A stretch of DNA of 64,000 bases from Leuconostoc carnosum (GTDB lineage Bacteria; Bacillota; Bacilli; Lactobacillales; Lactobacillaceae): assembly GCF_014207505.1 (NCBI RefSeq), contig NZ_JACHGL010000001.1:1-64000 (forward strand), in the 5' to 3' direction. This document shows, in pieces, positions 1 to 64,000 of this stretch. The notes beneath the pieces are model-generated. The model did not search any database. It had not been told where the DNA came from and saw only the letters and a program-made list of their open reading frames with translations. Each line of letters starts with the position of its first letter. Positions within the stretch are counted from its first letter, which is position 1. Made by a program: the position numbers and the translations under genes.

Positions 1-88
1 CCCATCCCGAACACAGAAGTTAAGCTCTATCACGCCGAAAGTAGTTGCCGGATCGCTGGCTGCGAGGATAGGAAGATGCGGTGCCGTA
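1..88 (+). rRNA. rrf: 5S ribosomal RNA, 3' portion (5' end outside window)
   Basis: The window opens inside a 5S rRNA. The stretch CCCATCCCGAACACAGAAG is the conserved loop B/C region of bacterial 5S, and GGAAGATGCGGTGCCG is the conserved 3' part. The 3' boundary is approximate. A rho-independent terminator follows directly, so this is the distal end of an rRNA operon whose 16S and 23S genes would lie to the left. Confidence 0.93.
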
Positions 89-103
89 CATAGGTTTAAT
101 TTA

Positions 104-129
104 GAATGTTTTAAATAACATTCTTTTTT
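104..129 (+). terminator. rRNA operon terminator
   Basis: Seven-base-pair stem GAATGTT/AACATTC followed by a run of six T, placed directly after the 5S rRNA. Confidence 0.85.
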
Positions 130-170
130 GCTGTACTATGAGCTTTATATACTTTTCCCTAGAAATTTGT

Positions 171-176
171 TATAAT
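171..176 (+). promoter_or_regulatory. -10 box of the spx-family gene
   Basis: Consensus TATAAT about 40 nt upstream of the start codon. No good -35 hexamer is visible at 17 nt spacing. The gene also has a strong AAGGAGG Shine-Dalgarno at 199-205. Confidence 0.5.
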
Positions 177-216
177 TGGAGTATTCAGTTTCTAGTTTAA
201 GGAGGGTAGCGCGAGT

Positions 217-654
217 ATGGTTGTTACATTGTTTTTATCACCAAGTTGCACTTCTTGTCGCAAAGCTCGACAGTGGTTAGAAAGTCACAACATTGCATAT
301 GTAGAACGTAATGTAAAAAAAGATAAATTAAGTGCTGATGAAGTAAAGGCAATACTGCGTCTTACGGAAGATGGTACAGAAGAAATAATATCAAAAAGAT
401 CAAAAGCTTTTTCACAGTTGAATTTAGATTTTAATACTGTTTCTACTAATGAATTTATTGATTTAGTAGTACAACATCCATCTTTATTAAAGCGACCAAT
501 TATGATGGATGATAGTCGAATTCAAGTTGGTTATAATGATGATGACATTCGACAATTTTTGCCTCGAGAGGTTCGCCAACGTGAATTAGTTTTAGCTACT
601 ATGAGATCAGATTTTCGGGAACAAACAAAAAATTTGGTGATCGAGGAAAATTAA
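217..654 (+). CDS. spx: Spx/ArsC-family transcriptional regulator
   Basis: A 145-residue thioredoxin-fold protein of the Spx family. Spx binds the C-terminal domain of the RNA polymerase alpha subunit and redirects transcription under thiol and oxidative stress. The redox switch CxxC is visible as C11-T-S-C14 after a short beta strand, and the motif RRPI is represented by LLKRPIMMDD near residue 92. Length is close to the usual 131-140. The start is fixed by AAGGAGG at 199-205. It is followed by mecA. In Bacillus, MecA is an adaptor for ClpC, while Spx is degraded through ClpXP and YjbH; adjacency here suggests a shared stress and proteolysis role, but that is inference. LAB usually have several Spx paralogues, so this one's exact role is unknown. 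Confidence 0.88.
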   Translation: MVVTLFLSPSCTSCRKARQWLESHNIAYVERNVKKDKLSADEVKAILRLTEDGTEEIISKRSKAFSQLNLDFNTVSTNEFIDLVVQHPSLLKRPIMMDDSRIQVGYNDDDIRQFLPREVRQRELVLATMRSDFREQTKNLVIEEN

Positions 655-724
655 AAGAATTCAAGTTTTCTATATCACTTACATATACTTATTTTGTAAT
701 GTGAAAGAAAGGTGGGGTTATATT

Positions 725-1408
725 ATGGAAATGGAACGCATTAATGACAATACAATTCGTGTTATGATTGAAAATGCTGATCTTAAAGAGCGTGGTGTTT
801 CGGTAATGGAATTGTTAGAAAATCACGATAGAATCGAATCTTTTTTCTACAATATTCTTTCGGAAGTTGATACTGAGCATGACTTCGAAGAGGATGATCA
901 AATTACTTTTCAAATTTTGCCCAATCGTAATGGTTTAGAACTCTTTATTTCTAAACTGGACGATGATAATGAAGTCGGCGATGTCATCAATAATTTGATG
1001 GCTTATGCCAAAAATAAGTCTGATAAAGTTGATGAATTATCTGAAGAACGACGTACAGAACTAAAAAATTCGGATGAGAATAAAAAAGTAGCAGAGAATG
1101 TTCAAACGGCAAATTCATCTGCTGCGGCTACTATTATCACTTTGGAACTACCAGAATTTGAGTCAGCTATTTCCGTAGCGTATGTCATTTCAGACAGTGA
1201 AATTTTATCAAATTTATATCGCTATGACAATGTTTTCTATCTTACGTTGAAATTTCCAGCTGGAGTTACTTCAGATGTAATATCAATACAGAAGGCTTTA
1301 GCAATAGAGTTTGCTAAAGAAAGCACAATTCAAAGTGATGTATTATATGAGCATGCTGAGAAGGTCATGAGTAGTGATGCTTTACAACAAATTAAAGATA
1401 TATTTTAA
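725..1408 (+). CDS. mecA: Adaptor protein MecA
   Basis: A 227-residue adaptor that delivers substrates such as competence regulators to the ClpC unfoldase. The N-terminal substrate-binding part begins MEMERINDNTIRVMIEN, the usual MecA opening. An acidic and lysine-rich linker follows at about residues 95-130, then the C-terminal domain that in the family binds ClpC. An in-frame GTG lies upstream at 701, but the Shine-Dalgarno AAAGGTGGGG (708-717) falls inside that extension and is correctly spaced for the ATG at 725, so I place the start there. It sits 70 nt downstream of the spx-family gene on the same strand. Confidence 0.92.
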   Translation: MEMERINDNTIRVMIENADLKERGVSVMELLENHDRIESFFYNILSEVDTEHDFEEDDQITFQILPNRNGLELFISKLDDDNEVGDVINNLMAYAKNKSDKVDELSEERRTELKNSDENKKVAENVQTANSSAAATIITLELPEFESAISVAYVISDSEILSNLYRYDNVFYLTLKFPAGVTSDVISIQKALAIEFAKESTIQSDVLYEHAEKVMSSDALQQIKDIF

Positions 1409-1432
1409 AAGCGCAAATCAAGCGTTTTTTTT
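1407..1432 (+). terminator. Terminator after mecA
   Basis: Stem AAAAGCGC/GCGTTTTT with one G-T pair, seven-base loop and a T tract. It is immediately followed by a TATAAT (1435-1440) that could serve the next gene. Confidence 0.65.
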
Positions 1433-1472
1433 GTTATAATATAAGAGTTCAATTTATTAGAAGAGGTATTGT

Positions 1473-1874
1473 ATGAATTTATTGGTTAGTGTGATATTAG
1501 TTATTGTATTGTGGATTTTGTTTGCTGGTGGTAGTTGGTTGTGGATTTTTTTAACTGCCAAAAAAACAGGTAATTTGGTTAAAGCAGATGAGTTTGCGAA
1601 ACGCATAACTGAAGAAAACGGCCAAATTGTTGATGTTCGTGAATTATCAGCATACAAGCGGTCACACATTATGGGTGCTAGAAGTATTCCATCAGTTAAT
1701 TTCACTCAAGGAAAATCTGGTTTGCGTAAAGATCGCGACATTTTTTTGTATGATGACCGTTTAAAAGAGGTCACTCGTGCTAGCAAGTCCCTCAAAAAAC
1801 AGGGATATGATAAAAATAAAATTTTTATTTTACGTGGTGGCTATAATCAATACCAAGGAAAAACAACAAAATAA
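1473..1874 (+). CDS. Membrane-anchored rhodanese-like protein, catalytic Cys absent
   Basis: A 133-residue protein with one N-terminal membrane segment (about residues 3-28) and a cytoplasmic rhodanese-like domain. Family landmarks are IVDVRELSAYKRSHIMGARSIP (residues about 51-72, split here as two blocks) and a C-terminal LRGGYNQYQG. In active rhodaneses the loop after the fourth strand carries Cys (pattern CxxGxRS). Here the matching stretch is IFLYDDRLKEVTRAS with Asp in place of Cys, so sulfurtransferase activity is unlikely and a binding or scaffold role is more plausible. The Shine-Dalgarno AGAGG precedes the ATG. It is a single gene with its own terminator. Confidence 0.8.
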   Translation: MNLLVSVILVIVLWILFAGGSWLWIFLTAKKTGNLVKADEFAKRITEENGQIVDVRELSAYKRSHIMGARSIPSVNFTQGKSGLRKDRDIFLYDDRLKEVTRASKSLKKQGYDKNKIFILRGGYNQYQGKTTK

Positions 1875-1881
1875 GTGTCTT

Positions 1882-1917
1882 AAACTGAAGTTGAATATTT
1901 CGACTTCAGTTTTTTTA
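1882..1917 (+). terminator. Terminator after the rhodanese-like gene
   Basis: Stem AAACTGAAGT/ACTTCAGTTT with an 11-base loop and a T tract. Confidence 0.88.
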
Positions 1918-2001
1918 TTACAATAAACTAAAATCAATTTATACTGTTATTAATTATATTTGAAGTATATATGAGAGGCTGTTATTTTCAGAAAACAAGC
2001 G

Positions 2002-2032
2002 TATAATTAATAGTGTAATGTAAGCGCTTGCA
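2002..2032 (+). promoter_or_regulatory. lplA-pdh promoter -10 and cre site
   Basis: TATAAT at 2002-2007 is followed at 2019-2032 by TGTAAGCGCTTGCA, a complete match to the catabolite response element consensus WTGNAANCGNWNNCA when the preceding A is included. The cre lies roughly at +5 to +19 of the expected transcript and ends where the Shine-Dalgarno begins. That position suits roadblock repression by CcpA, whose gene is at 36451. The CcpA link is inference from the motif. Confidence 0.75.
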
Positions 2033-2045
2033 GAAGGAGAACAGT

Positions 2046-3056
2046 ATGCAATATATTAAGTATTTTAACCAGGATGCCTATACGAATATCGCTATGGATG
2101 CCTGGTTGTTAAAAAATTTAAAACCAGAACAACCTGTCTTTTCATTGTGGCAGAACAAACGTGCTGTTATTATTGGTGAAAATCAAAATACATTTGCAGA
2201 GGTGAATTCTGATTATATAGATTCACATGATGTTCAAGTTGTTCGTCGTGTGTCAGGTGGGGGAGCTGTTTACCACGATTTAGGTAATATTTGCTTTACA
2301 TTCTTTGTTCCAGTGGCTAGCAGCGCAACTGTTGACTTTCATCAATTCGTTCAACCAATGGCCGATGCTTTGAAGTCTGTTGGAATAAATGTTGAAATCT
2401 CTGGCCGAAATGATTTAGAAATTGCCGGAAAAAAAGTGTCTGGAAATGCCCAACGTTATGCAGGTGGTTATCTCATGCATCATGGCACCTTGCTTTGGGA
2501 TATTGATGTTGATGCGATGGTTCGTTCTTTAAATGTTGCGGATGAGAAATTTATTTCAAAAGCGGCTAAGTCCGTGCGTGCTCGTGTTGGTAATATTAAG
2601 GACTACGCACCGGCAAATTTAACGATTGATGAGTTTATTAACAAATTAATGTATTACTTAACTGATGAAGGGCGAGATGGCGAATTTGAATTAACGCCTG
2701 AGCAAAAAGCAGACATTTTAAAACTACGCGATGAAAAGTTCTCACAGTGGGCTTGGAATTATGGTAAAAGTCCCAATTTCATGTACAACAATCACGCTAA
2801 GTATAATGGCGGTAGCATTAATGTTCAAATTGATGTGGATAATGGGTTCATCACAGATATTAATTTCACAGGTGATTTTCTTGGTGTGCGTGATTGGCGT
2901 GAAATGAAATCCGATCTAATTGGTATACCGTTTAAACGTGAGGTGATTACTAGAGTTCTAGAAGATAATAAAGATGGTCAATATTTTGGTAGCATTACGA
3001 CGAGCGAATTATTAGAAACATTTTTCCAGAAGGATGAGGTAAAAACTAATGGCTGA
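2046..3056 (+). CDS. lplA: Lipoate-protein ligase A
   Basis: A 336-residue ATP-dependent ligase that activates free lipoate as lipoyl-AMP and transfers it to lipoyl domains. The signature RRVSGGGAVYHD near residue 70 and the following LGNICFTF are typical of the LplA/LipB/BirA fold, and GRNDLEIAGKKVSGNAQ carries the conserved substrate-binding lysine. The C-terminal accessory domain is present. An in-frame TTG exists at 2028 inside the cre site, but AGAAGGAG (2033-2040) points to the ATG at 2046. It is the first gene of the PDH operon and overlaps pdhA by 8 nt, so lipoate salvage is co-expressed with the E2 subunit that needs it. Confidence 0.95.
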   Translation: MQYIKYFNQDAYTNIAMDAWLLKNLKPEQPVFSLWQNKRAVIIGENQNTFAEVNSDYIDSHDVQVVRRVSGGGAVYHDLGNICFTFFVPVASSATVDFHQFVQPMADALKSVGINVEISGRNDLEIAGKKVSGNAQRYAGGYLMHHGTLLWDIDVDAMVRSLNVADEKFISKAAKSVRARVGNIKDYAPANLTIDEFINKLMYYLTDEGRDGEFELTPEQKADILKLRDEKFSQWAWNYGKSPNFMYNNHAKYNGGSINVQIDVDNGFITDINFTGDFLGVRDWREMKSDLIGIPFKREVITRVLEDNKDGQYFGSITTSELLETFFQKDEVKTNG

Positions 3057-4185
3057 TATAACTGTAAATAATGAAACAATTCTCGATTTTACCAAGCAAT
3101 TAAAAGCACAAAATGATATGTTTCCGGTTCTAAGTATTTTAAATAATAATGGAGATATTGTTGATGAGGAGGCATTGAAGAGAGCCGATTTGTCAGATGA
3201 TGATTTGATCAATATTATGAAACGTATGCTATTAAGTCGTCAATTAAATATTCGATCCACAAAACTAGCCAAACAAGGGCGATTTGGATTCTTTGCACCA
3301 ACAGCAGGGCAAGAAGCATCACAAATGGCATCGTCTTATGCTTTCAATCATGATGATTGGTTAATGCCTGGGTACCGTGATATTCCTCAGATTGTTGCCA
3401 AGGGGTGGCCGATTTGGAAAGCTATCTTATGGTCAAGAGGTCACGCCTTAGGAAATGAATTTACAACCGAAGAAGGTGAACCTGTTAATTCTTGGATGCC
3501 ACAAATTATTATTGGTGCACAATATGTTGAAGCTACTGGTATTGCTTTGGGACTAAAGAAACGGCAAAAGGATGCTGTTGCTTATGCTTATACTGGTGAG
3601 GGTGGTAGTTCGCAAGGTGACTTTTACGAGGCAATCAATTTTGCTGGTGCCTATAAAGCTAATGCTGTATTTTTTGTACAAAATAATGGCTATGCTATCT
3701 CAACACCGAGAGCGTTACAAACAGCAGCGCCACATTTAGCTGCAAAAGGTTGGGCAGCTGGTGTACCTAGCGTTGTGGTAGATGGTAATGATCCTCTTGC
3801 GGTTTATCTTGTCGCTAAAGAAGCACGTGCTTGGGCAGTTAGTGGGAACGGACCGGTGCTGATTGAAACCTTAACTAACCGGTTAGAAGCACATTCAACA
3901 GCTGGTGATGACCCATTACGTTATCGTAAGCAAGAAGATATTGATGCATGGTGGAAGAAAGAACCACTCATTCGTATGCGTCAGTTTATGACAGAAAAAA
4001 GTATTTGGGATGAAGATAAAGAAAATGCTTACATTTCTGAAGTCAATACATTAATTGATGAGCAAATCAAAATTGCTGATAAAGTTGATAAACAGAAAAT
4101 TTCTAATTTCATTAAGAATACGCTTGAAGTACCTGGGTATGCAATGAAAGAACAAATTGCTAAGTTTGAAAGCGAGGGAAAATAA
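3049..4185 (+). CDS. pdhA: Pyruvate dehydrogenase E1 component, alpha subunit
   Basis: A 378-residue alpha subunit of the thiamine diphosphate-dependent E1, which decarboxylates pyruvate and acetylates the lipoyl group of E2. The thiamine diphosphate and magnesium motif runs from GEG at residues 183-185 to NN at 212-213 (GDGX26N pattern with Glu for the middle Asp). The Shine-Dalgarno AAGGATGAGG lies inside the end of lplA. Two bases separate its stop from pdhB. Leuconostocs mainly use phosphoketolase, so PDH here probably supplies acetyl-CoA and NADH under aerobic or respiratory conditions (inference). Confidence 0.96.
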
Positions 4186-4186
4186 C

Positions 4187-5167
4187 ATGGCTGTGAAGAG
4201 CTATATTGATGCCATCCGTGAAGCGATGGACTTGGCATTAGAAAAAGACAAAGATGTTCTTATTTTTGGTGAAGATGTTGGTGAGAACGGTGGTGTATTC
4301 CGTGCAACTGATGGGTTACAAGCAAAACATGGTGAAGATAGGGTGTTCAATACACCTTTAGCTGAATCAGGTATTGGTGGGTTAGCTATTGGTTTGACAA
4401 CACAAAACTATCGTCCAATTATGGAAATTCAGTTTTTTGGTTTCCTATTTGAAGTGATGGATTCAATTGCTGGGCAAATGGCACGTAATCGTTTTCGTTT
4501 TAACAACACACGTAACTTCCCAATCGTGGTACGTTCTCCTTATGGTGGTGGTACTAAGACGCCTGAAATGCATGCTGACAATCTTGAAGGCATTGTAGCC
4601 CAAGTACCAGGGATTCGTGTTGTGATGCCCGCTAATCCAGCTGATGCGAAAGGACTATTACTCAGCTCAATTGAATCCAATGATCCTGTGGTATTCTTGG
4701 AGAATTTGCATTTGTATCGTTCAGTTAAGGGAGAAGTTCCTGAAGGATATTACACAACGCCTCTAGATACAGCCGCAATTGTACGGGAAGGTAAAGATTT
4801 ATCAATCATTTCTTACGGTGGCGGTGTGCCGGTAGCTGTCAAAGCCGCTGATGAACTAGCCAAACAAGATATTGAAGCTGAGGTTCTTGATTTACGGACA
4901 GTATCACCATTGGATATTGAAGCTATTGGTCAAACCATTCAAAAGACTGGTCGTGTTGTTGTTGTCCAAGAGGCACAACGAATGGCAGGTATTGGGGCAA
5001 ATGTGATGGCTGAAATCTCAGAACGCTTTATACTAAGTTTGAAAGCACCAATTGGTCGTGTTGCAGCACCAGATTCTGTATATCCTTTTGGACAAGCAGA
5101 AAATGATTGGATGATTAAAGCTGATGACATTGTGGCCAAAGCATTGGAGGTTGTTAATTATGACTGA
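4187..5167 (+). CDS. pdhB: Pyruvate dehydrogenase E1 component, beta subunit
   Basis: A 326-residue transketolase-like beta subunit that completes the E1 active site. It opens [18 protein letters not shown], contains the [15 protein letters not shown] block with the conserved Glu that activates the thiamine ring, and the [12 protein letters not shown] and RSPYGGG blocks. A longer frame would begin at 4157 inside pdhA, but the ATG at 4187 is preceded by GAGGGAAA and matches the family start. It overlaps pdhC by 8 nt. Confidence 0.96.
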
Positions 5168-6455
5168 AATTTTTAAAATGCCTGATATAGGCGAAGGTAT
5201 GGCTGAAGGCGATATCACGTCATGGTTAGTCAAAGTCGGTGATCAAGTTGCAATGGATGATTCTGTCGCTGAAGTTCAAAATGATAAATTGATTCAAGAA
5301 ATCTTATCACCTTATGCGGGAACAGTAACCAAGTTATTTGTTGAACCTGGCACGACGGTCACGGTAGGCGATCCATTGATTGAATTTGATGGGGATGGTA
5401 GTGATGCAACGGAAACTGCTGAAAATGTCAGCTCTGATACAGTGTCTGTATCACCTGAAACAGCGCCAGTAGAAGATACACAGACATCACAAACAAGTGA
5501 AAAAACACAACCTGTGGCAACTGAAAGTGTCAAAACTGCTAATGGGCACGTGCTAGCGATGCCTTCGGTACGTCACTTAGCCTTTGAGAAAGGAATTGAC
5601 TTAACTCAGGTACCAGCAACAGGGCGCCATGGTCACGTCACGCTTTCCGATGTTGAAACGTTTAATCATGCGGAGTCTGAAGCACCAGTAAGTATTGCAC
5701 CAGAAGTCGCGTCTGAAGAAACTAAAATTGCTGTGGAAATACCGGAAACAGTACGTGAAGGTCGTCAACCAATGACCCCAACTCGTCGCGCTATTGCTAA
5801 AGCAATGGGAACACAAAATACGACTGTTCCTGCAGTTACAAACTTTGATACAGTTGAAGTTAGCAAATTAGTAGCACATCGTAATACATTTAAGGCACAG
5901 GCCAAAGAAGATGGTATTCGATTGACTTATCTAGCTTATGCCATTAAAGCATTAGCAGCAACTGCTAAGAAATTCCCAGAGTTAAATGCCAGTGTTGACA
6001 TGGAAAGCCACGAAATTGTTTATCATGAAGATGTGAACATGGGTATCGCTGTGGATTCGCCAGCAGGTTTGTATGTACCAGTAATTAAGCATGCTGATCA
6101 AAAATCTATTATAACAATTGCCAAAGAGGTTGTGACATTAGCTGAGGCAGTACGAGATGGTTCGATTTCTCCAAAACAGATGCAAGGTGGTACCATTACA
6201 ATTTCTAACTTAGGTTCGGCACGTGGTATTTGGTTTACACCAATTATTAATACGAATGAAGCGGCTATTTTAGGACTAGGTTCTATTGTAAAAGAACCTA
6301 TTGTTGATGACAATGGTGAAATTGCGGTAGGTCAAAATATGAAGTTATCGCTAAGCTATGATCATCGTTTGATTGATGGCATGTTAGGACAAACAGCACT
6401 GAATTACTTAAAGCAGTTGCTAGCTGACCCAGCATATATGTTGATGGAGGTTTAA
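5160..6455 (+). CDS. pdhC: Dihydrolipoamide acetyltransferase E2 of the PDH complex
   Basis: A 431-residue E2 core subunit that transfers acetyl from lipoamide to CoA. Order of parts: one lipoyl domain (residues about 1-80) with acceptor Lys43 in VQNDKLIQE, a Ser/Thr/Glu-rich linker (80-125), the E1/E3-binding domain beginning [14 protein letters not shown], a second linker, and the catalytic domain ending with the active-site motif HRLIDG (His at about 402). The start at 5160 has GGAGG at 5147-5151 inside pdhB. A single lipoyl domain is on the low side for the family. It is the expected substrate of the operon's LplA. Confidence 0.96.
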
Positions 6456-6457
6456 TT

Positions 6458-7867
6458 ATGGTTGTTGGTGCACAAGCACGAGATATTGATACAGTAATCA
6501 TTGGATCTGGACCTGGTGGCTATGTAGCTGCTATTCGTGCAGCAGAATTAGGCCAAAAAGTGACCTTGGTTGAACGTGATAATATTGGTGGTGTTTGCTT
6601 AAATATTGGGTGCATACCATCAAAAGCATTAATTAATGTCGGTCACCATTATCGTGAAGCAATTTCTGATACGCCATTTGGATTAAAGACGACAGAGACA
6701 TCATTGGATTGGTCTAAGACACAAGACTGGAAACAGAATACAGTTGTCCATGCGTTAACTTCAGGTGTTGAAATGTTGCTTAAAAAGCATCAGGTTGAAA
6801 TTATCAAAGGGGAAGCAACTTTTAATGATAATGAAACAATTAATGTTGTCCAAGAAGATGGGCATGAATTATTTCAATTCAATAATGCGATTATTGCCAC
6901 AGGATCTCGGCCGATAGAAATTCCTGGTTTCGTATTTAGTGGTCGCATTATTGACTCAACTGGTGCCCTGTCACTGCAAGAAATCCCTAAAAAATTAATT
7001 ATTGTTGGTGGCGGTGTTATTGGTTCTGAATTAGGTGGGGTATATGCCAATCTTGGTACTCAAGTTACCATTGTTGAAGGATTGGATCACACACTTAATG
7101 GCTTTGATAAAGAAATGACAAAACCTGTTTTGGATGATTTTAAGAAACAGGGTGGTGAGATAATTACTTCTGCTACCGCTAAATCCGCAGTGCAAACAGA
7201 TGATAGTGTGACGTTAACTTACGAAGTGGCTGGTGAATCACAAACAGTTACTGGTGATTATCTCTTAGTTGCTGTTGGTCGACATGCTAATACGGATAAT
7301 CTTGGTTTGAATAATACTGATGTAAAATTAACAGATCATGGGTTAATTGAGATTGCCAATAATATGCAAACTAGTGTGCCACATATCTACGCTGTAGGTG
7401 ATATTACTGCTGGACCGCAATTAGCTCATAAGGCTAGTTTTCAAGGGAAAATTGCAGCAGCAGCGATTTCTGGTGATAAACAAGCTCGTGATTTGCATTA
7501 TTCACTACCGGCTGTTGCCTATACGCACTTTGAGCTAGCAACGACAGGTGAAACACCTGAAACGGCAAAAGCCGCTAATTTAGATGTGAACATAGCAAAG
7601 TTCCCGTTTGCGGCTAATGGTCGTGCCATTTCAATGAATGATACGGTTGGTTTTATTCGACTAATTAGTGACAAAAGTACGCGTGCTTTGTTAGGTGCTC
7701 AAATTGTCGGACCAAGTGCTTCTGATTTGATTTCCGAATTGTCGTTGGCAATTGAAAATGGGTTAACGACAACTGATATTTCACTAACGATTCATCCACA
7801 TCCTACTTTAGGAGAAGCAATTATGGATACGGCAGAATTAGCCGATGGCTTGCCAATTCATATCTAA
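6458..7867 (+). CDS. pdhD: Dihydrolipoamide dehydrogenase E3
   Basis: A 469-residue FAD enzyme that reoxidises dihydrolipoamide and passes electrons to NAD+. The FAD-binding GSGPGG is at residues 16-21, the redox disulfide is C47-LNIG-C52, the NAD-binding glycine motif is IVGGGVIGSELG, and the C-terminal HPHPTLGEA gives the catalytic His-Glu pair. It starts 2 nt after pdhC with GGAGG in front and is the last gene before a strong terminator. Confidence 0.97.
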   Translation: MVVGAQARDIDTVIIGSGPGGYVAAIRAAELGQKVTLVERDNIGGVCLNIGCIPSKALINVGHHYREAISDTPFGLKTTETSLDWSKTQDWKQNTVVHALTSGVEMLLKKHQVEIIKGEATFNDNETINVVQEDGHELFQFNNAIIATGSRPIEIPGFVFSGRIIDSTGALSLQEIPKKLIIVGGGVIGSELGGVYANLGTQVTIVEGLDHTLNGFDKEMTKPVLDDFKKQGGEIITSATAKSAVQTDDSVTLTYEVAGESQTVTGDYLLVAVGRHANTDNLGLNNTDVKLTDHGLIEIANNMQTSVPHIYAVGDITAGPQLAHKASFQGKIAAAAISGDKQARDLHYSLPAVAYTHFELATTGETPETAKAANLDVNIAKFPFAANGRAISMNDTVGFIRLISDKSTRALLGAQIVGPSASDLISELSLAIENGLTTTDISLTIHPHPTLGEAIMDTAELADGLPIHI

Positions 7868-7881
7868 TAATAATATAAAAT

Positions 7882-7914
7882 AAACAAGCCAGCACGATTG
7901 TGCTGGCTTGTTTA
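7882..7914 (+). terminator. PDH operon terminator
   Basis: Fourteen-base-pair perfect stem with loop GATT; the left arm is AAACAAGCCAGCAC. The T tract is short (TTT). Confidence 0.88.
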
Positions 7915-7932
7915 AGATAGTAGTGGGTTAAA

Positions 7933-8715
7933 ATGGCAAAATTTAAAACAAATGACGGTGTTGCATTGGATTATCATATTTATGGTGAAGGGCAACCAAT
8001 AGTGTTGATTGCAGGTTACTCAGGTAATCAGGCAACTTGGTCATCACAAATTAAGGCACTTGTTTCAGCTGGTATGCAAGTCATTACTTACGATCGGCGA
8101 AATCATGGTGAGAGTGCCTCGGTTGCGTATGGTATGCGTATTTCACGGCACGGGCAAGATTTAGCCGAATTAATAAGTTTTTTGCATTTAAATCAACCGA
8201 TTTTGTTGGGGCATTCTATGGGAGCTAGTACAATTTGGGCTTATATTTCGTTGTATGGGGATGACAATCTACGTGCAGTCATTACCGAAGATCAGGTGCC
8301 AAAAATGTTACGTGATAGCAATTGGCCATTTGGATTGCTCGATGCTGATATCAGTACGCTTGTCACAGTAGCAAAGCAATTACCACAAACGAAATTAATT
8401 CAGGTTGATATCCCTATTGATATTAAACGTCAAATTGGTAAAAACTACCGACCGTTTGATTTTGTTTACAATGAACCATTACTCATAGATAGCATAGTCC
8501 AAGATTGGCGTGATGTTGTCAGACGAGAGCATGTACCGCATCTTTTTGTTGCGGGTGATAAGTCACCATTATGGTCCGCTGAACATGCGCAGTTATCAGC
8601 AGAGTTAACACAGTACGGGGAAAGTTATGTGATTGCAGACGTTGGACATATGCCACATATTGAAGGGGCCAATGAATTTAATCAGATCGTCTTAAAATTT
8701 ATTGACCAAGTATAA
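7933..8715 (+). CDS. Alpha/beta-fold hydrolase
   Basis: A 260-residue alpha/beta hydrolase. The nucleophile elbow GHSMGA places Ser95, the oxyanion strand is IVLIAGYSG, a candidate acid is Asp in VAGDKSPLW, and the candidate base is His in VGHMPHIEG. This spacing is usual for the esterase/haloperoxidase-like branch. The substrate cannot be told from sequence. It lies just after the PDH terminator with a weak Shine-Dalgarno and converges with the ahpF-like gene. Confidence 0.85.
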   Translation: MAKFKTNDGVALDYHIYGEGQPIVLIAGYSGNQATWSSQIKALVSAGMQVITYDRRNHGESASVAYGMRISRHGQDLAELISFLHLNQPILLGHSMGASTIWAYISLYGDDNLRAVITEDQVPKMLRDSNWPFGLLDADISTLVTVAKQLPQTKLIQVDIPIDIKRQIGKNYRPFDFVYNEPLLIDSIVQDWRDVVRREHVPHLFVAGDKSPLWSAEHAQLSAELTQYGESYVIADVGHMPHIEGANEFNQIVLKFIDQV

Positions 8716-8728
8716 AATAAAAAACTGA

Positions 8729-8773
8729 AAGGCGGATGTTGACTAACAATAAGTTAATCAACATCCGCCTTTT
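8729..8773. terminator. Bidirectional terminator between convergent genes
   Basis: Nineteen-base stem with one mismatch; the left arm begins AAGGCGGATGTTGA. It lies between the hydrolase gene (+) and the AhpF-like gene (-). Confidence 0.85.
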
Positions 8774-8807
8774 GGAAATATCTCATAATCACACGATTAC
8801 GGATTAA

Positions 8808-10505
8808 TCAACCAGCAGTTTCAATAGCAGTAACAATTTCTTCCAAAGATTGACTACCAAAAATAACATTTTCATTTTGATTAATCAGCATAGCTGGTAC
8901 ACTCATAATATGATGGGCTTCACGTAACTCTGGGAACAGTTGTAAATCAATCATTTCTGCTGACACGTTGGGGTTAATTGCAGCAATGTGCTGGCAAGCA
9001 GCCACAACGTCTGGACAGAAATGGCAAGTCAATGATATGCCAATTTCAATTTGTGTTTTTGGCAAATGCTTAATACGTTCAATAAGTTGTGTATCAATTG
9101 TCTGTCCTGGACCAGCCATATTATAAACAGCTAGTACCAATGAATTCAATTCATGACCTGTGGGAATACCACTAAATTTAATACCAGTTGGTTGGCCGTC
9201 AGTCGACACTAAGCTGAAATTAGGGAGGTGTGTCACATGCCATTTGTCTAACATTTCATCTGTAGCAGCTTCTATTTGCAGTGTCATGTGCGGACTCAAT
9301 TGGCTAAATTCTGTTAAAAATGAAGACAATTCATGACTTTTTTCTGAAGCGTCAGTCAATTGATGCAAAATAATATCATGATTCAGTTTGTCAAAAATTG
9401 GTTGTAGTTGTTGTACCAATTCATTGGTAAACCATTGACCTTTATGCATTGGTAGCTGGGTATCATGGTCAGATATTGTGCTTGAAGGACCAGATGTTGG
9501 TTTTGATTCGGTTTTTTTAGTAGCTGTTGACCGGGTAATAGGTACATGCAGGCGATGCTTTTGCGCAGAAACGTAAATTTCAGCGCTTGTTGCGGCACTA
9601 GCACCATCGGCAGCAGCAGTTACAATTTGACGTAATGGTTTAGAGATCACATCTCCAGCTGCGAACACACCTGGAATATTGGTTTGCCCTTGCTGGTCTG
9701 TGATAATATATTGGTCATCATCTAGTATGATGGTGTTTTTGAATAATTCAGTTTGTGGATCAGTACCAACATAGATAAACATACCAAACGTATTATCATC
9801 TTTAGTCACATGATAGCTTGTTTCTTCATGTGTTTTATTATTAATAAAAGTAGCATCGGTCAGATAATTTTGTCCAGTAACTGATTTTACCTCGCTATTT
9901 GGCCAGATAGTAATATTTGGATTTAAACGTGCGCGGTCAGCGGTTAATGGTGGGCAGGTGAAATCATCAGAACGCATAACTACTGTGACATGACGTGCAA
10001 AACGTGTGAGATAATCAGCTTCTTCAGCAGCAGCATAGCCGCCACCAATGACAAAGACTTCTAAACCACTGAAAAGTTCACCATCACACGTTGAACAGTA
10101 GGCAACACCACGACCACGAAAATCCTGTTCACCTTTGAATCCGATTTCATGTGGTTTGGCACCAGTAGCAATAATGATGCTACGTGCATGGTACGTCGTT
10201 GTTTTACCAGTTACCGTTTTAATATCTTTGGGATCAAAATTATAATCAACTACGGTATCAAAAGTGAATTTGACGCCAAAATCTGTGGCCTGTTGTTTCA
10301 TCTTATTAACAAGCGTTGTACCGTCTATCGTTTCGACAGCGGGGTAGTTAGCGACGGTTGAGGTTGTTGTTACTTGGCCGCCAATTTGGTCGCCTTCAAT
10401 GATCAGTGTATCCATTGTTGCACGACCAGCGTAAATGCCTGCTGATAATCCAGCTGGACCACCACCAATGATGATTGTGTCATAAATGTGGGGTTCTGTC
10501 ATCAT
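8808..10505 (-). CDS. AhpF-like flavoprotein with reversed domain order (thioredoxin reductase module then AhpF N-domain module)
   Basis: A 565-residue protein encoded 10 nt after ahpC. Residues about 1-315 form a thioredoxin-reductase-like module: FAD motif GGGPAGLSAG, redox centre C137-S-T-C140, NAD(P)H-binding GGGYAAAEEA and the final AAGDV motif. A Ser/Thr/Lys-rich linker spans about 315-350. Residues about 355-565 resemble the tandem thioredoxin-fold N-terminal domain of AhpF, with a second CxxC at C494-H-F-C497 followed by a cis-Pro SVPAM. In classical AhpF this module is at the N terminus, so the order is permuted. The expected job is passing NADH electrons to AhpC. The start ATG (10505) has AAGGAG in front. 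Confidence 0.88.
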   Translation of the reverse strand: MMTEPHIYDTIIIGGGPAGLSAGIYAGRATMDTLIIEGDQIGGQVTTTSTVANYPAVETIDGTTLVNKMKQQATDFGVKFTFDTVVDYNFDPKDIKTVTGKTTTYHARSIIIATGAKPHEIGFKGEQDFRGRGVAYCSTCDGELFSGLEVFVIGGGYAAAEEADYLTRFARHVTVVMRSDDFTCPPLTADRARLNPNITIWPNSEVKSVTGQNYLTDATFINNKTHEETSYHVTKDDNTFGMFIYVGTDPQTELFKNTIILDDDQYIITDQQGQTNIPGVFAAGDVISKPLRQIVTAAADGASAATSAEIYVSAQKHRLHVPITRSTATKKTESKPTSGPSSTISDHDTQLPMHKGQWFTNELVQQLQPIFDKLNHDIILHQLTDASEKSHELSSFLTEFSQLSPHMTLQIEAATDEMLDKWHVTHLPNFSLVSTDGQPTGIKFSGIPTGHELNSLVLAVYNMAGPGQTIDTQLIERIKHLPKTQIEIGISLTCHFCPDVVAACQHIAAINPNVSAEMIDLQLFPELREAHHIMSVPAMLINQNENVIFGSQSLEEIVTAIETAG

Positions 10506-10515
10506 GGCTCCTTAA

Positions 10516-11085
10516 TTATAATTTACCAACTAAGTCAAGACTTGGTGCAATTGTGTCTTCACCTGGATGCCAGTTAGCAGGGCAAACGCGATCACCATGT
10601 TCGGCCACGAACTGTGCAGCTTCTAAGGTACGTAGAATTTCTTCAGCGTTACGACCAATACCCATATTATTGATTGTGTATGACTGAATTTTACCTTCAG
10701 GATCAACAATAAATACTGCGCGGTAAGCCAATCCAGCATCTTCATCTAAAACATTGAAGAAGCGTGCTAGTTTACCAGCAGGATCGGCTAGCATAGGGTA
10801 CTTAACTTTAGCAATTGTATCTGTTGCTTCAGCCCAAGCTTTGTGTACAAATTCACTGTCTTCTGATACAGAGTAAATTTCAGCGTTAATATTAGTGAAG
10901 GCAGCGTAGTGATCTGCTAAATCACCGAGTTCTGTTGGACATACGAATGAAAAATCAGCAGGGTAGAAGAAATAGACACCCCACTTACCTAATGTATCTT
11001 GCTTGGTCACTTCTGTGAGTTCACCTGCGTGATAAGCATTCACTTTAAAATCTGTTACTTCTGTATCAATAAAATTAGTTGGCAT
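10516..11085 (-). CDS. ahpC: Alkyl hydroperoxide reductase subunit C (AhpC-type peroxiredoxin)
   Basis: A 189-residue typical 2-Cys peroxiredoxin reducing hydrogen peroxide and organic hydroperoxides. The peroxidatic Cys is C49 in SFVCPTEL and the resolving Cys is C168 in VCPANW. Length and the GGIG-like loop region (INNMGIGRN) fit the AhpC/Prx1 group. The Shine-Dalgarno AGAGGAAAG precedes the ATG. It leads a two-gene operon with its likely reductase and has a PerR-box-like site in the leader. Confidence 0.96.
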   Translation of the reverse strand: MPTNFIDTEVTDFKVNAYHAGELTEVTKQDTLGKWGVYFFYPADFSFVCPTELGDLADHYAAFTNINAEIYSVSEDSEFVHKAWAEATDTIAKVKYPMLADPAGKLARFFNVLDEDAGLAYRAVFIVDPEGKIQSYTINNMGIGRNAEEILRTLEAAQFVAEHGDRVCPANWHPGEDTIAPSLDLVGKL

Positions 11086-11104
11086 AACTTTCCTCTTTCT
11101 TAGT

Positions 11105-11158
11105 TTATAATGATTCTAAACTATCTCTAGTATACAGTGTTTTGAAATGAAAAATCAA
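11105..11158 (-). promoter_or_regulatory. ahpC promoter with PerR-box-like operator
   Basis: On the minus strand a -35 TTGATT (11158-11153) and -10 TATACT (11134-11129) are 18 nt apart. Just downstream, 11105-11119 reads TTAGAATCATTATAA on the minus strand, differing at one position from the PerR consensus TTATAATNATTATAA. Its place near +4 to +18 fits repression released by peroxide. No perR gene is in the window; the assignment rests on the motif and the target gene. Confidence 0.68.
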
Positions 11159-11193
11159 GAGGTAATTATTTTTTTTCGTCATCAAATATATTT

Positions 11194-11222
11194 TTGACTG
11201 ATTGGTCAATAAATGATATAAT
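11194..11222 (+). promoter_or_regulatory. tetR promoter with overlapping inverted repeat; transcript predicted leaderless
   Basis: TTGACT (11194-11199), a 17-nt spacer, and TATAAT (11217-11222) make a near-perfect promoter. TTGAC-6 nt-GTCAA (11194-11209) is an inverted repeat covering the -35 and is a likely operator for the TetR protein itself. Only 6 nt separate the -10 box from the ATG at 11229, so transcription should begin at or next to the start codon. Confidence 0.7.
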
Positions 11223-11228
11223 TTATTT

Positions 11229-11618
11229 ATGGGAAGAAAAAGAAATTTTAATCAAAATGACATTATCGATAAGATGGTACAAGTATTCATTATGCATGGC
11301 TATGAAGGGACATCATTAGATGATTTAGTTCAAGCAACCGGCTTGTTACGTGGTAGTTTGTACAGTGCATTTGGTAGTAAACAAGGCATGTTTATTGCGT
11401 CATTAGAGAATAGTTTACAACAACATGCTGATGACGACATCGTTTGGCAGCTCTTATTGGTTGCCATGTTGGAATTAACCTCAAGAAGTGAGGCAGTCAG
11501 AAAGATTGTAAAAGATTGGTATGACACAAATTCCCATGAAGATATAGCATCAGAGTTAGGGCATCAATTGTTAGCACATAGTGGTATTTTTGAAGGAGAA
11601 GATAATCATGGAAAATAA
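11229..11618 (+). CDS. Short TetR/AcrR-family regulator
   Basis: A 129-residue regulator. The N-terminal DNA-binding part (about residues 8-55) is typical of TetR proteins: helix 2 MHGYEGTSLDDLVQATG, then LRGSLYSAFGSKQGMF as recognition helix. The ligand-binding C-terminal part is only about 70 residues, against about 140 in normal TetR proteins, so the usual drug-binding pocket and dimer interface are reduced. No Shine-Dalgarno is present and the promoter geometry predicts a leaderless mRNA. It overlaps the next gene by 11 nt, indicating coupled expression. The inverted repeat over the -35 suggests self-repression. The signal it senses is unknown. Confidence 0.8.
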   Translation: MGRKRNFNQNDIIDKMVQVFIMHGYEGTSLDDLVQATGLLRGSLYSAFGSKQGMFIASLENSLQQHADDDIVWQLLLVAMLELTSRSEAVRKIVKDWYDTNSHEDIASELGHQLLAHSGIFEGEDNHGK

Positions 11619-11955
11619 AGTTGAAATTCAAGATGGTCAATTAATTGTTGTGCCGCAAGGGGTTACAAAATTAGCAGCAGTAAAAGATGAAATAATTGTG
11701 CCACTTGACCATATAGTTGGGGCATCAATAGATACTGGTATTTTAAACGACAGGAAGGGACTGAAAATGCCGGGGACAGCTATGCCAGGATATTGGGCGG
11801 GATCATTTCATAAAGATAGTGAAATAACATTTTTTAATGTTAAGCAATCCAGTACGCCTATTGTGATACAACTGAAGGATGATAAATATAGTCGTTTAGT
11901 ATTGGGTACGGAAAACCCACGAAATTTAGTTGAGTTGATTAATAATGCGATTTGA
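11608..11955 (+). CDS. Small PH-like domain protein coupled to tetR
   Basis: A 115-residue protein without membrane segments. Alternating hydrophobic strands (LIVVPQGVTKLAA, EIIVPLDHIVGASI, PIVIQLKDDKYSRLVLG) and a final helix NPRNLVELINNAI resemble the small bacterial PH-like domain family; I make this assignment from strand pattern and the PGTAMPGYWAGSF loop, so it is moderate. An in-frame start exists at 11581, but GAAGGAGAAG directly precedes the ATG at 11608. It is the second gene of the TetR unit and ends at a strong terminator. Function unknown. It could be the regulated effector or a partner of the short TetR protein. Confidence 0.65.
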   Translation: MENKVEIQDGQLIVVPQGVTKLAAVKDEIIVPLDHIVGASIDTGILNDRKGLKMPGTAMPGYWAGSFHKDSEITFFNVKQSSTPIVIQLKDDKYSRLVLGTENPRNLVELINNAI

Positions 11956-11960
11956 AGTTT

Positions 11961-12008
11961 AAATAAAGGCACCATTAAAGTGAATAAACTTTAATGGTGC
12001 CTTTATTT
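11961..12008. terminator. Bidirectional terminator between PH-like gene and MFS gene
   Basis: Perfect 20-base-pair stem with 8-base loop TGAATAAA; arms begin AAATAAAGGCACC. A/T tracts on both sides serve the two convergent genes. Confidence 0.92.
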
Positions 12009-12010
12009 AA

Positions 12011-13753
12011 TCAATCTGAAATTTTTTTATGTTTCTTAAGGAGAAGTAATAGTAGTAATGAGAATACTGGAATGATACTCATTGTTTGGTAGACAGACAT
12101 AAAAGCTTGCCTAGATTGTGTTTTTAAGTGCCCTTTAATGCTAGTAATGGTTTGTTGAACCGTTTTTTCATTAATTTGTTCTTGTTGTCTGATTTTAGGG
12201 AGCGCAACTTTGGTGACATTATTTTTAATATTTTCTTTCAGAGGTGTAGGGAGTTGCGCAACAGTGAGGTGTGATTGGTTGGCAACATGGCGTAATTGCT
12301 TTTGGTAAACAGACTGCAATGCGACACTTTCTATTTTTGAGGGATTAGTATTCAGGTTAATGGTTTGATTAGCATTGGTTGTACTTGAACTGTTGGTATC
12401 TAATTTATCATTAATTTTTTTAGTAAACTTGTGCTTTAGTGGGGTAGCTAAACGAGTTTTATTGATTTCTTCGTGTGCGTATATTAACGTTGATTGTTTT
12501 GCCGTTTTCATATTGTTGGTGAGAACAGATGTAAATAGCGCAATAGCTATAATTAAGCCAACTTGTCGTAAAATATTAGCCACACTATTAGCATCAGTTA
12601 GCTGACTACCATGGAAATCGGCAGCAACTAGAATATTTGCCGTTGCGGCAACTAATCCATAGCCGATGCCTAGTAAAATAGCAGCCGTGATGAGTGTATT
12701 ATAATTATTTTGTAAGTTTAAATGCGACATGAGATAGTAACTAACAGCAATGATGATAAAACCACTACCAATTAATAATTGATTACTTATTTTTTTAACG
12801 ATCATTGACGTGAGAATAACGGTTATCATGACGGCAATCGAATAGGGTGTAATTAATAATGCAGCATGCAGTTCGGATTCACCCTGAACTTTTGTTAACA
12901 TTGTTGGTATTAGAATAACCATGCCACCCATAAAGTAATTGCTTAATAGTAATGCTAAACTGGCTGCCTTAAAATCATTACGTTTAAATAATTTCAAATT
13001 AATCATTGGAAATGCAGTGTGGTTTTCTTGTAATAAGAATAGTACAAATGCTGTTATAGCAATAGTGAGGGATGCTAGGGTAGTAATAGAAGACCAACCC
13101 CAGTCATTACCCTTAATCAATCCCAATGATAAAGTTGTCAAAGAAACACAGCTAAGAACAGTACCAATCCAGTCAATTTTCACAATACGTCGAGATTCGT
13201 GTTTGATATTCAAAACAAATGGGTAGACGAGTAACAATATCAAAATGAATGGGATATTGATATAAAACACCCATCGCCAATTGCCATACTGGGAAATAAA
13301 GCCACCAACAGTTGGACCAACAGCTACAGCGAGACCTTGTGCACCGGCCAACGCAGCAATCACTTTGTTGCGATTTTGGTCGCCACCTTGTTCAAGACCA
13401 ATAACCATACTGGTAGGTATAATAATTGCAGCACCAATACTTTGTATACCACGCGCAATTAGCATGACAGTTAAATTGGGTGACAGACCAGTTATGAGAG
13501 AACCTAAACCGAATGTCATTAGACCAATAAAAACGAGCCGATTTCGTCCAAGCTGTTCAGCGAGTCGACCAAAAGGAATAATGAGTGCAGCAAAGACAAT
13601 TGTGTAAACGTTAACTGTCCAAGAAAGATCTGAAAGGCTCTCGTTAAAAGCGCTTTGTATCTCTGGAATAACAATGGTCATGATTGATACATCCATCATA
13701 CAAAGTATATTGGCAATCAATAGAATGGGTAAAATAAATTTAAATTTTTTCAT
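12011..13753 (-). CDS. MFS drug efflux transporter, DHA2/EmrB-QacA type, with long loop before the last helix
   Basis: A 580-residue proton-coupled efflux pump candidate. It opens with helix 1 ending MMDVSIMTIVIPEI, then the motif A region FGRLAEQLGRNRLVF and motif C-like GPTVGGFISQYGNWRWVFYINIP, both characteristic of the 14-helix DHA2 family. Between the penultimate helix and the last (about residues 415-555) lies a hydrophilic stretch of about 140 residues rich in Asn, Thr, Lys and Gln. A TTG is available 6 nt upstream, but AAGGAAAA favours the ATG at 13753. The divergent TetR gene at 13901 is its probable repressor. Confidence 0.88.
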   Translation of the reverse strand: MKKFKFILPILLIANILCMMDVSIMTIVIPEIQSAFNESLSDLSWTVNVYTIVFAALIIPFGRLAEQLGRNRLVFIGLMTFGLGSLITGLSPNLTVMLIARGIQSIGAAIIIPTSMVIGLEQGGDQNRNKVIAALAGAQGLAVAVGPTVGGFISQYGNWRWVFYINIPFILILLLVYPFVLNIKHESRRIVKIDWIGTVLSCVSLTTLSLGLIKGNDWGWSSITTLASLTIAITAFVLFLLQENHTAFPMINLKLFKRNDFKAASLALLLSNYFMGGMVILIPTMLTKVQGESELHAALLITPYSIAVMITVILTSMIVKKISNQLLIGSGFIIIAVSYYLMSHLNLQNNYNTLITAAILLGIGYGLVAATANILVAADFHGSQLTDANSVANILRQVGLIIAIALFTSVLTNNMKTAKQSTLIYAHEEINKTRLATPLKHKFTKKINDKLDTNSSSTTNANQTINLNTNPSKIESVALQSVYQKQLRHVANQSHLTVAQLPTPLKENIKNNVTKVALPKIRQQEQINEKTVQQTITSIKGHLKTQSRQAFMSVYQTMSIIPVFSLLLLLLLKKHKKISD

Positions 13754-13783
13754 TTGCAATTTTCCTTACTTTTGTTAGACTAA

Positions 13784-13805
13784 AAGTGTCTCACGTGCGA
13801 CACTT
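13784..13805. promoter_or_regulatory. Operator-like palindrome between MFS pump and tetR
   Basis: A 22-bp palindrome, AAGTGTC-(TCACGTGC)-GACACTT, symmetric except for the T/G pair flanking the CACGTG centre. It lies 31 nt upstream of the MFS start in the 147-nt divergent spacer, as expected for a TetR-family operator. Confidence 0.7.
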
Positions 13806-13900
13806 CCATAATTGAGTATAAAGTTAAGAGTTGATAAATACCAGAATAATAGTGGAAGTGGCACAAAAATGAAAAAGTGAGGCGGAGGGATAAGTAGAAT

Positions 13901-14470
13901 ATGGATGGACATCAAAAGTTAGTTTTACAGTCAAAAGAATGGTTGCTGAAAGCTTTGTTTGAGTTAATGCAAGACAAATCTTTTCAGGATATATCTGTGA
14001 CCGAAATAGCTGAAGCAGCTGGGTTATCGCGCAGAACGTTTTATCGTACTTTCAAAGATAAACAAGAATTGTTGGAGGTTTATGCTGATGAACTCATTCA
14101 CGAATATATTGAAGCATTAGATCAAGTGAGCGGTCAGATGATGAAATTCGATGACATTGTGCAATTATTTTTTGAGTTTTGGGCACAGCACCGTAATTAT
14201 GCAAGGGTATTAATTCAGCAAGATTTATTTTATATTATCTTTCATAAATGGAATAATCACGCGTCTCAGATATATCAAAAGTTTCACGCACCTTGGCATA
14301 TTACTGGTACACCAACAGAAATTAATTACGTACTAGCCTATTCTATTGGCGGACTTTGGCAGATATTGGAAATATGGTTAATGTCAGAAACCCCAGAAAA
14401 ACCTGAACAGATAACAAAAACAATGATGAAAGCACTTGATAAACTTGGTACAGTTGGCCGGTTTGATTGA
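13901..14470 (+). CDS. TetR/AcrR-family regulator divergent from MFS pump
   Basis: A 189-residue regulator of normal TetR length. The helix-turn-helix is at about residues 28-50 (DISVTEIAEAAGLSRRTFYR followed by TFKDKQELLE), and the rest forms the helical ligand-binding domain typical of the DhaS/AcrR branch. GGCGGAGG precedes the ATG. Its divergent position from the MFS gene and the shared palindrome imply local control of efflux. The inducer is unknown. Confidence 0.88.
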   Translation: MDGHQKLVLQSKEWLLKALFELMQDKSFQDISVTEIAEAAGLSRRTFYRTFKDKQELLEVYADELIHEYIEALDQVSGQMMKFDDIVQLFFEFWAQHRNYARVLIQQDLFYIIFHKWNNHASQIYQKFHAPWHITGTPTEINYVLAYSIGGLWQILEIWLMSETPEKPEQITKTMMKALDKLGTVGRFD

Positions 14471-14505
14471 AATATCATATTTAATTTAAAAAAATTGTCA
14501 AAAGT

Positions 14506-14551
14506 AAAAGCCTGTCAATCGCTAACACAAGTTAGTGATTGACAGGCTTTT
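14506..14551. terminator. Bidirectional terminator
   Basis: Twenty-one-base stem (left arm starts AAAAGCCTGTCAATC) around loop ACAA, between tetR (+) and the DUF3042 gene (-). One internal mismatch. Confidence 0.9.
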
Positions 14552-14570
14552 AACTGTTATTATTAAAATT

Positions 14571-14753
14571 TTAGTAACGTGATTGGTGCGCTGCAACGCT
14601 ACGACGGATAGCCTGCTTTGACACTTCTTCATGATGTTCTTCCGCTTCTTCAGCTGGCTTGATAACTGTTTGGTGGTAGCTAAGTGCTGCCGCGGCTGCT
14701 ACTGCTACTGAACTAAGAACGCCAACAAATACACCTGTTTTAAATGAGTTCAT
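14571..14753 (-). CDS. DUF3042 family small membrane protein
   Basis: A 60-residue protein: N-terminal Lys, one alanine-rich membrane segment (about residues 5-27), then a charged helical tail EEAEEHHEEVSKQAIRRS. This matches the small DUF3042 family seen across Lactobacillales, of unknown function. AAGAAAAGGAAA precedes the ATG. It stands alone between two terminator-bounded units. Confidence 0.8.
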   Translation of the reverse strand: MNSFKTGVFVGVLSSVAVAAAAALSYHQTVIKPAEEAEEHHEEVSKQAIRRSVAAHQSRY

Positions 14754-14828
14754 AATATTGTTTTCCTTTTCTTAAGTTTCTCTAAAGTCTATTATCAACT
14801 ATTTTAGTATATTTGTAAATGAATTTAG

Positions 14829-14834
14829 TATAAT
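14829..14834 (+). promoter_or_regulatory. -10 box placed 6 nt before the glycerophosphodiesterase ATG
   Basis: TATAAT ends at 14834 and the ATG begins at 14841, the same geometry as the tetR gene at 11229. No Shine-Dalgarno lies between. The -35 region (14806-14811) is not close to consensus, so the promoter is less certain than that of tetR. Confidence 0.5.
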
Positions 14835-14840
14835 TAAGTT

Positions 14841-15605
14841 ATGAAAATGAAAACAAATATTGTCGCTCATCGTGGTTACCGCATAGTGGCACCAGAAAAT
14901 ACAATACCGGCATTCCAGGCGGCCCTTGCTTATCGGCCAGATATGTTGGAAATGGATGTTCATCGTACAAAAGATGGGCACTTGATTGTTATTCATGATG
15001 AAAAAGTAGATCGCACAACTGATGGCACTGGGTATGTTAAAGATTTAACTTTGGCTGAAATTAAGGCATTAGATGCGGGTAGTTATAAAGAACCAATCAT
15101 GCAAGGCGTAAGAATTCCAACATTTATTGAATTTTTAAATTTTTTGCGTGATATTGGTTTTGAGCAAACATTATTGTTGGAAATAAAGACGGATCACGTT
15201 GATTATCCCGGTATTGAACAAGAAGTATTGGATATGGTTGCTAGCTTTCAACCAAAGTATCGTGTGATCTATCAAAGCTTTAATTTAACAACTTTGAAAA
15301 AAATTCGCCTTTTAAGTCCAAATGCTGATATTGCTGCACTGGTTTTTTGGGCAACACCAAAAGTATATTGGTTAAAAATACGAGGTGTTTTTGACTATAT
15401 TCATGCTGATATTCGTATTTTAAAACAGAAACCGACTATTTTTTGGCGGGCAAAGAATCATATGCGGACTTGGACAGTAGATAATGAAGCGGATATGCGT
15501 CGCATTTTTAAAGCGGGGTTACAAGGAATTATTACTAATCAAGTCGCTTTAGCAACAAAAATTCGTGCAGAAATACAAGGGGATGACAATGACAAACAAA
15601 CTTAA
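14841..15605 (+). CDS. Glycerophosphodiester phosphodiesterase
   Basis: A 254-residue GDPD-family TIM barrel that hydrolyses deacylated phospholipids to glycerol 3-phosphate and an alcohol. Catalytic landmarks: AHRGYRIVAPENTIPAF (residues about 7-23, containing His and Arg/Glu), EMDVHRTKDGHLIVIHDEK (split: EMDVHRTKDG then HLIVIHDEK) with metal ligands, and RTWTVDN near the C terminus. No signal peptide is visible, so it acts in the cytoplasm. It may be leaderless. It overlaps miaA by 17 nt. Confidence 0.9.
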   Translation: MKMKTNIVAHRGYRIVAPENTIPAFQAALAYRPDMLEMDVHRTKDGHLIVIHDEKVDRTTDGTGYVKDLTLAEIKALDAGSYKEPIMQGVRIPTFIEFLNFLRDIGFEQTLLLEIKTDHVDYPGIEQEVLDMVASFQPKYRVIYQSFNLTTLKKIRLLSPNADIAALVFWATPKVYWLKIRGVFDYIHADIRILKQKPTIFWRAKNHMRTWTVDNEADMRRIFKAGLQGIITNQVALATKIRAEIQGDDNDKQT

Positions 15606-16479
15606 AATATTAGTGATTGCTGGGCCAACAGCTTCTGGAAAGAGTGATTTAGCTATTGCGATGGCACAGCAATTTAATGGTGAGATTATCTCCGCAGATG
15701 CTTTACAAGTTTATCGTCATTTGGATATTGGCACAGCGAAGATTAGTTTGGCAGAGCAACAGATGGTGCCACATCATTTGATTGATATCTTAGATATGAC
15801 GGCGAGTTTCTCCGTCGCTGAATTTGTGAAATTAGCCGATCAAATCATTGCAGATATTGTGTCACGAGGTAAGTTACCAATTATTGCTGGTGGGACTGGC
15901 TTTTATGTCAAAGCGTTATTAGGCGAGCAGGTGCTCGATTTTGTCGCGAGTGATCCTCACGAAGTTGACATGTTAAAACAGCAACCATTAGCGGTGCTTG
16001 TAGATGAGCTAAAGTTACGCGATGAAGATTTGTCTCAACGAGTAGATTTGCACAACAAACAACGGGTCATACGTGCGATTGAAATTTCACGTCATGGTCA
16101 GCACGATAAGCCCATTCAACGGCCACAATATGATGCCTGTGTGATTGGTATTGACTGGCCGCGCGAAGTGTTATATCAACGCATTAATGCACGTGCGCAA
16201 GACATGATTGATGACGGGATCTTGGACGAAGTGTGTAAGATTCTTACAGCAGGCGGTGAATCATTGCAGGCTGGAAAAGCGATTGGCTATAAGGAATTTT
16301 TCCCATATTTACAAGGACATGTGTCATTGTCAGAAGCCATTACACAATTGCAGCAAGATTCAAGACGCTATGCGAAACGGCAATTAACCTACCTCCGTCA
16401 TCAAATACCTGGTTTGATATGGGTGCAAGGGGAAACAGCACAAGATGAGTTAACGAATCTGCTTAAAAAGTGGTTGTAA
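15589..16479 (+). CDS. miaA: tRNA dimethylallyltransferase
   Basis: A 296-residue enzyme that adds a dimethylallyl group to A37 of tRNAs reading codons beginning with U. The P-loop GPTASGKS is at residues 12-19, followed by the DALQVYRHLDIGTAK block and the IIAGGTGFYVKALL block. Three candidate starts exist (15565, 15583, 15589). AAGGGG at 15577-15582 is correctly spaced only for 15589. The gene overlaps the phosphodiesterase and ends at a perfect-palindrome terminator. Confidence 0.95.
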   Translation: MTNKLKILVIAGPTASGKSDLAIAMAQQFNGEIISADALQVYRHLDIGTAKISLAEQQMVPHHLIDILDMTASFSVAEFVKLADQIIADIVSRGKLPIIAGGTGFYVKALLGEQVLDFVASDPHEVDMLKQQPLAVLVDELKLRDEDLSQRVDLHNKQRVIRAIEISRHGQHDKPIQRPQYDACVIGIDWPREVLYQRINARAQDMIDDGILDEVCKILTAGGESLQAGKAIGYKEFFPYLQGHVSLSEAITQLQQDSRRYAKRQLTYLRHQIPGLIWVQGETAQDELTNLLKKWL

Positions 16480-16480
16480 G

Positions 16481-16514
16481 AAAAAATCAACGCAGCATGC
16501 TGCGTTGATTTTTT
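16481..16514. terminator. Perfect palindromic bidirectional terminator
   Basis: A 34-base perfect palindrome; each arm is AAAAAATCAACGCAGCA. It serves the convergent miaA (+) and antiporter (-) genes. Confidence 0.92.
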
Positions 16515-16516
16515 AG

Positions 16517-18598
16517 TTAATTCAGAGATTGTAATTGGCGTATTTGTTGTAGTTGTAAAGTTTGTGCTTGATTAATTTCACTATATAAAATGTTAGCCAT
16601 AGTATCAGAAATTCGATTATCCATGAGTGCTTGTTGGACGAAATTATATTCTGATTGGAATGCTTGCATATAAAAACCATTATCAATATCTGGTTTATCT
16701 TTTTTGTAATCACGTTTAATGATAGAAAAATAATGATTTATTTCATGGCGGACGTAATCGATATACTGATTATCGGTATACTGGTCATCAAGTCGTTGGC
16801 TTAAAGTATCATCTAAGTAAGCATCTACTGCCTCAATCACATCATAATTTAGTTCCAGCAGTTCATCTCTGGTATTTAGCCAATCTTGTCGCTGGTTTTC
16901 ATTTTGGGATAGCCAATTTTCCTGTAATAGCATTTTCTGCGTTTTTACTAGTTTTTTGTTCTGATGGTACAACTTCGTATGTTTATATTGATTTTGGAAC
17001 CGTTGTTTAGCAGATTGTAACATGGCCTTTGGATTATGTGGATGAGCGGCAGGATAGAGACGATTAATTATTTTTTGATAAGTATCAATGACCGGACGAG
17101 TGTAGTGATTATTGACTTGATCACTATTAAGATATGTTAAAACAAATGTTTTTGTTTGGGAGAGTAAGTCTTGATAATTCTTGAGCATTTCTTGTCTGTC
17201 ATTGATTCGTATAAAGCCTTTTTGAGATTGTAATTGTTCTGTTAATTTTTCACGAACATCATGATCATTAATATTTTGATGTATTTGTAATATGGCGTAA
17301 TCGACCATTTGATCGCGTGTATGATTAAGTTCGTTATCCGTAAATGACTGGGCTTTTGATGGTAATAGGATAGGAAGCAAAACAGCACTAATTAACATAC
17401 TAATTAAGATAACAAGTGTGGCGACGATAATGAGTTCTTCTCGATAAGGGAAATTTTGACCCCCAATTTGAGTTGGTAGTGAGAAAGCCATTGCTAGCGT
17501 CACCGTGCCATGCACACCACTAATGGCAAAAAGACGCGCATTTAAAGTATGATGCTTGTCACTTCGATCACCAAAGAAAGCTGTTGTATCTCGATCATCT
17601 GCGTTTTTTGCCCACAGGAAGCGGACGATGAACATTGTGAGGTAAATTAAAAGTGCTAAGACAACTAATTGTAGTGACAACCGAATGCCAATATTCGTTA
17701 CTTCATGCCAGACGGATCGCAGCGAGATACCTAGAATGAGGAACACGATGCTGTTTAATATATTAGAAATAGTATGCCAAACGGCTGACTGTGTTAATTG
17801 CACACGAGTAGATGTTAATCGTAACTTACTTGATTCCCAATTATGAACAATACCTGTTGCCACTACAGCCAAAATACCGGATGTGTTGAAAAATTCAGCA
17901 AGTAAATAGACAGCAAAAGGGGTTAATAGGCCGATTGGTAGAATTGTTGTTTCAGGATCGCTGGCTCGGAAATTTAACGTTGTTCGAAGCCAAACAAGCG
18001 CAAAACCACTGATGATACCAATAATAACACCACCGATAGCAACGAATAGAAAATGTTGTAAGCCACTAAAAATAGAAAACGAGCCTTTTTCTAGAACGGA
18101 TAGCGCGAGGTCTAACATCACCAATCCAGTGGCATCATTAAATAAAGATTCGAGTTCTAATGCTTCGTTTACGCCTTTTGGCATCGAAGTACCAGACGTG
18201 AGAGATTTAACAGCGACAGCGTCAGTTGGGACCACGATAGCGGCCAAAGTAATCGCTAAAGGGAAAGTCCATGCAACTTCGATGCGATTTGCAATGATGC
18301 CAACGGCTGCTGCTGAACCAATCGCCAAAACAACAGAAAGTAAAAAAATAACTTTAAATCGTTCTCTTATTTTTTTAAAAGATTGCCTTTGACCATCCAA
18401 AAACATTAGTGGGGCAATAACCATAAGCATAAAGAATTCAGGCTCTAGTTCAAAATTTTTAAATGTTGGGGTAAAGGACAAACAGATACCAACAATGATT
18501 AGAATAAATGTTTCTGGAATTTTAGGTAAAAAAGGTTGAATGATGTTGGTACCAATAATACCAATTAATAGTAATGCCAAAGTATATAAAATAGTCAC
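16517..18598 (-). CDS. Na+/H+ antiporter, CPA1 (NhaP/NHE) family
   Basis: A 693-residue protein with about 12 membrane segments in residues 1-415 and a cytoplasmic C-terminal domain of about 280 residues rich in Gln, Asn, Asp and Lys. Transport motifs are VVPTDAVAVKSL and the FNDATGLVMLDLAL segment (CPA1 FND motif with the following Asp). The long tail is typical of the bacterial YjcE/NhaP-like branch and may be regulatory. The start is GTG at 18598 with GAGAGGAAA in front. It probably handles sodium and pH homeostasis in an acid-producing organism; the exact ion is not provable from sequence. Confidence 0.87.
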   Translation of the reverse strand: MTILYTLALLLIGIIGTNIIQPFLPKIPETFILIIVGICLSFTPTFKNFELEPEFFMLMVIAPLMFLDGQRQSFKKIRERFKVIFLLSVVLAIGSAAAVGIIANRIEVAWTFPLAITLAAIVVPTDAVAVKSLTSGTSMPKGVNEALELESLFNDATGLVMLDLALSVLEKGSFSIFSGLQHFLFVAIGGVIIGIISGFALVWLRTTLNFRASDPETTILPIGLLTPFAVYLLAEFFNTSGILAVVATGIVHNWESSKLRLTSTRVQLTQSAVWHTISNILNSIVFLILGISLRSVWHEVTNIGIRLSLQLVVLALLIYLTMFIVRFLWAKNADDRDTTAFFGDRSDKHHTLNARLFAISGVHGTVTLAMAFSLPTQIGGQNFPYREELIIVATLVILISMLISAVLLPILLPSKAQSFTDNELNHTRDQMVDYAILQIHQNINDHDVREKLTEQLQSQKGFIRINDRQEMLKNYQDLLSQTKTFVLTYLNSDQVNNHYTRPVIDTYQKIINRLYPAAHPHNPKAMLQSAKQRFQNQYKHTKLYHQNKKLVKTQKMLLQENWLSQNENQRQDWLNTRDELLELNYDVIEAVDAYLDDTLSQRLDDQYTDNQYIDYVRHEINHYFSIIKRDYKKDKPDIDNGFYMQAFQSEYNFVQQALMDNRISDTMANILYSEINQAQTLQLQQIRQLQSLN

Positions 18599-18766
18599 GT
18601 TATTTCCTCTCGTTAAATGATTAATCGCAGTTTTGAGATTGATTCAGTCGTTGAAAACAACAACATAGGATAATTATAACAAACGCCGTTTTTCACTGTA
18701 TGTTGATACCGTGTAATCGGACAAAAGTGTATAATGAAATTATTCTAGCATTAAAAAGGAGTCACC

Positions 18767-21298
18767 ATGGCAGAATTTGAACGATTGTATAAGAAATTTC
18801 AACCTGATCATTACAATATCTATTTGGATATTAATCGTCAGAACAAAATTTTTAGTGGGAAAACAAGTATCACTGGAACTGCGAAAACTAATCAGATTGC
18901 AATACATCAAAAAGATTTGAAAGTCAGTGCGGTTAAAGTAAACGATGTTGATGTGTCTTTTACACTAAATAATGACATCGATGCGCTTAACATCGACTTA
19001 CCTGAGACAGGGAAAATTACACTAACAATCACTTATTCTGCACCACTAACAGATACAATGATGGGGATTTATCCATCATATTACGAAGTGAATGGTGAAA
19101 AGAAACAACTGATTGGCACACAATTTGAAACAAACTTTGCGCGTCAAGCTTTTCCGAGTATTGATGAACCAGAAGCCAAAGCAACATTTGATCTAGCAAT
19201 TAAATTTGACGAAGAAGCTGGCGAAACCGTATTAGCCAATATGCCAGAAAATCATGTTGAAAATGGCATCCATTATTTTGATACCACTTTACGTATGTCA
19301 ACCTACTTAGTTGCTTTTGCGTTTGGGGATCTACAAAGCAAGCAAACAAAAACAACAAGCGGTGTTAATATTGGTGTTTATGCAACCAAAGCCCATGAAG
19401 ATAAAGCGCTTGATTTTGCTTTAGATATTGCGAAACGTTCGATTGAATTTTTCGAAGATTTCTACCAAACGCCGTATCCATTGTCACAATCTAACCAGTT
19501 AGCATTACCTGATTTTTCAGCTGGCGCTATGGAAAATTGGGGATTGGTAACTTATCGTGAAGCTTACTTGTTACTTGATCCGGATAATACATCATTACAA
19601 ATGAAACAAGTTGTTGCCACTGTGATTGCTCATGAGTTAGCACACCAATGGTTCGGTGATTTGGTTACAATGAAATGGTGGGATGATTTGTGGTTAAATG
19701 AGAGTTTTGCCAATATGATGGAATATGTTGCGATTGACGCGCTTCAACCAGATTGGCATATTTGGGAAACATTCCAAACGAATGATGTTCCTGCTGCATT
19801 GCGTCGCGATGCAACGGACGGCGTACAATCAGTTCATGTTGAAGTCAACCATCCGGCTGAAATTGACTCGTTATTTGATTCTGCTATTGTCTATGCTAAG
19901 GGCGCTCGTATGTTAGTGATGGTGCGTGCTTTAATCGGAGATGAAGCCCTTCGTGAAGGGTTAAAAAACTATTTTGCGGCACATCAATATCACAATGCAA
20001 CTGGATCGGATTTGTGGCAAGCATTGGGCGAATCATCTGGTAAAGATGTGTCAGCTATTATGCATTCATGGTTGGAACAACCGGGCTACCCCGTCATTCA
20101 TGTTGCAGTTGTTGATGGTCAATTAACACTATCACAGCAACAGTTCTTTATTGGAGAAGGTCAGGACGTTGACCGTCAGTGGCAGGTACCATTGAATAGT
20201 AATTATGATAACGCACCTACTATTTTGACAGAAAAAGCTTTGTCATTGGGTGATTATGATGTTTTGCGTGCAACTGCAGGGGAACCATTTCGTGTCAATG
20301 TCGGTAACGATTCACATGTTATTGTGCATTATGATGACACCTTATTACGTGACATTTTAACTGAGGTCGATCAATTAGACGCTATTTCACAGTTACAGAT
20401 TTTGCAAGATTTACGTTTGTTGGCTGATGGTAGTCAAATTTCTTATGCGGATATCGTACCGTTATTATTACGATTTGCTCATAGTTCGGACACAATCGTA
20501 AATGACGCACTTTATCGTGTCGCGGGAAATCTACGCCAGTTTGTATTGCCTGATAGTGAGGATGAGCAAGCACTGAAGCAATTTTATGGCAAACTGAGTG
20601 ACCAACAGTTTGAACGTTTGGGTTGGCAGGCTAAAGAAAATGAAACTGCTGATGATCAACTGACACGTCCTTATATTATTTCTGCTGCATTATATGCTGA
20701 AAATACTACTGCAATTGCTCAAGGACATGCTATTTTTAAAGCGCATGCACAGAACTTACTCACCTTGCCGGCAGACACGAGACCTTTTGTTTTACGTAAT
20801 GAAGTACAAAATTTTGGTCGTGATGATCTACTTAGCCACCTTTTATCTGAGTATATTACTAGTTCAGATGCTAGCTATAAACAAGATTTACGTGGTGCCA
20901 TTACCAGCACCAAGAATTTAAAATTCATGACAGAGTTAGTAGCAAAATTTGAAGATGCTGATGTGATTAAACCGCAAGACCTACGTGGTTGGTTTGGTAG
21001 CGTCTTGAGAAATGCACAGGGTGAGCAAATCGCTTGGGATTGGTTACGTCAGGAGTGGGGATGGCTTGAATCTAAGGTTGGCGGAGACATGGAATTCACA
21101 ACTTATATTACTGTGGTTGCTGGTATTTTGAAGACAGCAACACGATTGGAGGAGTTCAAAACATTCTTTGAACCTAAGATTAATCAGCCAGGACTGACAC
21201 GTGAAATTACGATGGATACACGCGTAATTAGTACTCGTGTGGCGCTAATTACAGCTGAAAAGGCAGCAGTTAATGCGGCTATCATTGAAAATAACTGA
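18767..21298 (+). CDS. pepN: Aminopeptidase N (M1 family)
   Basis: An 843-residue zinc aminopeptidase that removes N-terminal residues from peptides produced by casein or plant-protein breakdown. The exopeptidase motif GAMEN is at 253-257, the zinc site H289-ELA-H293 with the third ligand E312 in WLNESFAN, and the substrate-binding helical C-terminal domain completes the usual LAB PepN length. AAAAGGAG precedes the ATG. It has its own -10 (TATAAT near 18731) and a terminator, so it is monocistronic. Confidence 0.96.
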   Translation: MAEFERLYKKFQPDHYNIYLDINRQNKIFSGKTSITGTAKTNQIAIHQKDLKVSAVKVNDVDVSFTLNNDIDALNIDLPETGKITLTITYSAPLTDTMMGIYPSYYEVNGEKKQLIGTQFETNFARQAFPSIDEPEAKATFDLAIKFDEEAGETVLANMPENHVENGIHYFDTTLRMSTYLVAFAFGDLQSKQTKTTSGVNIGVYATKAHEDKALDFALDIAKRSIEFFEDFYQTPYPLSQSNQLALPDFSAGAMENWGLVTYREAYLLLDPDNTSLQMKQVVATVIAHELAHQWFGDLVTMKWWDDLWLNESFANMMEYVAIDALQPDWHIWETFQTNDVPAALRRDATDGVQSVHVEVNHPAEIDSLFDSAIVYAKGARMLVMVRALIGDEALREGLKNYFAAHQYHNATGSDLWQALGESSGKDVSAIMHSWLEQPGYPVIHVAVVDGQLTLSQQQFFIGEGQDVDRQWQVPLNSNYDNAPTILTEKALSLGDYDVLRATAGEPFRVNVGNDSHVIVHYDDTLLRDILTEVDQLDAISQLQILQDLRLLADGSQISYADIVPLLLRFAHSSDTIVNDALYRVAGNLRQFVLPDSEDEQALKQFYGKLSDQQFERLGWQAKENETADDQLTRPYIISAALYAENTTAIAQGHAIFKAHAQNLLTLPADTRPFVLRNEVQNFGRDDLLSHLLSEYITSSDASYKQDLRGAITSTKNLKFMTELVAKFEDADVIKPQDLRGWFGSVLRNAQGEQIAWDWLRQEWGWLESKVGGDMEFTTYITVVAGILKTATRLEEFKTFFEPKINQPGLTREITMDTRVISTRVALITAEKAAVNAAIIENN

Positions 21299-21303
21299 GC
21301 CAA

Positions 21304-21336
21304 AAGAACACCTGATGATGATCGGGTGCTCTTTTT
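21304..21336 (+). terminator. pepN terminator
   Basis: Twelve-position stem AGAACACCTGAT/ATCGGGTGCTCT with one mismatch and one G-T pair, then five T. Confidence 0.82.
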
Positions 21337-21461
21337 ATGAAAGAGAATAAAAAATTGTATTTGAAAAAATGTTTTGAGTGTAATAATGATAAGCGTATGA
21401 AGTGTTTAGATATTTTAATTGAGTTAAGCGAGATTCCTATTATCAATTTTTAATTATAATG

Positions 21462-21473
21462 TTAAACGTTTAA
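21462..21473. promoter_or_regulatory. Operator-like palindrome upstream of MFS gene
   Basis: TTAAACGTTTAA is a perfect 12-bp palindrome lying just after a TTATAAT and about 85 nt before the MFS start. It resembles a LacI-type operator with a central CG but does not fit the cre consensus. Regulator unknown. Confidence 0.4.
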
Positions 21474-21557
21474 TTGTGTTTTTTGATGATGTATGGTTTA
21501 ATATTTAACAGACAAAATAAAGATTGCCGGTGAGCGATCATTTTGAAGGAGAATATA

Positions 21558-22829
21558 ATGGCAATAAGTCAGGTCAGTAATACAGCAGAGGATGCCGTAT
21601 CCAAAAAGCTAACCCAGGAACAAAAAGTTGTTTTGGGTTCGACGACACTAGGGTTTACCTTAGATCATATGGATGCGACTTTCTTATCATTTGCCTTAGC
21701 ACCAATGATTGCTGAGTTACACATCAGTGGCGCACAAGGTGGTATCATTGCTGCAATGTCTAACTGGGGTGCATTATTAGGGAGTGTACTATTTGGTATT
21801 TTGGCAGACCGCATTGGTCGTGTACGCGTTTTGTCGTATACCATTATGTTAGTCACGTTTGCCACTGTAATTTTGGCATTTTTAGATAATGCATACACGA
21901 TTTATGGGTCACGTTTCTTACTTGGTATGGGAACTGGTGGTGAGTATGGTGTGAGTATGGCACTGATTGCTGAGAGCTTTAAGGCCAACCGAGTCGGTAG
22001 GGTGAGCTCTATTACGGCCATTGGTGGACAAGTAGGTGCTATTCTGGCAGCCATTTTAGCAACACTCATTATGCCATCTTTTGGTTGGCGTGGACTATTC
22101 ATGATTGGCTTCTTACCTTTGATTGTCGTTTACATTGTGCGTCGTCATTTGAAAGAAACACCAGCTTTTGAGCAGTTGCAGGCAGATTATAAGTCTGGGA
22201 AGAAGAAGTTCAGCTTTAAATTCATTGCTAATACGCCCAAGCGTGCTTATACGTCACTTGTTTTGATTATTATGCTAACCATCCAAACATCTGGTTATTA
22301 TGGTTTGATGAATTGGTTGCCAACAATTATGCGTAAACAATTGGGGATTACTTCAACTGTAACAGCTGGATATGTCAACTTGGGCATGATACCAATTATC
22401 ATGGGAATGGCTATTGGTATGCTGACATTTGGAACAATTTTAGACAAAATTGGACCGCGCCAGGCATTTGCAATTTTCTTAGTTGCTTCTGCATTAATGA
22501 TATACGCTTTCACTTTCGCCTATAATATGTGGACGTTAACTATATTAGGTGCAGTCGTCGGTTTCTTCTCTAATGGTATGTACGGTGGTTTTGGAGCGGT
22601 TATTAGCCGTTTATACCCCTCAGAAATTAGAGCTACGGCAGCTAATACCCTTATGGGTTCGGGAAGAGCGATTGGTGCTTTTTCTTCAGTAGTTATTGGT
22701 TGGATTATGGATAACTATAGTGTTGGTGCAGTTATGCTGAGTTTGGCAGCAATGTATGTGGTTAGCTTGCTATTCATGTTAACTATTCCTGATTTTAAAA
22801 AATTAGGAACAAGTAGTTACCAACATTGA
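21558..22829 (+). CDS. MFS metabolite:H+ symporter
   Basis: A 423-residue, 12-helix major facilitator. Signatures are LDHMDATFLSFALAPM in helix 1, the motif A loop GILADRIGRVRVL, and GTGGEYGVSMALIAES in helix 4-5, which is characteristic of the metabolite/aromatic-acid symporter branch rather than drug efflux. The likely substrate is an organic acid or sugar acid, not determinable here. An ATG at 21543 is in frame, but GAAGGAGAA at 21545 favours 21558. The 260-nt upstream spacer holds a palindrome that could be its operator. Confidence 0.82.
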   Translation: MAISQVSNTAEDAVSKKLTQEQKVVLGSTTLGFTLDHMDATFLSFALAPMIAELHISGAQGGIIAAMSNWGALLGSVLFGILADRIGRVRVLSYTIMLVTFATVILAFLDNAYTIYGSRFLLGMGTGGEYGVSMALIAESFKANRVGRVSSITAIGGQVGAILAAILATLIMPSFGWRGLFMIGFLPLIVVYIVRRHLKETPAFEQLQADYKSGKKKFSFKFIANTPKRAYTSLVLIIMLTIQTSGYYGLMNWLPTIMRKQLGITSTVTAGYVNLGMIPIIMGMAIGMLTFGTILDKIGPRQAFAIFLVASALMIYAFTFAYNMWTLTILGAVVGFFSNGMYGGFGAVISRLYPSEIRATAANTLMGSGRAIGAFSSVVIGWIMDNYSVGAVMLSLAAMYVVSLLFMLTIPDFKKLGTSSYQH

Positions 22830-22849
22830 AATATTAATTAAACGTCATG

Positions 22850-22895
22850 AAACCAATTAGTATATCTATTTGTCAGATAAACTAATTGGTTTTTT
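22850..22895 (+). terminator. Terminator after MFS gene
   Basis: Stem AAACCAATTAGT/ACTAATTGGTTT with a 19-base loop and T tract. Confidence 0.82.
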
Positions 22896-23005
22896 ATATG
22901 CCTATAAACTTAGCCAACTCTAGAATCATTGCTATCAAAAAATGAGATATATTATGGGGATGTATTTTTATTGTATAATGTCATTAATTAAAAAAGGTGT
23001 AAAAA

Positions 23006-25366
23006 ATGACAAAAATACAACAATACGGTCAACTAAATGTGGATAAAGCAACAGAAATATCAGAATTAAAAACAATTGGGTTCTATCATGATAATTGGTC
23101 TGATCAAAATATATTCGAAAAACTAATAAGACGGGCTTTGGTGACATATCATGGTGTGGCCGCTGAAAACGAGTGGTTACGTGAACATCTTGCAACATCA
23201 GAAACTGATGTATTAACTTTTTTTGAACAAGAAGGCATACTGGATAGACATATTTTTTATACGATTGCGGCTCAGTTACTTGGTTTTGAAGCAGAATTAG
23301 CTGTCCATAATTATGACGGAAAAAAATTGTTTGAAAAAATTGGTTTAGAAACGGTGGCCGTTTCTGATATTTATCATGCTTGGTATATATTATTAAATAC
23401 CCATACTAAAAATGGCCTTTTATGGATTGATGACTTAGCTAGTCATGGTTACTTTGAAGCTAATAATCAACGTTTGTTATTCAATGGTAAATCCATGGTG
23501 ACATATGATACCAAATATTTAATTCAAGAAACAGTTTGGGTTGAAACAACTGTTGATTCAGATGGAGATGGGCGACTAGACTTAATCCAAGTTGATATCC
23601 AAAGACCGAACACAACGGAAAAATTACCAGTTTTATTTACTGCTTCACCTTATTATCAAGGGATGATGGTGCAAGAAAACGACGCTAAAATACATTCGGT
23701 TAATCAACCGTTAACTCATAAAGCAGTTAGCCATGTCACAGGGGATATGGCAAACAATAATGAAGAACTGACGAGCGACATAAAACCTCGAGTTGTCAGC
23801 GGGCAATCAACAAAAGCCACGAAAACTTTTGTTGATTTAGCTGGAAAACCCTGGGACTTAAATAATTATTTCCTATCTCGTGGATATGCTGTGGCCTATG
23901 CTTCTGGTGTGGGCACGCGTCATTCTGATGGTATGCAAGATACTGGCTCGCCAATGCAGGTTGAATCGATGAAAAATGTCGTAGAATGGCTAGCCGGTGA
24001 TCGTGTCGCTTTCACAGATCGAACGAGCCAAATTGCAATTAAAGCAGATTGGTCAAATCATAAAATAGCGATGACGGGAAGATCTTATTTAGGCACCTTG
24101 GCTACAGCAGTTGCCACAACTGGGGTTAAAGGATTACAAACGATTATTTCTGAAGCTGCTATTTCAGATTGGTATCAGTACTATCGTGATAACGGATTAG
24201 TTATTGCACCAGGAGGTTTTCCTGGAGAAGATATGGATGTTTTAGCGGAATTAGTTTTTAGTCGTATGAAAGACCCTGCTGATTGGCTTCGGAACAAAAA
24301 GCAGTGGCAGTTATTTCAAGAAAATACTACACAACTTCAAGATCGTCAAACAGGTAATTATAATGCCTATTGGGATTCGCGCAATTATTTAAATCACACG
24401 AATCAAATTAACATCGATATTGTTTCAGTTCATGGTTTAAATGATTGGAATGTCAAGCCGCGGCAAGTGTATCGTTTATGGCAAGCTTTACGTGATAATG
24501 GTCATCATAACAAACTGATTTTGCACCAAGGACAGCATATTAATATTAATGATAATGCGTCATTAGATTTTGCTGATCAAATGAATTTATGGTTCACAGA
24601 GAAACTTTTAGGTGTTGATGTTGGCGCGACAAATATCCTACCAACAGTCACATGGCAAGATAATACACAAGTCCAAACTTGGCATAAATTAACAGATTGG
24701 GGGGACAACTCGCATGAAAAGACTTATCATTTCACAGCTAATCAACTAGTTTCTGAACCAACAAACGGTACCTTATCGTTTACCGATGGCTTACCGGAGG
24801 GGCTTTTTAAGCAATATACAAAGAATTTTAATCAGTGGCGTGAGCAAACTTTAAAGCAAGCACCGGCATTAGCAAATACACAGCTTCATTTTAAATGTGA
24901 GACTTTATCTCAGTCACAGTTTATTGATGGAGAGACTATACTTAATTTGCGTGTGAAATCGTCACAAAATGTAGGTCTTATTAGTGTCATGCTAGTTGAT
25001 TATGGTCTGGATAATTACTTGAAACCTAATTTAACTCGCCAGAATGTAGCTATTGATCGTGGTATGAATTTTGCTAAGACACCTTTGCAAGAATTTGAAA
25101 GTCAAAAAGGACAGTACAAGATGATTAGTATTGGTCATATTAATTTGCAGAATCGGCATAGTGCTTGGCAAAATGATGATTTGTTGGTTGATGAATACGT
25201 GTCAGTTAAATTAACATTACAGCCTACGATGTACCGACTTCGTGCCAGTCATCAGCTAGGCGTTATTATATATGCTACTGACTTTGAAATGACAATCCGA
25301 GGAAATCAGGCTATTACTTATACGATTGATCTTGCACATAGTAGTCTCATGTTACCGATAAAATAG
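23006..25366 (+). CDS. pepX: Xaa-Pro dipeptidyl-peptidase
   Basis: A 786-residue serine peptidase that releases X-Pro dipeptides, part of the LAB proteolytic system. The active-site Ser360 sits in MTGRSYLGT. Other family blocks are the N-terminal helical domain, FLSRGYAVAYASGVGTRHSDG (residues about 290-310, two blocks) and the catalytic His in HQGQHI. Length matches lactococcal and lactobacillar PepX (760-800). AAAGGTG precedes the ATG. It is monocistronic. Confidence 0.96.
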   Translation: MTKIQQYGQLNVDKATEISELKTIGFYHDNWSDQNIFEKLIRRALVTYHGVAAENEWLREHLATSETDVLTFFEQEGILDRHIFYTIAAQLLGFEAELAVHNYDGKKLFEKIGLETVAVSDIYHAWYILLNTHTKNGLLWIDDLASHGYFEANNQRLLFNGKSMVTYDTKYLIQETVWVETTVDSDGDGRLDLIQVDIQRPNTTEKLPVLFTASPYYQGMMVQENDAKIHSVNQPLTHKAVSHVTGDMANNNEELTSDIKPRVVSGQSTKATKTFVDLAGKPWDLNNYFLSRGYAVAYASGVGTRHSDGMQDTGSPMQVESMKNVVEWLAGDRVAFTDRTSQIAIKADWSNHKIAMTGRSYLGTLATAVATTGVKGLQTIISEAAISDWYQYYRDNGLVIAPGGFPGEDMDVLAELVFSRMKDPADWLRNKKQWQLFQENTTQLQDRQTGNYNAYWDSRNYLNHTNQINIDIVSVHGLNDWNVKPRQVYRLWQALRDNGHHNKLILHQGQHININDNASLDFADQMNLWFTEKLLGVDVGATNILPTVTWQDNTQVQTWHKLTDWGDNSHEKTYHFTANQLVSEPTNGTLSFTDGLPEGLFKQYTKNFNQWREQTLKQAPALANTQLHFKCETLSQSQFIDGETILNLRVKSSQNVGLISVMLVDYGLDNYLKPNLTRQNVAIDRGMNFAKTPLQEFESQKGQYKMISIGHINLQNRHSAWQNDDLLVDEYVSVKLTLQPTMYRLRASHQLGVIIYATDFEMTIRGNQAITYTIDLAHSSLMLPIK

Positions 25367-25405
25367 GTGCCACTGTGACTACTGAGTGGGATATAATTTA
25401 TGATT

Positions 25406-25437
25406 AAAAAAGCTAATGACTAGTCATTAGCTTTTTT
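25406..25437. terminator. Perfect palindromic bidirectional terminator
   Basis: A 32-base perfect palindrome; each arm is AAAAAAGCTAATGACT. It lies between pepX (+) and the HD-domain gene (-), overlapping the end of the latter by 2 nt. Confidence 0.9.
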
Positions 25438-26791
25438 AACTCTCTGGATTAGGTGTTGTTAATGCATTATTATGAATGTAACTACGGAATGTCTTAAATG
25501 TATCGGCAAATAATTCATCAGGCTCAATATTGAGCATTTCTTTTGGAAAATAGAATCGGTTATCAAAAGATACTTGACCCTTAATGGCCGCAACTAGTGG
25601 TGATAATTCTGATAATTCACGATGGGTACCATCACCTAATACGAAGTCAATTTGCGTACGTGGTTTAGCGACATTTGGTTTGTAGTCGTCATAAGGTAAA
25701 TCAAAAGCATCATTACGCGCTGTATAGTACTTTGGATTGTAGCCTGCAATATTAACTAATTGTTCAAGATCTTCTAGCAGTGGTGCTGTCTCGTCGTTAA
25801 TAACGATTGATTTCAATGGCCAGCGGTCTAAAAATCTTCGAGAAAGGTCTGATAGTATTGGATCAGGATGGTTTCGCCACATCGAAATATATGTCATGAA
25901 CACGTGATCATCAATTTGTAAGTAATCGTGAACAGTTAATGGTTGATCGTTAAATAAGGGGGTTAGCAGTGGTCCCACAAAATCTTTTTCATGTGTATCG
26001 CTTGCTGTAAATAGCTCATGTGCTCTGTGTAATAGATGCTCTAACAAAACCTCCATACCACGTGATACCGGGTGGAAATAGACTTGTAAATACATCTGGT
26101 AGCGACTGACAACATAATCTTCAACGGCATGCATGCCACCAATGTCAAAAGCGATACCGTTAGCTGTTGGGCGCATTGTACGTAAAATACGATCAATATC
26201 AAATTCTCCGTATTTTGTTCCTGTGAAATAGGCGTCTCGCAAGAGGTAATCCATACGATCTACATCTAACTGACTAGAAATCAGTTGAACAACTTGCGGA
26301 TTTTCGTAAGTTTTTGCAATGACGCTAGCTACTTTATTTGGAAAATCTAGTGATACTTGGGAAAGCACTTGATTAATTTCTGTATCACCAACAATAATCT
26401 CGCGTGTAATGGCCTCATGATCAGTACCAAATAAATGCTCAAAAGTATGTGAAAATGCCCCATGACCAATATCGTGTAATAAAGCAGCGACTAGCGTTAG
26501 TAGGCGTTCTTCAGGTTGCCAAAGGCCGTCATTTGGTGATTTTGAGCGATAATATTGTTCAAAATATTCTGTAATACGTCTGGCAATTTCGTAAGCACCA
26601 ACTGAGTGACCAAAACGTGAGTGTTCAGCACCATGAAAAACGGCACCAGTAATACCAAGTTGCTGAACGCGACGTAATCGTTGAAACTCGGTGGTGTTAA
26701 TTAAATCGAGTATGATGCGATCCTGTACATGAATAAAGTTGTGAATAGGATCACGTAAAACTTTTTCTTTTGCTAATTTTTCTGTAAACAT
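25436..26791 (-). CDS. HD-domain phosphohydrolase (YwfO-like)
   Basis: A 451-residue HD-superfamily protein. The metal-binding pattern is visible as HSRFGHSVG (His), LLHDIGHGAFSHTFEH (HD pair plus further His) and a later QLDVDRMDYLLRDA block with Asp. These fit the dGTPase-like YwfO branch, whose members hydrolyse nucleotides; exact substrate is inferred from family only. The frame extends upstream to 26902, but AAAAAGGCAG before the ATG at 26791 and the family start MFTEKLAKEKVLRDPIHNF support the shorter form. A minus-strand TATAAT lies about 25 nt upstream. Confidence 0.88.
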   Translation of the reverse strand: MFTEKLAKEKVLRDPIHNFIHVQDRIILDLINTTEFQRLRRVQQLGITGAVFHGAEHSRFGHSVGAYEIARRITEYFEQYYRSKSPNDGLWQPEERLLTLVAALLHDIGHGAFSHTFEHLFGTDHEAITREIIVGDTEINQVLSQVSLDFPNKVASVIAKTYENPQVVQLISSQLDVDRMDYLLRDAYFTGTKYGEFDIDRILRTMRPTANGIAFDIGGMHAVEDYVVSRYQMYLQVYFHPVSRGMEVLLEHLLHRAHELFTASDTHEKDFVGPLLTPLFNDQPLTVHDYLQIDDHVFMTYISMWRNHPDPILSDLSRRFLDRWPLKSIVINDETAPLLEDLEQLVNIAGYNPKYYTARNDAFDLPYDDYKPNVAKPRTQIDFVLGDGTHRELSELSPLVAAIKGQVSFDNRFYFPKEMLNIEPDELFADTFKTFRSYIHNNALTTPNPES

Positions 26792-26852
26792 AAGCTGCCT
26801 TTTTGTCTTTCTTATATTATAACCCAAATGATTAATGAAAGGAGGATGTAAA

Positions 26853-27175
26853 ATGGCCTTGTTATTGGGAGAAAAAATAAATAAAAAGTTGAATGAAAGC
26901 AAAAAAACAGCCTACTGGCTATCAAAAAATCAGATGTTTCATTTTGGGCATTATATCCAATTTTGACAAACAAAAGACAGAACCCAATGTTTTCTACTAT
27001 GTAGAAGTTAGTTAAAGCTGTTTCAAATGATTGAGATGAAATTTATTTAATGGGGTATGACGTCTGGGATGAAGGTAATTCTTACTCGGCATACTTAGAT
27101 GAGTGCAGGAATTCTGTGAAATATAAATCAGGAACTTGGTATGTTCTAACTGTTGATGGAGAGATAGTCAGCTAA
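26853..27175 (+). pseudogene. Decayed small regulator-like gene (frameshift plus two internal stops)
   Basis: An excellent Shine-Dalgarno AAAGGAGG precedes ATG 26853, which opens a 37-codon frame (GEKINKKLNESKKTAYWLSK, resembling the helix-turn-helix of small phage/XRE-type regulators) stopping at 26964. The reading then continues in another frame from about 26942, FWALYPILTNKRQNPMFSTM, interrupted by TAG at 27002 and TGA at 27032, through DEIYLMGYDVWDEG to TAA at 27173. Joining the two frames gives about 107 codons. One indel and two nonsense changes explain the pattern. The regulator label is tentative. Confidence 0.6.
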
Positions 27176-27676
27176 TAGTTTACGATAGATAGCGCCTTAA
27201 TGGTTGATTTGTTTGCACAAAAATTATTCTCACTAATGAATGATGTGAGATGACTTACATAACACGATCTGAATATGTCGCTAAACTGTTCATTTTTTAT
27301 ACCTAACTCATGGCAGGGCGGACTGACGTAACAACCGCGGGAGGGAAAGTATGAACACAGAAGATTAGTGGCTTCAAAGTATGACATTGAGCTACTTTAC
27401 AAAGTAGTGTCTATAAATGGCAAACTGGGCAGGTTATTAAAGACTTTACGAAAAACAAGCAATTATTTAAGATATGTGCTATAATTAATTTATTGAGCAC
27501 AACAGAGAGTGTACTCAACAGTCTAGCAGAATACTTGTCAAATTATTAGTTACTGGTTTTAATATCATATTTGATATATGTTGAATGATACAGAGAGATC
27601 TTCAACCTCAAAAATATTAAGTTAGTTTAGTTAATCAATAAATTTAGTTTTGTAATGTATAGAAGTTTTTATCAAG

Positions 27677-27698
27677 AAGCCTGTTAGGCTTTTTATTT
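27677..27698 (+). terminator. Terminator-like hairpin in decayed stretch
   Basis: AAGCC-TGTTA-GGCTT followed by a T-rich run. Confidence 0.6.
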
Positions 27699-27746
27699 TG
27701 TTATAAATATATGCTGATAGAGTTACATATTTATGATAATATAAGC

Positions 27747-27783
27747 AAAAGTCAAACTGGGTTATCTGGTTTGGCTTTTTTTA
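27747..27783 (+). terminator. Second terminator-like hairpin in decayed stretch
   Basis: Stem AGTCAAACTGG/CTGGTTTGGCT with several G-T pairs, then seven or more T. Confidence 0.6.
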
Positions 27784-27845
27784 TTTTCCAATAATTTTAG
27801 CAGACGCTTCTATTTTAATAATCATGTCATCATATAATATTATCG

Positions 27846-28103
27846 ATGAACATTATGAAAGTAGATGATGAATTGACTCAGAATTTAAGTAATATGTTCA
27901 CAATAAAGCGCAATATATTGTACTGGGTTCGCATTGTGTATCAAAAGTATTCTAACGCATATAAAAACACTGAAAAAAGAAAAATAAGTTATAATATATT
28001 ATTAAAGGAAATAATAATAAAAAGCCATTTAATTTGTAGGATTACAATAATATTGGCTTCAATTTTAGATAATGATTATGATATTTTTCACTATATATTA
28101 TGA
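27846..28103 (+). CDS. Hypothetical 85-residue ORF, doubtful
   Basis: An 85-codon frame with no recognisable Shine-Dalgarno and no known domain. It is rich in Ile, Asn, Lys and Tyr, as expected of AT-rich non-coding DNA, with a hydrophobic patch ICRITIILASIL near the C terminus. A TATAAT (27833-27838) lies 7 nt before the ATG, which resembles the leaderless arrangement seen at two other genes here. It lies at the end of a decayed island and is probably a remnant or chance frame. Confidence 0.22.
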   Translation: MNIMKVDDELTQNLSNMFTIKRNILYWVRIVYQKYSNAYKNTEKRKISYNILLKEIIIKSHLICRITIILASILDNDYDIFHYIL

Positions 28104-28151
28104 CTATTGTCTCATTGACAATTAAAGGATACGTGATTTAAGGGAAAAACT

Positions 28152-28601
28152 ATGACGTTAACCACAAAAAATGATGTTGACATTAAATTAAAAACAACGA
28201 TTACGCAAGACAATGAGTCAGAAACTTTCACATTTGATACAGTCGGAGAATTAATTGTTAAAAATCAGACTATATTCTTGCGTTATACTGAATTAATTGA
28301 TGGGCAAAATCCTACCAATGTGTTATTTAAAATTGAAAAAGAACATGTTCGATTAAACCGTAGTGGCGATAGTTTAACTAAGTTAGCCTTTGCACATGAG
28401 AAACGCCTACCGGCACATTATGAAACAACTATTGGTCAAATGAATTTAGAGACGCATACAACAGCCATGCGAGTTAATATGGCCCCCACAGCGTACTCGG
28501 GCACAGTTGATATTGATTATGAACTTTATGCAAATGATATTATTGCTGGAGAATATAGGATTCGGTTGCAATTTAATCAAATATCTAGTAAACTTAATTA
28601 G
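28152..28601 (+). CDS. DUF1934 family beta-barrel protein (YwiB-like)
   Basis: A 149-residue soluble protein of alternating beta strands ending DIDYELYANDIIAGEYRIRL (positions about 118-137), matching the DUF1934/YwiB family, which has a lipocalin-like barrel and unknown function. It sits 26 nt before rpoE, an arrangement common in LAB. A weak AAGGG is about 10 nt before the ATG. Confidence 0.85.
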   Translation: MTLTTKNDVDIKLKTTITQDNESETFTFDTVGELIVKNQTIFLRYTELIDGQNPTNVLFKIEKEHVRLNRSGDSLTKLAFAHEKRLPAHYETTIGQMNLETHTTAMRVNMAPTAYSGTVDIDYELYANDIIAGEYRIRLQFNQISSKLN

Positions 28602-28627
28602 TTAGAAACTCGAAAGGACGTGCAACT

Positions 28628-29212
28628 ATGGCACTTACACAATTTGGCAATCACCCAAAAGAAGAATTAGCGTTGGTTGAAATTGCATCTGCAATCTTGG
28701 AAGAAAATAAAGCTGTTATGCCATTTAGCTCATTAGTTCAAGAAATTCAAGAATTTTTAGGCATTGATTCAGAGACGTTTAAAGAACGCCTCTCACAATT
28801 TTATACTGATTTGAACACAGATGGTTCATTTATTTCTTTAGGAAATAATGAATGGGGATTACGTGCATGGTATCCAGTTGATGCCATCGATGAATCGATT
28901 CATGAAATTGATGATGAAGATGTGATACCAAAGCGTAAGAAGTCTGTTAAAAAGGTTAATGTCTTTGCTGATTCAGCAGCTGATGATGATGTTATTGACT
29001 ATAATGATGATGATCCTGAAGATGAAGACTTCGGAGAAGTTGAAGAAGAATCAGTTGATCATGATACGACTGATTCTGAAGTTGAAGTTGACGATGATGA
29101 AGATGAAAATGACGTTAAAGTTGGCGATGATGAATCAATTGATGATAATTTGACAGAATTGTCTGGCACAAATGATCTTGATGATTTGAGTGACGGTGAT
29201 ATTGAAAAGTAA
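28628..29212 (+). CDS. rpoE: RNA polymerase delta subunit
   Basis: A 194-residue delta subunit, a Gram-positive RNA polymerase accessory protein that raises promoter selectivity and recycling. Residues about 1-90 form the folded N-terminal domain (ALVEIASAILEENKAVMPF, SFISLGNNEWGLRAWYP). A short basic patch KRKKSVKKV is followed by a very acidic disordered tail of about 80 residues rich in Asp and Glu. GAAAGGACG precedes the ATG. It is probably co-transcribed with the DUF1934 gene and ends at a terminator. Confidence 0.95.
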   Translation: MALTQFGNHPKEELALVEIASAILEENKAVMPFSSLVQEIQEFLGIDSETFKERLSQFYTDLNTDGSFISLGNNEWGLRAWYPVDAIDESIHEIDDEDVIPKRKKSVKKVNVFADSAADDDVIDYNDDDPEDEDFGEVEEESVDHDTTDSEVEVDDDEDENDVKVGDDESIDDNLTELSGTNDLDDLSDGDIEK

Positions 29213-29218
29213 TGATTT

Positions 29219-29253
29219 AGAAAACGCTGCTGATGTAGCGTTTTCTTTTTTTT
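29219..29253 (+). terminator. rpoE terminator
   Basis: Stem AGAAAACGCT/AGCGTTTTCT with 8-base loop and eight or more T. Confidence 0.9.
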
Positions 29254-29324
29254 GTAAAAAAGCTTATTATATCAACATTTGTCAGTGATATTAAAAACGT
29301 AATTAAAAAAAATTTCAAAAAGGG

Positions 29325-29353
29325 TTGCATTTTTTAACAAATGTCTGTAATAT
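29325..29353 (+). promoter_or_regulatory. tRNA promoter
   Basis: TTGCAT (29325-29330), 17-nt spacer, TAATAT (29348-29353), 24 nt before the mature tRNA. Confidence 0.65.
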
Positions 29354-29377
29354 ATATAAATGTGCTACGGCATGTTT

Positions 29378-29451
29378 GCTCCTTTAACTCAGTTGGTTAG
29401 AGTAGGGGATTTTTAATCCCAAGGTCCTCGGTTCGAGTCCGAGAGGGAGCA
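29378..29451 (+). tRNA. trnK: tRNA-Lys (anticodon TTT)
   Basis: A 74-nt cloverleaf: acceptor GCTCCTT/AGGGAGC (one G-T pair), D stem ACTC/GAGT, anticodon loop TTTTTAA giving anticodon TTT, T arm CTCGG-TTCGAGT-CCGAG, discriminator A. CCA is not encoded. The outermost anticodon-stem pair is G27-A43, a mismatch, and position 32 is T instead of the more common C. It has its own promoter and terminator. Confidence 0.92.
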
Positions 29452-29490
29452 CTGATTTAACAATCAGGAGACCTTTGGGATATTCCATTA

Positions 29491-29532
29491 AACAGGTATT
29501 ATCAAGTTCAACTTGGTAATACCTGTTTTTTT
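29491..29532 (+). terminator. tRNA-Lys terminator
   Basis: Sixteen-base stem with one G-T pair (left arm begins AACAGGTATTATC), loop TTCA-A, T tract of seven. Confidence 0.9.
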
Positions 29533-29592
29533 ATTGTCGTTAAGATAGTTTCAGTATTGTTCATAAAACTGTTGCTGGCTAATAAGCGATAT

Positions 29593-29621
29593 TTGCAAAA
29601 AGAACAAAATCATAGTATCAT
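29593..29621 (+). promoter_or_regulatory. Promoter of T-box-controlled permease
   Basis: TTGCAA (29593-29598), 17-nt spacer, TATCAT (29616-29621), shortly before Stem I of the T-box. Confidence 0.55.
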
Positions 29622-29633
29622 TGGTACTAGCGT

Positions 29634-29873
29634 TGAGGCGGACAAGTAGTAAATTTATGTATTTAAGAGACATCATGGTTGGTGAGAGTGATGATACATT
29701 TTTATGAAAACTACCGTTAAAGCATAATATGAGTAGGCGGAAGCTGAAATTATTGTCGGTGTAATTGGTCGTTAACCTAATTATTGTTAAGCGGTATGCT
29801 GAGTCATACTTAAAATTGGGTTGGTACCGCGCAAAAGCGCCCCTAGAGAATAGTTTCTAGGAGTGCTTTTTTT
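29634..29873 (+). promoter_or_regulatory. T-box riboswitch, likely threonine-specific
   Basis: The T-box core GGTTGGTACCGCG is at 29818-29832 and overlaps a terminator hairpin (29834-29873: AGCGCCCCTAG/CTAGGAGTGCT then seven T), giving antiterminator/terminator switching. Stem I (about 29634-29716) has an AGAGA bulge and a GGTTGGTGAGAG distal loop. The specifier loop shows AGTA on the 5' side and GAA on the 3' side, followed by A-ACT-A, which reads as a Thr codon. A one-base shift would give AAC (Asn). Uncharged tRNA binding would allow read-through into the permease. Confidence 0.85.
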
Positions 29874-29916
29874 ACAGCTTTTTATTTTTGGTTATAAACG
29901 TGGAGGATTTACTACT

Positions 29917-31302
29917 ATGACGGAGAAACACAATAATAGAGAATTAAATCGTGATTTGTCATCTAATCAAATGCAAATGATCGCCTTAGGTGGGACCATT
30001 GGTGTTGGATTATTTATGGGGGCTTCTTCAACCATTAGATGGACTGGCGTATCTGTCATTTTAGCCTATGCACTTGCTGGTATAATTTTGTATTTAGTCA
30101 TGCGTGCGTTGGGAGAAATGTTGTATGTTGATCCAGCTGTTGGCTCTTTTGCCAATTATGCGACAAAATATATTCATCCTTTAGCCGGTTACCTGACGGT
30201 ATGGGCGAATGTGTTTCAGTGGTTAACAGTTGGGGTCTCTGAGACGATAGCCGTGGGCATGTACCTTGATTACTGGTTCCCTAACATTCCTGGTTGGGTA
30301 ACTGGCATTGTGGTGTTAGCAACGCTAACATTAGCCAATTTGAGTACGGTTAAGGCCTATGGGAATCTTGAGACCTGGTTCTCAATGATTAAAGTGGTTA
30401 CGATTGTGTTGATGATCATTTTAGGATTTATGGTAATTTTGCTTGGCTTTGGCAACGGTTGGCAGCCTGTTGGTTTCTCAAATTTGTGGACGCATGGCGC
30501 ATTCTTTGCTGGTGGATTTAAAGGCTTCATGTTTGCTTTATCTATTGTGATCACATCGTACCAAGGTATTGAAATTATTGGGATAACAGCTGGAGAAACA
30601 GCAAACCCCAAGCATGCGATTGTTGCAGCAATCAAGTCGATTGTTGCACGTATATTAATTTTCTATATTGGTGCTATCTTTGTTATTATCACGATTTATC
30701 CATGGAATCAGTTAGATCAAGTTGGGTCACCTTTTGTGGAAACATTTTCACGTGTGGGGATAACTGCAGCAGCCGGTATTATTAACTTTGTGATGATGAC
30801 AGCTGCAATTTCTGCTTTGAATTCAGGGATGTTTAGTTCGAGTCGAATGCTTTATACGTTAGCTTTAAGTAAGGAAATTTCACCCAAATTTCTAAAGTTA
30901 TCAAAGCATCGTGTGCCTACCTTACCAGTGTTAGCTATTTCAGGTGGCATATTCTTAGGAATTATTTTAAATGCCTTGTTACCATTATTTTGGCATGGTA
31001 GCGCCAATATTTTTGTGCTTGTCTATTCTGCTAGTACTTTGCCTGGTATGGTGCCATGGTTTGTCATCTTGTGGAGCCAAATTAAATTTCGACGAGAAAA
31101 TAAAGCGCATATGGCTGAGCATCCGTTTAAGATGCCATTTGCCCCGTTTACTAACTACTTTGCTATACTCATGCTATTAGTTACGTTAGTCTACATGGTG
31201 ATTAACACAGATACACGTGTGCCATTACTTATTGGATTCATATTTTTAGTTGTGATGTCTATTATTTTTTTCATGACACATAGAAGCCGATCTACTAATT
31301 AA
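29917..31302 (+). CDS. Amino acid permease (AAT/APC family), T-box regulated
   Basis: A 461-residue, 12-helix permease. The family opening IALGGTIGVGLFMGASS in helix 1 and the GEMLY/P-AVGSFANYA block after helix 2 are typical of the AAT branch (YbxG, AapA, GABA and Lys permeases). The TAGETANPKHAI block in the loop after helix 6 is also diagnostic. The frame extends back to 29863 into the terminator, but GTGGAGG supports ATG 29917. The T-box points to the substrate: Thr if the specifier is ACT. Bacillus YbxG, a threonine transporter, is in this branch, which agrees, but transport specificity is inference. Confidence 0.88.
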   Translation: MTEKHNNRELNRDLSSNQMQMIALGGTIGVGLFMGASSTIRWTGVSVILAYALAGIILYLVMRALGEMLYVDPAVGSFANYATKYIHPLAGYLTVWANVFQWLTVGVSETIAVGMYLDYWFPNIPGWVTGIVVLATLTLANLSTVKAYGNLETWFSMIKVVTIVLMIILGFMVILLGFGNGWQPVGFSNLWTHGAFFAGGFKGFMFALSIVITSYQGIEIIGITAGETANPKHAIVAAIKSIVARILIFYIGAIFVIITIYPWNQLDQVGSPFVETFSRVGITAAAGIINFVMMTAAISALNSGMFSSSRMLYTLALSKEISPKFLKLSKHRVPTLPVLAISGGIFLGIILNALLPLFWHGSANIFVLVYSASTLPGMVPWFVILWSQIKFRRENKAHMAEHPFKMPFAPFTNYFAILMLLVTLVYMVINTDTRVPLLIGFIFLVVMSIIFFMTHRSRSTN

Positions 31303-31428
31303 ATACCATATTTTAGCAGAATCATTAAAGAAATGATAAAATAAACAAAGATAATTTGAAAAGAAAGGTATTCAGAGCCAAGTAAAACGTTTGTATAAAG
31401 CGCATATGCATATCTGGATGATAAAATC

Positions 31429-32475
31429 ATGAAAATAGCAATAGATGCAATGGGAGGGGATTTTGCGCCATTTGAAATAATTAAAGGTGTTGAAATTGCC
31501 CGTGATCGTTATAAAGATATTGAATTCCAACTATATGGTACCGAAGGTGAAGTCAAACCTTTAATTCAGAATTGGGAACGTATTGAGCTTATACCAACAA
31601 CTGAAGTCATTGCTATGGGTGATGAACCAGTTAAAGCTATGCGCCGGAAAAAAGATTCATCAATGGTACGTGCAGCAATGGCAGTTAAAGAAGGCCGGGC
31701 TGATGCACTATTTAGTGCTGGCAATACCGGTGCACTCTTATCGAGCGCTATCTTCCTAGTTGGTCGTATTAAAGGTGTTGATCGACCTGCTTTGGCTACG
31801 GCTTTACCAAGTTTTGGTGGTAAATATGATCACTTTGTTTTCATGGATCTAGGGGCTAATGCAGATAGCAAGCCTGTACACCTTTATCAATATGGTATTC
31901 TTGGTAGTTTTTATGCATCGCATGTCTTAAAGATAGATGAACCAAGTGTACGTTTATTGAACAATGGTGCAGAAGAAGACAAAGGGGATGAAGTTCATAA
32001 AACAGCTCACCAACTGATGAAGAATTCACCTTCTTTTAACTTCCTTGGTAATATTGAAGCACGTGATTTACTTGATGGCACAGCCGATGTCGTTGTCGCT
32101 GACGGTTTTTCAGGTAATGCTGCATTGAAAGCAACTGAAGGTACGGCATTAATGATGCTCAAGCAAATCAAGCAATCTATTTTGGCAGCTGGTTTACGTG
32201 GTAAAATAGGTGGGGCATTGCTCAAGCCTGCTTTTAAGGAAGTGCAAAAGAAACTAGATTATAATGAAGCTGGTGGTGCCGTTATTTTGGGCACTAAAGC
32301 GCCTGTTGTTAAGACACATGGTTCTGCTAAAGCGACAGCTGTGGCTAACACAATGGGACAAATAAAAACCATGGTAGATACACAATTAATACCAGACATT
32401 CAACAATATATTAATGCGCACACTGAAGAGCTACGTGCAGGGAATGATGCATTGAGTGAACAAACAAATGATTGA
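31429..32475 (+). CDS. plsX: Phosphate acyltransferase PlsX
   Basis: A 348-residue enzyme converting acyl-ACP to acyl-phosphate, the donor for PlsY in phosphatidic acid synthesis. The start MKIAIDAMGGDFAP is the family hallmark, with FSAGNTGALLSSA and VVADGFSGNAALK further blocks. Shine-Dalgarno is weak (GGATG). Directly followed by acpP, its substrate carrier, the usual plsX-acp pair. Confidence 0.96.
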   Translation: MKIAIDAMGGDFAPFEIIKGVEIARDRYKDIEFQLYGTEGEVKPLIQNWERIELIPTTEVIAMGDEPVKAMRRKKDSSMVRAAMAVKEGRADALFSAGNTGALLSSAIFLVGRIKGVDRPALATALPSFGGKYDHFVFMDLGANADSKPVHLYQYGILGSFYASHVLKIDEPSVRLLNNGAEEDKGDEVHKTAHQLMKNSPSFNFLGNIEARDLLDGTADVVVADGFSGNAALKATEGTALMMLKQIKQSILAAGLRGKIGGALLKPAFKEVQKKLDYNEAGGAVILGTKAPVVKTHGSAKATAVANTMGQIKTMVDTQLIPDIQQYINAHTEELRAGNDALSEQTND

Positions 32476-32526
32476 TTTGTGTTATACTAAGCACAGATAT
32501 TTTTTAAATAGATGGAGATATTAGCA

Positions 32527-32775
32527 ATGGCTATGGAAAAAGAAGCGATCTATCATATGATGGCTGATGAGATTGCGACCCGTTTTAATGTAAAACGTGA
32601 AGCGATTACACCTGATTTAAATCTTTTGTCGGATATTGATGCTGATTCAATTGACTTTGTTGAATTAGTTTTAGAAGTTGAAGATATGTTTAATGTTGAA
32701 ATCTCTGATGAAGATGCAGAGAACTTAGTAACATTACAGCAAAATGTTGATTATATTTTTGAACATCAGAATTGA
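32527..32775 (+). CDS. acpP: Acyl carrier protein
   Basis: An 82-residue carrier whose Ser41 in DADSIDFVEL receives 4'-phosphopantetheine. The four-helix acidic pattern is complete. GGAGAT is about 8 nt before the ATG at 32527; an upstream ATG at 32512 lies in the Shine-Dalgarno. It is linked to plsX and so probably serves phospholipid synthesis; many LAB have a second ACP in the fab cluster. Confidence 0.95.
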   Translation: MAMEKEAIYHMMADEIATRFNVKREAITPDLNLLSDIDADSIDFVELVLEVEDMFNVEISDEDAENLVTLQQNVDYIFEHQN

Positions 32776-32785
32776 TGTTTTATCC

Positions 32786-32810
32786 AGCGAACTGAAACGG
32801 TTCGTTTTTT
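32786..32810 (+). terminator. Terminator after acpP
   Basis: Stem CGAACTG/CGGTTCG with loop AAA and six T. Confidence 0.8.
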
Positions 32811-32834
32811 ATTAGATATAGGATGTGGTTGATA

Positions 32835-33290
32835 ATGAATCAGGAACAACTACAAAGCATAGTGTCACGAGTCTCTATTGATTATTTTGGGCAAGATTTT
32901 CAACATATAGCAAGTTTTAACAAACGTTTACGTACAACAGGTGGTCGATATTTGCTTGAGACCCACAATCTTGAATTCAATCCTAAAATGACTGACTTGC
33001 CTGAGTTTGAGGGCATTATAAAACATGAGTTGGTGCATTATCATTTACATTTAAGACATATGGGATATCAGCATAAAGATGCAGATTTTAAAAAAGCACT
33101 CAGGCAAGTTAACGGAATCCGTTTTGCACCGCGCTTAGCTGCATCAGGTTCAAAAACTAAGCATACCTGGCTATATGCTTGTGATAATGGGCATCAAATC
33201 ATTCGTCATCGACGTTTCAACGTTGATAACTATCGTTGTGCGCGATGTCAAACACGGGTACATTTATTGGGGGAAGCTAGTCAAGTGTAG
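32835..33290 (+). CDS. SprT-like zinc metalloprotein
   Basis: A 151-residue SprT-family protein. The zincin motif H64-ELV-H68 with His72 as likely third ligand is followed by a C-terminal zinc ribbon (YACDNGH and YRCARCQ). Eukaryotic relatives (Spartan) cleave DNA-protein crosslinks; the bacterial YdcK-type proteins remain uncharacterised. A longer frame begins at 32823 but AGGATG sits just before it, making 32835 more likely. Confidence 0.88.
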   Translation: MNQEQLQSIVSRVSIDYFGQDFQHIASFNKRLRTTGGRYLLETHNLEFNPKMTDLPEFEGIIKHELVHYHLHLRHMGYQHKDADFKKALRQVNGIRFAPRLAASGSKTKHTWLYACDNGHQIIRHRRFNVDNYRCARCQTRVHLLGEASQV

Positions 33291-33333
33291 CCTCTTCAGG
33301 TATAATGATAGGTAAAATGAAAGTGAGAAGCTC

Positions 33334-34164
33334 ATGATTCAATTGATCCTATCCGACCTCGATGAAACATTATTAAATGATAATGGTTCAATTAACAAGA
33401 AAAATATTATTGCAGTACAAGATTTTGTTAATAATGGGGGGTATTTCGTCCCAAATACTGGGCGTTCATATAAATCTGTTTTTGGTACTTTGAATGAACT
33501 TGGTTTGAATAAGGCAACACAATATGTTGTTTCTTATAATGGTGGTGCTATTGCAGCCATTGAACCAGACGGTGGCGAAAAAATCATTGCACAACATGGT
33601 ATGACTTTAGAGTTGGCTGAAAAAATATTTACGCTAGGTCAAGTCCAGTCAGACGTTGATACACATATTTATACGCTGGATAAGCTATTCATTTACAATA
33701 TTTCACCAGCTGATAAACAATACATGCAAGATCGCCATGTACCTTATACTGAACTAGATAGTGATGATTTGTCGTTTTTGAAAGACGAAGCACCAATTAT
33801 GAAAGTTATATTTGAACATCATGAACCATCTGTTCGTGAAAGGATTGGGGATGTTGTGACTGGTGATGTTGGTGATGATGTGTTGCTTACATTTAGTTCT
33901 GATCGTTATGTTGAATTCAATCCGAAGGGTGTTGATAAAGGGAGTACTGGCTTAGAATTAGCGCGCATCTTGGGTATTTCTCGCGACGAAACGGCAGCTC
34001 TTGGTGATAGTCTCAATGATGCGGCACAAATAAAAGCTGCTGGTGTCGGTGTAGCAGTGGCAAATGCTAAACCAGAAATTAAAGCAATAGCTGATGTCAT
34101 ACTGAATACAACAAACAATGAAGCAGCGGTTGCTGATTTCATTGAAAACTATGTCGGAAAGTAA
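33334..34164 (+). CDS. Cof-type HAD-IIB phosphatase
   Basis: A 276-residue HAD-superfamily hydrolase with cap type C2B. Motif I is LSDLDETLL, with Asp nucleophile and acid; motif II is NTGRS; the conserved Lys is in KGVDKGSTG; motif IV is GDSLNDAAQIKAAG. Such enzymes dephosphorylate sugar phosphates, nucleotides or cofactors, and the substrate is not predictable. A TATAAT is about 30 nt upstream. The following small gene starts 10 nt after its stop. Confidence 0.9.
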   Translation: MIQLILSDLDETLLNDNGSINKKNIIAVQDFVNNGGYFVPNTGRSYKSVFGTLNELGLNKATQYVVSYNGGAIAAIEPDGGEKIIAQHGMTLELAEKIFTLGQVQSDVDTHIYTLDKLFIYNISPADKQYMQDRHVPYTELDSDDLSFLKDEAPIMKVIFEHHEPSVRERIGDVVTGDVGDDVLLTFSSDRYVEFNPKGVDKGSTGLELARILGISRDETAALGDSLNDAAQIKAAGVGVAVANAKPEIKAIADVILNTTNNEAAVADFIENYVGK

Positions 34165-34174
34165 ACAATTTGTG

Positions 34175-34381
34175 ATGAAACATATTTTAGCTCGTGTCAT
34201 TGTTAGCATGATAATTTTTATAGTTTTTGTGGGTATATTTTTACTCGCTTATTATCAAAACTGGCACTTAGGCATCACAGTTACCGTGGTTGTTATTTTA
34301 TTAATAGCTGTCAATATAAGTTATGTTTGGTTATTTTGGCAACAGCGTAAACAGAATTTAACTAATGAAGAGGATGAATGA
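34175..34381 (+). CDS. Small two-helix membrane protein
   Basis: A 68-residue protein with two membrane segments (about residues 5-26 and 31-53) and a charged tail QQRKQNLTNEEDE. No family recognised. Starts at 34151 and GTG 34172 are also in frame; GGAAAG at 34156-34161 is best spaced for 34172 or 34175. It overlaps the CPBP gene by 4 nt (ATGA), so the two are translationally coupled, which hints that it may assist or be processed by that protease (inference). Confidence 0.7.
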   Translation: MKHILARVIVSMIIFIVFVGIFLLAYYQNWHLGITVTVVVILLIAVNISYVWLFWQQRKQNLTNEEDE

Positions 34382-35109
34382 ATTTGCTTGATTTAACAGG
34401 AGAGCCAACCCCAAAAAAATTAGGAAATCGGATATTAAATTTTATAATTATTGTCTTGCTATTAATGCTGGCACCGATATTTATCGCTGTGGCGTCTGCT
34501 GTTAATGTGATCTGGCAACAGGTACTGAGCATTATTGTAATGATTATTGCATATAGCGCTGTCGGTTATTATGCCTATCGTCTGCTTAAAAAAACAGCCA
34601 ATCAACCTGTTTTTCACAGAATCGATATTCGAAATTGGCGACATATTTGGTATATTATTGGCATGTTTATTTTGATGATGGTTGTTCAAGGGGTAATTAT
34701 CAATTTACGTGTCGCAATAACAGGTACATCAACGACTGAAAATCAGGCTGCTATTGAGGCATTAACTAAGCACATCAATGTTGCTATGATTGGTACAATG
34801 ATTTATGGGGTGCTTTTAGCACCCGTTGTTGAAGAACTAATTTTTCGTGGATTAGTTATTAATTATTTTTTTCGCCAATCATGGTGGTGGGCAAGTATTA
34901 TTTTGTCAGGTTTTTTATTTGCCGTGCCACATACAATGAATCTATCAACGAATATTGCTGATTTATTAGCTTTTATGATTTATATGAGCATGGGCATGGT
35001 GTTAGCTTATGTTTATAAGAAAACTGGAGATATCCAAAGTAACATAATGATTCATTTTTTAAATAATTTGATATCTATGATACCGCTATTGTTTTTAGCT
35101 TTATCATAG
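34378..35109 (+). CDS. CPBP-family intramembrane metalloprotease
   Basis: A 243-residue protein with about 6-8 membrane helices. The CPBP motifs are present: EELIFRG (EExxxR), FAVPHTM with His, and HFLNN (HxxxN). In LAB, members of this family act in bacteriocin immunity or maturation, but no bacteriocin gene is visible nearby, so the role is open. GAAGAGG lies in front of the ATG, which overlaps the small membrane protein gene. Confidence 0.87.
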   Translation: MNLLDLTGEPTPKKLGNRILNFIIIVLLLMLAPIFIAVASAVNVIWQQVLSIIVMIIAYSAVGYYAYRLLKKTANQPVFHRIDIRNWRHIWYIIGMFILMMVVQGVIINLRVAITGTSTTENQAAIEALTKHINVAMIGTMIYGVLLAPVVEELIFRGLVINYFFRQSWWWASIILSGFLFAVPHTMNLSTNIADLLAFMIYMSMGMVLAYVYKKTGDIQSNIMIHFLNNLISMIPLLFLALS

Positions 35110-35113
35110 ATAT

Positions 35114-35144
35114 AAAAAACCAAGCTGATGGGGCTTGGTTTTTT
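35114..35144. terminator. Bidirectional terminator between CPBP gene and pepQ
   Basis: Perfect stem AAAAAACCAAGC/GCTTGGTTTTTT with loop TGATGGG. Confidence 0.9.
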
Positions 35145-35145
35145 A

Positions 35146-36243
35146 CTAAAATTGTAATAAATCTTTTGGCGTTTCCGTGAAAGGTACGAACCCATTCTTG
35201 CTCATATAACCCGAATCTTCAATGCGAACACCAGCAACGCCGGGTATGTAAATACCTGGTTCGATGGAAAAGACCATGTCTTCCTGTAATTCAAGATTAT
35301 TGCCAGCCATAATTGAAGGGAATTCGTGAACTGAAGTACCTAAACCATGTCCTAGACGATGTGAGAAGTATTCGCCGTAACCGGCTTTAGTAATGACATC
35401 ACGAGCTACTGCATCTAAATCACTAGCTGTCATACCAATTTTAGCTTTGGCCTGTGCTGTGCGTTGTGCTTCTAGTGTGACCGCATGTATTTCTTTTGCA
35501 TTATCGCTAACCTCCCCAAATGCCACAGTTCGAGTGGCATCAGAAGCATAACCTTCGGTGATAGTCCCTAGATCAAATAAGGCTAGCTCACCAGACTTGA
35601 GGCGACGTGTTGATGTCGAACCATGTGGATCAGCCGCATGATCACCAAACTGAAGTAAAGTATCAAAACTCATGGCTGGTACACCAGTCTTTTTTAATTG
35701 ATATTCCAACTCTGCTACGGCTTCGAGTTCAGAAATATTTTCAGCTAACGCTTCGAAACCAAAATTAAATGCACGATCAGCATCCCGACCGGCTGCCAGC
35801 ATATGTTTGATTTCAGCAGGCGTCTTTATCAAACGTAAGTGATTGATTTGATCCGTCACATCTGCATCAAAGGTTGCTTCAGGAAAAGCCTTTTTCAGCT
35901 CGCGTAACCGTGTAACCGTTAAATTATCGCCCTCAATGGCGAAATGTTTGCCATTAGTACGCGCTTTAATATGTTGTGTGAGTATTTCCCAAGGATTTTC
36001 TTGATCTTCATAACCAAAAGCAGGGTAATGCCAACCACTTTCTTTTATGCTATTAACTTCCAACGCTGGACCAAATATAAATGGGACGTTATCTGTTACA
36101 ATGACCAAAGCCAGCACACGCTCGATGGGATCAGATTCAAATCCAGATAAATAGGCAATATCGTGGAAATTTGTCAAAATAGCGCCACTTAGTGAGGATT
36201 TTTCGAGCCAAGTTGTAAGAGCTGCAATTTTTTCTGTATTCAT
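35146..36243 (-). CDS. pepQ: Xaa-Pro dipeptidase (M24 family)
   Basis: A 365-residue prolidase splitting X-Pro dipeptides. Pita-bread metal ligands are seen in FDLGTITEGYASDATRT (two Asp), HRLGHGLGTSVHE (His), FSIEPGIY (Glu) and VRIEDSG (Glu). CGGAG precedes the ATG. It is divergent from ccpA, the conserved LAB pair, and shares the spacer with the cre site at 36349, so it may be under catabolite control. Confidence 0.95.
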   Translation of the reverse strand: MNTEKIAALTTWLEKSSLSGAILTNFHDIAYLSGFESDPIERVLALVIVTDNVPFIFGPALEVNSIKESGWHYPAFGYEDQENPWEILTQHIKARTNGKHFAIEGDNLTVTRLRELKKAFPEATFDADVTDQINHLRLIKTPAEIKHMLAAGRDADRAFNFGFEALAENISELEAVAELEYQLKKTGVPAMSFDTLLQFGDHAADPHGSTSTRRLKSGELALFDLGTITEGYASDATRTVAFGEVSDNAKEIHAVTLEAQRTAQAKAKIGMTASDLDAVARDVITKAGYGEYFSHRLGHGLGTSVHEFPSIMAGNNLELQEDMVFSIEPGIYIPGVAGVRIEDSGYMSKNGFVPFTETPKDLLQF

Positions 36244-36348
36244 AAAATTACTCCGTTCTGTTTGTTAATCATATTCTATCACTTTGACTAGGATGTGTCT
36301 TTTCTTGTAACAAAAAGAAAATACGATGAAAACTTGTAAAAATAGCGT

Positions 36349-36385
36349 TGTAAGCGTTTGCAATTCTTGTTTTATTTGCTATAAT
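36349..36385 (+). promoter_or_regulatory. ccpA promoter with cre site over the -35
   Basis: TGTAAGCGTTTGCA (36349-36362, preceded by T) fits WTGNAANCGNWNNCA. The -35 TTTGCA (36357-36362), 17-nt spacer and extended -10 TGCTATAAT (36377-36385) form the ccpA promoter, so the cre overlaps the -35. This predicts negative autoregulation and possible effects on pepQ. Confidence 0.75.
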
Positions 36386-36450
36386 GAATGGAGGTATATT
36401 AATATTAGAATTGTTTTTTAACGATAAAATCAATAAAAGAAGGTCAAATC

Positions 36451-37476
36451 ATGCAAAAAAAAAGCTCAGCAACAATTTATGATGTCGCTAATCGTGTCGG
36501 TGTTTCATTAGCAACAGTATCACGTGTCGTTAATGGGAATAGCAATGTTCGTGAATCAACGAAACGTAAGGTGTTAGATGCTATTGAAGAGTTAGGTTAT
36601 CATCCTAACGCTGTAGCCCGTGGCTTGGCATCAAAGAAAACGACGACAATTGGTGTCGTCATGCCAGATGTGACAGATATGTACTACTCGGAATTAGCTC
36701 GTGGTATTGACGATGTTGCCAATATGTATCACTATGATGTTTTACTTACAAATACGGATGAAGATCCAGTACGTGAAACCATGGCTGTGAATAATTTGGC
36801 CAGTAAACAAGTCGATGGCATTATTTTTATGGGTAATGAGTTGGATAATGAAATAATTAATACCATTATTGGTGTTGATGCGCCTGTAGTATTGGCTGGT
36901 TCAGTCGATGAAGCAGGTAAATTACCAAGTGTCAATATTAATTATATTGACGCTGTGAAGGAAGCAACTGAAGCAATTATCAAAAATGGTCATACTCGTG
37001 TGGCACTGGTTACTGGACCCATGACACATGCGATTAATCGTTTACACCGATTGGTGGGTTACAAGGCAGCCTTAGAAGAAGCAGGACTGGAATTTGATGA
37101 GAGCTTATTATTTTCGGCACATCAAGATTATGCTTCAGGGTTACAAATAGCTGAAAAACTGTTTTTGGCTGAGGCTTCAGCAGCTGTGACATATGATGAT
37201 GAAATTGCGCTTGGTATTATGAATTACATGCGAGAACACGGTAAACGGATACCCGAGGATTTCGAAATTATTACAGCTAACGACACGAAGTTTACGATTA
37301 TTACGCGTCCACAATTGACATCAATTGGGCAACCTAAGTATGATATTGGCGCAGTTGCCATGCGTATGTTAACGAAACTCATGAATAATGAGGTAATTGA
37401 AGAAACACAAGTACAATTACCACATTCCTTAGAACGACGAGGTACCACAATTAATCCGAACCACGTCATACAGTAA
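36451..37476 (+). CDS. ccpA: Catabolite control protein A
   Basis: A 341-residue LacI/GalR-family global regulator acting with P-Ser-HPr. The N-terminal helix-turn-helix and hinge are ATIYDVANRVGVSLATVSRV, YHPNAVARGLASKKT. The periplasmic-binding-like core follows, and ALVTGPMTHAINRLHRLVGY is the expected ribose-binding-fold block. AGAAGG precedes the ATG. Identification as CcpA rather than another LacI protein rests on the pepQ neighbour and N-terminal sequence. Predicted targets in this window are its own promoter and lplA-pdhABCD. Confidence 0.95.
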   Translation: MQKKSSATIYDVANRVGVSLATVSRVVNGNSNVRESTKRKVLDAIEELGYHPNAVARGLASKKTTTIGVVMPDVTDMYYSELARGIDDVANMYHYDVLLTNTDEDPVRETMAVNNLASKQVDGIIFMGNELDNEIINTIIGVDAPVVLAGSVDEAGKLPSVNINYIDAVKEATEAIIKNGHTRVALVTGPMTHAINRLHRLVGYKAALEEAGLEFDESLLFSAHQDYASGLQIAEKLFLAEASAAVTYDDEIALGIMNYMREHGKRIPEDFEIITANDTKFTIITRPQLTSIGQPKYDIGAVAMRMLTKLMNNEVIEETQVQLPHSLERRGTTINPNHVIQ

Positions 37477-37590
37477 ACTAATTGAAATGTTATTGAAATG
37501 ATTGACATAATTTGTTAATGAAAGTAGACTATAATGTGTAGTTTACTTTTTTATTTTGATGGTAAAGTAAATATTAACTATTGGGGATTT

Positions 37591-37608
37591 ATGGATACTA
37601 AATCATGA
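37591..37608 (+). CDS. Five-codon upstream reading frame (MDTKS) coupled to oatA-like gene
   Basis: ATG GAT ACT AAA TCA TGA, preceded by GGGG 4 nt upstream, and its TGA overlaps the ATG of the acyltransferase as ATGA. The main gene has no closer Shine-Dalgarno, so this tiny frame may drive its translation by re-initiation. Not a functional protein by itself. Confidence 0.35.
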   Translation: MDTKS

Positions 37609-39476
37609 AAAATAAAACAAAACGTTACATTACTGGGTTTGACGGGCTTCGCGCGTTAGCAGTTATTGGTATTCTCTTATTTCATTTAATGCCAACAAAA
37701 ATTTTCGGTGGTTGGTTGGGTGTACCACTTTTTTTTGTGATTTCGGGATACTTAATCACAGACTTGTTAATTCAGGAATATGATCGTACAGGTGGAATTG
37801 CACCCTTGCAATTTTATAAACGGCGATTAAAGCGTTTATATCCTGCTTTAATTGTTATGCTGTTGATTACAACAGCGGTTATATTATTATTTGATAAAGA
37901 GTTAATGTATAATTTACGTTATATTATTTTGACTAATGTCACTTATACTTATAATTTTTGGGCTATTAATAATGGGCAATCTTATTTTCAACAGTTTGCT
38001 GGGGAGTCACCGTTTACACATCTGTGGTCGTTAGCCATTGAAGGTCAATTCTATTTTATTTGGCCATTTATTGTGTGGTTTTTACTCAAAAAGAACTTGA
38101 AAAAGTACCATATTTCACTTACTTTGCTTATTATTTCAATTATTAGTGCACTTTTGATGGGGATTTTATACCATCCTTCAGCAATTAATCGTGTGTATTA
38201 TGGTACAGATACACGAATATTTGCGATTGTAATAGGTGCGGCACTAGCTTTTGTTTGGCCTTCAATGCGATTGGCTCAATATCCTAAAAAAGAAACACGT
38301 CGTTATTTGAATGCTATTGGTACTGGTGCATTTATCATGATGGTTGTTGGGATGATTTTTTTGAACGGGCAGGCAGCTGCAACCTACAAAGGATTGATGT
38401 ATTTATTTACTTTGGATGTGGCGGTGCTTGTCGCTGTTACAGCTCATCCAGCGTCGTGGTATTCTAAACTACTAGATCAAAAGGTGTTGAATTATTTAGG
38501 CACACGATCATATAGTATTTATTTATATCAATTACCAATCTTTATTTTTTATGAAAAGTTCATACCACACTATCAACCAACACTATTTCATATGGTCATA
38601 GAAGTAGTTCTTGTTTTTCTGGTCAGTGAGCTGAGTTATCGTTACATTGAAAATGTTTTTCGTTACGGCGTACAGTGGCACCAAGTGAATGACTGGTTGC
38701 TGCGATCACGTAATCGCTTTTTCATAGTAACTACGCCAATCACCGTGTTCCTTTTGTTTATTGCTTTTGGTTTAACTGATAAACGCGCTGGGCTACCGCA
38801 ACCACCAACTCAGTTACAACAAAAATTAACGAAGAATATCACTGAAGTTGACAAGCGCAACAAATTAGCTGATCAGGAAGAAAAAGCGTCTAAGCATGAG
38901 AAAAAGATGGGTGTTTCTCAAAAATTATCAAAAGAAGACCAAAAGATTGTCTCTGATTATCACGTTAAGCCAACACAATATTTAGCTTTTAAATCCATGT
39001 CATTTACTGCAATTGGTGATTCGGTCATGTTAGATGCTGGACCTTATTTACAAGATAGTAATCCCAAAATTCATGTTGATGCAGAAGTTGGTCGGCAAGC
39101 CTACCAAGCAACAGATATTGTTGCAGAGATGGCTCAGAATGATAAGTTAGCCACTAATGTTTTAATGGGGTTAGGGACGAATGGCGATATCAAACGTCAT
39201 GATTTAGATTTGATGATGAAAAGTATTGGGAAGAAAAGACAAGTTTATTGGATGAATAATTTTGTTCAAAGTAAACCATGGCAAAATAGTAATAATCAAA
39301 TGTTAGAAGCGGCGCAAAAAGATTATAAAAATCTACATGTGATTGATTGGTATAGCTTAGCCAAGAAAAATACAAATTGGTTAGCTGATGACGGCGTTCA
39401 CCAAGGGCAGATTGGGGATTTTAATTATGTTCGGTTATTGATTGAGAAAACTGCCGAAGTTAATCATATTAAATAA
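37605..39476 (+). CDS. OatA-like peptidoglycan/cell-surface O-acetyltransferase
   Basis: A 623-residue protein in two parts. Residues about 1-390 are an acyltransferase-3 membrane domain with about 11 helices (GFDGLRALAVIGILLFHL, RFYKRRLKRLYPAL-like KRRLKRLYPALI). Residues about 460-623 are an extracellular SGNH-hydrolase-like domain with block I IGDSVMLDAG (Ser), the LGTNGD block and DGVHQG (catalytic Asp and His). This arrangement is that of OatA, which O-acetylates muramic acid and gives lysozyme resistance. LAB have several paralogues (OatA, OatB and teichoic-acid enzymes), so no symbol is given. Confidence 0.86.
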   Translation: MKNKTKRYITGFDGLRALAVIGILLFHLMPTKIFGGWLGVPLFFVISGYLITDLLIQEYDRTGGIAPLQFYKRRLKRLYPALIVMLLITTAVILLFDKELMYNLRYIILTNVTYTYNFWAINNGQSYFQQFAGESPFTHLWSLAIEGQFYFIWPFIVWFLLKKNLKKYHISLTLLIISIISALLMGILYHPSAINRVYYGTDTRIFAIVIGAALAFVWPSMRLAQYPKKETRRYLNAIGTGAFIMMVVGMIFLNGQAAATYKGLMYLFTLDVAVLVAVTAHPASWYSKLLDQKVLNYLGTRSYSIYLYQLPIFIFYEKFIPHYQPTLFHMVIEVVLVFLVSELSYRYIENVFRYGVQWHQVNDWLLRSRNRFFIVTTPITVFLLFIAFGLTDKRAGLPQPPTQLQQKLTKNITEVDKRNKLADQEEKASKHEKKMGVSQKLSKEDQKIVSDYHVKPTQYLAFKSMSFTAIGDSVMLDAGPYLQDSNPKIHVDAEVGRQAYQATDIVAEMAQNDKLATNVLMGLGTNGDIKRHDLDLMMKSIGKKRQVYWMNNFVQSKPWQNSNNQMLEAAQKDYKNLHVIDWYSLAKKNTNWLADDGVHQGQIGDFNYVRLLIEKTAEVNHIK

Positions 39477-39497
39477 AACATCTTCGGATGTTTTTTT
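39475..39497 (+). terminator. Terminator after oatA-like gene
   Basis: Stem AAACATC/GATGTTT with UUCG-type tetraloop TTCG and seven T. Confidence 0.9.
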
Positions 39498-39585
39498 ATT
39501 TTAGAGCCATTGAGACAGAAAATAACTTGTAAAATAGATGTATTTAATTTAGAATGGTTATAAATAAAGATTTTAGGGGGGATCT

Positions 39586-40935
39586 ATGTTTAAAAACATA
39601 CGGCAATTAACACCATTTTCCTTGGGACTATTGTCGATAGCTTTTATCATGTCAATCAGTCAATCAACAATGACAACAGCTTATCCAATTTTGATGGCGA
39701 GTTTTCATGTGGATGCGAGCACGGTACAGTGGTTAACAACTGGGTTTATGGTGGCGATGACTTTAGTGATGCCACTTAGTCCTTGGTTATTGGATAATAT
39801 CACATTAAAAACATTGCTAAACATTATTGTTGCAGTCTTTTTAGTTGGTACAGGAATTGCTATGGTAACACCCAGTTTTGCAGGGATTATTATAGGTCGC
39901 CTGTTAGAAGGTATCGCAGTAGGTGCGCTATTTCCCACATTTCAAAGTGTTATCATGGAAAATACTGATAAAGAAAAACGTGGTGTGACGATGGGGGTAG
40001 TTGGCCTAGTTATGGGTTCCGCATTAGCAGTTGGTCCAATTATTTCAGGTATTGTTTTGCAATGGATTTCATGGCGTGCATTATTTGCGCTATTTTTCAT
40101 TGTTCTAGCGATATTAATTATCAGTTTACAGCGCGTGATTCAAAATACACATCGTATTAAACGGTCGAAATTTGATTGGTTGTCTGCAATAACACTTATC
40201 GGATTTGGTGGTGTATTATATGCAATTGCCAGTTTACCAACGAGTGGGCTAACTGTCTTTTGGTGGCTAGTGATGGTTGGGAGTTTAGTTTTATTGGCGT
40301 TATTTGTTACTCGTCAACTTAAATTAAAGCAACCGTTTTTAGATTTAATGGTTTTTAAATATCAAGGATTTATACCTGCAATGTTGCTAACTGGATTATC
40401 TTATTCGGGGTTAATCATTGCAACAGTCTTGATGCCGCTTTTTTATCAGCGCGTTTTTAATTTGACACCGCTTTGGTCGGGGCTACTCATGGTGCCCGCA
40501 GCTGTATTCCTGAGTCAACTGAATCCACGTGCTGGACGTTTATTAAATCAAATTGGTTTGAAAAAACTTGTCTATTTGGGCATGACGATGATGATCATTG
40601 GTTACAGTTTACTAGGTGTTTTTGGTACTCAATCTTGGATTTTTGGTTTAGTGGCAGCCATGTTGTTAGAAGGTGGTAATGCGTTTATTATGATGCCTGC
40701 TGTAACAGCGGCTAATAATGCACTGCCAAAACATTTAGTGAGTCATGGTACGGCCATTGTGACAACGATGCGTCAAGTTATTGGTGCAGGAAGTGTCGTA
40801 GTTGCTTCAATTTTGGTCACGACATTTAATCAATCAATGACTATTGGTCAATCACTTTCTTTGACAAGTGGTTGGTTTATATTGGTACCAATAATTGGCT
40901 TGTTGATGACTAAATATATTCGTGAGCACAAATAA
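39586..40935 (+). CDS. MFS transporter, DHA2-like
   Basis: A 449-residue multidrug-type transporter. It has QSTMTTAYPILM in helix 1, VQWLTTGFMVAMTLVMPLS in helix 2, GRLLEGIAVGALFPTFQS, and motif C-like GPIISGIVLQWISWRALF. These match EmrB/LmrB-like permeases, with about 13-14 helices. TTAGGGGGG precedes the ATG. Monocistronic; substrate unknown. Confidence 0.85.
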   Translation: MFKNIRQLTPFSLGLLSIAFIMSISQSTMTTAYPILMASFHVDASTVQWLTTGFMVAMTLVMPLSPWLLDNITLKTLLNIIVAVFLVGTGIAMVTPSFAGIIIGRLLEGIAVGALFPTFQSVIMENTDKEKRGVTMGVVGLVMGSALAVGPIISGIVLQWISWRALFALFFIVLAILIISLQRVIQNTHRIKRSKFDWLSAITLIGFGGVLYAIASLPTSGLTVFWWLVMVGSLVLLALFVTRQLKLKQPFLDLMVFKYQGFIPAMLLTGLSYSGLIIATVLMPLFYQRVFNLTPLWSGLLMVPAAVFLSQLNPRAGRLLNQIGLKKLVYLGMTMMIIGYSLLGVFGTQSWIFGLVAAMLLEGGNAFIMMPAVTAANNALPKHLVSHGTAIVTTMRQVIGAGSVVVASILVTTFNQSMTIGQSLSLTSGWFILVPIIGLLMTKYIREHK

Positions 40936-40962
40936 AATATGATTATTCGTGTATACTTCTCT

Positions 40963-40987
40963 AAAAAAGACTTTACAGTCTTTTTTT
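40963..40987 (+). terminator. Terminator after MFS gene
   Basis: Stem AAAAAAGACT/AGTCTTTTTT with loop TTAC. Confidence 0.85.
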
Positions 40988-41023
40988 ATTAACTTAAAAT
41001 AGAGAGTAGAAACGAGGCAGATT

Positions 41024-41743
41024 ATGACAACATTATATCAACATGGTACGTTAGCGCAACTTATGGCCAAAGAAATGGCAGGTACCATCACGATTCAGGA
41101 GTTGAAAAAGCACGGTGATACCGGTATTGGCACTCTGGACGGATTAGATGGTGAGGTTATTTTTCTGGCAGGTGAGACATATCAAGCAGATAGTACCGGT
41201 ACTGTTAACCATATTACAGATGAGTTAACGACACTGCCATTTGCAACAGTCCATTTTGATGAATTAGCAACAAGTTCAGAATTGAATTTGAACAAAGTAG
41301 CATTTGAAAATCTTTCAGATATATTAAGTAATCAACAAATTACCAACGTTTTTTCTGCATTAAAAGTACATGGACAATTTTCGCGTGTACATGTTCGTAT
41401 TGCACCCAAACAATCAAGACCATATCCTAGCCTATTAGAAGTGGCACAGATGCAACCAGAGTTTGAGCGAGAGAATGTTGCTGGCACGTTGTTGGGTTAT
41501 TATTCACCAGCTGTGTTTGGCGGTGTTTCAGCACCAGGTTGGCATTTGCATTTTCTATCAGATGATCATACATTTGCAGGTCATGTATTAGATTTTTCAG
41601 CTGTTTCAATCATTGGTACGTTACAAATATTTGATGATTTTATTCAACATCTACCTGTTGAAAATTCGGCCTTCCGATCAATTAATCAAGATATGTCTGG
41701 TTTGCATGAAGGTATTGAAGCGAGCGAAGGTGGTAAACGATAA
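41024..41743 (+). CDS. alsD: Alpha-acetolactate decarboxylase
   Basis: A 239-residue zinc enzyme converting alpha-acetolactate to acetoin, lowering pyruvate and acid load and preventing spontaneous diacetyl formation. Zinc ligands are in GWHLHFLSDDHTFAGHVLDF (two His in HLH and one in GHV). No acetolactate synthase is adjacent. ACGAGG precedes the ATG. It overlaps udk by 1 nt. Confidence 0.94.
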   Translation: MTTLYQHGTLAQLMAKEMAGTITIQELKKHGDTGIGTLDGLDGEVIFLAGETYQADSTGTVNHITDELTTLPFATVHFDELATSSELNLNKVAFENLSDILSNQQITNVFSALKVHGQFSRVHVRIAPKQSRPYPSLLEVAQMQPEFERENVAGTLLGYYSPAVFGGVSAPGWHLHFLSDDHTFAGHVLDFSAVSIIGTLQIFDDFIQHLPVENSAFRSINQDMSGLHEGIEASEGGKR

Positions 41744-42372
41744 TGGGACAAAAACCATTAGTAATTGGTGTGACTGGCGGCTCAGGTTCCGGTAAAACAA
41801 CTGTAAGTCGTGAGTTGGTGGCGCGTATTGCTGATTACCATCCAGTTTTTCTACAGCAAGATGCTTATTATCGTGATCAATCTGATAAGCCTTTTGCAGA
41901 GCGGATTAAAACCAACTATGATCATCCTGATTCATTTGAAACAGATCTTTTCGTGGCTGATTTACAACGGTTATTGCGTCATCGGTCGATTAATAAACCA
42001 GTGTATGATTATGAACAGCACACACGTTCGAGCGAAGTGATTACTGTAGCACCATCTGATGTGATTATTGTTGATGGTGTATTGTTGTTTAATGACAGTC
42101 GCGTACGTGATTTATTAGATTTGAAAGTCTATGTTGATACAGACGATGATATTCGTTTCTTGCGTCGTTTGGAAAGAGATATTGAAGAGCGTGGGCGTAC
42201 AGTTCATGGTGTGATCGAACAATATTTACAAACGGTGAAACCAATGTATCATCAGTTTGTTGAGCCAACAAAGCGTTACGCTAATATTATTGTCCCTGAA
42301 GGTGGCAAAAATAAGGTAGCTATTGATATGATTGCTAATCAAATTTTAGCTATGTTGAAAAAATTTGACTAA
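41743..42372 (+). CDS. udk: Uridine kinase
   Basis: A 209-residue kinase phosphorylating uridine and cytidine in pyrimidine salvage. The P-loop is GGSGSGKTT (residues 12-20), then FLQQDAYYRDQS and NYDHPDSFETDL, hallmarks of the family. Coupled to alsD by a TAATG overlap, a pairing without an obvious metabolic reason. Ends at a bidirectional terminator shared with the rpiR gene. Confidence 0.95.
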   Translation: MGQKPLVIGVTGGSGSGKTTVSRELVARIADYHPVFLQQDAYYRDQSDKPFAERIKTNYDHPDSFETDLFVADLQRLLRHRSINKPVYDYEQHTRSSEVITVAPSDVIIVDGVLLFNDSRVRDLLDLKVYVDTDDDIRFLRRLERDIEERGRTVHGVIEQYLQTVKPMYHQFVEPTKRYANIIVPEGGKNKVAIDMIANQILAMLKKFD

Positions 42373-42421
42373 AAAAGCATTGTTGCCACATCTTTTTGAA
42401 GATATGGTAACAATGCTTTTT
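42372..42421. terminator. Long bidirectional terminator between udk and rpiR
   Basis: Outer stem AAAAGCATTGTT/AACAATGCTTTT and inner stem ATCTT/AAGAT with small internal loops. Confidence 0.88.
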
Positions 42422-43271
42422 AGTGTTCACGAGTTTCTTCAATGACATCGCGCATCGTGTCAACAACTTCTTGTGTTTCGCGCGATAGTTGTGAGCCGAC
42501 AAGGGTAAACAATGTATCAATAATAGTAATCTGAGCAATTAATGAACTCATAGATTCACTCCGGAAATTGACTTCTTCTGCCAAAGATAACAAAACAAGA
42601 TCGGCTATTTTAGCAAGTGGTGATTCTGGAAATGATGTTATAGCAATAATTTTAACATGATTTTCATGCAATTTTTGTGCAATCAAAAGTGTATCTTTGT
42701 TACGACCAGAATGTGAAATAATAACGGCTACATCGTGTTTATCTAATCTAACTGCTTGCATGAGCTGTACATCGTAATCCGGATGAGCAATCACATCAAT
42801 TGGTGTACGAAGGAATTTATGGTAGGCATTAAATGCTACTAATGAGGAGCCACCGATACCAAAAAATCCAACACGGTGAGCCGTAATAAGTTCATGGGTT
42901 GCCTGGTCGAGTTGCGCTGCTGTGAGACTATCAATTGTAGCAGATAAGGCATTTTCTGCACCACGAAATACTTTTTTGGCGATGGCAACAGTATTGTCGT
43001 TATCAGAAATTTCACCAAAAAAATCGGTTGGCGTGTCTTCTATCATCGCATTTGCCAGTGTAAATGAAAAATCACGAAAAGAGTCAAACCCAATTTTTTT
43101 AACAAAGCGAGAAATGGTCGCTGTTGAGACGCCAGAACCATCAGACATTTCTTGGATATTGGCTTCTTTAGCTGCCAAAGTATGATTGATAATAAAATTG
43201 ATTAACTTTTGTTCAGTTATATTATATTGTTTACGTTGTGCCCGTAATTGGGCAATAATATTATTTGACAT
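42420..43271 (-). CDS. MurR/RpiR-family regulator of the gluconate locus
   Basis: A 283-residue regulator. The N-terminal helix-turn-helix is at about residues 35-60 (IQEMSDGSGVSTATISRFVK), and the C-terminal SIS sugar-phosphate-binding domain is at about 125-255 (RVGFFGIGGSSLVAFNAY, VIISHSGRNKDTL). GGAGTAG precedes the ATG. It is divergent from gnd-gntK-gntP, and two inverted-repeat sites lie in the 131-nt spacer, so it probably senses 6-phosphogluconate or a related phosphate and controls that locus. Confidence 0.88.
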   Translation of the reverse strand: MSNNIIAQLRAQRKQYNITEQKLINFIINHTLAAKEANIQEMSDGSGVSTATISRFVKKIGFDSFRDFSFTLANAMIEDTPTDFFGEISDNDNTVAIAKKVFRGAENALSATIDSLTAAQLDQATHELITAHRVGFFGIGGSSLVAFNAYHKFLRTPIDVIAHPDYDVQLMQAVRLDKHDVAVIISHSGRNKDTLLIAQKLHENHVKIIAITSFPESPLAKIADLVLLSLAEEVNFRSESMSSLIAQITIIDTLFTLVGSQLSRETQEVVDTMRDVIEETREH

Positions 43272-43306
43272 AATGTTCTACTCCAATAGTTTAATAATAC
43301 AAGATA

Positions 43307-43354
43307 CGAAAAGAATTTTCAATATTGGGGTTGCAAAGTGTAAAAAATTTTCAT
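43307..43354. promoter_or_regulatory. Pair of RpiR-type operator candidates
   Basis: Two similar inverted-repeat sites, CGAAAAGAATTTTCAA (43307-43322) and TGTAAAAAATTTTCAT (43339-43354), are 32 nt apart, about three helical turns. The second fills the gnd promoter spacer and touches the -10. GAAA-TTTTC-like palindromes are usual for RpiR proteins. Confidence 0.6.
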
Positions 43355-43359
43355 ATAAT
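43331..43359 (+). promoter_or_regulatory. gnd promoter
   Basis: TTGCAA (43331-43336), 17-nt spacer, TATAAT (43354-43359). Confidence 0.8.
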
Positions 43360-43402
43360 TAAGTAGTAATAAAAACACAGAAAATAAAGAGGTATGTAAA
43401 CA

Positions 43403-44311
43403 ATGAAGTTTGCGATGATCGGCCTTGGTAAGATGGGCTTGAACTTGGTTAAGAACGCCGTTGATAACGGTCATGAAGTTGTTGCGTTTGATTTAAACGC
43501 TGACTTCGTAAAGGAAGCAACGGATTATTCTGACAAAATCGACGGTGCATCAGACATCGACGATATGTTGTCAAAGTTGCCTTCACCCAAAGCTGTTTGG
43601 GTAATGGTACCAGCTGGTGTACCAACAAACTCAACGATTGATACTTTGATTGAAAAGATGGACAAGGGTGACATCATTATTGATGGTGGTAACTCTAACT
43701 ACAAGGACAACTTGGAACAAAACAAGCGCACAAGTGCTGCAGGTATTAAGTTCTTCGATGCCGGTACTTCTGGTGGTATGAGTGGTGCTCGTAACGGTGG
43801 TAACTTCATGATTGGTGGCGATGATGCCGAAGCATGGCAAGTTATCGAACCATTGTTCAAGGCAATTGCTGAAGAAGATGGCTACTTGTATACAGGTCGC
43901 TTGGGATCAGGTCATTATTTGAAGATGGTCCACAATGGTATCGAATACGGTATGATGCAAGCTATTGCTGAAGGTTTCGAAGTACTTGAAGCTTCACAAT
44001 TCGACTACGACTATGAAGCTGTTTCAAAGTTGTGGAACCACGGATCAGTTATCCGCTCATGGTTGATGGAATTGGCCGAAGAACAATTTGCCAAGGATCC
44101 TCACTTGGATGCCATTGCTGGTCGTATGCACTCATCTGGAGAAGGTAAGTGGACAGTTCAAGAATCACTAGATCTTGATGTACCAGCACCAGTTATTTAC
44201 CTATCATTGGCAATGCGTTACCGTTCATTGCAAGATGATACATTTACTGGTAAGGTTGTTTCAGCTTTGCGTAACGGCTTCGGTGGTCATGCAATAGATT
44301 CAGCTAAGTAA
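43403..44311 (+). CDS. gnd: 6-Phosphogluconate dehydrogenase, short form
   Basis: A 302-residue decarboxylating dehydrogenase giving ribulose 5-phosphate, CO2 and NAD(P)H, a central step of the phosphoketolase pathway. The Rossmann motif is GLGKMGLN; substrate blocks are GGMSGARNGGNF and GHYLKMVHNGIEYGMMQ. At 302 residues it belongs to the short GntZ/YqeC-type group that often prefers NAD+, not the 470-residue form. Codons are strongly biased (Lys nearly all AAG, Leu mostly TTG, Asn mostly AAC), unlike neighbours, as expected of a very highly expressed gene. Confidence 0.94.
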   Translation: MKFAMIGLGKMGLNLVKNAVDNGHEVVAFDLNADFVKEATDYSDKIDGASDIDDMLSKLPSPKAVWVMVPAGVPTNSTIDTLIEKMDKGDIIIDGGNSNYKDNLEQNKRTSAAGIKFFDAGTSGGMSGARNGGNFMIGGDDAEAWQVIEPLFKAIAEEDGYLYTGRLGSGHYLKMVHNGIEYGMMQAIAEGFEVLEASQFDYDYEAVSKLWNHGSVIRSWLMELAEEQFAKDPHLDAIAGRMHSSGEGKWTVQESLDLDVPAPVIYLSLAMRYRSLQDDTFTGKVVSALRNGFGGHAIDSAK

Positions 44312-44337
44312 TATAAAAACAGTTCTATTCAGGAACA

Positions 44338-44361
44338 ATGCTCCCGCTAAGGGAGCTTTTT
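44338..44361 (+). terminator. Terminator after gnd
   Basis: Stem GCTCCC/GGGAGC with 5-base loop GCTAA and five T. It separates the highly expressed gnd from gntK and may act as partial attenuation. Confidence 0.82.
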
Positions 44362-44411
44362 CTGTCTTGAAGAGCATTTGAAGAACGGTTATCAATTAAA
44401 CGAGGTGAATT

Positions 44412-45950
44412 ATGGATTATATGATTGGTGTTGATCTTGGGACAACATCGACAAAGGCTGTGTTATTTGATGATAAGAATCAAGTCATTGCCACTGTCAA
44501 TAAAGGGTATCAACTTTATCGTGATAGTTCTGATATGGCTGAAGAAGATTTAAATGAAATTTTTGAAGCATTTATTGATGCACTGGGAGATATTGTTCGT
44601 TCAGCCAATTTAAAAGCTGATGATAAAATTACCGCTGTTTCATTTTCATCAGCTATGCATTCATTAATAGCATTTGATAAAGACTGGCAACCACTAACGC
44701 GTGTTATTACGTGGGCAGATACGCGTGCTGTCAAATATACAGAAGAGTTAAAAAAATCAGGTTTAGGCCAAGAAATTTACGCCAAAACAGGTACACCGAT
44801 TCATCCGATGGCACCATTGTCTAAGTTACTGTGGTTGAAAGCAGAGCATTCTGATATTTATAACAATGCAGCGCATTATTTAGGTATTAAAGAATATTTA
44901 TTCCATCGTTTATTTAATGTTAATAAAATGGATATTTCTATCGCATCTGGTACAGGTTTATTTAATATTTTTGATTTGGATTGGGATGAACAAGCATTAG
45001 CAGTTACAGGTTTGCAAAAAGAACAGTTACCACAACCTGTTGAACCCTATGAATATGAAACGAGTATGGTGCATGAATATGCCACAGTAATTGGTATTCC
45101 TGATGATACACCATTTGTATATGGTGCTGGTGATGGCCCATTATCTAATTTAGGTGTTAATGCTGTTAAACCAGGTGTTGCTGCCATTACGATTGGTACG
45201 TCTGGCGCAATACGCGTTGTGTCGGATAAACCAGTGATTGATCCAAAGGGTCGTACATTCACCTATGCGTTGGATAAAGATCATTGGGTCGTTGGTGGTC
45301 CAGTTAATAATGGTGGGGATGTATTCCGTTGGGCACGTGATAATATGTTTGATGCTGAGAAATCGACAGCTGCTTTGTTAGGCACTGATGCATATGATTT
45401 GATGACACAAATTGCTTCGCGCGTGCCAGCTGGTTCGGAAGGGTTAATTTTCCATCCGTACTTGGGTGGCGAACGGGCGCCTATCTGGGATGCTAATGCA
45501 CGTGGTTCATTCTTTGGGTTGAACCATAGTCATACACGCGCACATATGTTACGTTCAGTTTTGGAAGGTATCACATTTAACGTTTATATGGTAAGTTTGG
45601 CATTGGAAGAGGTTGTTGGTGGATTGACATCTATTCAAGCGACAGGCGGTTTTGCGCGTTCACCATTATGGCGTCAAATGTTTGCTGATATTTTTGAACA
45701 ACCAGTAACTGTTCCAGAAGCTTTTGAGTCGGGCGCTTTAGCAGCGGTCATTGTTGCCCAAAAAGCCTTAGGTAAGATTGATGATCTCTATGATATCGAA
45801 CAATATATAGGGTCATCAAATACTTACCAACCTAAGCCAGAAAATTTTGAAGCATATCGTGAATTAGCACCAATATTTATCCGGTTATCACGCCAATTAC
45901 AAACAGAATATGAAAATATTGCTAATTATCAACGTAAACATGCAAAGTAA
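44412..45950 (+). CDS. gntK: Gluconokinase (FGGY family)
   Basis: A 512-residue kinase phosphorylating gluconate to 6-phosphogluconate, the substrate of gnd. The N-terminal phosphate loop is IGVDLGTTSTKAVLFD, the central block is GAGDGPLSNLGVNA with catalytic Asp, and the adenosine block is ATGGFARSPLW. It is preceded by ACGAGGTG. Its place between gnd and gntP supports gluconate over other FGGY substrates. Confidence 0.93.
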   Translation: MDYMIGVDLGTTSTKAVLFDDKNQVIATVNKGYQLYRDSSDMAEEDLNEIFEAFIDALGDIVRSANLKADDKITAVSFSSAMHSLIAFDKDWQPLTRVITWADTRAVKYTEELKKSGLGQEIYAKTGTPIHPMAPLSKLLWLKAEHSDIYNNAAHYLGIKEYLFHRLFNVNKMDISIASGTGLFNIFDLDWDEQALAVTGLQKEQLPQPVEPYEYETSMVHEYATVIGIPDDTPFVYGAGDGPLSNLGVNAVKPGVAAITIGTSGAIRVVSDKPVIDPKGRTFTYALDKDHWVVGGPVNNGGDVFRWARDNMFDAEKSTAALLGTDAYDLMTQIASRVPAGSEGLIFHPYLGGERAPIWDANARGSFFGLNHSHTRAHMLRSVLEGITFNVYMVSLALEEVVGGLTSIQATGGFARSPLWRQMFADIFEQPVTVPEAFESGALAAVIVAQKALGKIDDLYDIEQYIGSSNTYQPKPENFEAYRELAPIFIRLSRQLQTEYENIANYQRKHAK

Positions 45951-46018
45951 AAACAATTTTTAGGGAACATTACTTGTTTTATATCCGTTTATCATAAATA
46001 AAAAATAAATTAGGAGAA

Positions 46019-46050
46019 AACGTATTGTTACGGAGATACGTTATATGTAA
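46019..46050 (+). promoter_or_regulatory. gntP leader: hairpin plus AUG-UAA start-stop element
   Basis: AACGTAT (46019-46025) and ATACGTT (46036-46042) can pair, leaving CGGAG, the only nearby Shine-Dalgarno, in the loop. That site is 9 nt before an ATG followed at once by TAA (46045-46050). The true gntP ATG lies 5 nt further on and is too far from CGGAG (20 nt) for normal initiation. Confidence 0.45.
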
Positions 46051-46055
46051 ATAAC

Positions 46056-47438
46056 ATGGAATTTGTCATGTTGATTGTTTCAATTTTAATTCTGCTGCTC
46101 TTGATTGCAAAATTAAAGTTGAACACATTCGTTGCACTTATTATTACTGCCTTTATTTTAGCGCTATTACTGGGTATGGAACCTATGAAGATTCCAGATG
46201 CAGTCTTAGGTGCAGAAGGTGTAGGAAATATTCTAGGACCAAACTCAGTCATCTTCATTTTTGGTGGGATGATTGGTCGATTAGTCGCTGATGCCGGTGG
46301 ATCATATCGTATTGCAAAGACATTGATTGACTGGTTTGGCGTTAAGCGTTTGCAATGGGCTGTTTTGATTGCGTCATTTATTATTGGTATTTCAATGATA
46401 TTTGGTGTTGGTATGGTCTTGTTGATTCCGATTGTGTTTGCTGTTGCCATTGAGGCGGGTGTACCTTTGCTGTATCTTGGTATTTCTATGACAGCCGCTT
46501 TGTCATCAGCACAAGGTTTCTTGCCACCACAGCCAGCGCCAACGGCTGTTGCCTCTGCTTTAGGTGCTAACATTGGTATGATGTTGATTTTTGGTTTGAT
46601 AGTTTCTGTCATTACAGCAGTTGTGGCTGGACCAGCATTTACAAAATTAGCACAAAAATATGCACCAGACGCTTTTCAGTTCAAAACAGAAATTGAAGCT
46701 GTTGGTCCTGTGAAGGAATATGATTTAAAAACAACACCTAATTTTGGTTTGTCGGTCTTAACTTCTGTATTTCCGCTTATATTCATGATTATTGCTACAA
46801 TTTATAAGTTGATTTATACAGGTGGGATCACACCGAAGAATCCAACAATGGCTGATCAAATTGTTGAATTTGCAGCAAATCCAGCTGTTGCGATGACAGT
46901 TGCCTTGGTTTTTGCAATCTTTTCAATGGGTACTTGGCAACACAAGTCTATGTCTGAAGTTGGTAAGTCTTTAAACTCAGGTATGAGTGCTGTTGCTGGT
47001 ATTTTACTTATTGTCGGTGGTGGTGGTGCATTACGTGGTGTCTTAGTGACATCAGGTTTGTCAGATAAAATTGCTTCCACGTTCCAAGCCGGTGGTGCTA
47101 TGAGCCCCATTGCTGTTGTATTGTTTGCTTGGGGTGTTGCAGCGATTTTACGTGTATCAGTTGGGTCAGCTACGGTTGCTGGTATGACAGCTGCTGGTAT
47201 CGTTACTGGTATCTTAGCCGCAAACCCAGGAAATACCTTGTTACCAGTCTTCGTTGCGTTGGCGATTGGTGCTGGATCATTAATTGCATCACATGTTAAC
47301 GATGCTGGATTTTGGATTTTCAAAGAGTTCTTTGATTTGTCTGTCAAACAAACTTTTCAAATTTGGACAGTGCTTGAAACAATTATTTCTGTGACTGGTT
47401 TGATAGTTATTTTGATTTTGACTACAATATTTGCCTAA
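46056..47438 (+). CDS. gntP: Gluconate permease, GntP family
   Basis: A 460-residue, about 12-14 helix gluconate:H+ symporter. Blocks typical of GntP are the start IAKLKLNTFVALIITAF, GGMIGRLVADAGGSYRIA, LPPQPAPTAVASALGANIG and SHVNDAGFWIFKEFF. The start at 46056 lacks a normally placed Shine-Dalgarno; re-initiation from an upstream start-stop is possible, and ATG 46068 is an alternative. It completes the import-phosphorylation-oxidation set with gntK and gnd. Confidence 0.93.
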   Translation: MEFVMLIVSILILLLLIAKLKLNTFVALIITAFILALLLGMEPMKIPDAVLGAEGVGNILGPNSVIFIFGGMIGRLVADAGGSYRIAKTLIDWFGVKRLQWAVLIASFIIGISMIFGVGMVLLIPIVFAVAIEAGVPLLYLGISMTAALSSAQGFLPPQPAPTAVASALGANIGMMLIFGLIVSVITAVVAGPAFTKLAQKYAPDAFQFKTEIEAVGPVKEYDLKTTPNFGLSVLTSVFPLIFMIIATIYKLIYTGGITPKNPTMADQIVEFAANPAVAMTVALVFAIFSMGTWQHKSMSEVGKSLNSGMSAVAGILLIVGGGGALRGVLVTSGLSDKIASTFQAGGAMSPIAVVLFAWGVAAILRVSVGSATVAGMTAAGIVTGILAANPGNTLLPVFVALAIGAGSLIASHVNDAGFWIFKEFFDLSVKQTFQIWTVLETIISVTGLIVILILTTIFA

Positions 47439-47440
47439 AT

Positions 47441-47472
47441 AAAAAAGCTATTCCTCTGGGAATAGCTTTTTT
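47441..47472 (+). terminator. gntP terminator
   Basis: Perfect stem AAAAAAGCTATTCC/GGAATAGCTTTTTT with loop TCTG. Confidence 0.92.
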
Positions 47473-47651
47473 ATTGCAATATATTAAATATCTTGTCCTG
47501 ACTAACCAAAATCAAATAAACACTTGAGAAAAAACAAATTTTTGAGGTGACCATCTGACTTAAGTATTTTACATTTGAAAATGCTTTTTATTATCAAATT
47601 CCAACGAAAACAAAGGACACATTGTTAGACCCTTTAAATATATGGGAAACA

Positions 47652-47680
47652 TTGACAATAAAATTAGAAAATGTTAATAT
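47652..47680 (+). promoter_or_regulatory. Promoter of APC permease
   Basis: TTGACA (47652-47657), 17-nt spacer, TAATAT (47675-47680). The rest of the 248-nt spacer after the gntP terminator shows nothing else I can name. Confidence 0.75.
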
Positions 47681-47720
47681 AATCAAGTAACTTTTATAAA
47701 GTTGAAGGGGATTTAAACAT

Positions 47721-49151
47721 ATGTCAGAATCAAAAATAAAAACAGGATGGCTGCATAAAGCAACGCCAGCTAGTTTTGCTAGCAGTGATAAACATTTACG
47801 TAAAACTTTAGGTGTCAAAGAAATGCTGGCTTTAGGTATTGGTACAATCGTATCAACAGCTATCTTTACCCTACCAGGCATTGTTGCGGCTAATCACGCT
47901 GGTCCAGCAGTCGCCATTTCGTTTGTGATTGCAGCGATTGTTTCAGGGTTAGCTGCATTTGCTTATGCTGAATTCGCGTCAGCCTTACCATTTGCAGGGT
48001 CGGCCTATTCTTGGGCCAACGTTGTCTTTGGTGAAGTGTTTGGTTGGATTGCCGGATGGGCACTTCTAGCAGAATACTTTATTGCCGTGGCCTTTGTTGC
48101 TTCAGGTTGGTCAGCGAACTTTAAATTATTTCTTAGCTCACATGATTTAGCGTTACCACCTGCACTGGCAGGATCATTTGCTGCTGGCAATGGTGGGGTC
48201 ATTGATCTTGCCGCATTATTTGCCGTTTTGATTGTGGCAGTGTTGCTATGGCGTGGTACGAATACAACGGCTCGTGTGGAAAATGTACTTGTTGTTGGTA
48301 AAGTATTAGTTATTTTGATTTTCATTGGTGTTGGATTAACTGCTATTCATCCAAGTAATTACGTACCATTCATTCCAGAACATAAGCCTGGTACTGGATT
48401 TGGTGGATGGACAGGTATCTCGATGGGTGCATCTCAAATTTTCTTGGCATATATTGGTTTTGATTCAATTGCTGCTAGTTCAGCAGAAGCGAAGGATCCA
48501 AAAAGGACAATGCCACGCGGAATTATTGGGTCATTGATCATTGCGACAATATTGTTCGTAACAGTTTCACTTGTCTTGGTTGGTATGTTCCATTATTCTG
48601 ACTATGCAAATAACGCTGCGCCCGCTGCGTGGGCATTGTTGCACTCGGGTCATGAATTTACATCTAACTTGTTGTCAATTGTGGCATTGGTTGGTATGTT
48701 TACAGCGATTATTGGTATGATGCTTGCCGGATCACGTTTGCTTTACGCTTTTGGTCGTGATGGTTTATTGCCAAGTTTCTTAGGAAAAGTCAATGATAAA
48801 GGCTTGCCTAACAATGCTTTATTGGTATTGTCAGTTATTGCAATTTTGATTGGCTCAGTATTTAGCTTTACCGAATTAGCTGGTTTGATTTCTGCTGGTA
48901 CATTAATTGCATTTATGATTGTATCACTTGGTATTTACGCATTGCGCCCCCGTGAAGGTAAAGACATTCAAGAACCAGGATTTAAAATGCCATTTTACCC
49001 AGTTATGCCAGCATTGGCAGCGTTGGGATCTGGATATATTTTCTATGAATTAGATAATCAAGCAAAACTATACGCTTTTGGATGGTTTGTCCTTGGCCTA
49101 ATTATTTATGCCGTATATGGCGCTAAACATAGTAAATTGTCTCAAAAGTAA
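47721..49151 (+). CDS. APC-family amino acid permease (YfnA/CAT-like)
   Basis: A 476-residue, 12-helix permease. The opening KTLGVKEMLALGIGTIVSTAIFTLPG gives the unwound helix 1 motif (split as KTLGVKEMLALGIG and TIVSTAIFTLPG); later AYIGFDSIAASSAEAKDP and GSRLLYAFGRDGLLP are typical of the cationic/basic amino acid branch. GAAGGGG precedes the ATG. A terminator hairpin separates it from the epimerase-like gene 78 nt downstream, but the pair may still be functionally linked through branched-chain amino acids (inference). Confidence 0.88.
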   Translation: MSESKIKTGWLHKATPASFASSDKHLRKTLGVKEMLALGIGTIVSTAIFTLPGIVAANHAGPAVAISFVIAAIVSGLAAFAYAEFASALPFAGSAYSWANVVFGEVFGWIAGWALLAEYFIAVAFVASGWSANFKLFLSSHDLALPPALAGSFAAGNGGVIDLAALFAVLIVAVLLWRGTNTTARVENVLVVGKVLVILIFIGVGLTAIHPSNYVPFIPEHKPGTGFGGWTGISMGASQIFLAYIGFDSIAASSAEAKDPKRTMPRGIIGSLIIATILFVTVSLVLVGMFHYSDYANNAAPAAWALLHSGHEFTSNLLSIVALVGMFTAIIGMMLAGSRLLYAFGRDGLLPSFLGKVNDKGLPNNALLVLSVIAILIGSVFSFTELAGLISAGTLIAFMIVSLGIYALRPREGKDIQEPGFKMPFYPVMPALAALGSGYIFYELDNQAKLYAFGWFVLGLIIYAVYGAKHSKLSQK

Positions 49152-49160
49152 ATTGACAAG

Positions 49161-49189
49161 AAAAGTCCTGATTCTACAGGGCTTTTTTT
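49161..49189 (+). terminator. Terminator after APC permease
   Basis: Stem AAAGTCCTG/CAGGGCTTT with loop ATTCTA and seven T. No clear promoter follows, so some read-through into the next gene is likely. Confidence 0.82.
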
Positions 49190-49229
49190 GTATATAAATT
49201 TAAAAATAAGTAGAAAAGAGTTGGTAAAT

Positions 49230-50564
49230 ATGTCGAAAAACAAAGAGATTTTAGATGAAGAGAAAAAGCATGTAGCAGATGCCACACGAGTTAAATATTT
49301 TGACATTGTAATCGATCATGGTCAAGGTGCTAAAATTACAGATGCAGATGGTCGTGAATATCTTGATTTACTAGCCAGTGCAAGTGCAATTAATGTCGGT
49401 CATTCTCATCCTAAAGTGGTTGAAGCGATCACTGCGCAAGCTAAAAAACTAATTCAATATACGCCGGCTTATTTTGCCAACACAACAACGGCTGAATTAG
49501 CAAAAAAATTGGTAGAATTGGCGCCCGGAGATTTTGATAAACAAGTAGTATTCGGGAATTCTGGATCAGATGCTAATGATGCAATTATTAAATTTGCGCG
49601 TGCTTATACAAAACGTCAATATGTTGTGAGTTATACGGGCGCCTATCATGGATCGACCTATGGTGCGCTTTCAATTTCTGGTGTTAGTTTGAATATGACG
49701 CGCCATATTGGACCATTATTGCCAGGCATTGTCAAGGTGCCATACCCCGATAGAAGCCAAAGATTAGCAGGAGAAGATGAAATAACCTTTTCTGAACGCT
49801 TATTTAAAGCATTTAAACTCCCTTTTGAAACATATTTGCCTGCAGATGAAGTGGCATTAGTTATCATTGAACCAATTCAAGGTGATGGTGGTATTATTAA
49901 AGCACCGCAGCATTACATGGAGTTAGTATATGAATTTACACGGCAACATGGGATTGTTTTTGCGGTTGATGAAGTGAATCAAGGGCTTGGTCGTACTGGA
50001 AAAATGTGGTCGATTGATCACTTTGGTATTGCGCCGGACTTGATGAGTATAGGAAAATCAATTGCCAGTGGCTTACCATTGAGTGCTGTTATTGGTCGCA
50101 AAGATATCATGTCAAGCTTATCAGCTCCAGCTAACGTTTACACAACTGCAGGAAATCCGGTAACATCAGCAGCGGCTTTGGCTACTTTAGATGTCATTGA
50201 ATCAGAGCAATTAGTGGCACGCTCTCATCGTCTAGGTGAAGTCGCACGACATTTTTTTGAACAAGAATCGCAAAAGCATGCATTTATAGGTGATGTGCGA
50301 CTATATGGTTTGAATGGTGGTATTGACATTGTTGATGCACAAGGACAACCAGATGATGAGGCAACAACTAAGTTAATTTATCGTATCTTCGAACTTGGAG
50401 CGATTATGATTAGCTTACGGGGCAATACGTTGCGTTTTCAACCACCACTTGTCATCACAGAAGAGGAGTTGTCCCAAGCTTTTGAGATTATGCAACGTGC
50501 CTTTGATGAGTTAGATAATGGTTTGTTAAAATTACCAGAAACAGATAATCATATTGGTTGGTAA
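49230..50564 (+). CDS. Class-III PLP enzyme, isoleucine 2-epimerase-like
   Basis: A 444-residue fold-type I PLP enzyme of aminotransferase class III. Blocks are LLASASAINVGHSHPKVV, GNSGSDANDAIIKFARAY (phosphate site), FAVDEVNQGLGRTGKMW, DLMSIGKSIASGLPLSAV with the PLP Lys, and the C-terminal HIGW. From memory these blocks closely match the Lactobacillus buchneri isoleucine 2-epimerase, which racemises branched-chain amino acids (for example L-Ile to D-allo-Ile), more than GABA or ornithine aminotransferases. The frame extends back to 49188, but MSKNKEILDEEKKH at 49230 fits the family start; the Shine-Dalgarno (AAAGAG) is weak. Confidence 0.8.
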   Translation: MSKNKEILDEEKKHVADATRVKYFDIVIDHGQGAKITDADGREYLDLLASASAINVGHSHPKVVEAITAQAKKLIQYTPAYFANTTTAELAKKLVELAPGDFDKQVVFGNSGSDANDAIIKFARAYTKRQYVVSYTGAYHGSTYGALSISGVSLNMTRHIGPLLPGIVKVPYPDRSQRLAGEDEITFSERLFKAFKLPFETYLPADEVALVIIEPIQGDGGIIKAPQHYMELVYEFTRQHGIVFAVDEVNQGLGRTGKMWSIDHFGIAPDLMSIGKSIASGLPLSAVIGRKDIMSSLSAPANVYTTAGNPVTSAAALATLDVIESEQLVARSHRLGEVARHFFEQESQKHAFIGDVRLYGLNGGIDIVDAQGQPDDEATTKLIYRIFELGAIMISLRGNTLRFQPPLVITEEELSQAFEIMQRAFDELDNGLLKLPETDNHIGW

Positions 50565-50605
50565 TCGAATGATTTGAAATGATACACGCTTAAATTAAAA
50601 TATGG

Positions 50606-50826
50606 TACAATAACTATGAACTGGATATGCAACATTTATAAGCGATACTCAGAAATGTGTTGGTTAATGAAAAATACACGCAATAAAGGTTGTGCTCCCA
50701 GGATAAATCATGACTGAAAAGTCATCGCGCCTCAGCGTTATGAGCTAATTAAGGTAAAGATCAAAGGTCATTACAAATTGCGGTGGTACCACGGTAGCTC
50801 GTCCGCATTTTGTAATGGTTTTTTTA
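50606..50826 (+). promoter_or_regulatory. T-box riboswitch of alaS (alanine specifier)
   Basis: A TACAAT -10 (50606-50611) is followed by Stem I (about 50621-50702; base CTGG/CCAG, then GCAAC/GTTGT). The base-proximal loop holds GCT (50694-50696), an Ala codon. The T-box core GCGGTGGTACCACGG (50780-50794) lies between the arms of the terminator hairpin (50769-50826; CATTACAAATTGCGG pairing with CCGCATTTTGTAATG, then seven T). Low Ala-tRNA charging would permit alaS transcription. Confidence 0.92.
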
Positions 50827-50844
50827 TTTTTAAGGAGAAAAATA

Positions 50845-53529
50845 ATGAAAGAACTCACGTCATCTGAAATTCGGCAAATGTTTTTGGATTTCTTTGCGAC
50901 AAAAGGGCATGACATTGTGCCGTCAAAAAACTTGATACCACAAGATGATCCAACATTACTATGGATTAATTCTGGTGTTGCGACACTTAAAAAGTATTTT
51001 GATGGTAGTGTAATTCCTGAAAATCCACGTATTGCTAATGCTCAAAAAGCTATTCGTACAAACGACATTGAAAATGTTGGAAAAACAGCACGTCACCATA
51101 CACTTTTTGAAATGATGGGTAATTTTTCTATTGGCGATTATTTTAAAGAAGAAGTGATTCCTTGGGCTTGGGAATTATTAACCAGTCCTGAATGGTATGG
51201 TTTAGATAAGAACTTACTTTATGTGACAGTTTATCCAAAAGATCAAGAAGCTAAGCGGATTTGGCAAGAAAAAACTGATTTGCCAGATGGACATATTTAT
51301 GAAGTAGAAGATAATTTTTGGGATATTGGTGAAGGCCCTTCAGGCCCTGATTCAGAAATTTTCTTTGATCGTGGCCCTGCATTTCAAGATCTACCAGACA
51401 ATGATCCAGAAATGTATCCAGGTGGTGAAAATGAACGCTATTTAGAAATTTGGAATATCGTCTTTTCACAATTCAATCATCTACCTGGATTAACAGATAA
51501 TGCAAAGTATCCAGAGTTGCCGCATAAAAATATTGATACAGGAATGGGCTTGGAACGTGTCGTGACTGTTTTCCAAAATGGTCGAACGAACTTTGATACT
51601 GATTTATTTTTACCAATTATTCAAGCAACAGAAAAATTGTCTGACAAGATTGCTTATGATGGGACTAAAGATTCAGAAACAAATACTAGTTTTAAAGTTA
51701 TCGCAGACCACGTGCGTGCTATAACTTTTGCAATCGGTGATGGTGCCTTACCTACAAACGAAGGTCGTGGTTATGTGATTCGACGACTGTTACGCCGCGC
51801 GGTTTTGCATGGTCGTAAATTGGGTATAAAAGGTGAGTTTTTAACTAGTCTTGTGCCTATTGTCGGTCAAATTATGTTCAGTTATTATCCAGAAATCACA
51901 GATAATATGACTAAAATCCAAAAGACGATTGCTGCCGAAGAAAAACGATTCAATGCAACCTTGACAGGTGGTTTGGTATTACTCAATAATGTTATTGATA
52001 CGGCTAAGCAAGCTGGAGAAAAACAGATTTCAGGGGTAGATGCATTTAAACTATCTGATACGTATGGTTTTCCTTTAGAATTAACGCAAGAACAAGCACT
52101 AGATGCTGGTTTAACAGTTGATGTTAATGGATTTAATGAAGCATTACAAGCACAACGTATCCGTGCTCGGGCTGCTAGAAATAATAACAGCAGTTCAATG
52201 GGCGTTCAAAATGCGGTATTAACAGATTTGAAAGTGGCTTCAAAATATGTTGGTTGGACGACTACACGTGTAGAACAAGCACAAGTAGTTGCTATTATTG
52301 GTCAAGATGAGCAAGGAATTGATGCCTTATTAGATTCAGCTCAAGCCAATAACCAGTTACAATTTGTCTTTGATAGTACACCATTTTATGCAGAAATGGG
52401 TGGTCAAGTAGCAGATTTAGGAGACATTTTAAATGATAAAAATGATGTGATCGGTCATGTCGTTAATGTACAACGCGCACCAAATGGGCAACATATTCAT
52501 ACTGTCGATGTTTTAAGTGATATAAATTCAGGGGATCATGTTAACTTACGTGTTGATTTGGCTCGTCACATAGCAGTATCTCAAAACCATACGGCAACAC
52601 ATTTACTTGATCAAGCATTACGTCAAGTTATTGGTGGCGATGTACATCAGGCTGGCTCACTTGTGGAACCAGATTATTTACGTTTTGATTTCACGCATGA
52701 AGGACCGGTCAATCCAAGCACATTAGATCAAATTGAATCACTTGTTAACGATGAAATTGCTAAAAATTTACCTATAACATGGGTTGAAACAGATATTGAA
52801 ACGGCTAAGAAGATGGGAGCAGTTGCCGTTTTTGGTGAAAAATACGGCAAACAGGTTCGTGTTGTGTCAATTGGTGATTTCAATAAGGAATTTGATGGTG
52901 GGACACATGCCAACTCAACAGCAGAACTTGGTTTATTTAAAATAGTATCTGAATCTGGTATTGGTGCTGGTGTCAGACGTATTGAAGCAGTCACAGGTTT
53001 GCCAGCATTAGCTATATATAAATCAGAAGAACAAGCCCTAAAAGCGATTGCTTTGCAGCTTAAAGCACAAAAGTTAACAGATACACCAGAAAAAGTTGCA
53101 GATTTACAAAATGATTTGAAAGCAGCACAACGACTGGTTGAGTCACTGGAATCTAAACTGGCTAATGCAGCTGCTGGTGACTTGTTCCGTGATGTGAAGA
53201 CAATTAATGGGCACACCTATATCACAGCTCAACTGCAAGTTTCTGGTATGGATGGCTTACGTCAAGTTGCTGATAATTGGAAAGAAAGTTATCCATCTGA
53301 TGTATTGGTATTAGCAGCAGTAATTGAAGAAAAGGTTAGTCTGATTGTTGCTGCTTCACCTAATGCCAACCAAAAGGGTATCAAAGCAGGACAATTAATA
53401 AAGCAAATTGCACCACTTGTCGGTGGTGGTGGTGGCGGCCGTCCTGATATGGCACAAGCAGGTGGTAAAAATGCTGCTGGTATTAATGATGCCTTTACAG
53501 CAGTAGGAGATTTCTTAGCTAATTTATAG
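50845..53529 (+). CDS. alaS: Alanyl-tRNA synthetase
   Basis: An 894-residue class II synthetase with aminoacylation, editing and C-Ala domains. Blocks: [17 protein letters not shown] at the start, [25 protein letters not shown], the editing-site HTATHLL, and C-terminal [15 protein letters not shown]. The usual fourth zinc ligand Cys in the C-GGTH motif is replaced: the sequence reads [12 protein letters not shown] with Asp684. The frame opens at 50815 in the terminator, but TAAGGAG supports 50845. Under T-box control. Confidence 0.97.
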
Positions 53530-53660
53530 ACATCATCACAGTAATTTATGCTGAATCACGGTTTTTGTCATATGATTGTCATAATTTTCTTGTAAAATAG
53601 ATGATATGATTGGCAAGAAAAGATAATAGCACCAATAGCTTATAGAAAGGAGCGTGTACT

Positions 53661-53912
53661 ATGTCAGTAAACGACGAAACAACAATATTTGATTTTGGTA
53701 ACCAAATGCCAAAAGATATTCATGATACATTAGAGATTGTTTATAATGCCTTAGAAGAGAAAGGCTATAACCCAATTAACCAAATTGTAGGTTACTTGAT
53801 GTCAGGAGATCCAGCTTATATTCCACGTCTCAATGATGCGCGTAATTTAATTAAGCGCCATGAACGTGATGAAATTATTGAGGAACTTGTGCACGCCTAT
53901 TTGAAAAAATAA
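53661..53912 (+). CDS. ireB: IreB-family regulatory phosphoprotein (UPF0297)
   Basis: An 83-residue helical protein matching the IreB/YrzL family ([37 protein letters not shown]). In Enterococcus, IreB is phosphorylated by the Ser/Thr kinase IreK on N-terminal Thr residues and modulates cephalosporin resistance; Thr7 and Thr8 here could be equivalents. AAAGGAG precedes the ATG. It overlaps ruvX by 1 nt, the conserved Firmicute order alaS-ireB-ruvX-DUF1292. Confidence 0.93.
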
Positions 53913-54343
53913 TGCGGATACTTGGATTAGATGTAGGTAGTCGAACAGTTGGCGTAGCGGTAAGTGATCCTATGGGATGGACAGCTCAAGGCGTTGAAAT
54001 TATTCGAATTAACGAAGATGAAGAGCAATTCGGTCTTGATCGATTAGGTGAGATTATCAAAGAAAAACAAGCCAATGGGGTTGTTTTAGGCTTACCTAAA
54101 AATATGAATAACAGCGAAGGCCCACGTGCTAAAGCTGCGCGTGATTACGCAAAGATGGTAACAGAGAAATTCAATTTACCAACAGATTTTCAAGATGAAC
54201 GATTAACAACTGTTCAAGCTGAGCGTATGCTCATTGAGGAAGCGGATGTATCGCGTAAAAAGCGTAAGCAAGTGATTGATAAAATAGCAGCTGAATTTAT
54301 TTTACAAAATTATTTAGATGCAAATGGTAAGTTGACAAAATAA
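53912..54343 (+). CDS. ruvX: Holliday junction resolvase-like RuvX (YqgF)
   Basis: A 143-residue RNase H-fold nuclease. Acidic active-site residues lie in [17 protein letters not shown] and in [10 protein letters not shown], and [16 protein letters not shown] is the central block. E. coli YqgF is needed for 16S rRNA 5' processing; a Holliday-junction role comes from fold similarity. Coupled to ireB. Confidence 0.93.
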
Positions 54344-54350
54344 TCGCTGA

Positions 54351-54378
54351 CAACGTTTCTATACGAAACGTTGTTTTT
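54351..54378 (+). terminator. Terminator after ruvX
   Basis: Stem CAACGTTTC/GAAACGTTG with loop TATAC and five T. Confidence 0.88.
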
Positions 54379-54432
54379 ACGTTATAATGAACTTATTAAA
54401 CTTGAAGGGAATGTAATTGTTATTTTGCAATA

Positions 54433-54750
54433 ATGACAATTACTTTTAAAATAATGGCAAATCCAGAAGAAATACAAAAAATAACTTTAGTTGATGAAAA
54501 TGGTGATGAAACACTATACGAAATATTGTTTACTTTCCATTCAGAAGAGTATAGTAAAGACTATATTTTGCTAGTTCCGGAAGGTGTTGAGGACGACGAA
54601 GAAGTTGATATTCAAGCTTATATTTTCAATCCTGATGAAAATGGCGATGCTACAGAAGAAGACCTTGTCCAAATTGAAGATGACAAGGAATGGGACATGG
54701 TTGAAGAAGTGTTGAATACTTTCTTGGATGATGATACTAACTTTTCATAA
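54433..54750 (+). CDS. DUF1292 family acidic protein
   Basis: A 105-residue acidic protein: [52 protein letters not shown], all DUF1292/YrzB landmarks. Function unknown; it is the normal partner of ireB-ruvX. The start is uncertain: GAAGGGA (54404-54410) is 23 nt before ATG 54433 and no in-frame start lies between. ATG 54454 (MANPEEIQK) is an alternative without Shine-Dalgarno. Confidence 0.87.
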
Positions 54751-54754
54751 ACAG

Positions 54755-54778
54755 AAAAAACGCGAGAAGCGTTTTTTT
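54755..54778 (+). terminator. Terminator after DUF1292 gene
   Basis: Stem AAAAACGC/GCGTTTTT with loop GAGAA. Confidence 0.83.
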
Positions 54779-54805
54779 GTTACATTTTTTTAACAACTTT
54801 ATTTC

Positions 54806-54902
54806 TTATCAAGTGATAAACTATATACAGAGGAGATATTCACATGTATGTGAGTCTCTTGAATATGAAATATATACTGAGATAGTGCAATCATTCAGTA
54901 TA
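54806..54902 (+). promoter_or_regulatory. cydA leader with three inverted repeats
   Basis: TTATCA-AG-TGATAA (54806-54819) is a perfect inverted repeat just upstream of a TATATA that may be the -10. TTCACAT-GT-ATGTGAG (54839-54854) lies in the leader, extended by GAG/CTC arms. A third pair, ATATACTGA (about 54872-54880) with TCAGTATAT (about 54895-54903), forms a hairpin ending 14 nt before the ATG. One or more may bind a redox or haem-responsive regulator. None matches a site I can name. Confidence 0.5.
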
Positions 54903-54916
54903 TTCTGGAGGAAAAG

Positions 54917-56395
54917 ATGGTTACTTTAGTAGGCATTGTTGAGCTGGCACGTTTTCAGTTCGCAATGACAACAATTTTTCACTTCTTTTTTGTGCCAATG
55001 TCTATCGGACTAGGTCTCGTTGTATCTGTTATGGAGACAATGTATGTTTTCAAAAAAGATAAGATATATAAAGACATGGCGCAATTCTGGGGGAAAATTT
55101 TCTTATTGAGTTTTGCTGTTGGTGTTGCCACAGGATTGATTCAAGAATTTCAATTCGGTATGAATTGGTCGAGATATTCACGATATGTTGGTGATATATT
55201 CGGTTCATTACTAGCTATTGAGGCGTTAGTTGCCTTTTTTGCGGAATCAACATTTATTGGTTTATGGTCGTTTACATGGGACCGCTTCAAGCCAGGTCTT
55301 CACGTCTTGTTGATTTGGATTGTTACCATTGCATCTGGTCTTTCGTCATTATGGATTTTGGCAGCTAATTCATTCATGCAAAATCCAATTGGCTATGCGA
55401 TTGATAATCATCAAGGGCGTGCAGAATTAACAAGTTTTGGCGCTTTAATTACCAATAAACAGCTGTGGGTACAGTTTCCGCATGTAATTGTCGGTACATT
55501 TGTTACAGCCGGATTTCTTGTTGCGGGTATGTCAGCTTTCAAATTATTGAAATTAAAGAAAAATGATATACAAATACCATTTTTCAGAAAATCAATCAAT
55601 ATTGCGCTGGTAATTGGTTTAATCGGTGTCGTTGGTGCCTTGATTACTGGAGATCGGCATGCGTTTGATCTGCAGTCAATGCAGCCAATGAAATATGCTG
55701 CTATGGAAGGTGTTGATGAAACTATCACATCATCTGAACGTAAAGATAAGGCACAACCTTGGTCGTTAATTTCGGTTACTAATCCAGATACTCACAAGGT
55801 CATTGCTAAAATTGAAATTCCATACGTATTATCTATTTTAGGTAATCACTCATTAACAGGTGGGAATACAACTGGAACCAATGAACTGGAAAAAGAGTTC
55901 CAAAAGAAATATGGTAAGACGCATAGTGATATTAAAAATTACTATGTACCAGAAAACACATTATTTTATGCCTTCCGCGTGATGGCTGTTGGTGGTGGTG
56001 GCTTGATGATGCTAGGCGTTGTTGCCCTGTGGATGAATCGTAAAAAATCAAAGTTAATTCTCACTCAGCGTTGGTTCTTATGGATTTTAGGTATTACTAC
56101 GTTTATACCATTTGTGATTAATACAGCTGGTTGGTTAGTCACTGAATTAGGTCGTTATCCTTGGGTTGTCTATGGGTTGATGCCTATTAGTGATGCGGTT
56201 TCACCTAATGTCTCGGTTGCATCATTATTGATTTCTAATATCATTTACTTTTTGACATTTGCGGCAATTGGCGGCATTATGATTTGGTTATCACGTCGTG
56301 TGTTGCATAGTGGACCATCTGCTGAGCAAGAAGCGGATGATGCGGTAGAATCAAGAGATCCTTATGAGCATTTGATAGAAGGGAGCGAAGCTTAA
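54917..56395 (+). CDS. cydA: Cytochrome bd quinol oxidase subunit I
   Basis: A 492-residue membrane subunit carrying haems b558, b595 and d, which oxidises menaquinol and reduces O2 to water. Visible ligands: His22 in TIFHFFFVPMSIG, Glu in LIQEFQFGMNW, His in QFPHVIVGTF, Met in FRVMAVGGG, and the Q-loop GRYPWVVYG. The Q-loop is short, as in Firmicutes. TGGAGGAAA precedes the ATG. Activity would depend on haem, whose synthesis genes are not in this window. Confidence 0.96.
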   Translation: MVTLVGIVELARFQFAMTTIFHFFFVPMSIGLGLVVSVMETMYVFKKDKIYKDMAQFWGKIFLLSFAVGVATGLIQEFQFGMNWSRYSRYVGDIFGSLLAIEALVAFFAESTFIGLWSFTWDRFKPGLHVLLIWIVTIASGLSSLWILAANSFMQNPIGYAIDNHQGRAELTSFGALITNKQLWVQFPHVIVGTFVTAGFLVAGMSAFKLLKLKKNDIQIPFFRKSINIALVIGLIGVVGALITGDRHAFDLQSMQPMKYAAMEGVDETITSSERKDKAQPWSLISVTNPDTHKVIAKIEIPYVLSILGNHSLTGGNTTGTNELEKEFQKKYGKTHSDIKNYYVPENTLFYAFRVMAVGGGGLMMLGVVALWMNRKKSKLILTQRWFLWILGITTFIPFVINTAGWLVTELGRYPWVVYGLMPISDAVSPNVSVASLLISNIIYFLTFAAIGGIMIWLSRRVLHSGPSAEQEADDAVESRDPYEHLIEGSEA

Positions 56396-57408
56396 TGACT
56401 ACATTAGAGTTAGTATGGTTTATTTTGATTGGTGTCTTGTGGGCAGGTTTCCTTTTCTTAGAAGGATTTGATTTTGGCATTGGGATGCAGTTCGCTTTTA
56501 ATGCGCGTGATGACAAAGATCGTGAAGCTTTATATCAAGCTATAGGACCTAATTGGGATGCTAATGAAGTTTGGTTGATAACTGCTGGTGGGGCAACTTT
56601 TGCTGCCTTTCCAGGATGGTATGCCTCGTTGTTTTCAGGATTTTACTTAATGTTGTTTATTGTGCTGTTATCATTGATCTACCGTGGCGTTTCATTTGAA
56701 TTTCGTGAGCACATGCCAACGATTCAAGCAACACACTTATGGGAACGCTTAATTGCCTTAACATCATTTTTGGTACCATTTTTCCTAGGTATGATTTTAA
56801 CAGCAACTGTTTCAGGTATGCCGATTGATGCACATGGTGATCTATCTGCTAGATTCTTTGATTATGTAACACCAATGACACTTGTCGGTGGGGTTGCCGT
56901 TGCTTTGATGAGTTATGTGCATGGCTTGAATTATACACGCCTGCGCATCGAAGGGAAAATTCAGCAACGTGCTTTGACACAATTACGATACCTATATCCA
57001 GTTTTGTTAGCTGGTGAAGTGATATTTGCAGTATTATTGTTTTTCTACACCGATTTTTATCAAACAAAAGCGATGTGGACAATCATCATTTTGGCATTTA
57101 TTGTCTTAATTACTGTTTCAGGTTGGTACATTGCATTGAAGAAACAACATGAGATAATACCATTTATATTATCCGGTTTATCATTAGCTAGTGTTGTTAC
57201 GCTATTATTTGTTGGGTTGTTCCCGCGTGTTATCGTGGCAAATAATCCAATACACAATCTAACGATTGTATCTACTGCTTCATCAGCGTATACATTAAAG
57301 CTAATGACAATCGTTGTATTAACAGCTTTGCCAATTACTTTAGTGTATCAAATATGGAGTTTCTGGGTATTTCGCAAGCGAATAATCTCACATAAAGTAG
57401 TTGAATAA
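56395..57408 (+). CDS. cydB: Cytochrome bd quinol oxidase subunit II
   Basis: A 337-residue, about 8-helix partner of CydA. The family start LVWFILIGVLWAGFLFLEGFDFGIG (as two blocks WFILIGVLWAG and FLFLEGFDFGIG) and GPNWDANEVWLITAGGATFAAFP (GPNWDANEVWL, TAGGATFAAFP) are diagnostic. It overlaps cydA by 1 nt (TAATG). Confidence 0.96.
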   Translation: MTTLELVWFILIGVLWAGFLFLEGFDFGIGMQFAFNARDDKDREALYQAIGPNWDANEVWLITAGGATFAAFPGWYASLFSGFYLMLFIVLLSLIYRGVSFEFREHMPTIQATHLWERLIALTSFLVPFFLGMILTATVSGMPIDAHGDLSARFFDYVTPMTLVGGVAVALMSYVHGLNYTRLRIEGKIQQRALTQLRYLYPVLLAGEVIFAVLLFFYTDFYQTKAMWTIIILAFIVLITVSGWYIALKKQHEIIPFILSGLSLASVVTLLFVGLFPRVIVANNPIHNLTIVSTASSAYTLKLMTIVVLTALPITLVYQIWSFWVFRKRIISHKVVE

Positions 57409-57418
57409 TACTGAGCGG

Positions 57419-57450
57419 AACGTTTACAATTAACATGTAAACGTTTTTTG
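57419..57450 (+). terminator. Hairpin between cydB and cydD
   Basis: Perfect stem AACGTTTACA/TGTAAACGTT, loop ATTAACA, six T. It may terminate or attenuate transcription so that the assembly transporter is made in lower amounts than the oxidase. Confidence 0.85.
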
Positions 57451-57507
57451 ATTTTATAGTATGATCAATAAGTTATCAAAAATAAATTTGTTTAGGAATA
57501 AAGATAA

Positions 57508-59229
57508 GTGATCGATAAAAGGTTATTTCAATTAAATGGGATCATTAAAACGCTCATTGGGCTAGTATTGATGACGGGATTACAAGGGTTGTCCATTCTA
57601 GCACAAGGTATTTTTTTAGCACGTGCTATTGTTGGATTTTGGGAAGGACAATCCTTAAGTGGTATCGGAATAGACATAATTTCTTTTGCTGTGGCATTTT
57701 TAATGCGTCAATTATTAATCGTATTAAAAAATCAATATATGTCACACTTTGCTGATCGTGCTGTTGAAACGTATCGTGTCCAATTGTTATCAAAATATAT
57801 TGAAATTGGTCCAAGTGTTATTGCCAAGACAGGAACAGGAACGGCAGTAACCACGCTTGGTGCTGGCTTAGACAATGTTAAAAACTACTTTCAACTTTTA
57901 TTAATAAAAGTATTTGATCTGAGCATTATTCCTTGGTTAATTTTAATTTATATTTTTTACCTGAAGTGGGAGCAAGGTTTATTCTTATTACTCATTTTCC
58001 CAGTTGTCATTATCTTTTTTATTATTCTAGGTTTAGCAGCACAAAGTAAGGCAGATGCTGAATTTGCTAATTTTAAAAATCTGAACAATCGATTTGTTGA
58101 TGCACTCCGTGGGTTACCAACACTTAAGCAGTTAGGCTTGGCAGATTCTTATAGTGACGAGATTTACAATATTTCTGAAGATTATCGTAAAACAACCATG
58201 CGCACATTACGCGTTGCAATTACATCAACTTTTGCGCTAGATTTCTTTACAACACTTTCCATAGCAGTCGTGGCTGTCTTTTTAGGATTTGATTTATTAG
58301 ATGGGAAAATGGCACTATTACCAGCGTTATCAATTTTGATTCTAGCACCAGAGTATTTTTTGCCATTACGTAATTTTTCTGATGATTACCACGCGACTTT
58401 GAATGGTAAAAATGCTTTGACTGATGTAATGGATATTCTTGGTAAACCAAGTGTAAAGAATCGGCATAAATTGTTGCTAGACCAATGGCGAGCTGATAGT
58501 GAGCTCGAATTAGCTCAGGTTAGTTATGGCTATGAGGATAAGTTAGTCCTCAAAAATATTGATATACACATCAAAGGGTATCAAAAAATTGCTATCGTAG
58601 GTGAAAGCGGTTCTGGTAAGTCAACATTATTAAATATTTTAGGTGGTTTTTTACAACCCAATACTGGAGAAATCAAACTTAACGGGCAAGATTTACCACA
58701 TTTAATGCAATCAGATTGGCAAAAGCAGTTTTTCTACATGCCACAACAACCATATATCTTTCATGACACATTACGTGGCAATATTAAATTTTATGCGCAA
58801 CATGCAACCGATAAAGGTATACAATTAGCAGTCGTTCAGGCAGGTCTTACACAATTAGTTTCTGAGCTACCGAATGGGTTAGATACAATTATTGGTGAAG
58901 GTGGCCGGCAACTATCAGGTGGGCAAGCACAGCGTGTGTCACTCGCACGTATGTTGCTTGATGATCAGCGTCAAGTATTACTATTTGATGAACCAACGGC
59001 TCACCTAGATATTGAAACAGAATATGATTTAAAACAAACAATGGCACCTATACTAGATTCACATTTGGTCTTTTTTGCTACACATCGGTTGCATTGGCTT
59101 GATCAAATGGATTATGTGATTGTATTGCGTAATGGAGAAATTGTGGAACAAGGGTTGCCACAGAATTTATTAGACAAGCCAGATAGCCAACTGAATATAT
59201 TACGTCATGAGTTAGGAGGTAGACAATGA
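57508..59229 (+). CDS. cydD: Heterodimeric ABC transporter CydD (bd oxidase assembly)
   Basis: A 573-residue half transporter: six membrane helices (residues about 15-310) then an ATPase domain with Walker A GESGSGKST, signature LSGGQAQR and Walker B VLLFDEPTAHLD. CydDC exports cysteine/glutathione in E. coli and is needed for bd oxidase assembly. The start is GTG at 57508 with AGGAA upstream. ATGA overlap with the next gene. Confidence 0.93.
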   Translation: MIDKRLFQLNGIIKTLIGLVLMTGLQGLSILAQGIFLARAIVGFWEGQSLSGIGIDIISFAVAFLMRQLLIVLKNQYMSHFADRAVETYRVQLLSKYIEIGPSVIAKTGTGTAVTTLGAGLDNVKNYFQLLLIKVFDLSIIPWLILIYIFYLKWEQGLFLLLIFPVVIIFFIILGLAAQSKADAEFANFKNLNNRFVDALRGLPTLKQLGLADSYSDEIYNISEDYRKTTMRTLRVAITSTFALDFFTTLSIAVVAVFLGFDLLDGKMALLPALSILILAPEYFLPLRNFSDDYHATLNGKNALTDVMDILGKPSVKNRHKLLLDQWRADSELELAQVSYGYEDKLVLKNIDIHIKGYQKIAIVGESGSGKSTLLNILGGFLQPNTGEIKLNGQDLPHLMQSDWQKQFFYMPQQPYIFHDTLRGNIKFYAQHATDKGIQLAVVQAGLTQLVSELPNGLDTIIGEGGRQLSGGQAQRVSLARMLLDDQRQVLLFDEPTAHLDIETEYDLKQTMAPILDSHLVFFATHRLHWLDQMDYVIVLRNGEIVEQGLPQNLLDKPDSQLNILRHELGGRQ

Positions 59230-60950
59230 ATAAGCTCAAACAATTACTATCTGATGATCATTGGATTGTGCCATTTTTAAAATTTCAAAAAGCAGGTTTG
59301 TTTTGGTCGATTTTTTTGAGTCTGCTAACAACTTTGGCTGCCGGTGCATTGATGTTTGTTTCTGGCTATTTGATTTCTCGAGCAGCGCAACGACCAGATA
59401 ATATCTTGTTAATTTATGTACCAATTGTTCTGACGCGTGGTTTTGGGATTGCACGGCCGGTATTCCGTTATACGCAACGTTTAGTATCACATAACTGGGT
59501 ATTACGTGTGGTTTCACAAGCACGCAAACGGCTATATAGTAGCATGGCTAGCCAAGCGAGCAGTATTCGCGGTCGCATGCAAACAGGTGAAGTACTCAGT
59601 TTACTGGCTGACGATTTAGATCGACTACAAAATTTGTATTTGCGAACTTTGTTTCCGTTAGGCGCAGGAATATTGTTATATATATTTGTGAGTTTGGCTT
59701 TTGGTATTGTTAATTGGTTGTTTATGATTTGGTGGTTTTTGGTATTAGCAATCATTTTAATTGTAATACCTGCTATCAGTTTTGTAATTAATCGGCCGAG
59801 AGTACATCATCAGAAAAAGTTGCAAAATAAATTGTATACAGATGCAACGGATGCAGTTTTAGGATTACAAGACTGGGTTTTATCTGGTCGGCAGAATGAT
59901 TTGGTAGCCTATCAGGGTCAAGTGATGTCAGAGTTGGCAGATACTAAAAACAAAGAAATGCGCTTTGGCTGGTGGCGAGATTTTACCATTCAAGCATTGG
60001 TGTTGATATTAGTCATTACTACCTTACTTTGGGCTGGTAATCAATTTTCTGACAACCACGTGATGGTTAACTATATTGCAGCCTTTACACTAGCTATTTT
60101 TCCACTTGTAGATAGTTTTATTGGGGTTAATCAAGGTGTTAGTGAAGCATCATTTTATGAAGATAGTATTGAACGTTTGAATGATTTACCATTACCAACG
60201 GTCATGTCAGACAGCGTTTCCCATATTCACAATGCTACCATCAATTTTAAAAATGTTACATTTAAGTATGATGAACAATTGATAATTGATCAACTGAATT
60301 TAACCATTCATTCGGGTGAAAAAATTGCCTTATTAGGTCGTTCTGGTGCAGGTAAGACAACATTATTGAAGTTGCTTTCTGGTGATATTGAACCAAATAA
60401 TGGGACGGTGACCATTGATGACCAACCAACTATTAATTTGCAGCAACAATTATCACATATTGTTGCTGTGTTAGATCAACAGGGTTACTTATTTAATACC
60501 ACCATTTTAAATAATGTGCGGATGGGTAATGTTGATGCGACTGATGAACAAGTTAAGGCAGCGATTAAACAAGCTGGCTTACAAGCATTGATTGAGAGTT
60601 TGCCAGACCAATATGAAACACAAATGCAAGAAGCTGGCGCACGTTTTTCTGGTGGAGAACAGCAGCGTTTTGCATTAGCACGTATCTTATTACAAGATGC
60701 ACCAATCGTTATTTTAGATGAACCAACTGTCAGCTTAGATCCTAAAACGGAATCTGATGTTTTAACACAAATTTTCACGGTGTTACATGATAGAACGATT
60801 ATATGGGTGACACATCATTTAACGGGCATTGATCATGTTGATCATGTGTATTTTCTAGAGTCTGGTAACTTTACATTAGCGGACACACCCGAAAAGCTCA
60901 AAAAAACATCACCACGCTTCCAACAATTATTAGCAATGGATGATTATTAG
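59226..60950 (+). CDS. cydC: Heterodimeric ABC transporter CydC (bd oxidase assembly)
   Basis: A 574-residue partner of CydD. Membrane helices span about residues 20-320, followed by Walker A GRSGAGKTT, signature FSGGEQQR and Walker B IVILDEPTVSLD. RGFGIARPVFRYTQRLVSH is a CydC-typical block between helices 2 and 3. GGAGG lies within the end of cydD. Last gene of the cyd cluster. Confidence 0.93.
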   Translation: MNKLKQLLSDDHWIVPFLKFQKAGLFWSIFLSLLTTLAAGALMFVSGYLISRAAQRPDNILLIYVPIVLTRGFGIARPVFRYTQRLVSHNWVLRVVSQARKRLYSSMASQASSIRGRMQTGEVLSLLADDLDRLQNLYLRTLFPLGAGILLYIFVSLAFGIVNWLFMIWWFLVLAIILIVIPAISFVINRPRVHHQKKLQNKLYTDATDAVLGLQDWVLSGRQNDLVAYQGQVMSELADTKNKEMRFGWWRDFTIQALVLILVITTLLWAGNQFSDNHVMVNYIAAFTLAIFPLVDSFIGVNQGVSEASFYEDSIERLNDLPLPTVMSDSVSHIHNATINFKNVTFKYDEQLIIDQLNLTIHSGEKIALLGRSGAGKTTLLKLLSGDIEPNNGTVTIDDQPTINLQQQLSHIVAVLDQQGYLFNTTILNNVRMGNVDATDEQVKAAIKQAGLQALIESLPDQYETQMQEAGARFSGGEQQRFALARILLQDAPIVILDEPTVSLDPKTESDVLTQIFTVLHDRTIIWVTHHLTGIDHVDHVYFLESGNFTLADTPEKLKKTSPRFQQLLAMDDY

Positions 60951-61010
60951 TACCTAATTGGTTTAAGAAGATATGTCACGTTGTGTTCTCTATTAACATG
61001 AGTTTTTAAT

Positions 61011-61045
61011 AAAAAGCCTTATCTTCGATGAGATAAGGCTTTTTT
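61011..61045 (+). terminator. cydC terminator
   Basis: Stem AAAAAGCCTTATCT/AGATAAGGCTTTTT with loop TCGATG. Confidence 0.92.
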
Positions 61046-61196
61046 AACTGATAAAATCAATATGTTATTAGTAATTGTACTAGAACATATTTAACTGATT
61101 ATGTGATAATATGAATGAGTTAATAAAAATCAACTACAACTATTTAATATCTAATATAACTCATGATGTAAAAATATATAGAAAGGATACTTTTTA

Positions 61197-61844
61197 ATGA
61201 TGGCAAAAAAAAGACGCAAACGTTCAAAAAAGCAGTTGAAAAAGTTGAAAAAATTAAATTTCTGGATATTAGTCAGTAGCATTATTATATTAGCAATCTT
61301 AGCTACTTTTGTATCACAAACTGTGATTTACGAAAGGCAACAAACAGTCAAAAAGGGTGATATGACACGCGAAAATAAAATTGCATGGATTAACCAATTA
61401 GCGCCTTACGCAAGGCAACTGCAAGAGAAATATGGTGTAATTGCTTCAATTAGTATTGCACAAGCAATTTTAGAGTCTGATTGGAATACGTCAACTTTAG
61501 CATCTAAATACAATAATTTATACGGTATCAAAGCAGATGCTGGACAAAAAAGTGTCGTTTTACCGACACAAGAATTTGAAAATGGGCAATGGGTAACTAT
61601 TCAAGGACGATTTGCTGCTTATGATTCGTGGCAAGATAGTATGAAAGCGCATGCGAAATTACTATATCATGGCACGAGTTGGAATTCAGCACAATATCAA
61701 CATGTTTTAGCGGCTAAAGATTATAAAGCTGCTGCTGTTGCTTTAACGCAAGATGGTTATGCGACTGATCCAACATATGCTAAAAAGCTAATTGATGTTA
61801 TTCAAGAATGGCATCTATCCAGATTTGACGTGCCACAAAAATAA
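61197..61844 (+). CDS. Membrane-anchored endo-beta-N-acetylglucosaminidase (GH73, LytG/FlgJ-like)
   Basis: A 215-residue peptidoglycan hydrolase. A strongly basic N terminus (KKRRKRSKKQLKKLKKL) is followed by one membrane segment (about 25-46), then a glucosaminidase domain. SIAQAILESDWNTSTLAS contains the likely catalytic Glu, and NNLYGIKA and FAAYDSWQDSMKAHAKLL are family blocks. It lacks separate wall-binding repeats, so it is held by its signal anchor. AAAGGA suits ATG 61197; ATG 61200 is equally possible. Its 246-nt upstream spacer holds the cydC terminator and AT-rich promoter-like sequence. Confidence 0.9.
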   Translation: MMAKKRRKRSKKQLKKLKKLNFWILVSSIIILAILATFVSQTVIYERQQTVKKGDMTRENKIAWINQLAPYARQLQEKYGVIASISIAQAILESDWNTSTLASKYNNLYGIKADAGQKSVVLPTQEFENGQWVTIQGRFAAYDSWQDSMKAHAKLLYHGTSWNSAQYQHVLAAKDYKAAAVALTQDGYATDPTYAKKLIDVIQEWHLSRFDVPQK

Positions 61845-61943
61845 CTAGGTGTCATGTCTTTTTTATTGTTATGTATACGAACTAATGTTCCGTATAGAAA
61901 TCTGGTATAATGAGAGAAGCGAATTTACACTTTAGGAGTAACT

Positions 61944-64000
61944 ATGTCAGTAGAACAACTTATCAATGGAATGAATGATAAACAGGCTGAAGCCGTACAA
62001 ACAACCGAAGGGCCTTTGTTAATTATGGCAGGGGCAGGATCAGGAAAGACACGCGTTTTAACACATCGTATTGCACATTTAGTACAAGATTTAAATGTGT
62101 TTCCATGGCGTATTTTAGCGATTACATTTACAAACAAAGCAGCAAAAGAAATGCGAGAACGTATTGGTAACTTGTTATCTGAAGATGTTGCTCGTGATAT
62201 TTGGGTATCAACTTTTCACGCTTTAGCGGTACGCATTTTGCGACGTGATGGAGAAAGTATTGGGTTATCTCGCAATTTTACAATTATCGATACGAGTGCC
62301 CAACGAACATTAATGAAGCGCGTTATTAATGATTTGAATTTGGACACTAATCAATATGATCCACGTGCAATTCTAGGTATGATTTCCAATGCTAAAAATG
62401 ACATGTTACGACCAAGAGATTATGCAAAGCAAGCGGACAATGGCTATCAAGAAACCGTTGCTGAAGTTTACATTGCTTATCAAAACGAACTGAAGCGTTC
62501 TCAAAGTGTTGATTTTGATGATTTAATTATGTTAACGATTGACTTATTTCAAACAGCGCCTGAAGTTTTGGAACGCTATCAAAAGCAATTTGAATATTTA
62601 CACGTTGATGAGTATCAGGATACTAATGATGCGCAATATACGATTGTTAATATGTTGGCAAAGCGCTCACAAAATTTGGCGGTCGTTGGAGATGCTGACC
62701 AATCAATTTATGGTTGGCGTGGCGCTAATATGGATAATATATTAAATTTCGAAAAAGATTATCCTGAAGCACATAGCGTGATGTTGGAACAAAATTATCG
62801 ATCAACACAAAATATTTTAGACGCAGCTAATGCTGTGATTAATAATAATAATGAACGTGTGCCAAAAAATTTGTGGACCCAAAATGGTAAAGGTGACAAG
62901 ATTACCTATTACCGTGCGCAGACCGAGCGTGATGAGGCTAACTTCATTTTGTCAAATATTCAAAAATTACGTGATGATGAAAAAATGGGGTATAGTGATT
63001 TTGCTGTTCTATACCGTACTAATGCACAATCTCGTAACATTGAGGAAGCTTTAGTAAAAGCTAACATGCCATATACGATGGTTGGTGGGCACAAGTTCTA
63101 TGAGCGAAAAGAAATTTTAGATATTATGTCTTACATGAACTTGATTACCAATCCTAATGATAATGCTGCCTTTGAGCGTGTTGTCAATGAGCCCAAACGT
63201 GGGTTAGGTGCTACATCGTTAACTCGTTTGCGTCAGTTAGCTACACGTCTGAATGTCTCTTATATGACGGCGATTGATAGCATTGAACTGGCACCGGATA
63301 TTTCAACAAAAGCTACTTCTAAATTTTTGGCATTTGCTGACATGATGCATGATTTACGCCAACAATCTGAATTTTTAAATGTGACAGAGCTTGCTGAAAT
63401 GGCAATGACGCGGTCGGGTTACCGTCAAATGTTAGCTGAGAAAAGCGATCCAGATAGTCAAGCGCGTTTAGAAAACTTGGAAGAATTTTTGTCAGTGACA
63501 AAAGAGTTTGATGATAAATACAACCCGGATGATCCTGAATCTGTTGACCCTATGACAGATTTCTTGGGTTCAACAGCCTTGATGAGTGATTTGGATAACT
63601 TTGAAGAAGGTGACGGGGCTGTGACTTTAATGACACTCCACGCTGCCAAAGGGCTTGAATTTCCAGTAGTATTTTTAGTGGGGTTGGAAGAAGGGATTTT
63701 TCCTTTGTCACGTGCTGTAATGGATGATGACTTATTGGAAGAAGAGCGTCGATTGGCCTATGTTGGTATCACGCGTGCTAAAAGAAAACTATTCTTAACA
63801 AATGCTTTCTCGCGGCTGCTTTACGGTCGTACACAAGCCAATGAGGCCTCACGATTTATTGAAGAAATTTCGCCAGAACTACTGGACACACAATATGCCA
63901 GCGCTACGGGTTCACGTGTATTACCTTTTGATCGTAAAACACAAATGGCAACAAGTACAGTATATAAGGCAACGCCAGTTACAAAAGTTACTAATGGTAC
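61944..64000 (+). CDS. pcrA: ATP-dependent DNA helicase PcrA, 5' part (runs off the right end)
   Basis: An UvrD/PcrA superfamily 1A helicase acting in repair and removal of RecA filaments. 685 codons are visible without a stop. Motif Q/I: MNDKQAEAV, AGAGSGKTRVL; Ia: ITFTNKAAKEMRERI; II: DEYQDTN; III: VGDADQSIYGWRGA; IV: LEQNYRST; V: LMTLHAAKGLEFPVVF; VI: EERRLAYVGITRAK. TTAGGAG precedes the ATG. Only the C-terminal tail is missing. In this order ligA usually follows pcrA, which would lie just outside the window. Confidence 0.96.
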   Translation, partial: MSVEQLINGMNDKQAEAVQTTEGPLLIMAGAGSGKTRVLTHRIAHLVQDLNVFPWRILAITFTNKAAKEMRERIGNLLSEDVARDIWVSTFHALAVRILRRDGESIGLSRNFTIIDTSAQRTLMKRVINDLNLDTNQYDPRAILGMISNAKNDMLRPRDYAKQADNGYQETVAEVYIAYQNELKRSQSVDFDDLIMLTIDLFQTAPEVLERYQKQFEYLHVDEYQDTNDAQYTIVNMLAKRSQNLAVVGDADQSIYGWRGANMDNILNFEKDYPEAHSVMLEQNYRSTQNILDAANAVINNNNERVPKNLWTQNGKGDKITYYRAQTERDEANFILSNIQKLRDDEKMGYSDFAVLYRTNAQSRNIEEALVKANMPYTMVGGHKFYERKEILDIMSYMNLITNPNDNAAFERVVNEPKRGLGATSLTRLRQLATRLNVSYMTAIDSIELAPDISTKATSKFLAFADMMHDLRQQSEFLNVTELAEMAMTRSGYRQMLAEKSDPDSQARLENLEEFLSVTKEFDDKYNPDDPESVDPMTDFLGSTALMSDLDNFEEGDGAVTLMTLHAAKGLEFPVVFLVGLEEGIFPLSRAVMDDDLLEEERRLAYVGITRAKRKLFLTNAFSRLLYGRTQANEASRFIEEISPELLDTQYASATGSRVLPFDRKTQMATSTVYKATPVTKVTNG

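What the first reader, a model, noticed from the sequence alone, without database searches (positions are those of the whole stretch)
8808..10505. AhpF-like reductase with its two functional modules in reversed order
The thioredoxin-reductase module (CSTC 137-140) is N-terminal and a module resembling the AhpF N-terminal tandem thioredoxin domain (CHFC 494-497) is C-terminal, joined by a Ser/Thr/Lys linker. Classical AhpF has the opposite order. A TrxR-then-Trx fusion is known in Mycobacterium leprae, but with a single thioredoxin fold. Adjacency to ahpC suggests it is the dedicated AhpC reductase, so electrons must pass from the CSTC centre to the CHFC centre through a different hinge.
Basis: partly seen in the sequence, partly recalled or inferred. 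Interest (0 to 1): 0.55.

Follow-up and report, generated by a model that had tools for sequence, protein, structure and literature searches.

The report
Known reversed-order AhpF, paired with AhpC
This gene encodes a peroxide-defence helper enzyme whose two parts are joined in the opposite order to the textbook version; that arrangement is real but already catalogued, with part of a close relative solved by crystallography, so the finding is ordinary apart from some details of how the two versions replace each other.

Summary
The minus-strand ORF 8808-10505 (565 aa) is a thioredoxin-reductase module (CSTC 137-140), a disordered linker and a C-terminal pair of thioredoxin folds (CHFC 494-497), just downstream of ahpC. 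The architecture is known: NCBIfam TIGR03143 (692.9 bits, cut-off 687.65). The C-terminal half matches crystal structures of Enterococcus faecalis AhpF residues 353-560 (6il7, 5h29; Z 34, rmsd 1.0 Å), and a 2025 review notes the order in Fusobacterium. Support added here: in 118 Lactobacillales genomes canonical AhpF occurs in 30 and the reversed form in 9, never together, and all 39 carry AhpC. ahpC lies upstream in 87 of 89 loci, the window's included. The AhpC tree splits by partner type, 100/100. Cys184, beside the NAD(P)H loop, is present in 89 of 89 members (biased sample) and 4 of 5 further loci, but is Ala in all 38 AhpF/TrxB compared. Best explanation: the dedicated, probably NADH-using, AhpC reductase of a peroxide-response operon. 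Fusion is favoured over permutation of AhpF (99/96), but the latter is not rejected (AU p = 0.156). No activity was tested.

The parts
8808..10505 (-). Reversed-order AhpF-type reductase gene (565 aa), TIGR03143 member
9546..10505 (-). Thioredoxin-reductase (FAD/NAD(P)H) module, about residues 1-320
   Evidence: Pfam/NCBIfam matches; model and PDB matches
10086..10097 (-). CSTC redox centre, residues 137-140; both Cys present in 89 of 89 reversed-type, 17 of 17 AhpF and 21 of 21 TrxB rows
9954..9956 (-). Cys184, beside the NAD(P)H loop; Cys in 89 of 89 reversed-type rows, Ala in all 17 AhpF and 21 TrxB rows; Ala in 1 (L156) of 5 further reversed-type loci
9435..9545 (-). Ser/Thr/Lys linker, about residues 321-357, lowest confidence at 332-350
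8811..9434 (-). Tandem thioredoxin module, residues 358-565 (folds about 361-464 and 472-564; first fold has no CxxC)
9015..9026 (-). CHFC redox centre, residues 494-497
10516..11085 (-). ahpC (189 aa), 10 bases upstream of the reductase gene, same strand; TIGR03137 269.1 bits (cut-off 272)
11105..11119 (.). PerR-box-like near-palindrome, one mismatch to TTATAATNATTATAA (consensus recalled), upstream of ahpC
   Evidence: the window scan alone does not exceed chance
11129..11158 (-). Promoter-like site for ahpC (TTGATT-18-TATACT), consensus match only
8728..8772 (-). Terminator-like hairpin (20-pair stem, T run) after the reductase gene

Best explanation
The gene encodes the dedicated reductase of the AhpC peroxiredoxin made from the gene just upstream. 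It is a reversed-order counterpart of AhpF (family TIGR03143). NAD(P)H, more likely NADH, reduces FAD in the N-terminal module. FAD reduces the CSTC disulfide (137-140). CSTC passes the electrons across a flexible linker of about 40 residues to CHFC (494-497) in the second thioredoxin fold of the C-terminal module, and CHFC reduces oxidised AhpC so that it can destroy another peroxide. The two genes form a unit, probably switched on by peroxide through PerR. Shown here: the anatomy, the folds (as a model matching crystal structures), the conserved cysteines, the gene pair, and the replacement of canonical AhpF across sampled Lactobacillales genomes. Inferred: the electron route, the use of NADH, the reduction of AhpC and control by PerR.
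For: Nearly full-length TIGR03143 match above cut-off. Model with a TrxR module and two thioredoxin folds, matching 6il7/5h29, whose titles call them E. faecalis AhpF. Exactly two CxxC in 88 of 88 relatives. ahpC upstream on the same strand in 87 of 89 loci, the window's included, gaps 0-281 bases; one of the two misses has only 93 upstream bases. In 118 Lactobacillales genomes AhpC occurs in 40 (E <= 1e-50), canonical AhpF in 30 (E <= 1e-120), the full-length reversed form in 9; comparing the lists, no genome has both reductases, all 39 have AhpC, and one (G086) has AhpC with neither. 54 AhpC rows split into 35 and 19 exactly by partner type, support 100/100. The TrxB loop HRRxxxR is not kept: position 179 is never Arg in 89 rows. 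PerR-like site upstream of ahpC: 38 of 82 loci with at most 2 mismatches, against 48 of 1640 shuffled stretches.
Against: No activity, partner or cofactor was tested. The match to TIGR03143 is only about 5 bits above its cut-off, and AhpC is about 3 bits below its own. The PerR-like site is not beyond chance in the window taken alone (3 found with up to 2 mismatches, 2.1 expected); 25 of 82 relatives have only sites with 4 or more mismatches, the start positions used were approximate and the shuffles keep single-base composition only. One reversed-type locus (L105) has 4001 upstream bases and no ahpC. The mutual-exclusion count is not corrected for relatedness of the genomes.
Confidence: 0.9

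Rival explanations
1. It is a general thioredoxin-system protein (a fused thioredoxin reductase plus thioredoxin-like carrier) that reduces many disulfide proteins, AhpC being only one client.
For: The TrxR-module sequence is close to thioredoxin reductases (best PDB match 7aaw, 1.6e-69), and four stand-alone TrxB rows fall nearest its family (99/96 in the careful tree).
Against: The genome has a separate TrxB-type gene (G000:C2:87374-88294, with CAVC and the HRR loop). ahpC is beside the gene in 87 of 89 loci, and the reversed form tracks AhpC in the 118 genomes.
Confidence: 0.07
2. On origin, not function: it is a true permutation of canonical AhpF, whose N-terminal module moved to the C-terminus.
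For: The AU test does not reject one clade of reversed-type and AhpF TrxR modules (p = 0.156). The tandem module shares CHxCP and GHE features with the AhpF N-domain.
Against: In the careful tree the reversed-type TrxR module groups with four TrxB rows at 99/96 and with all TrxB against AhpF at 91/69, on a root with a very long outgroup branch; log-likelihood is 8.74 worse when it is held with AhpF. The AhpC partners form separate clades. The tandem-module tree is a three-way split of reversed, AhpF and PDO that cannot be rooted.
Confidence: 0.25
3. The C-terminal module acts as an independent chaperone or oxidase rather than as electron carrier to AhpC.
For: The tandem fold is shared with protein disulfide oxidoreductases (1a8l, Z 28.9, rmsd 1.7 Å over 209).
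Against: Only one CxxC remains in the module, as in AhpF; 14 of 17 AhpF and 63 of 89 reversed-type rows have CHxC. Gene neighbourhood and mutual exclusion point to AhpC.
Confidence: 0.02

Closest known systems
NCBIfam TIGR03143, AhpF_homolog (putative alkyl hydroperoxide reductase F subunit)
   Same: Nearly whole length, module order, score above the curated cut-off, neighbouring ahpC
   Different: Nothing that matters; the score is near the cut-off, and two other full-length Lactobacillales members score below it (684.2 and 666.6 bits)
Enterococcus faecalis V583 AhpF (PDB 5h29, 6il7)
   Same: Tandem thioredoxin module numbered 353-560, i.e. C-terminal; 52% identical, rmsd 1.0 Å; CHFC and an extra Cys ten residues after its first Cys (Cys504 here)
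   Different: Only the C-terminal module is in these entries
Canonical AhpF (TIGR03140; PDB 1hyu, 4o5q)
   Same: Same two modules, one CxxC in each, ahpC neighbour
   Different: Modules in the opposite order; mostly CPHC instead of CSTC; Ala instead of Cys184; separate AhpC clade, Bacilli only sampled
NTRC (plant/cyanobacterial NADPH-thioredoxin reductase C) and the M. leprae TrxR-Trx fusion
   Same: TrxR first, thioredoxin part behind; NTRC reduces 2-Cys peroxiredoxin (starts of abstracts seen in listings)
   Different: A single thioredoxin fold (recalled; M. leprae wholly recalled)
Protein disulfide oxidoreductase (TIGR02187; 1a8l, 1j08)
   Same: Tandem thioredoxin fold and CxxC in the second fold
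   Different: Stand-alone; 9 of 12 rows have a CxxC in both folds, TGA read as Cys

Membership tests
TIGR03143 AhpF_homolog | Whole-protein score above 687.65 bits over nearly the full profile | tested here: met
   692.9 bits, profile 3-554 of 555
TIGR03143 AhpF_homolog | TrxR module first, tandem thioredoxin module second, one CxxC in each | tested here: met
TIGR03143 AhpF_homolog | Beside ahpC in genomes without canonical AhpF (description recalled) | tested here: met
Canonical AhpF (TIGR03140) | Score above 502.9 bits, tandem module N-terminal | tested here: not met
   345 bits; two stretches, the best covering residues 6-308 only
AhpF function (AhpC reductase) | NADH-dependent reduction of AhpC | not testable with these tools
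   needs an enzyme assay
Thioredoxin reductase TrxB (TIGR01292) | Score above 343.45 bits, about 300 aa | tested here: not met
   326.2 bits over residues 8-311 only
Protein disulfide oxidoreductase (TIGR02187) | Score above 185 bits | tested here: not met
   118.8 bits over residues 362-563

The most novel reading that the evidence does not exclude
Bacteria hold two separately descended AhpC-reductase systems that exclude each other genome by genome, each with its own AhpC lineage. The reversed type carries a nearly invariant fifth cysteine (Cys184), next to the loop that grips the NAD(P)H adenosine, which acts in catalysis or as a redox switch on cofactor use.
Probability: 0.2. Interest if true: 0.45.

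Novelty: already known. Interest (0 to 1): 0.18.

Why it matters
It suggests that the same electron chain (NAD(P)H, FAD, CxxC, CxxC, AhpC) works with the carrier module on either end, and that the two designs are interchangeable but were not found together in the genomes sampled. It corrects any reading of this locus as a new architecture. The family-wide Cys184 is a concrete thing to test.

Tried and rejected
A Ser/Thr difference in the AhpC active site tracking the reductase type was looked for and not supported: 50 Ser and 40 Thr in reversed-type AhpC, 5 Ser and 14 Thr in AhpF-type.

An independent origin of the reversed TrxR module is favoured but not shown. The careful tree groups it with four TrxB rows at 99/96 (read off the tree), yet the AU test gave p = 0.156, the outgroup branch is very long, and the tandem-module tree is a three-way split that cannot be rooted.

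Its two search patterns cover the CSTC region and the GGYAAAEE region near Cys184, so the 89 of 89 count for Cys184 comes largely from a biased sample. Of the 13 reversed-type loci other than the window found by profile search (L007-L014 and L154-L158), 12 have Cys and L156 has Ala. A crude motif check missed the Cys of L011 because that frame was read with an N-terminal extension; the alignment shows it.

The first structure model (8 sequences, pLDDT 70.4) was set aside for the second (35 sequences). Foldseek's 50 rows shown were all thioredoxin reductases or NTRC; the tandem module's matches come from the second look. No coordinates were available, so the place of Cys184 in space was not measured.

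Rows dropped: two AhpF rows (L117, L125), one TrxB row (L033) and four PDO rows (L135, L139, L140, L152) for failed frame extraction. Two rows labelled PDO (L150, L151) are really one reversed-type and one AhpF protein; they fell with those groups in the tree and are counted as PDO. Trees used 35 of 89 reversed-type rows, 34 after dropping near-copies and 35 of 90 reversed-type AhpC rows. AhpC was not extracted from 4 of 113 loci by motif (L062, L078, L088, L105), though tblastn found it in L062 and L078.

Papers: nine searches listed no held paper on the E. faecalis AhpF structures; several listings were cut (for example 20 of 41, 15 of 47, 8 of 67), so absence is not claimed. Those structures are known here from PDB titles. 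Passages only were read of PMC12288474, PMC10880999, PMC8300647 and PMC12729873.

Full report
What is there. The minus-strand ORF 8808-10505 encodes 565 aa and starts 10 bases after the end of ahpC (10516-11085, 189 aa). Profile matches give a FAD/NAD(P)H module at 8-301 and a thioredoxin domain at 485-558, with the two-fold protein disulfide oxidoreductase profile covering 362-563 below its cut-off. The AlphaFold2 model from 35 aligned sequences, the window's included (mean pLDDT 87.7, pTM 0.76), shows two thioredoxin folds at about 361-464 and 472-564 and a poorly ordered linker at 332-350. So the order is TrxR first, tandem thioredoxin second, the opposite of canonical AhpF.

What it is. 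The protein matches NCBIfam TIGR03143, AhpF_homolog, at 692.9 bits against a cut-off of 687.65. Its C-terminal module matches PDB 5h29 (9.7e-62) and 6il7 (1.8e-60) by sequence and with Z 34 and rmsd 1.0 Å by fold. The entry titles name them as the NTD_N/C domain of E. faecalis V583 AhpF and a C503A mutant of that AhpF, and the aligned residues are numbered 353-560, that is, C-terminal. The Salmonella AhpF N-terminal domain (1zyn) follows at Z 28.8, rmsd 1.5 Å. A 2025 review of Fusobacterium nucleatum (PMC12288474, passages read) says in a figure legend that this domain is at the C-terminus in F. nucleatum AhpF and remarks that the different modular organisation suggests AhpF formed twice; one sentence of its body text gives the ends the other way round. 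The architecture is therefore known and in print.

How widespread. In 118 Lactobacillales genomes the TIGR03143 profile is matched over its full length in 9 (7 over the cut-off, 2 under). In 299 Bacillota genomes, 6 including the window's own have a match at E <= 1e-140. The alignment scan of titled genome records returned the best 80 loci of 453 confirmed, from lactobacilli, Leuconostoc, Oenococcus, enterococci, Bifidobacterium, Bacillus and relatives, Clostridia, Synergistota and a Treponema. Its highest-identity hits to the window protein are Leuconostoc inhae (73%) and L. fallax (67%).

Link to AhpC. ahpC lies upstream on the same strand in 87 of 89 loci, the window's included; of the two misses, L088 has only 93 upstream bases and L105 is a real miss. 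In the same 118 genomes, AhpC was found in 40, canonical AhpF in 30 and the reversed form in 9. Comparing the lists, no genome has both reductases, all 39 with either have AhpC, and G086 has AhpC with neither. Taking the 40 AhpC genomes as independent, no overlap would have a chance of 3.7e-8, but they are not independent; within the genera labelled g20 and g31 both kinds occur in different species. A tree of 54 AhpC proteins splits into 35 beside the reversed form and 19 beside canonical AhpF with 100/100 support, although only Bacilli were sampled for the AhpF side. AhpC and reductase thus appear to travel as a pair.

Residues. Exactly two CxxC motifs are found in all 88 relatives. The TrxB loop HRRxxxR, named as an NAD(P)H-site motif in PMC10880999 (passage) and recalled as the grip on the NADPH 2'-phosphate, is not kept: position 179 is never Arg in 89 rows and 183 is Thr or Ser in 75 of 89. 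This suggests, but does not show, NADH use. Cys184, next to that loop, is Cys in 89 of 89 reversed-type rows and Ala in 17 of 17 AhpF and 21 of 21 TrxB rows. Most of these 89 come from a scan whose patterns lie near this site; five further loci from a profile search gave four Cys and one Ala (L156). Cys504 is Cys in 55 of 89, Ala in 32, Ser in 2; its E. faecalis counterpart is the residue changed in 6il7.

Regulation. A site with one mismatch to the PerR box lies at 11105-11119 upstream of ahpC, within an inverted repeat with 11-base arms. By itself this does not beat chance in the window. Upstream of ahpC in relatives, 38 of 82 have a site with at most two mismatches against 48 of 1640 shuffled stretches; 25 of 82 have four or more. 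A 20-pair terminator-like hairpin follows the reductase gene at 8772-8728. The picture is a two-gene peroxide-response unit.

Origin. The TrxR module of the reversed form groups with four stand-alone TrxB rows (86 in the quick tree; 99/96 in the careful tree) that sit in glycine-reductase-type clusters by my reading of their neighbours, and with TrxB as a whole against AhpF at 91/69 on a very long outgroup branch. Holding reversed-form and AhpF together costs 8.74 log units and is not rejected (p-AU 0.156). Separate fusion is the better-looking reading but not established.

Verdict. What may be worth a second look is Cys184 and the clean replacement of one AhpC-reductase pair by the other.

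Noticed in passing
window 9954-9956 (Cys184) and loci L007-L014, L036-L115, L154-L158: A cysteine beside the NAD(P)H loop marks the reversed-order family: Cys in 89 of 89 rows and in 4 of 5 further loci, Ala in all 38 AhpF and TrxB rows compared. No paper search was aimed at it.
   Followed up: partly
window 11229-11618: Divergent short TetR-type regulator (129 aa, TetR_N match 5.6e-11) sharing the 143-base gap with ahpC; an imperfect 10-base inverted repeat lies at 11208-11227.
   Followed up: no
L015, L016, L017, L018: Stand-alone CATC thioredoxin reductases next to a thioredoxin-like gene and, by my reading, glycine/betaine reductase genes are the nearest TrxB rows to the reversed-order family.
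   Followed up: partly
L105 3863-5614: A reversed-order reductase of 584 aa as read, with an unusual N-terminal extension that looks to me like a helix-turn-helix and no ahpC upstream; possibly a start-site or assembly artefact.
   Followed up: no
G086: A Lactobacillales genome with AhpC but neither canonical AhpF nor a full-length reversed form at the thresholds used.
   Followed up: no
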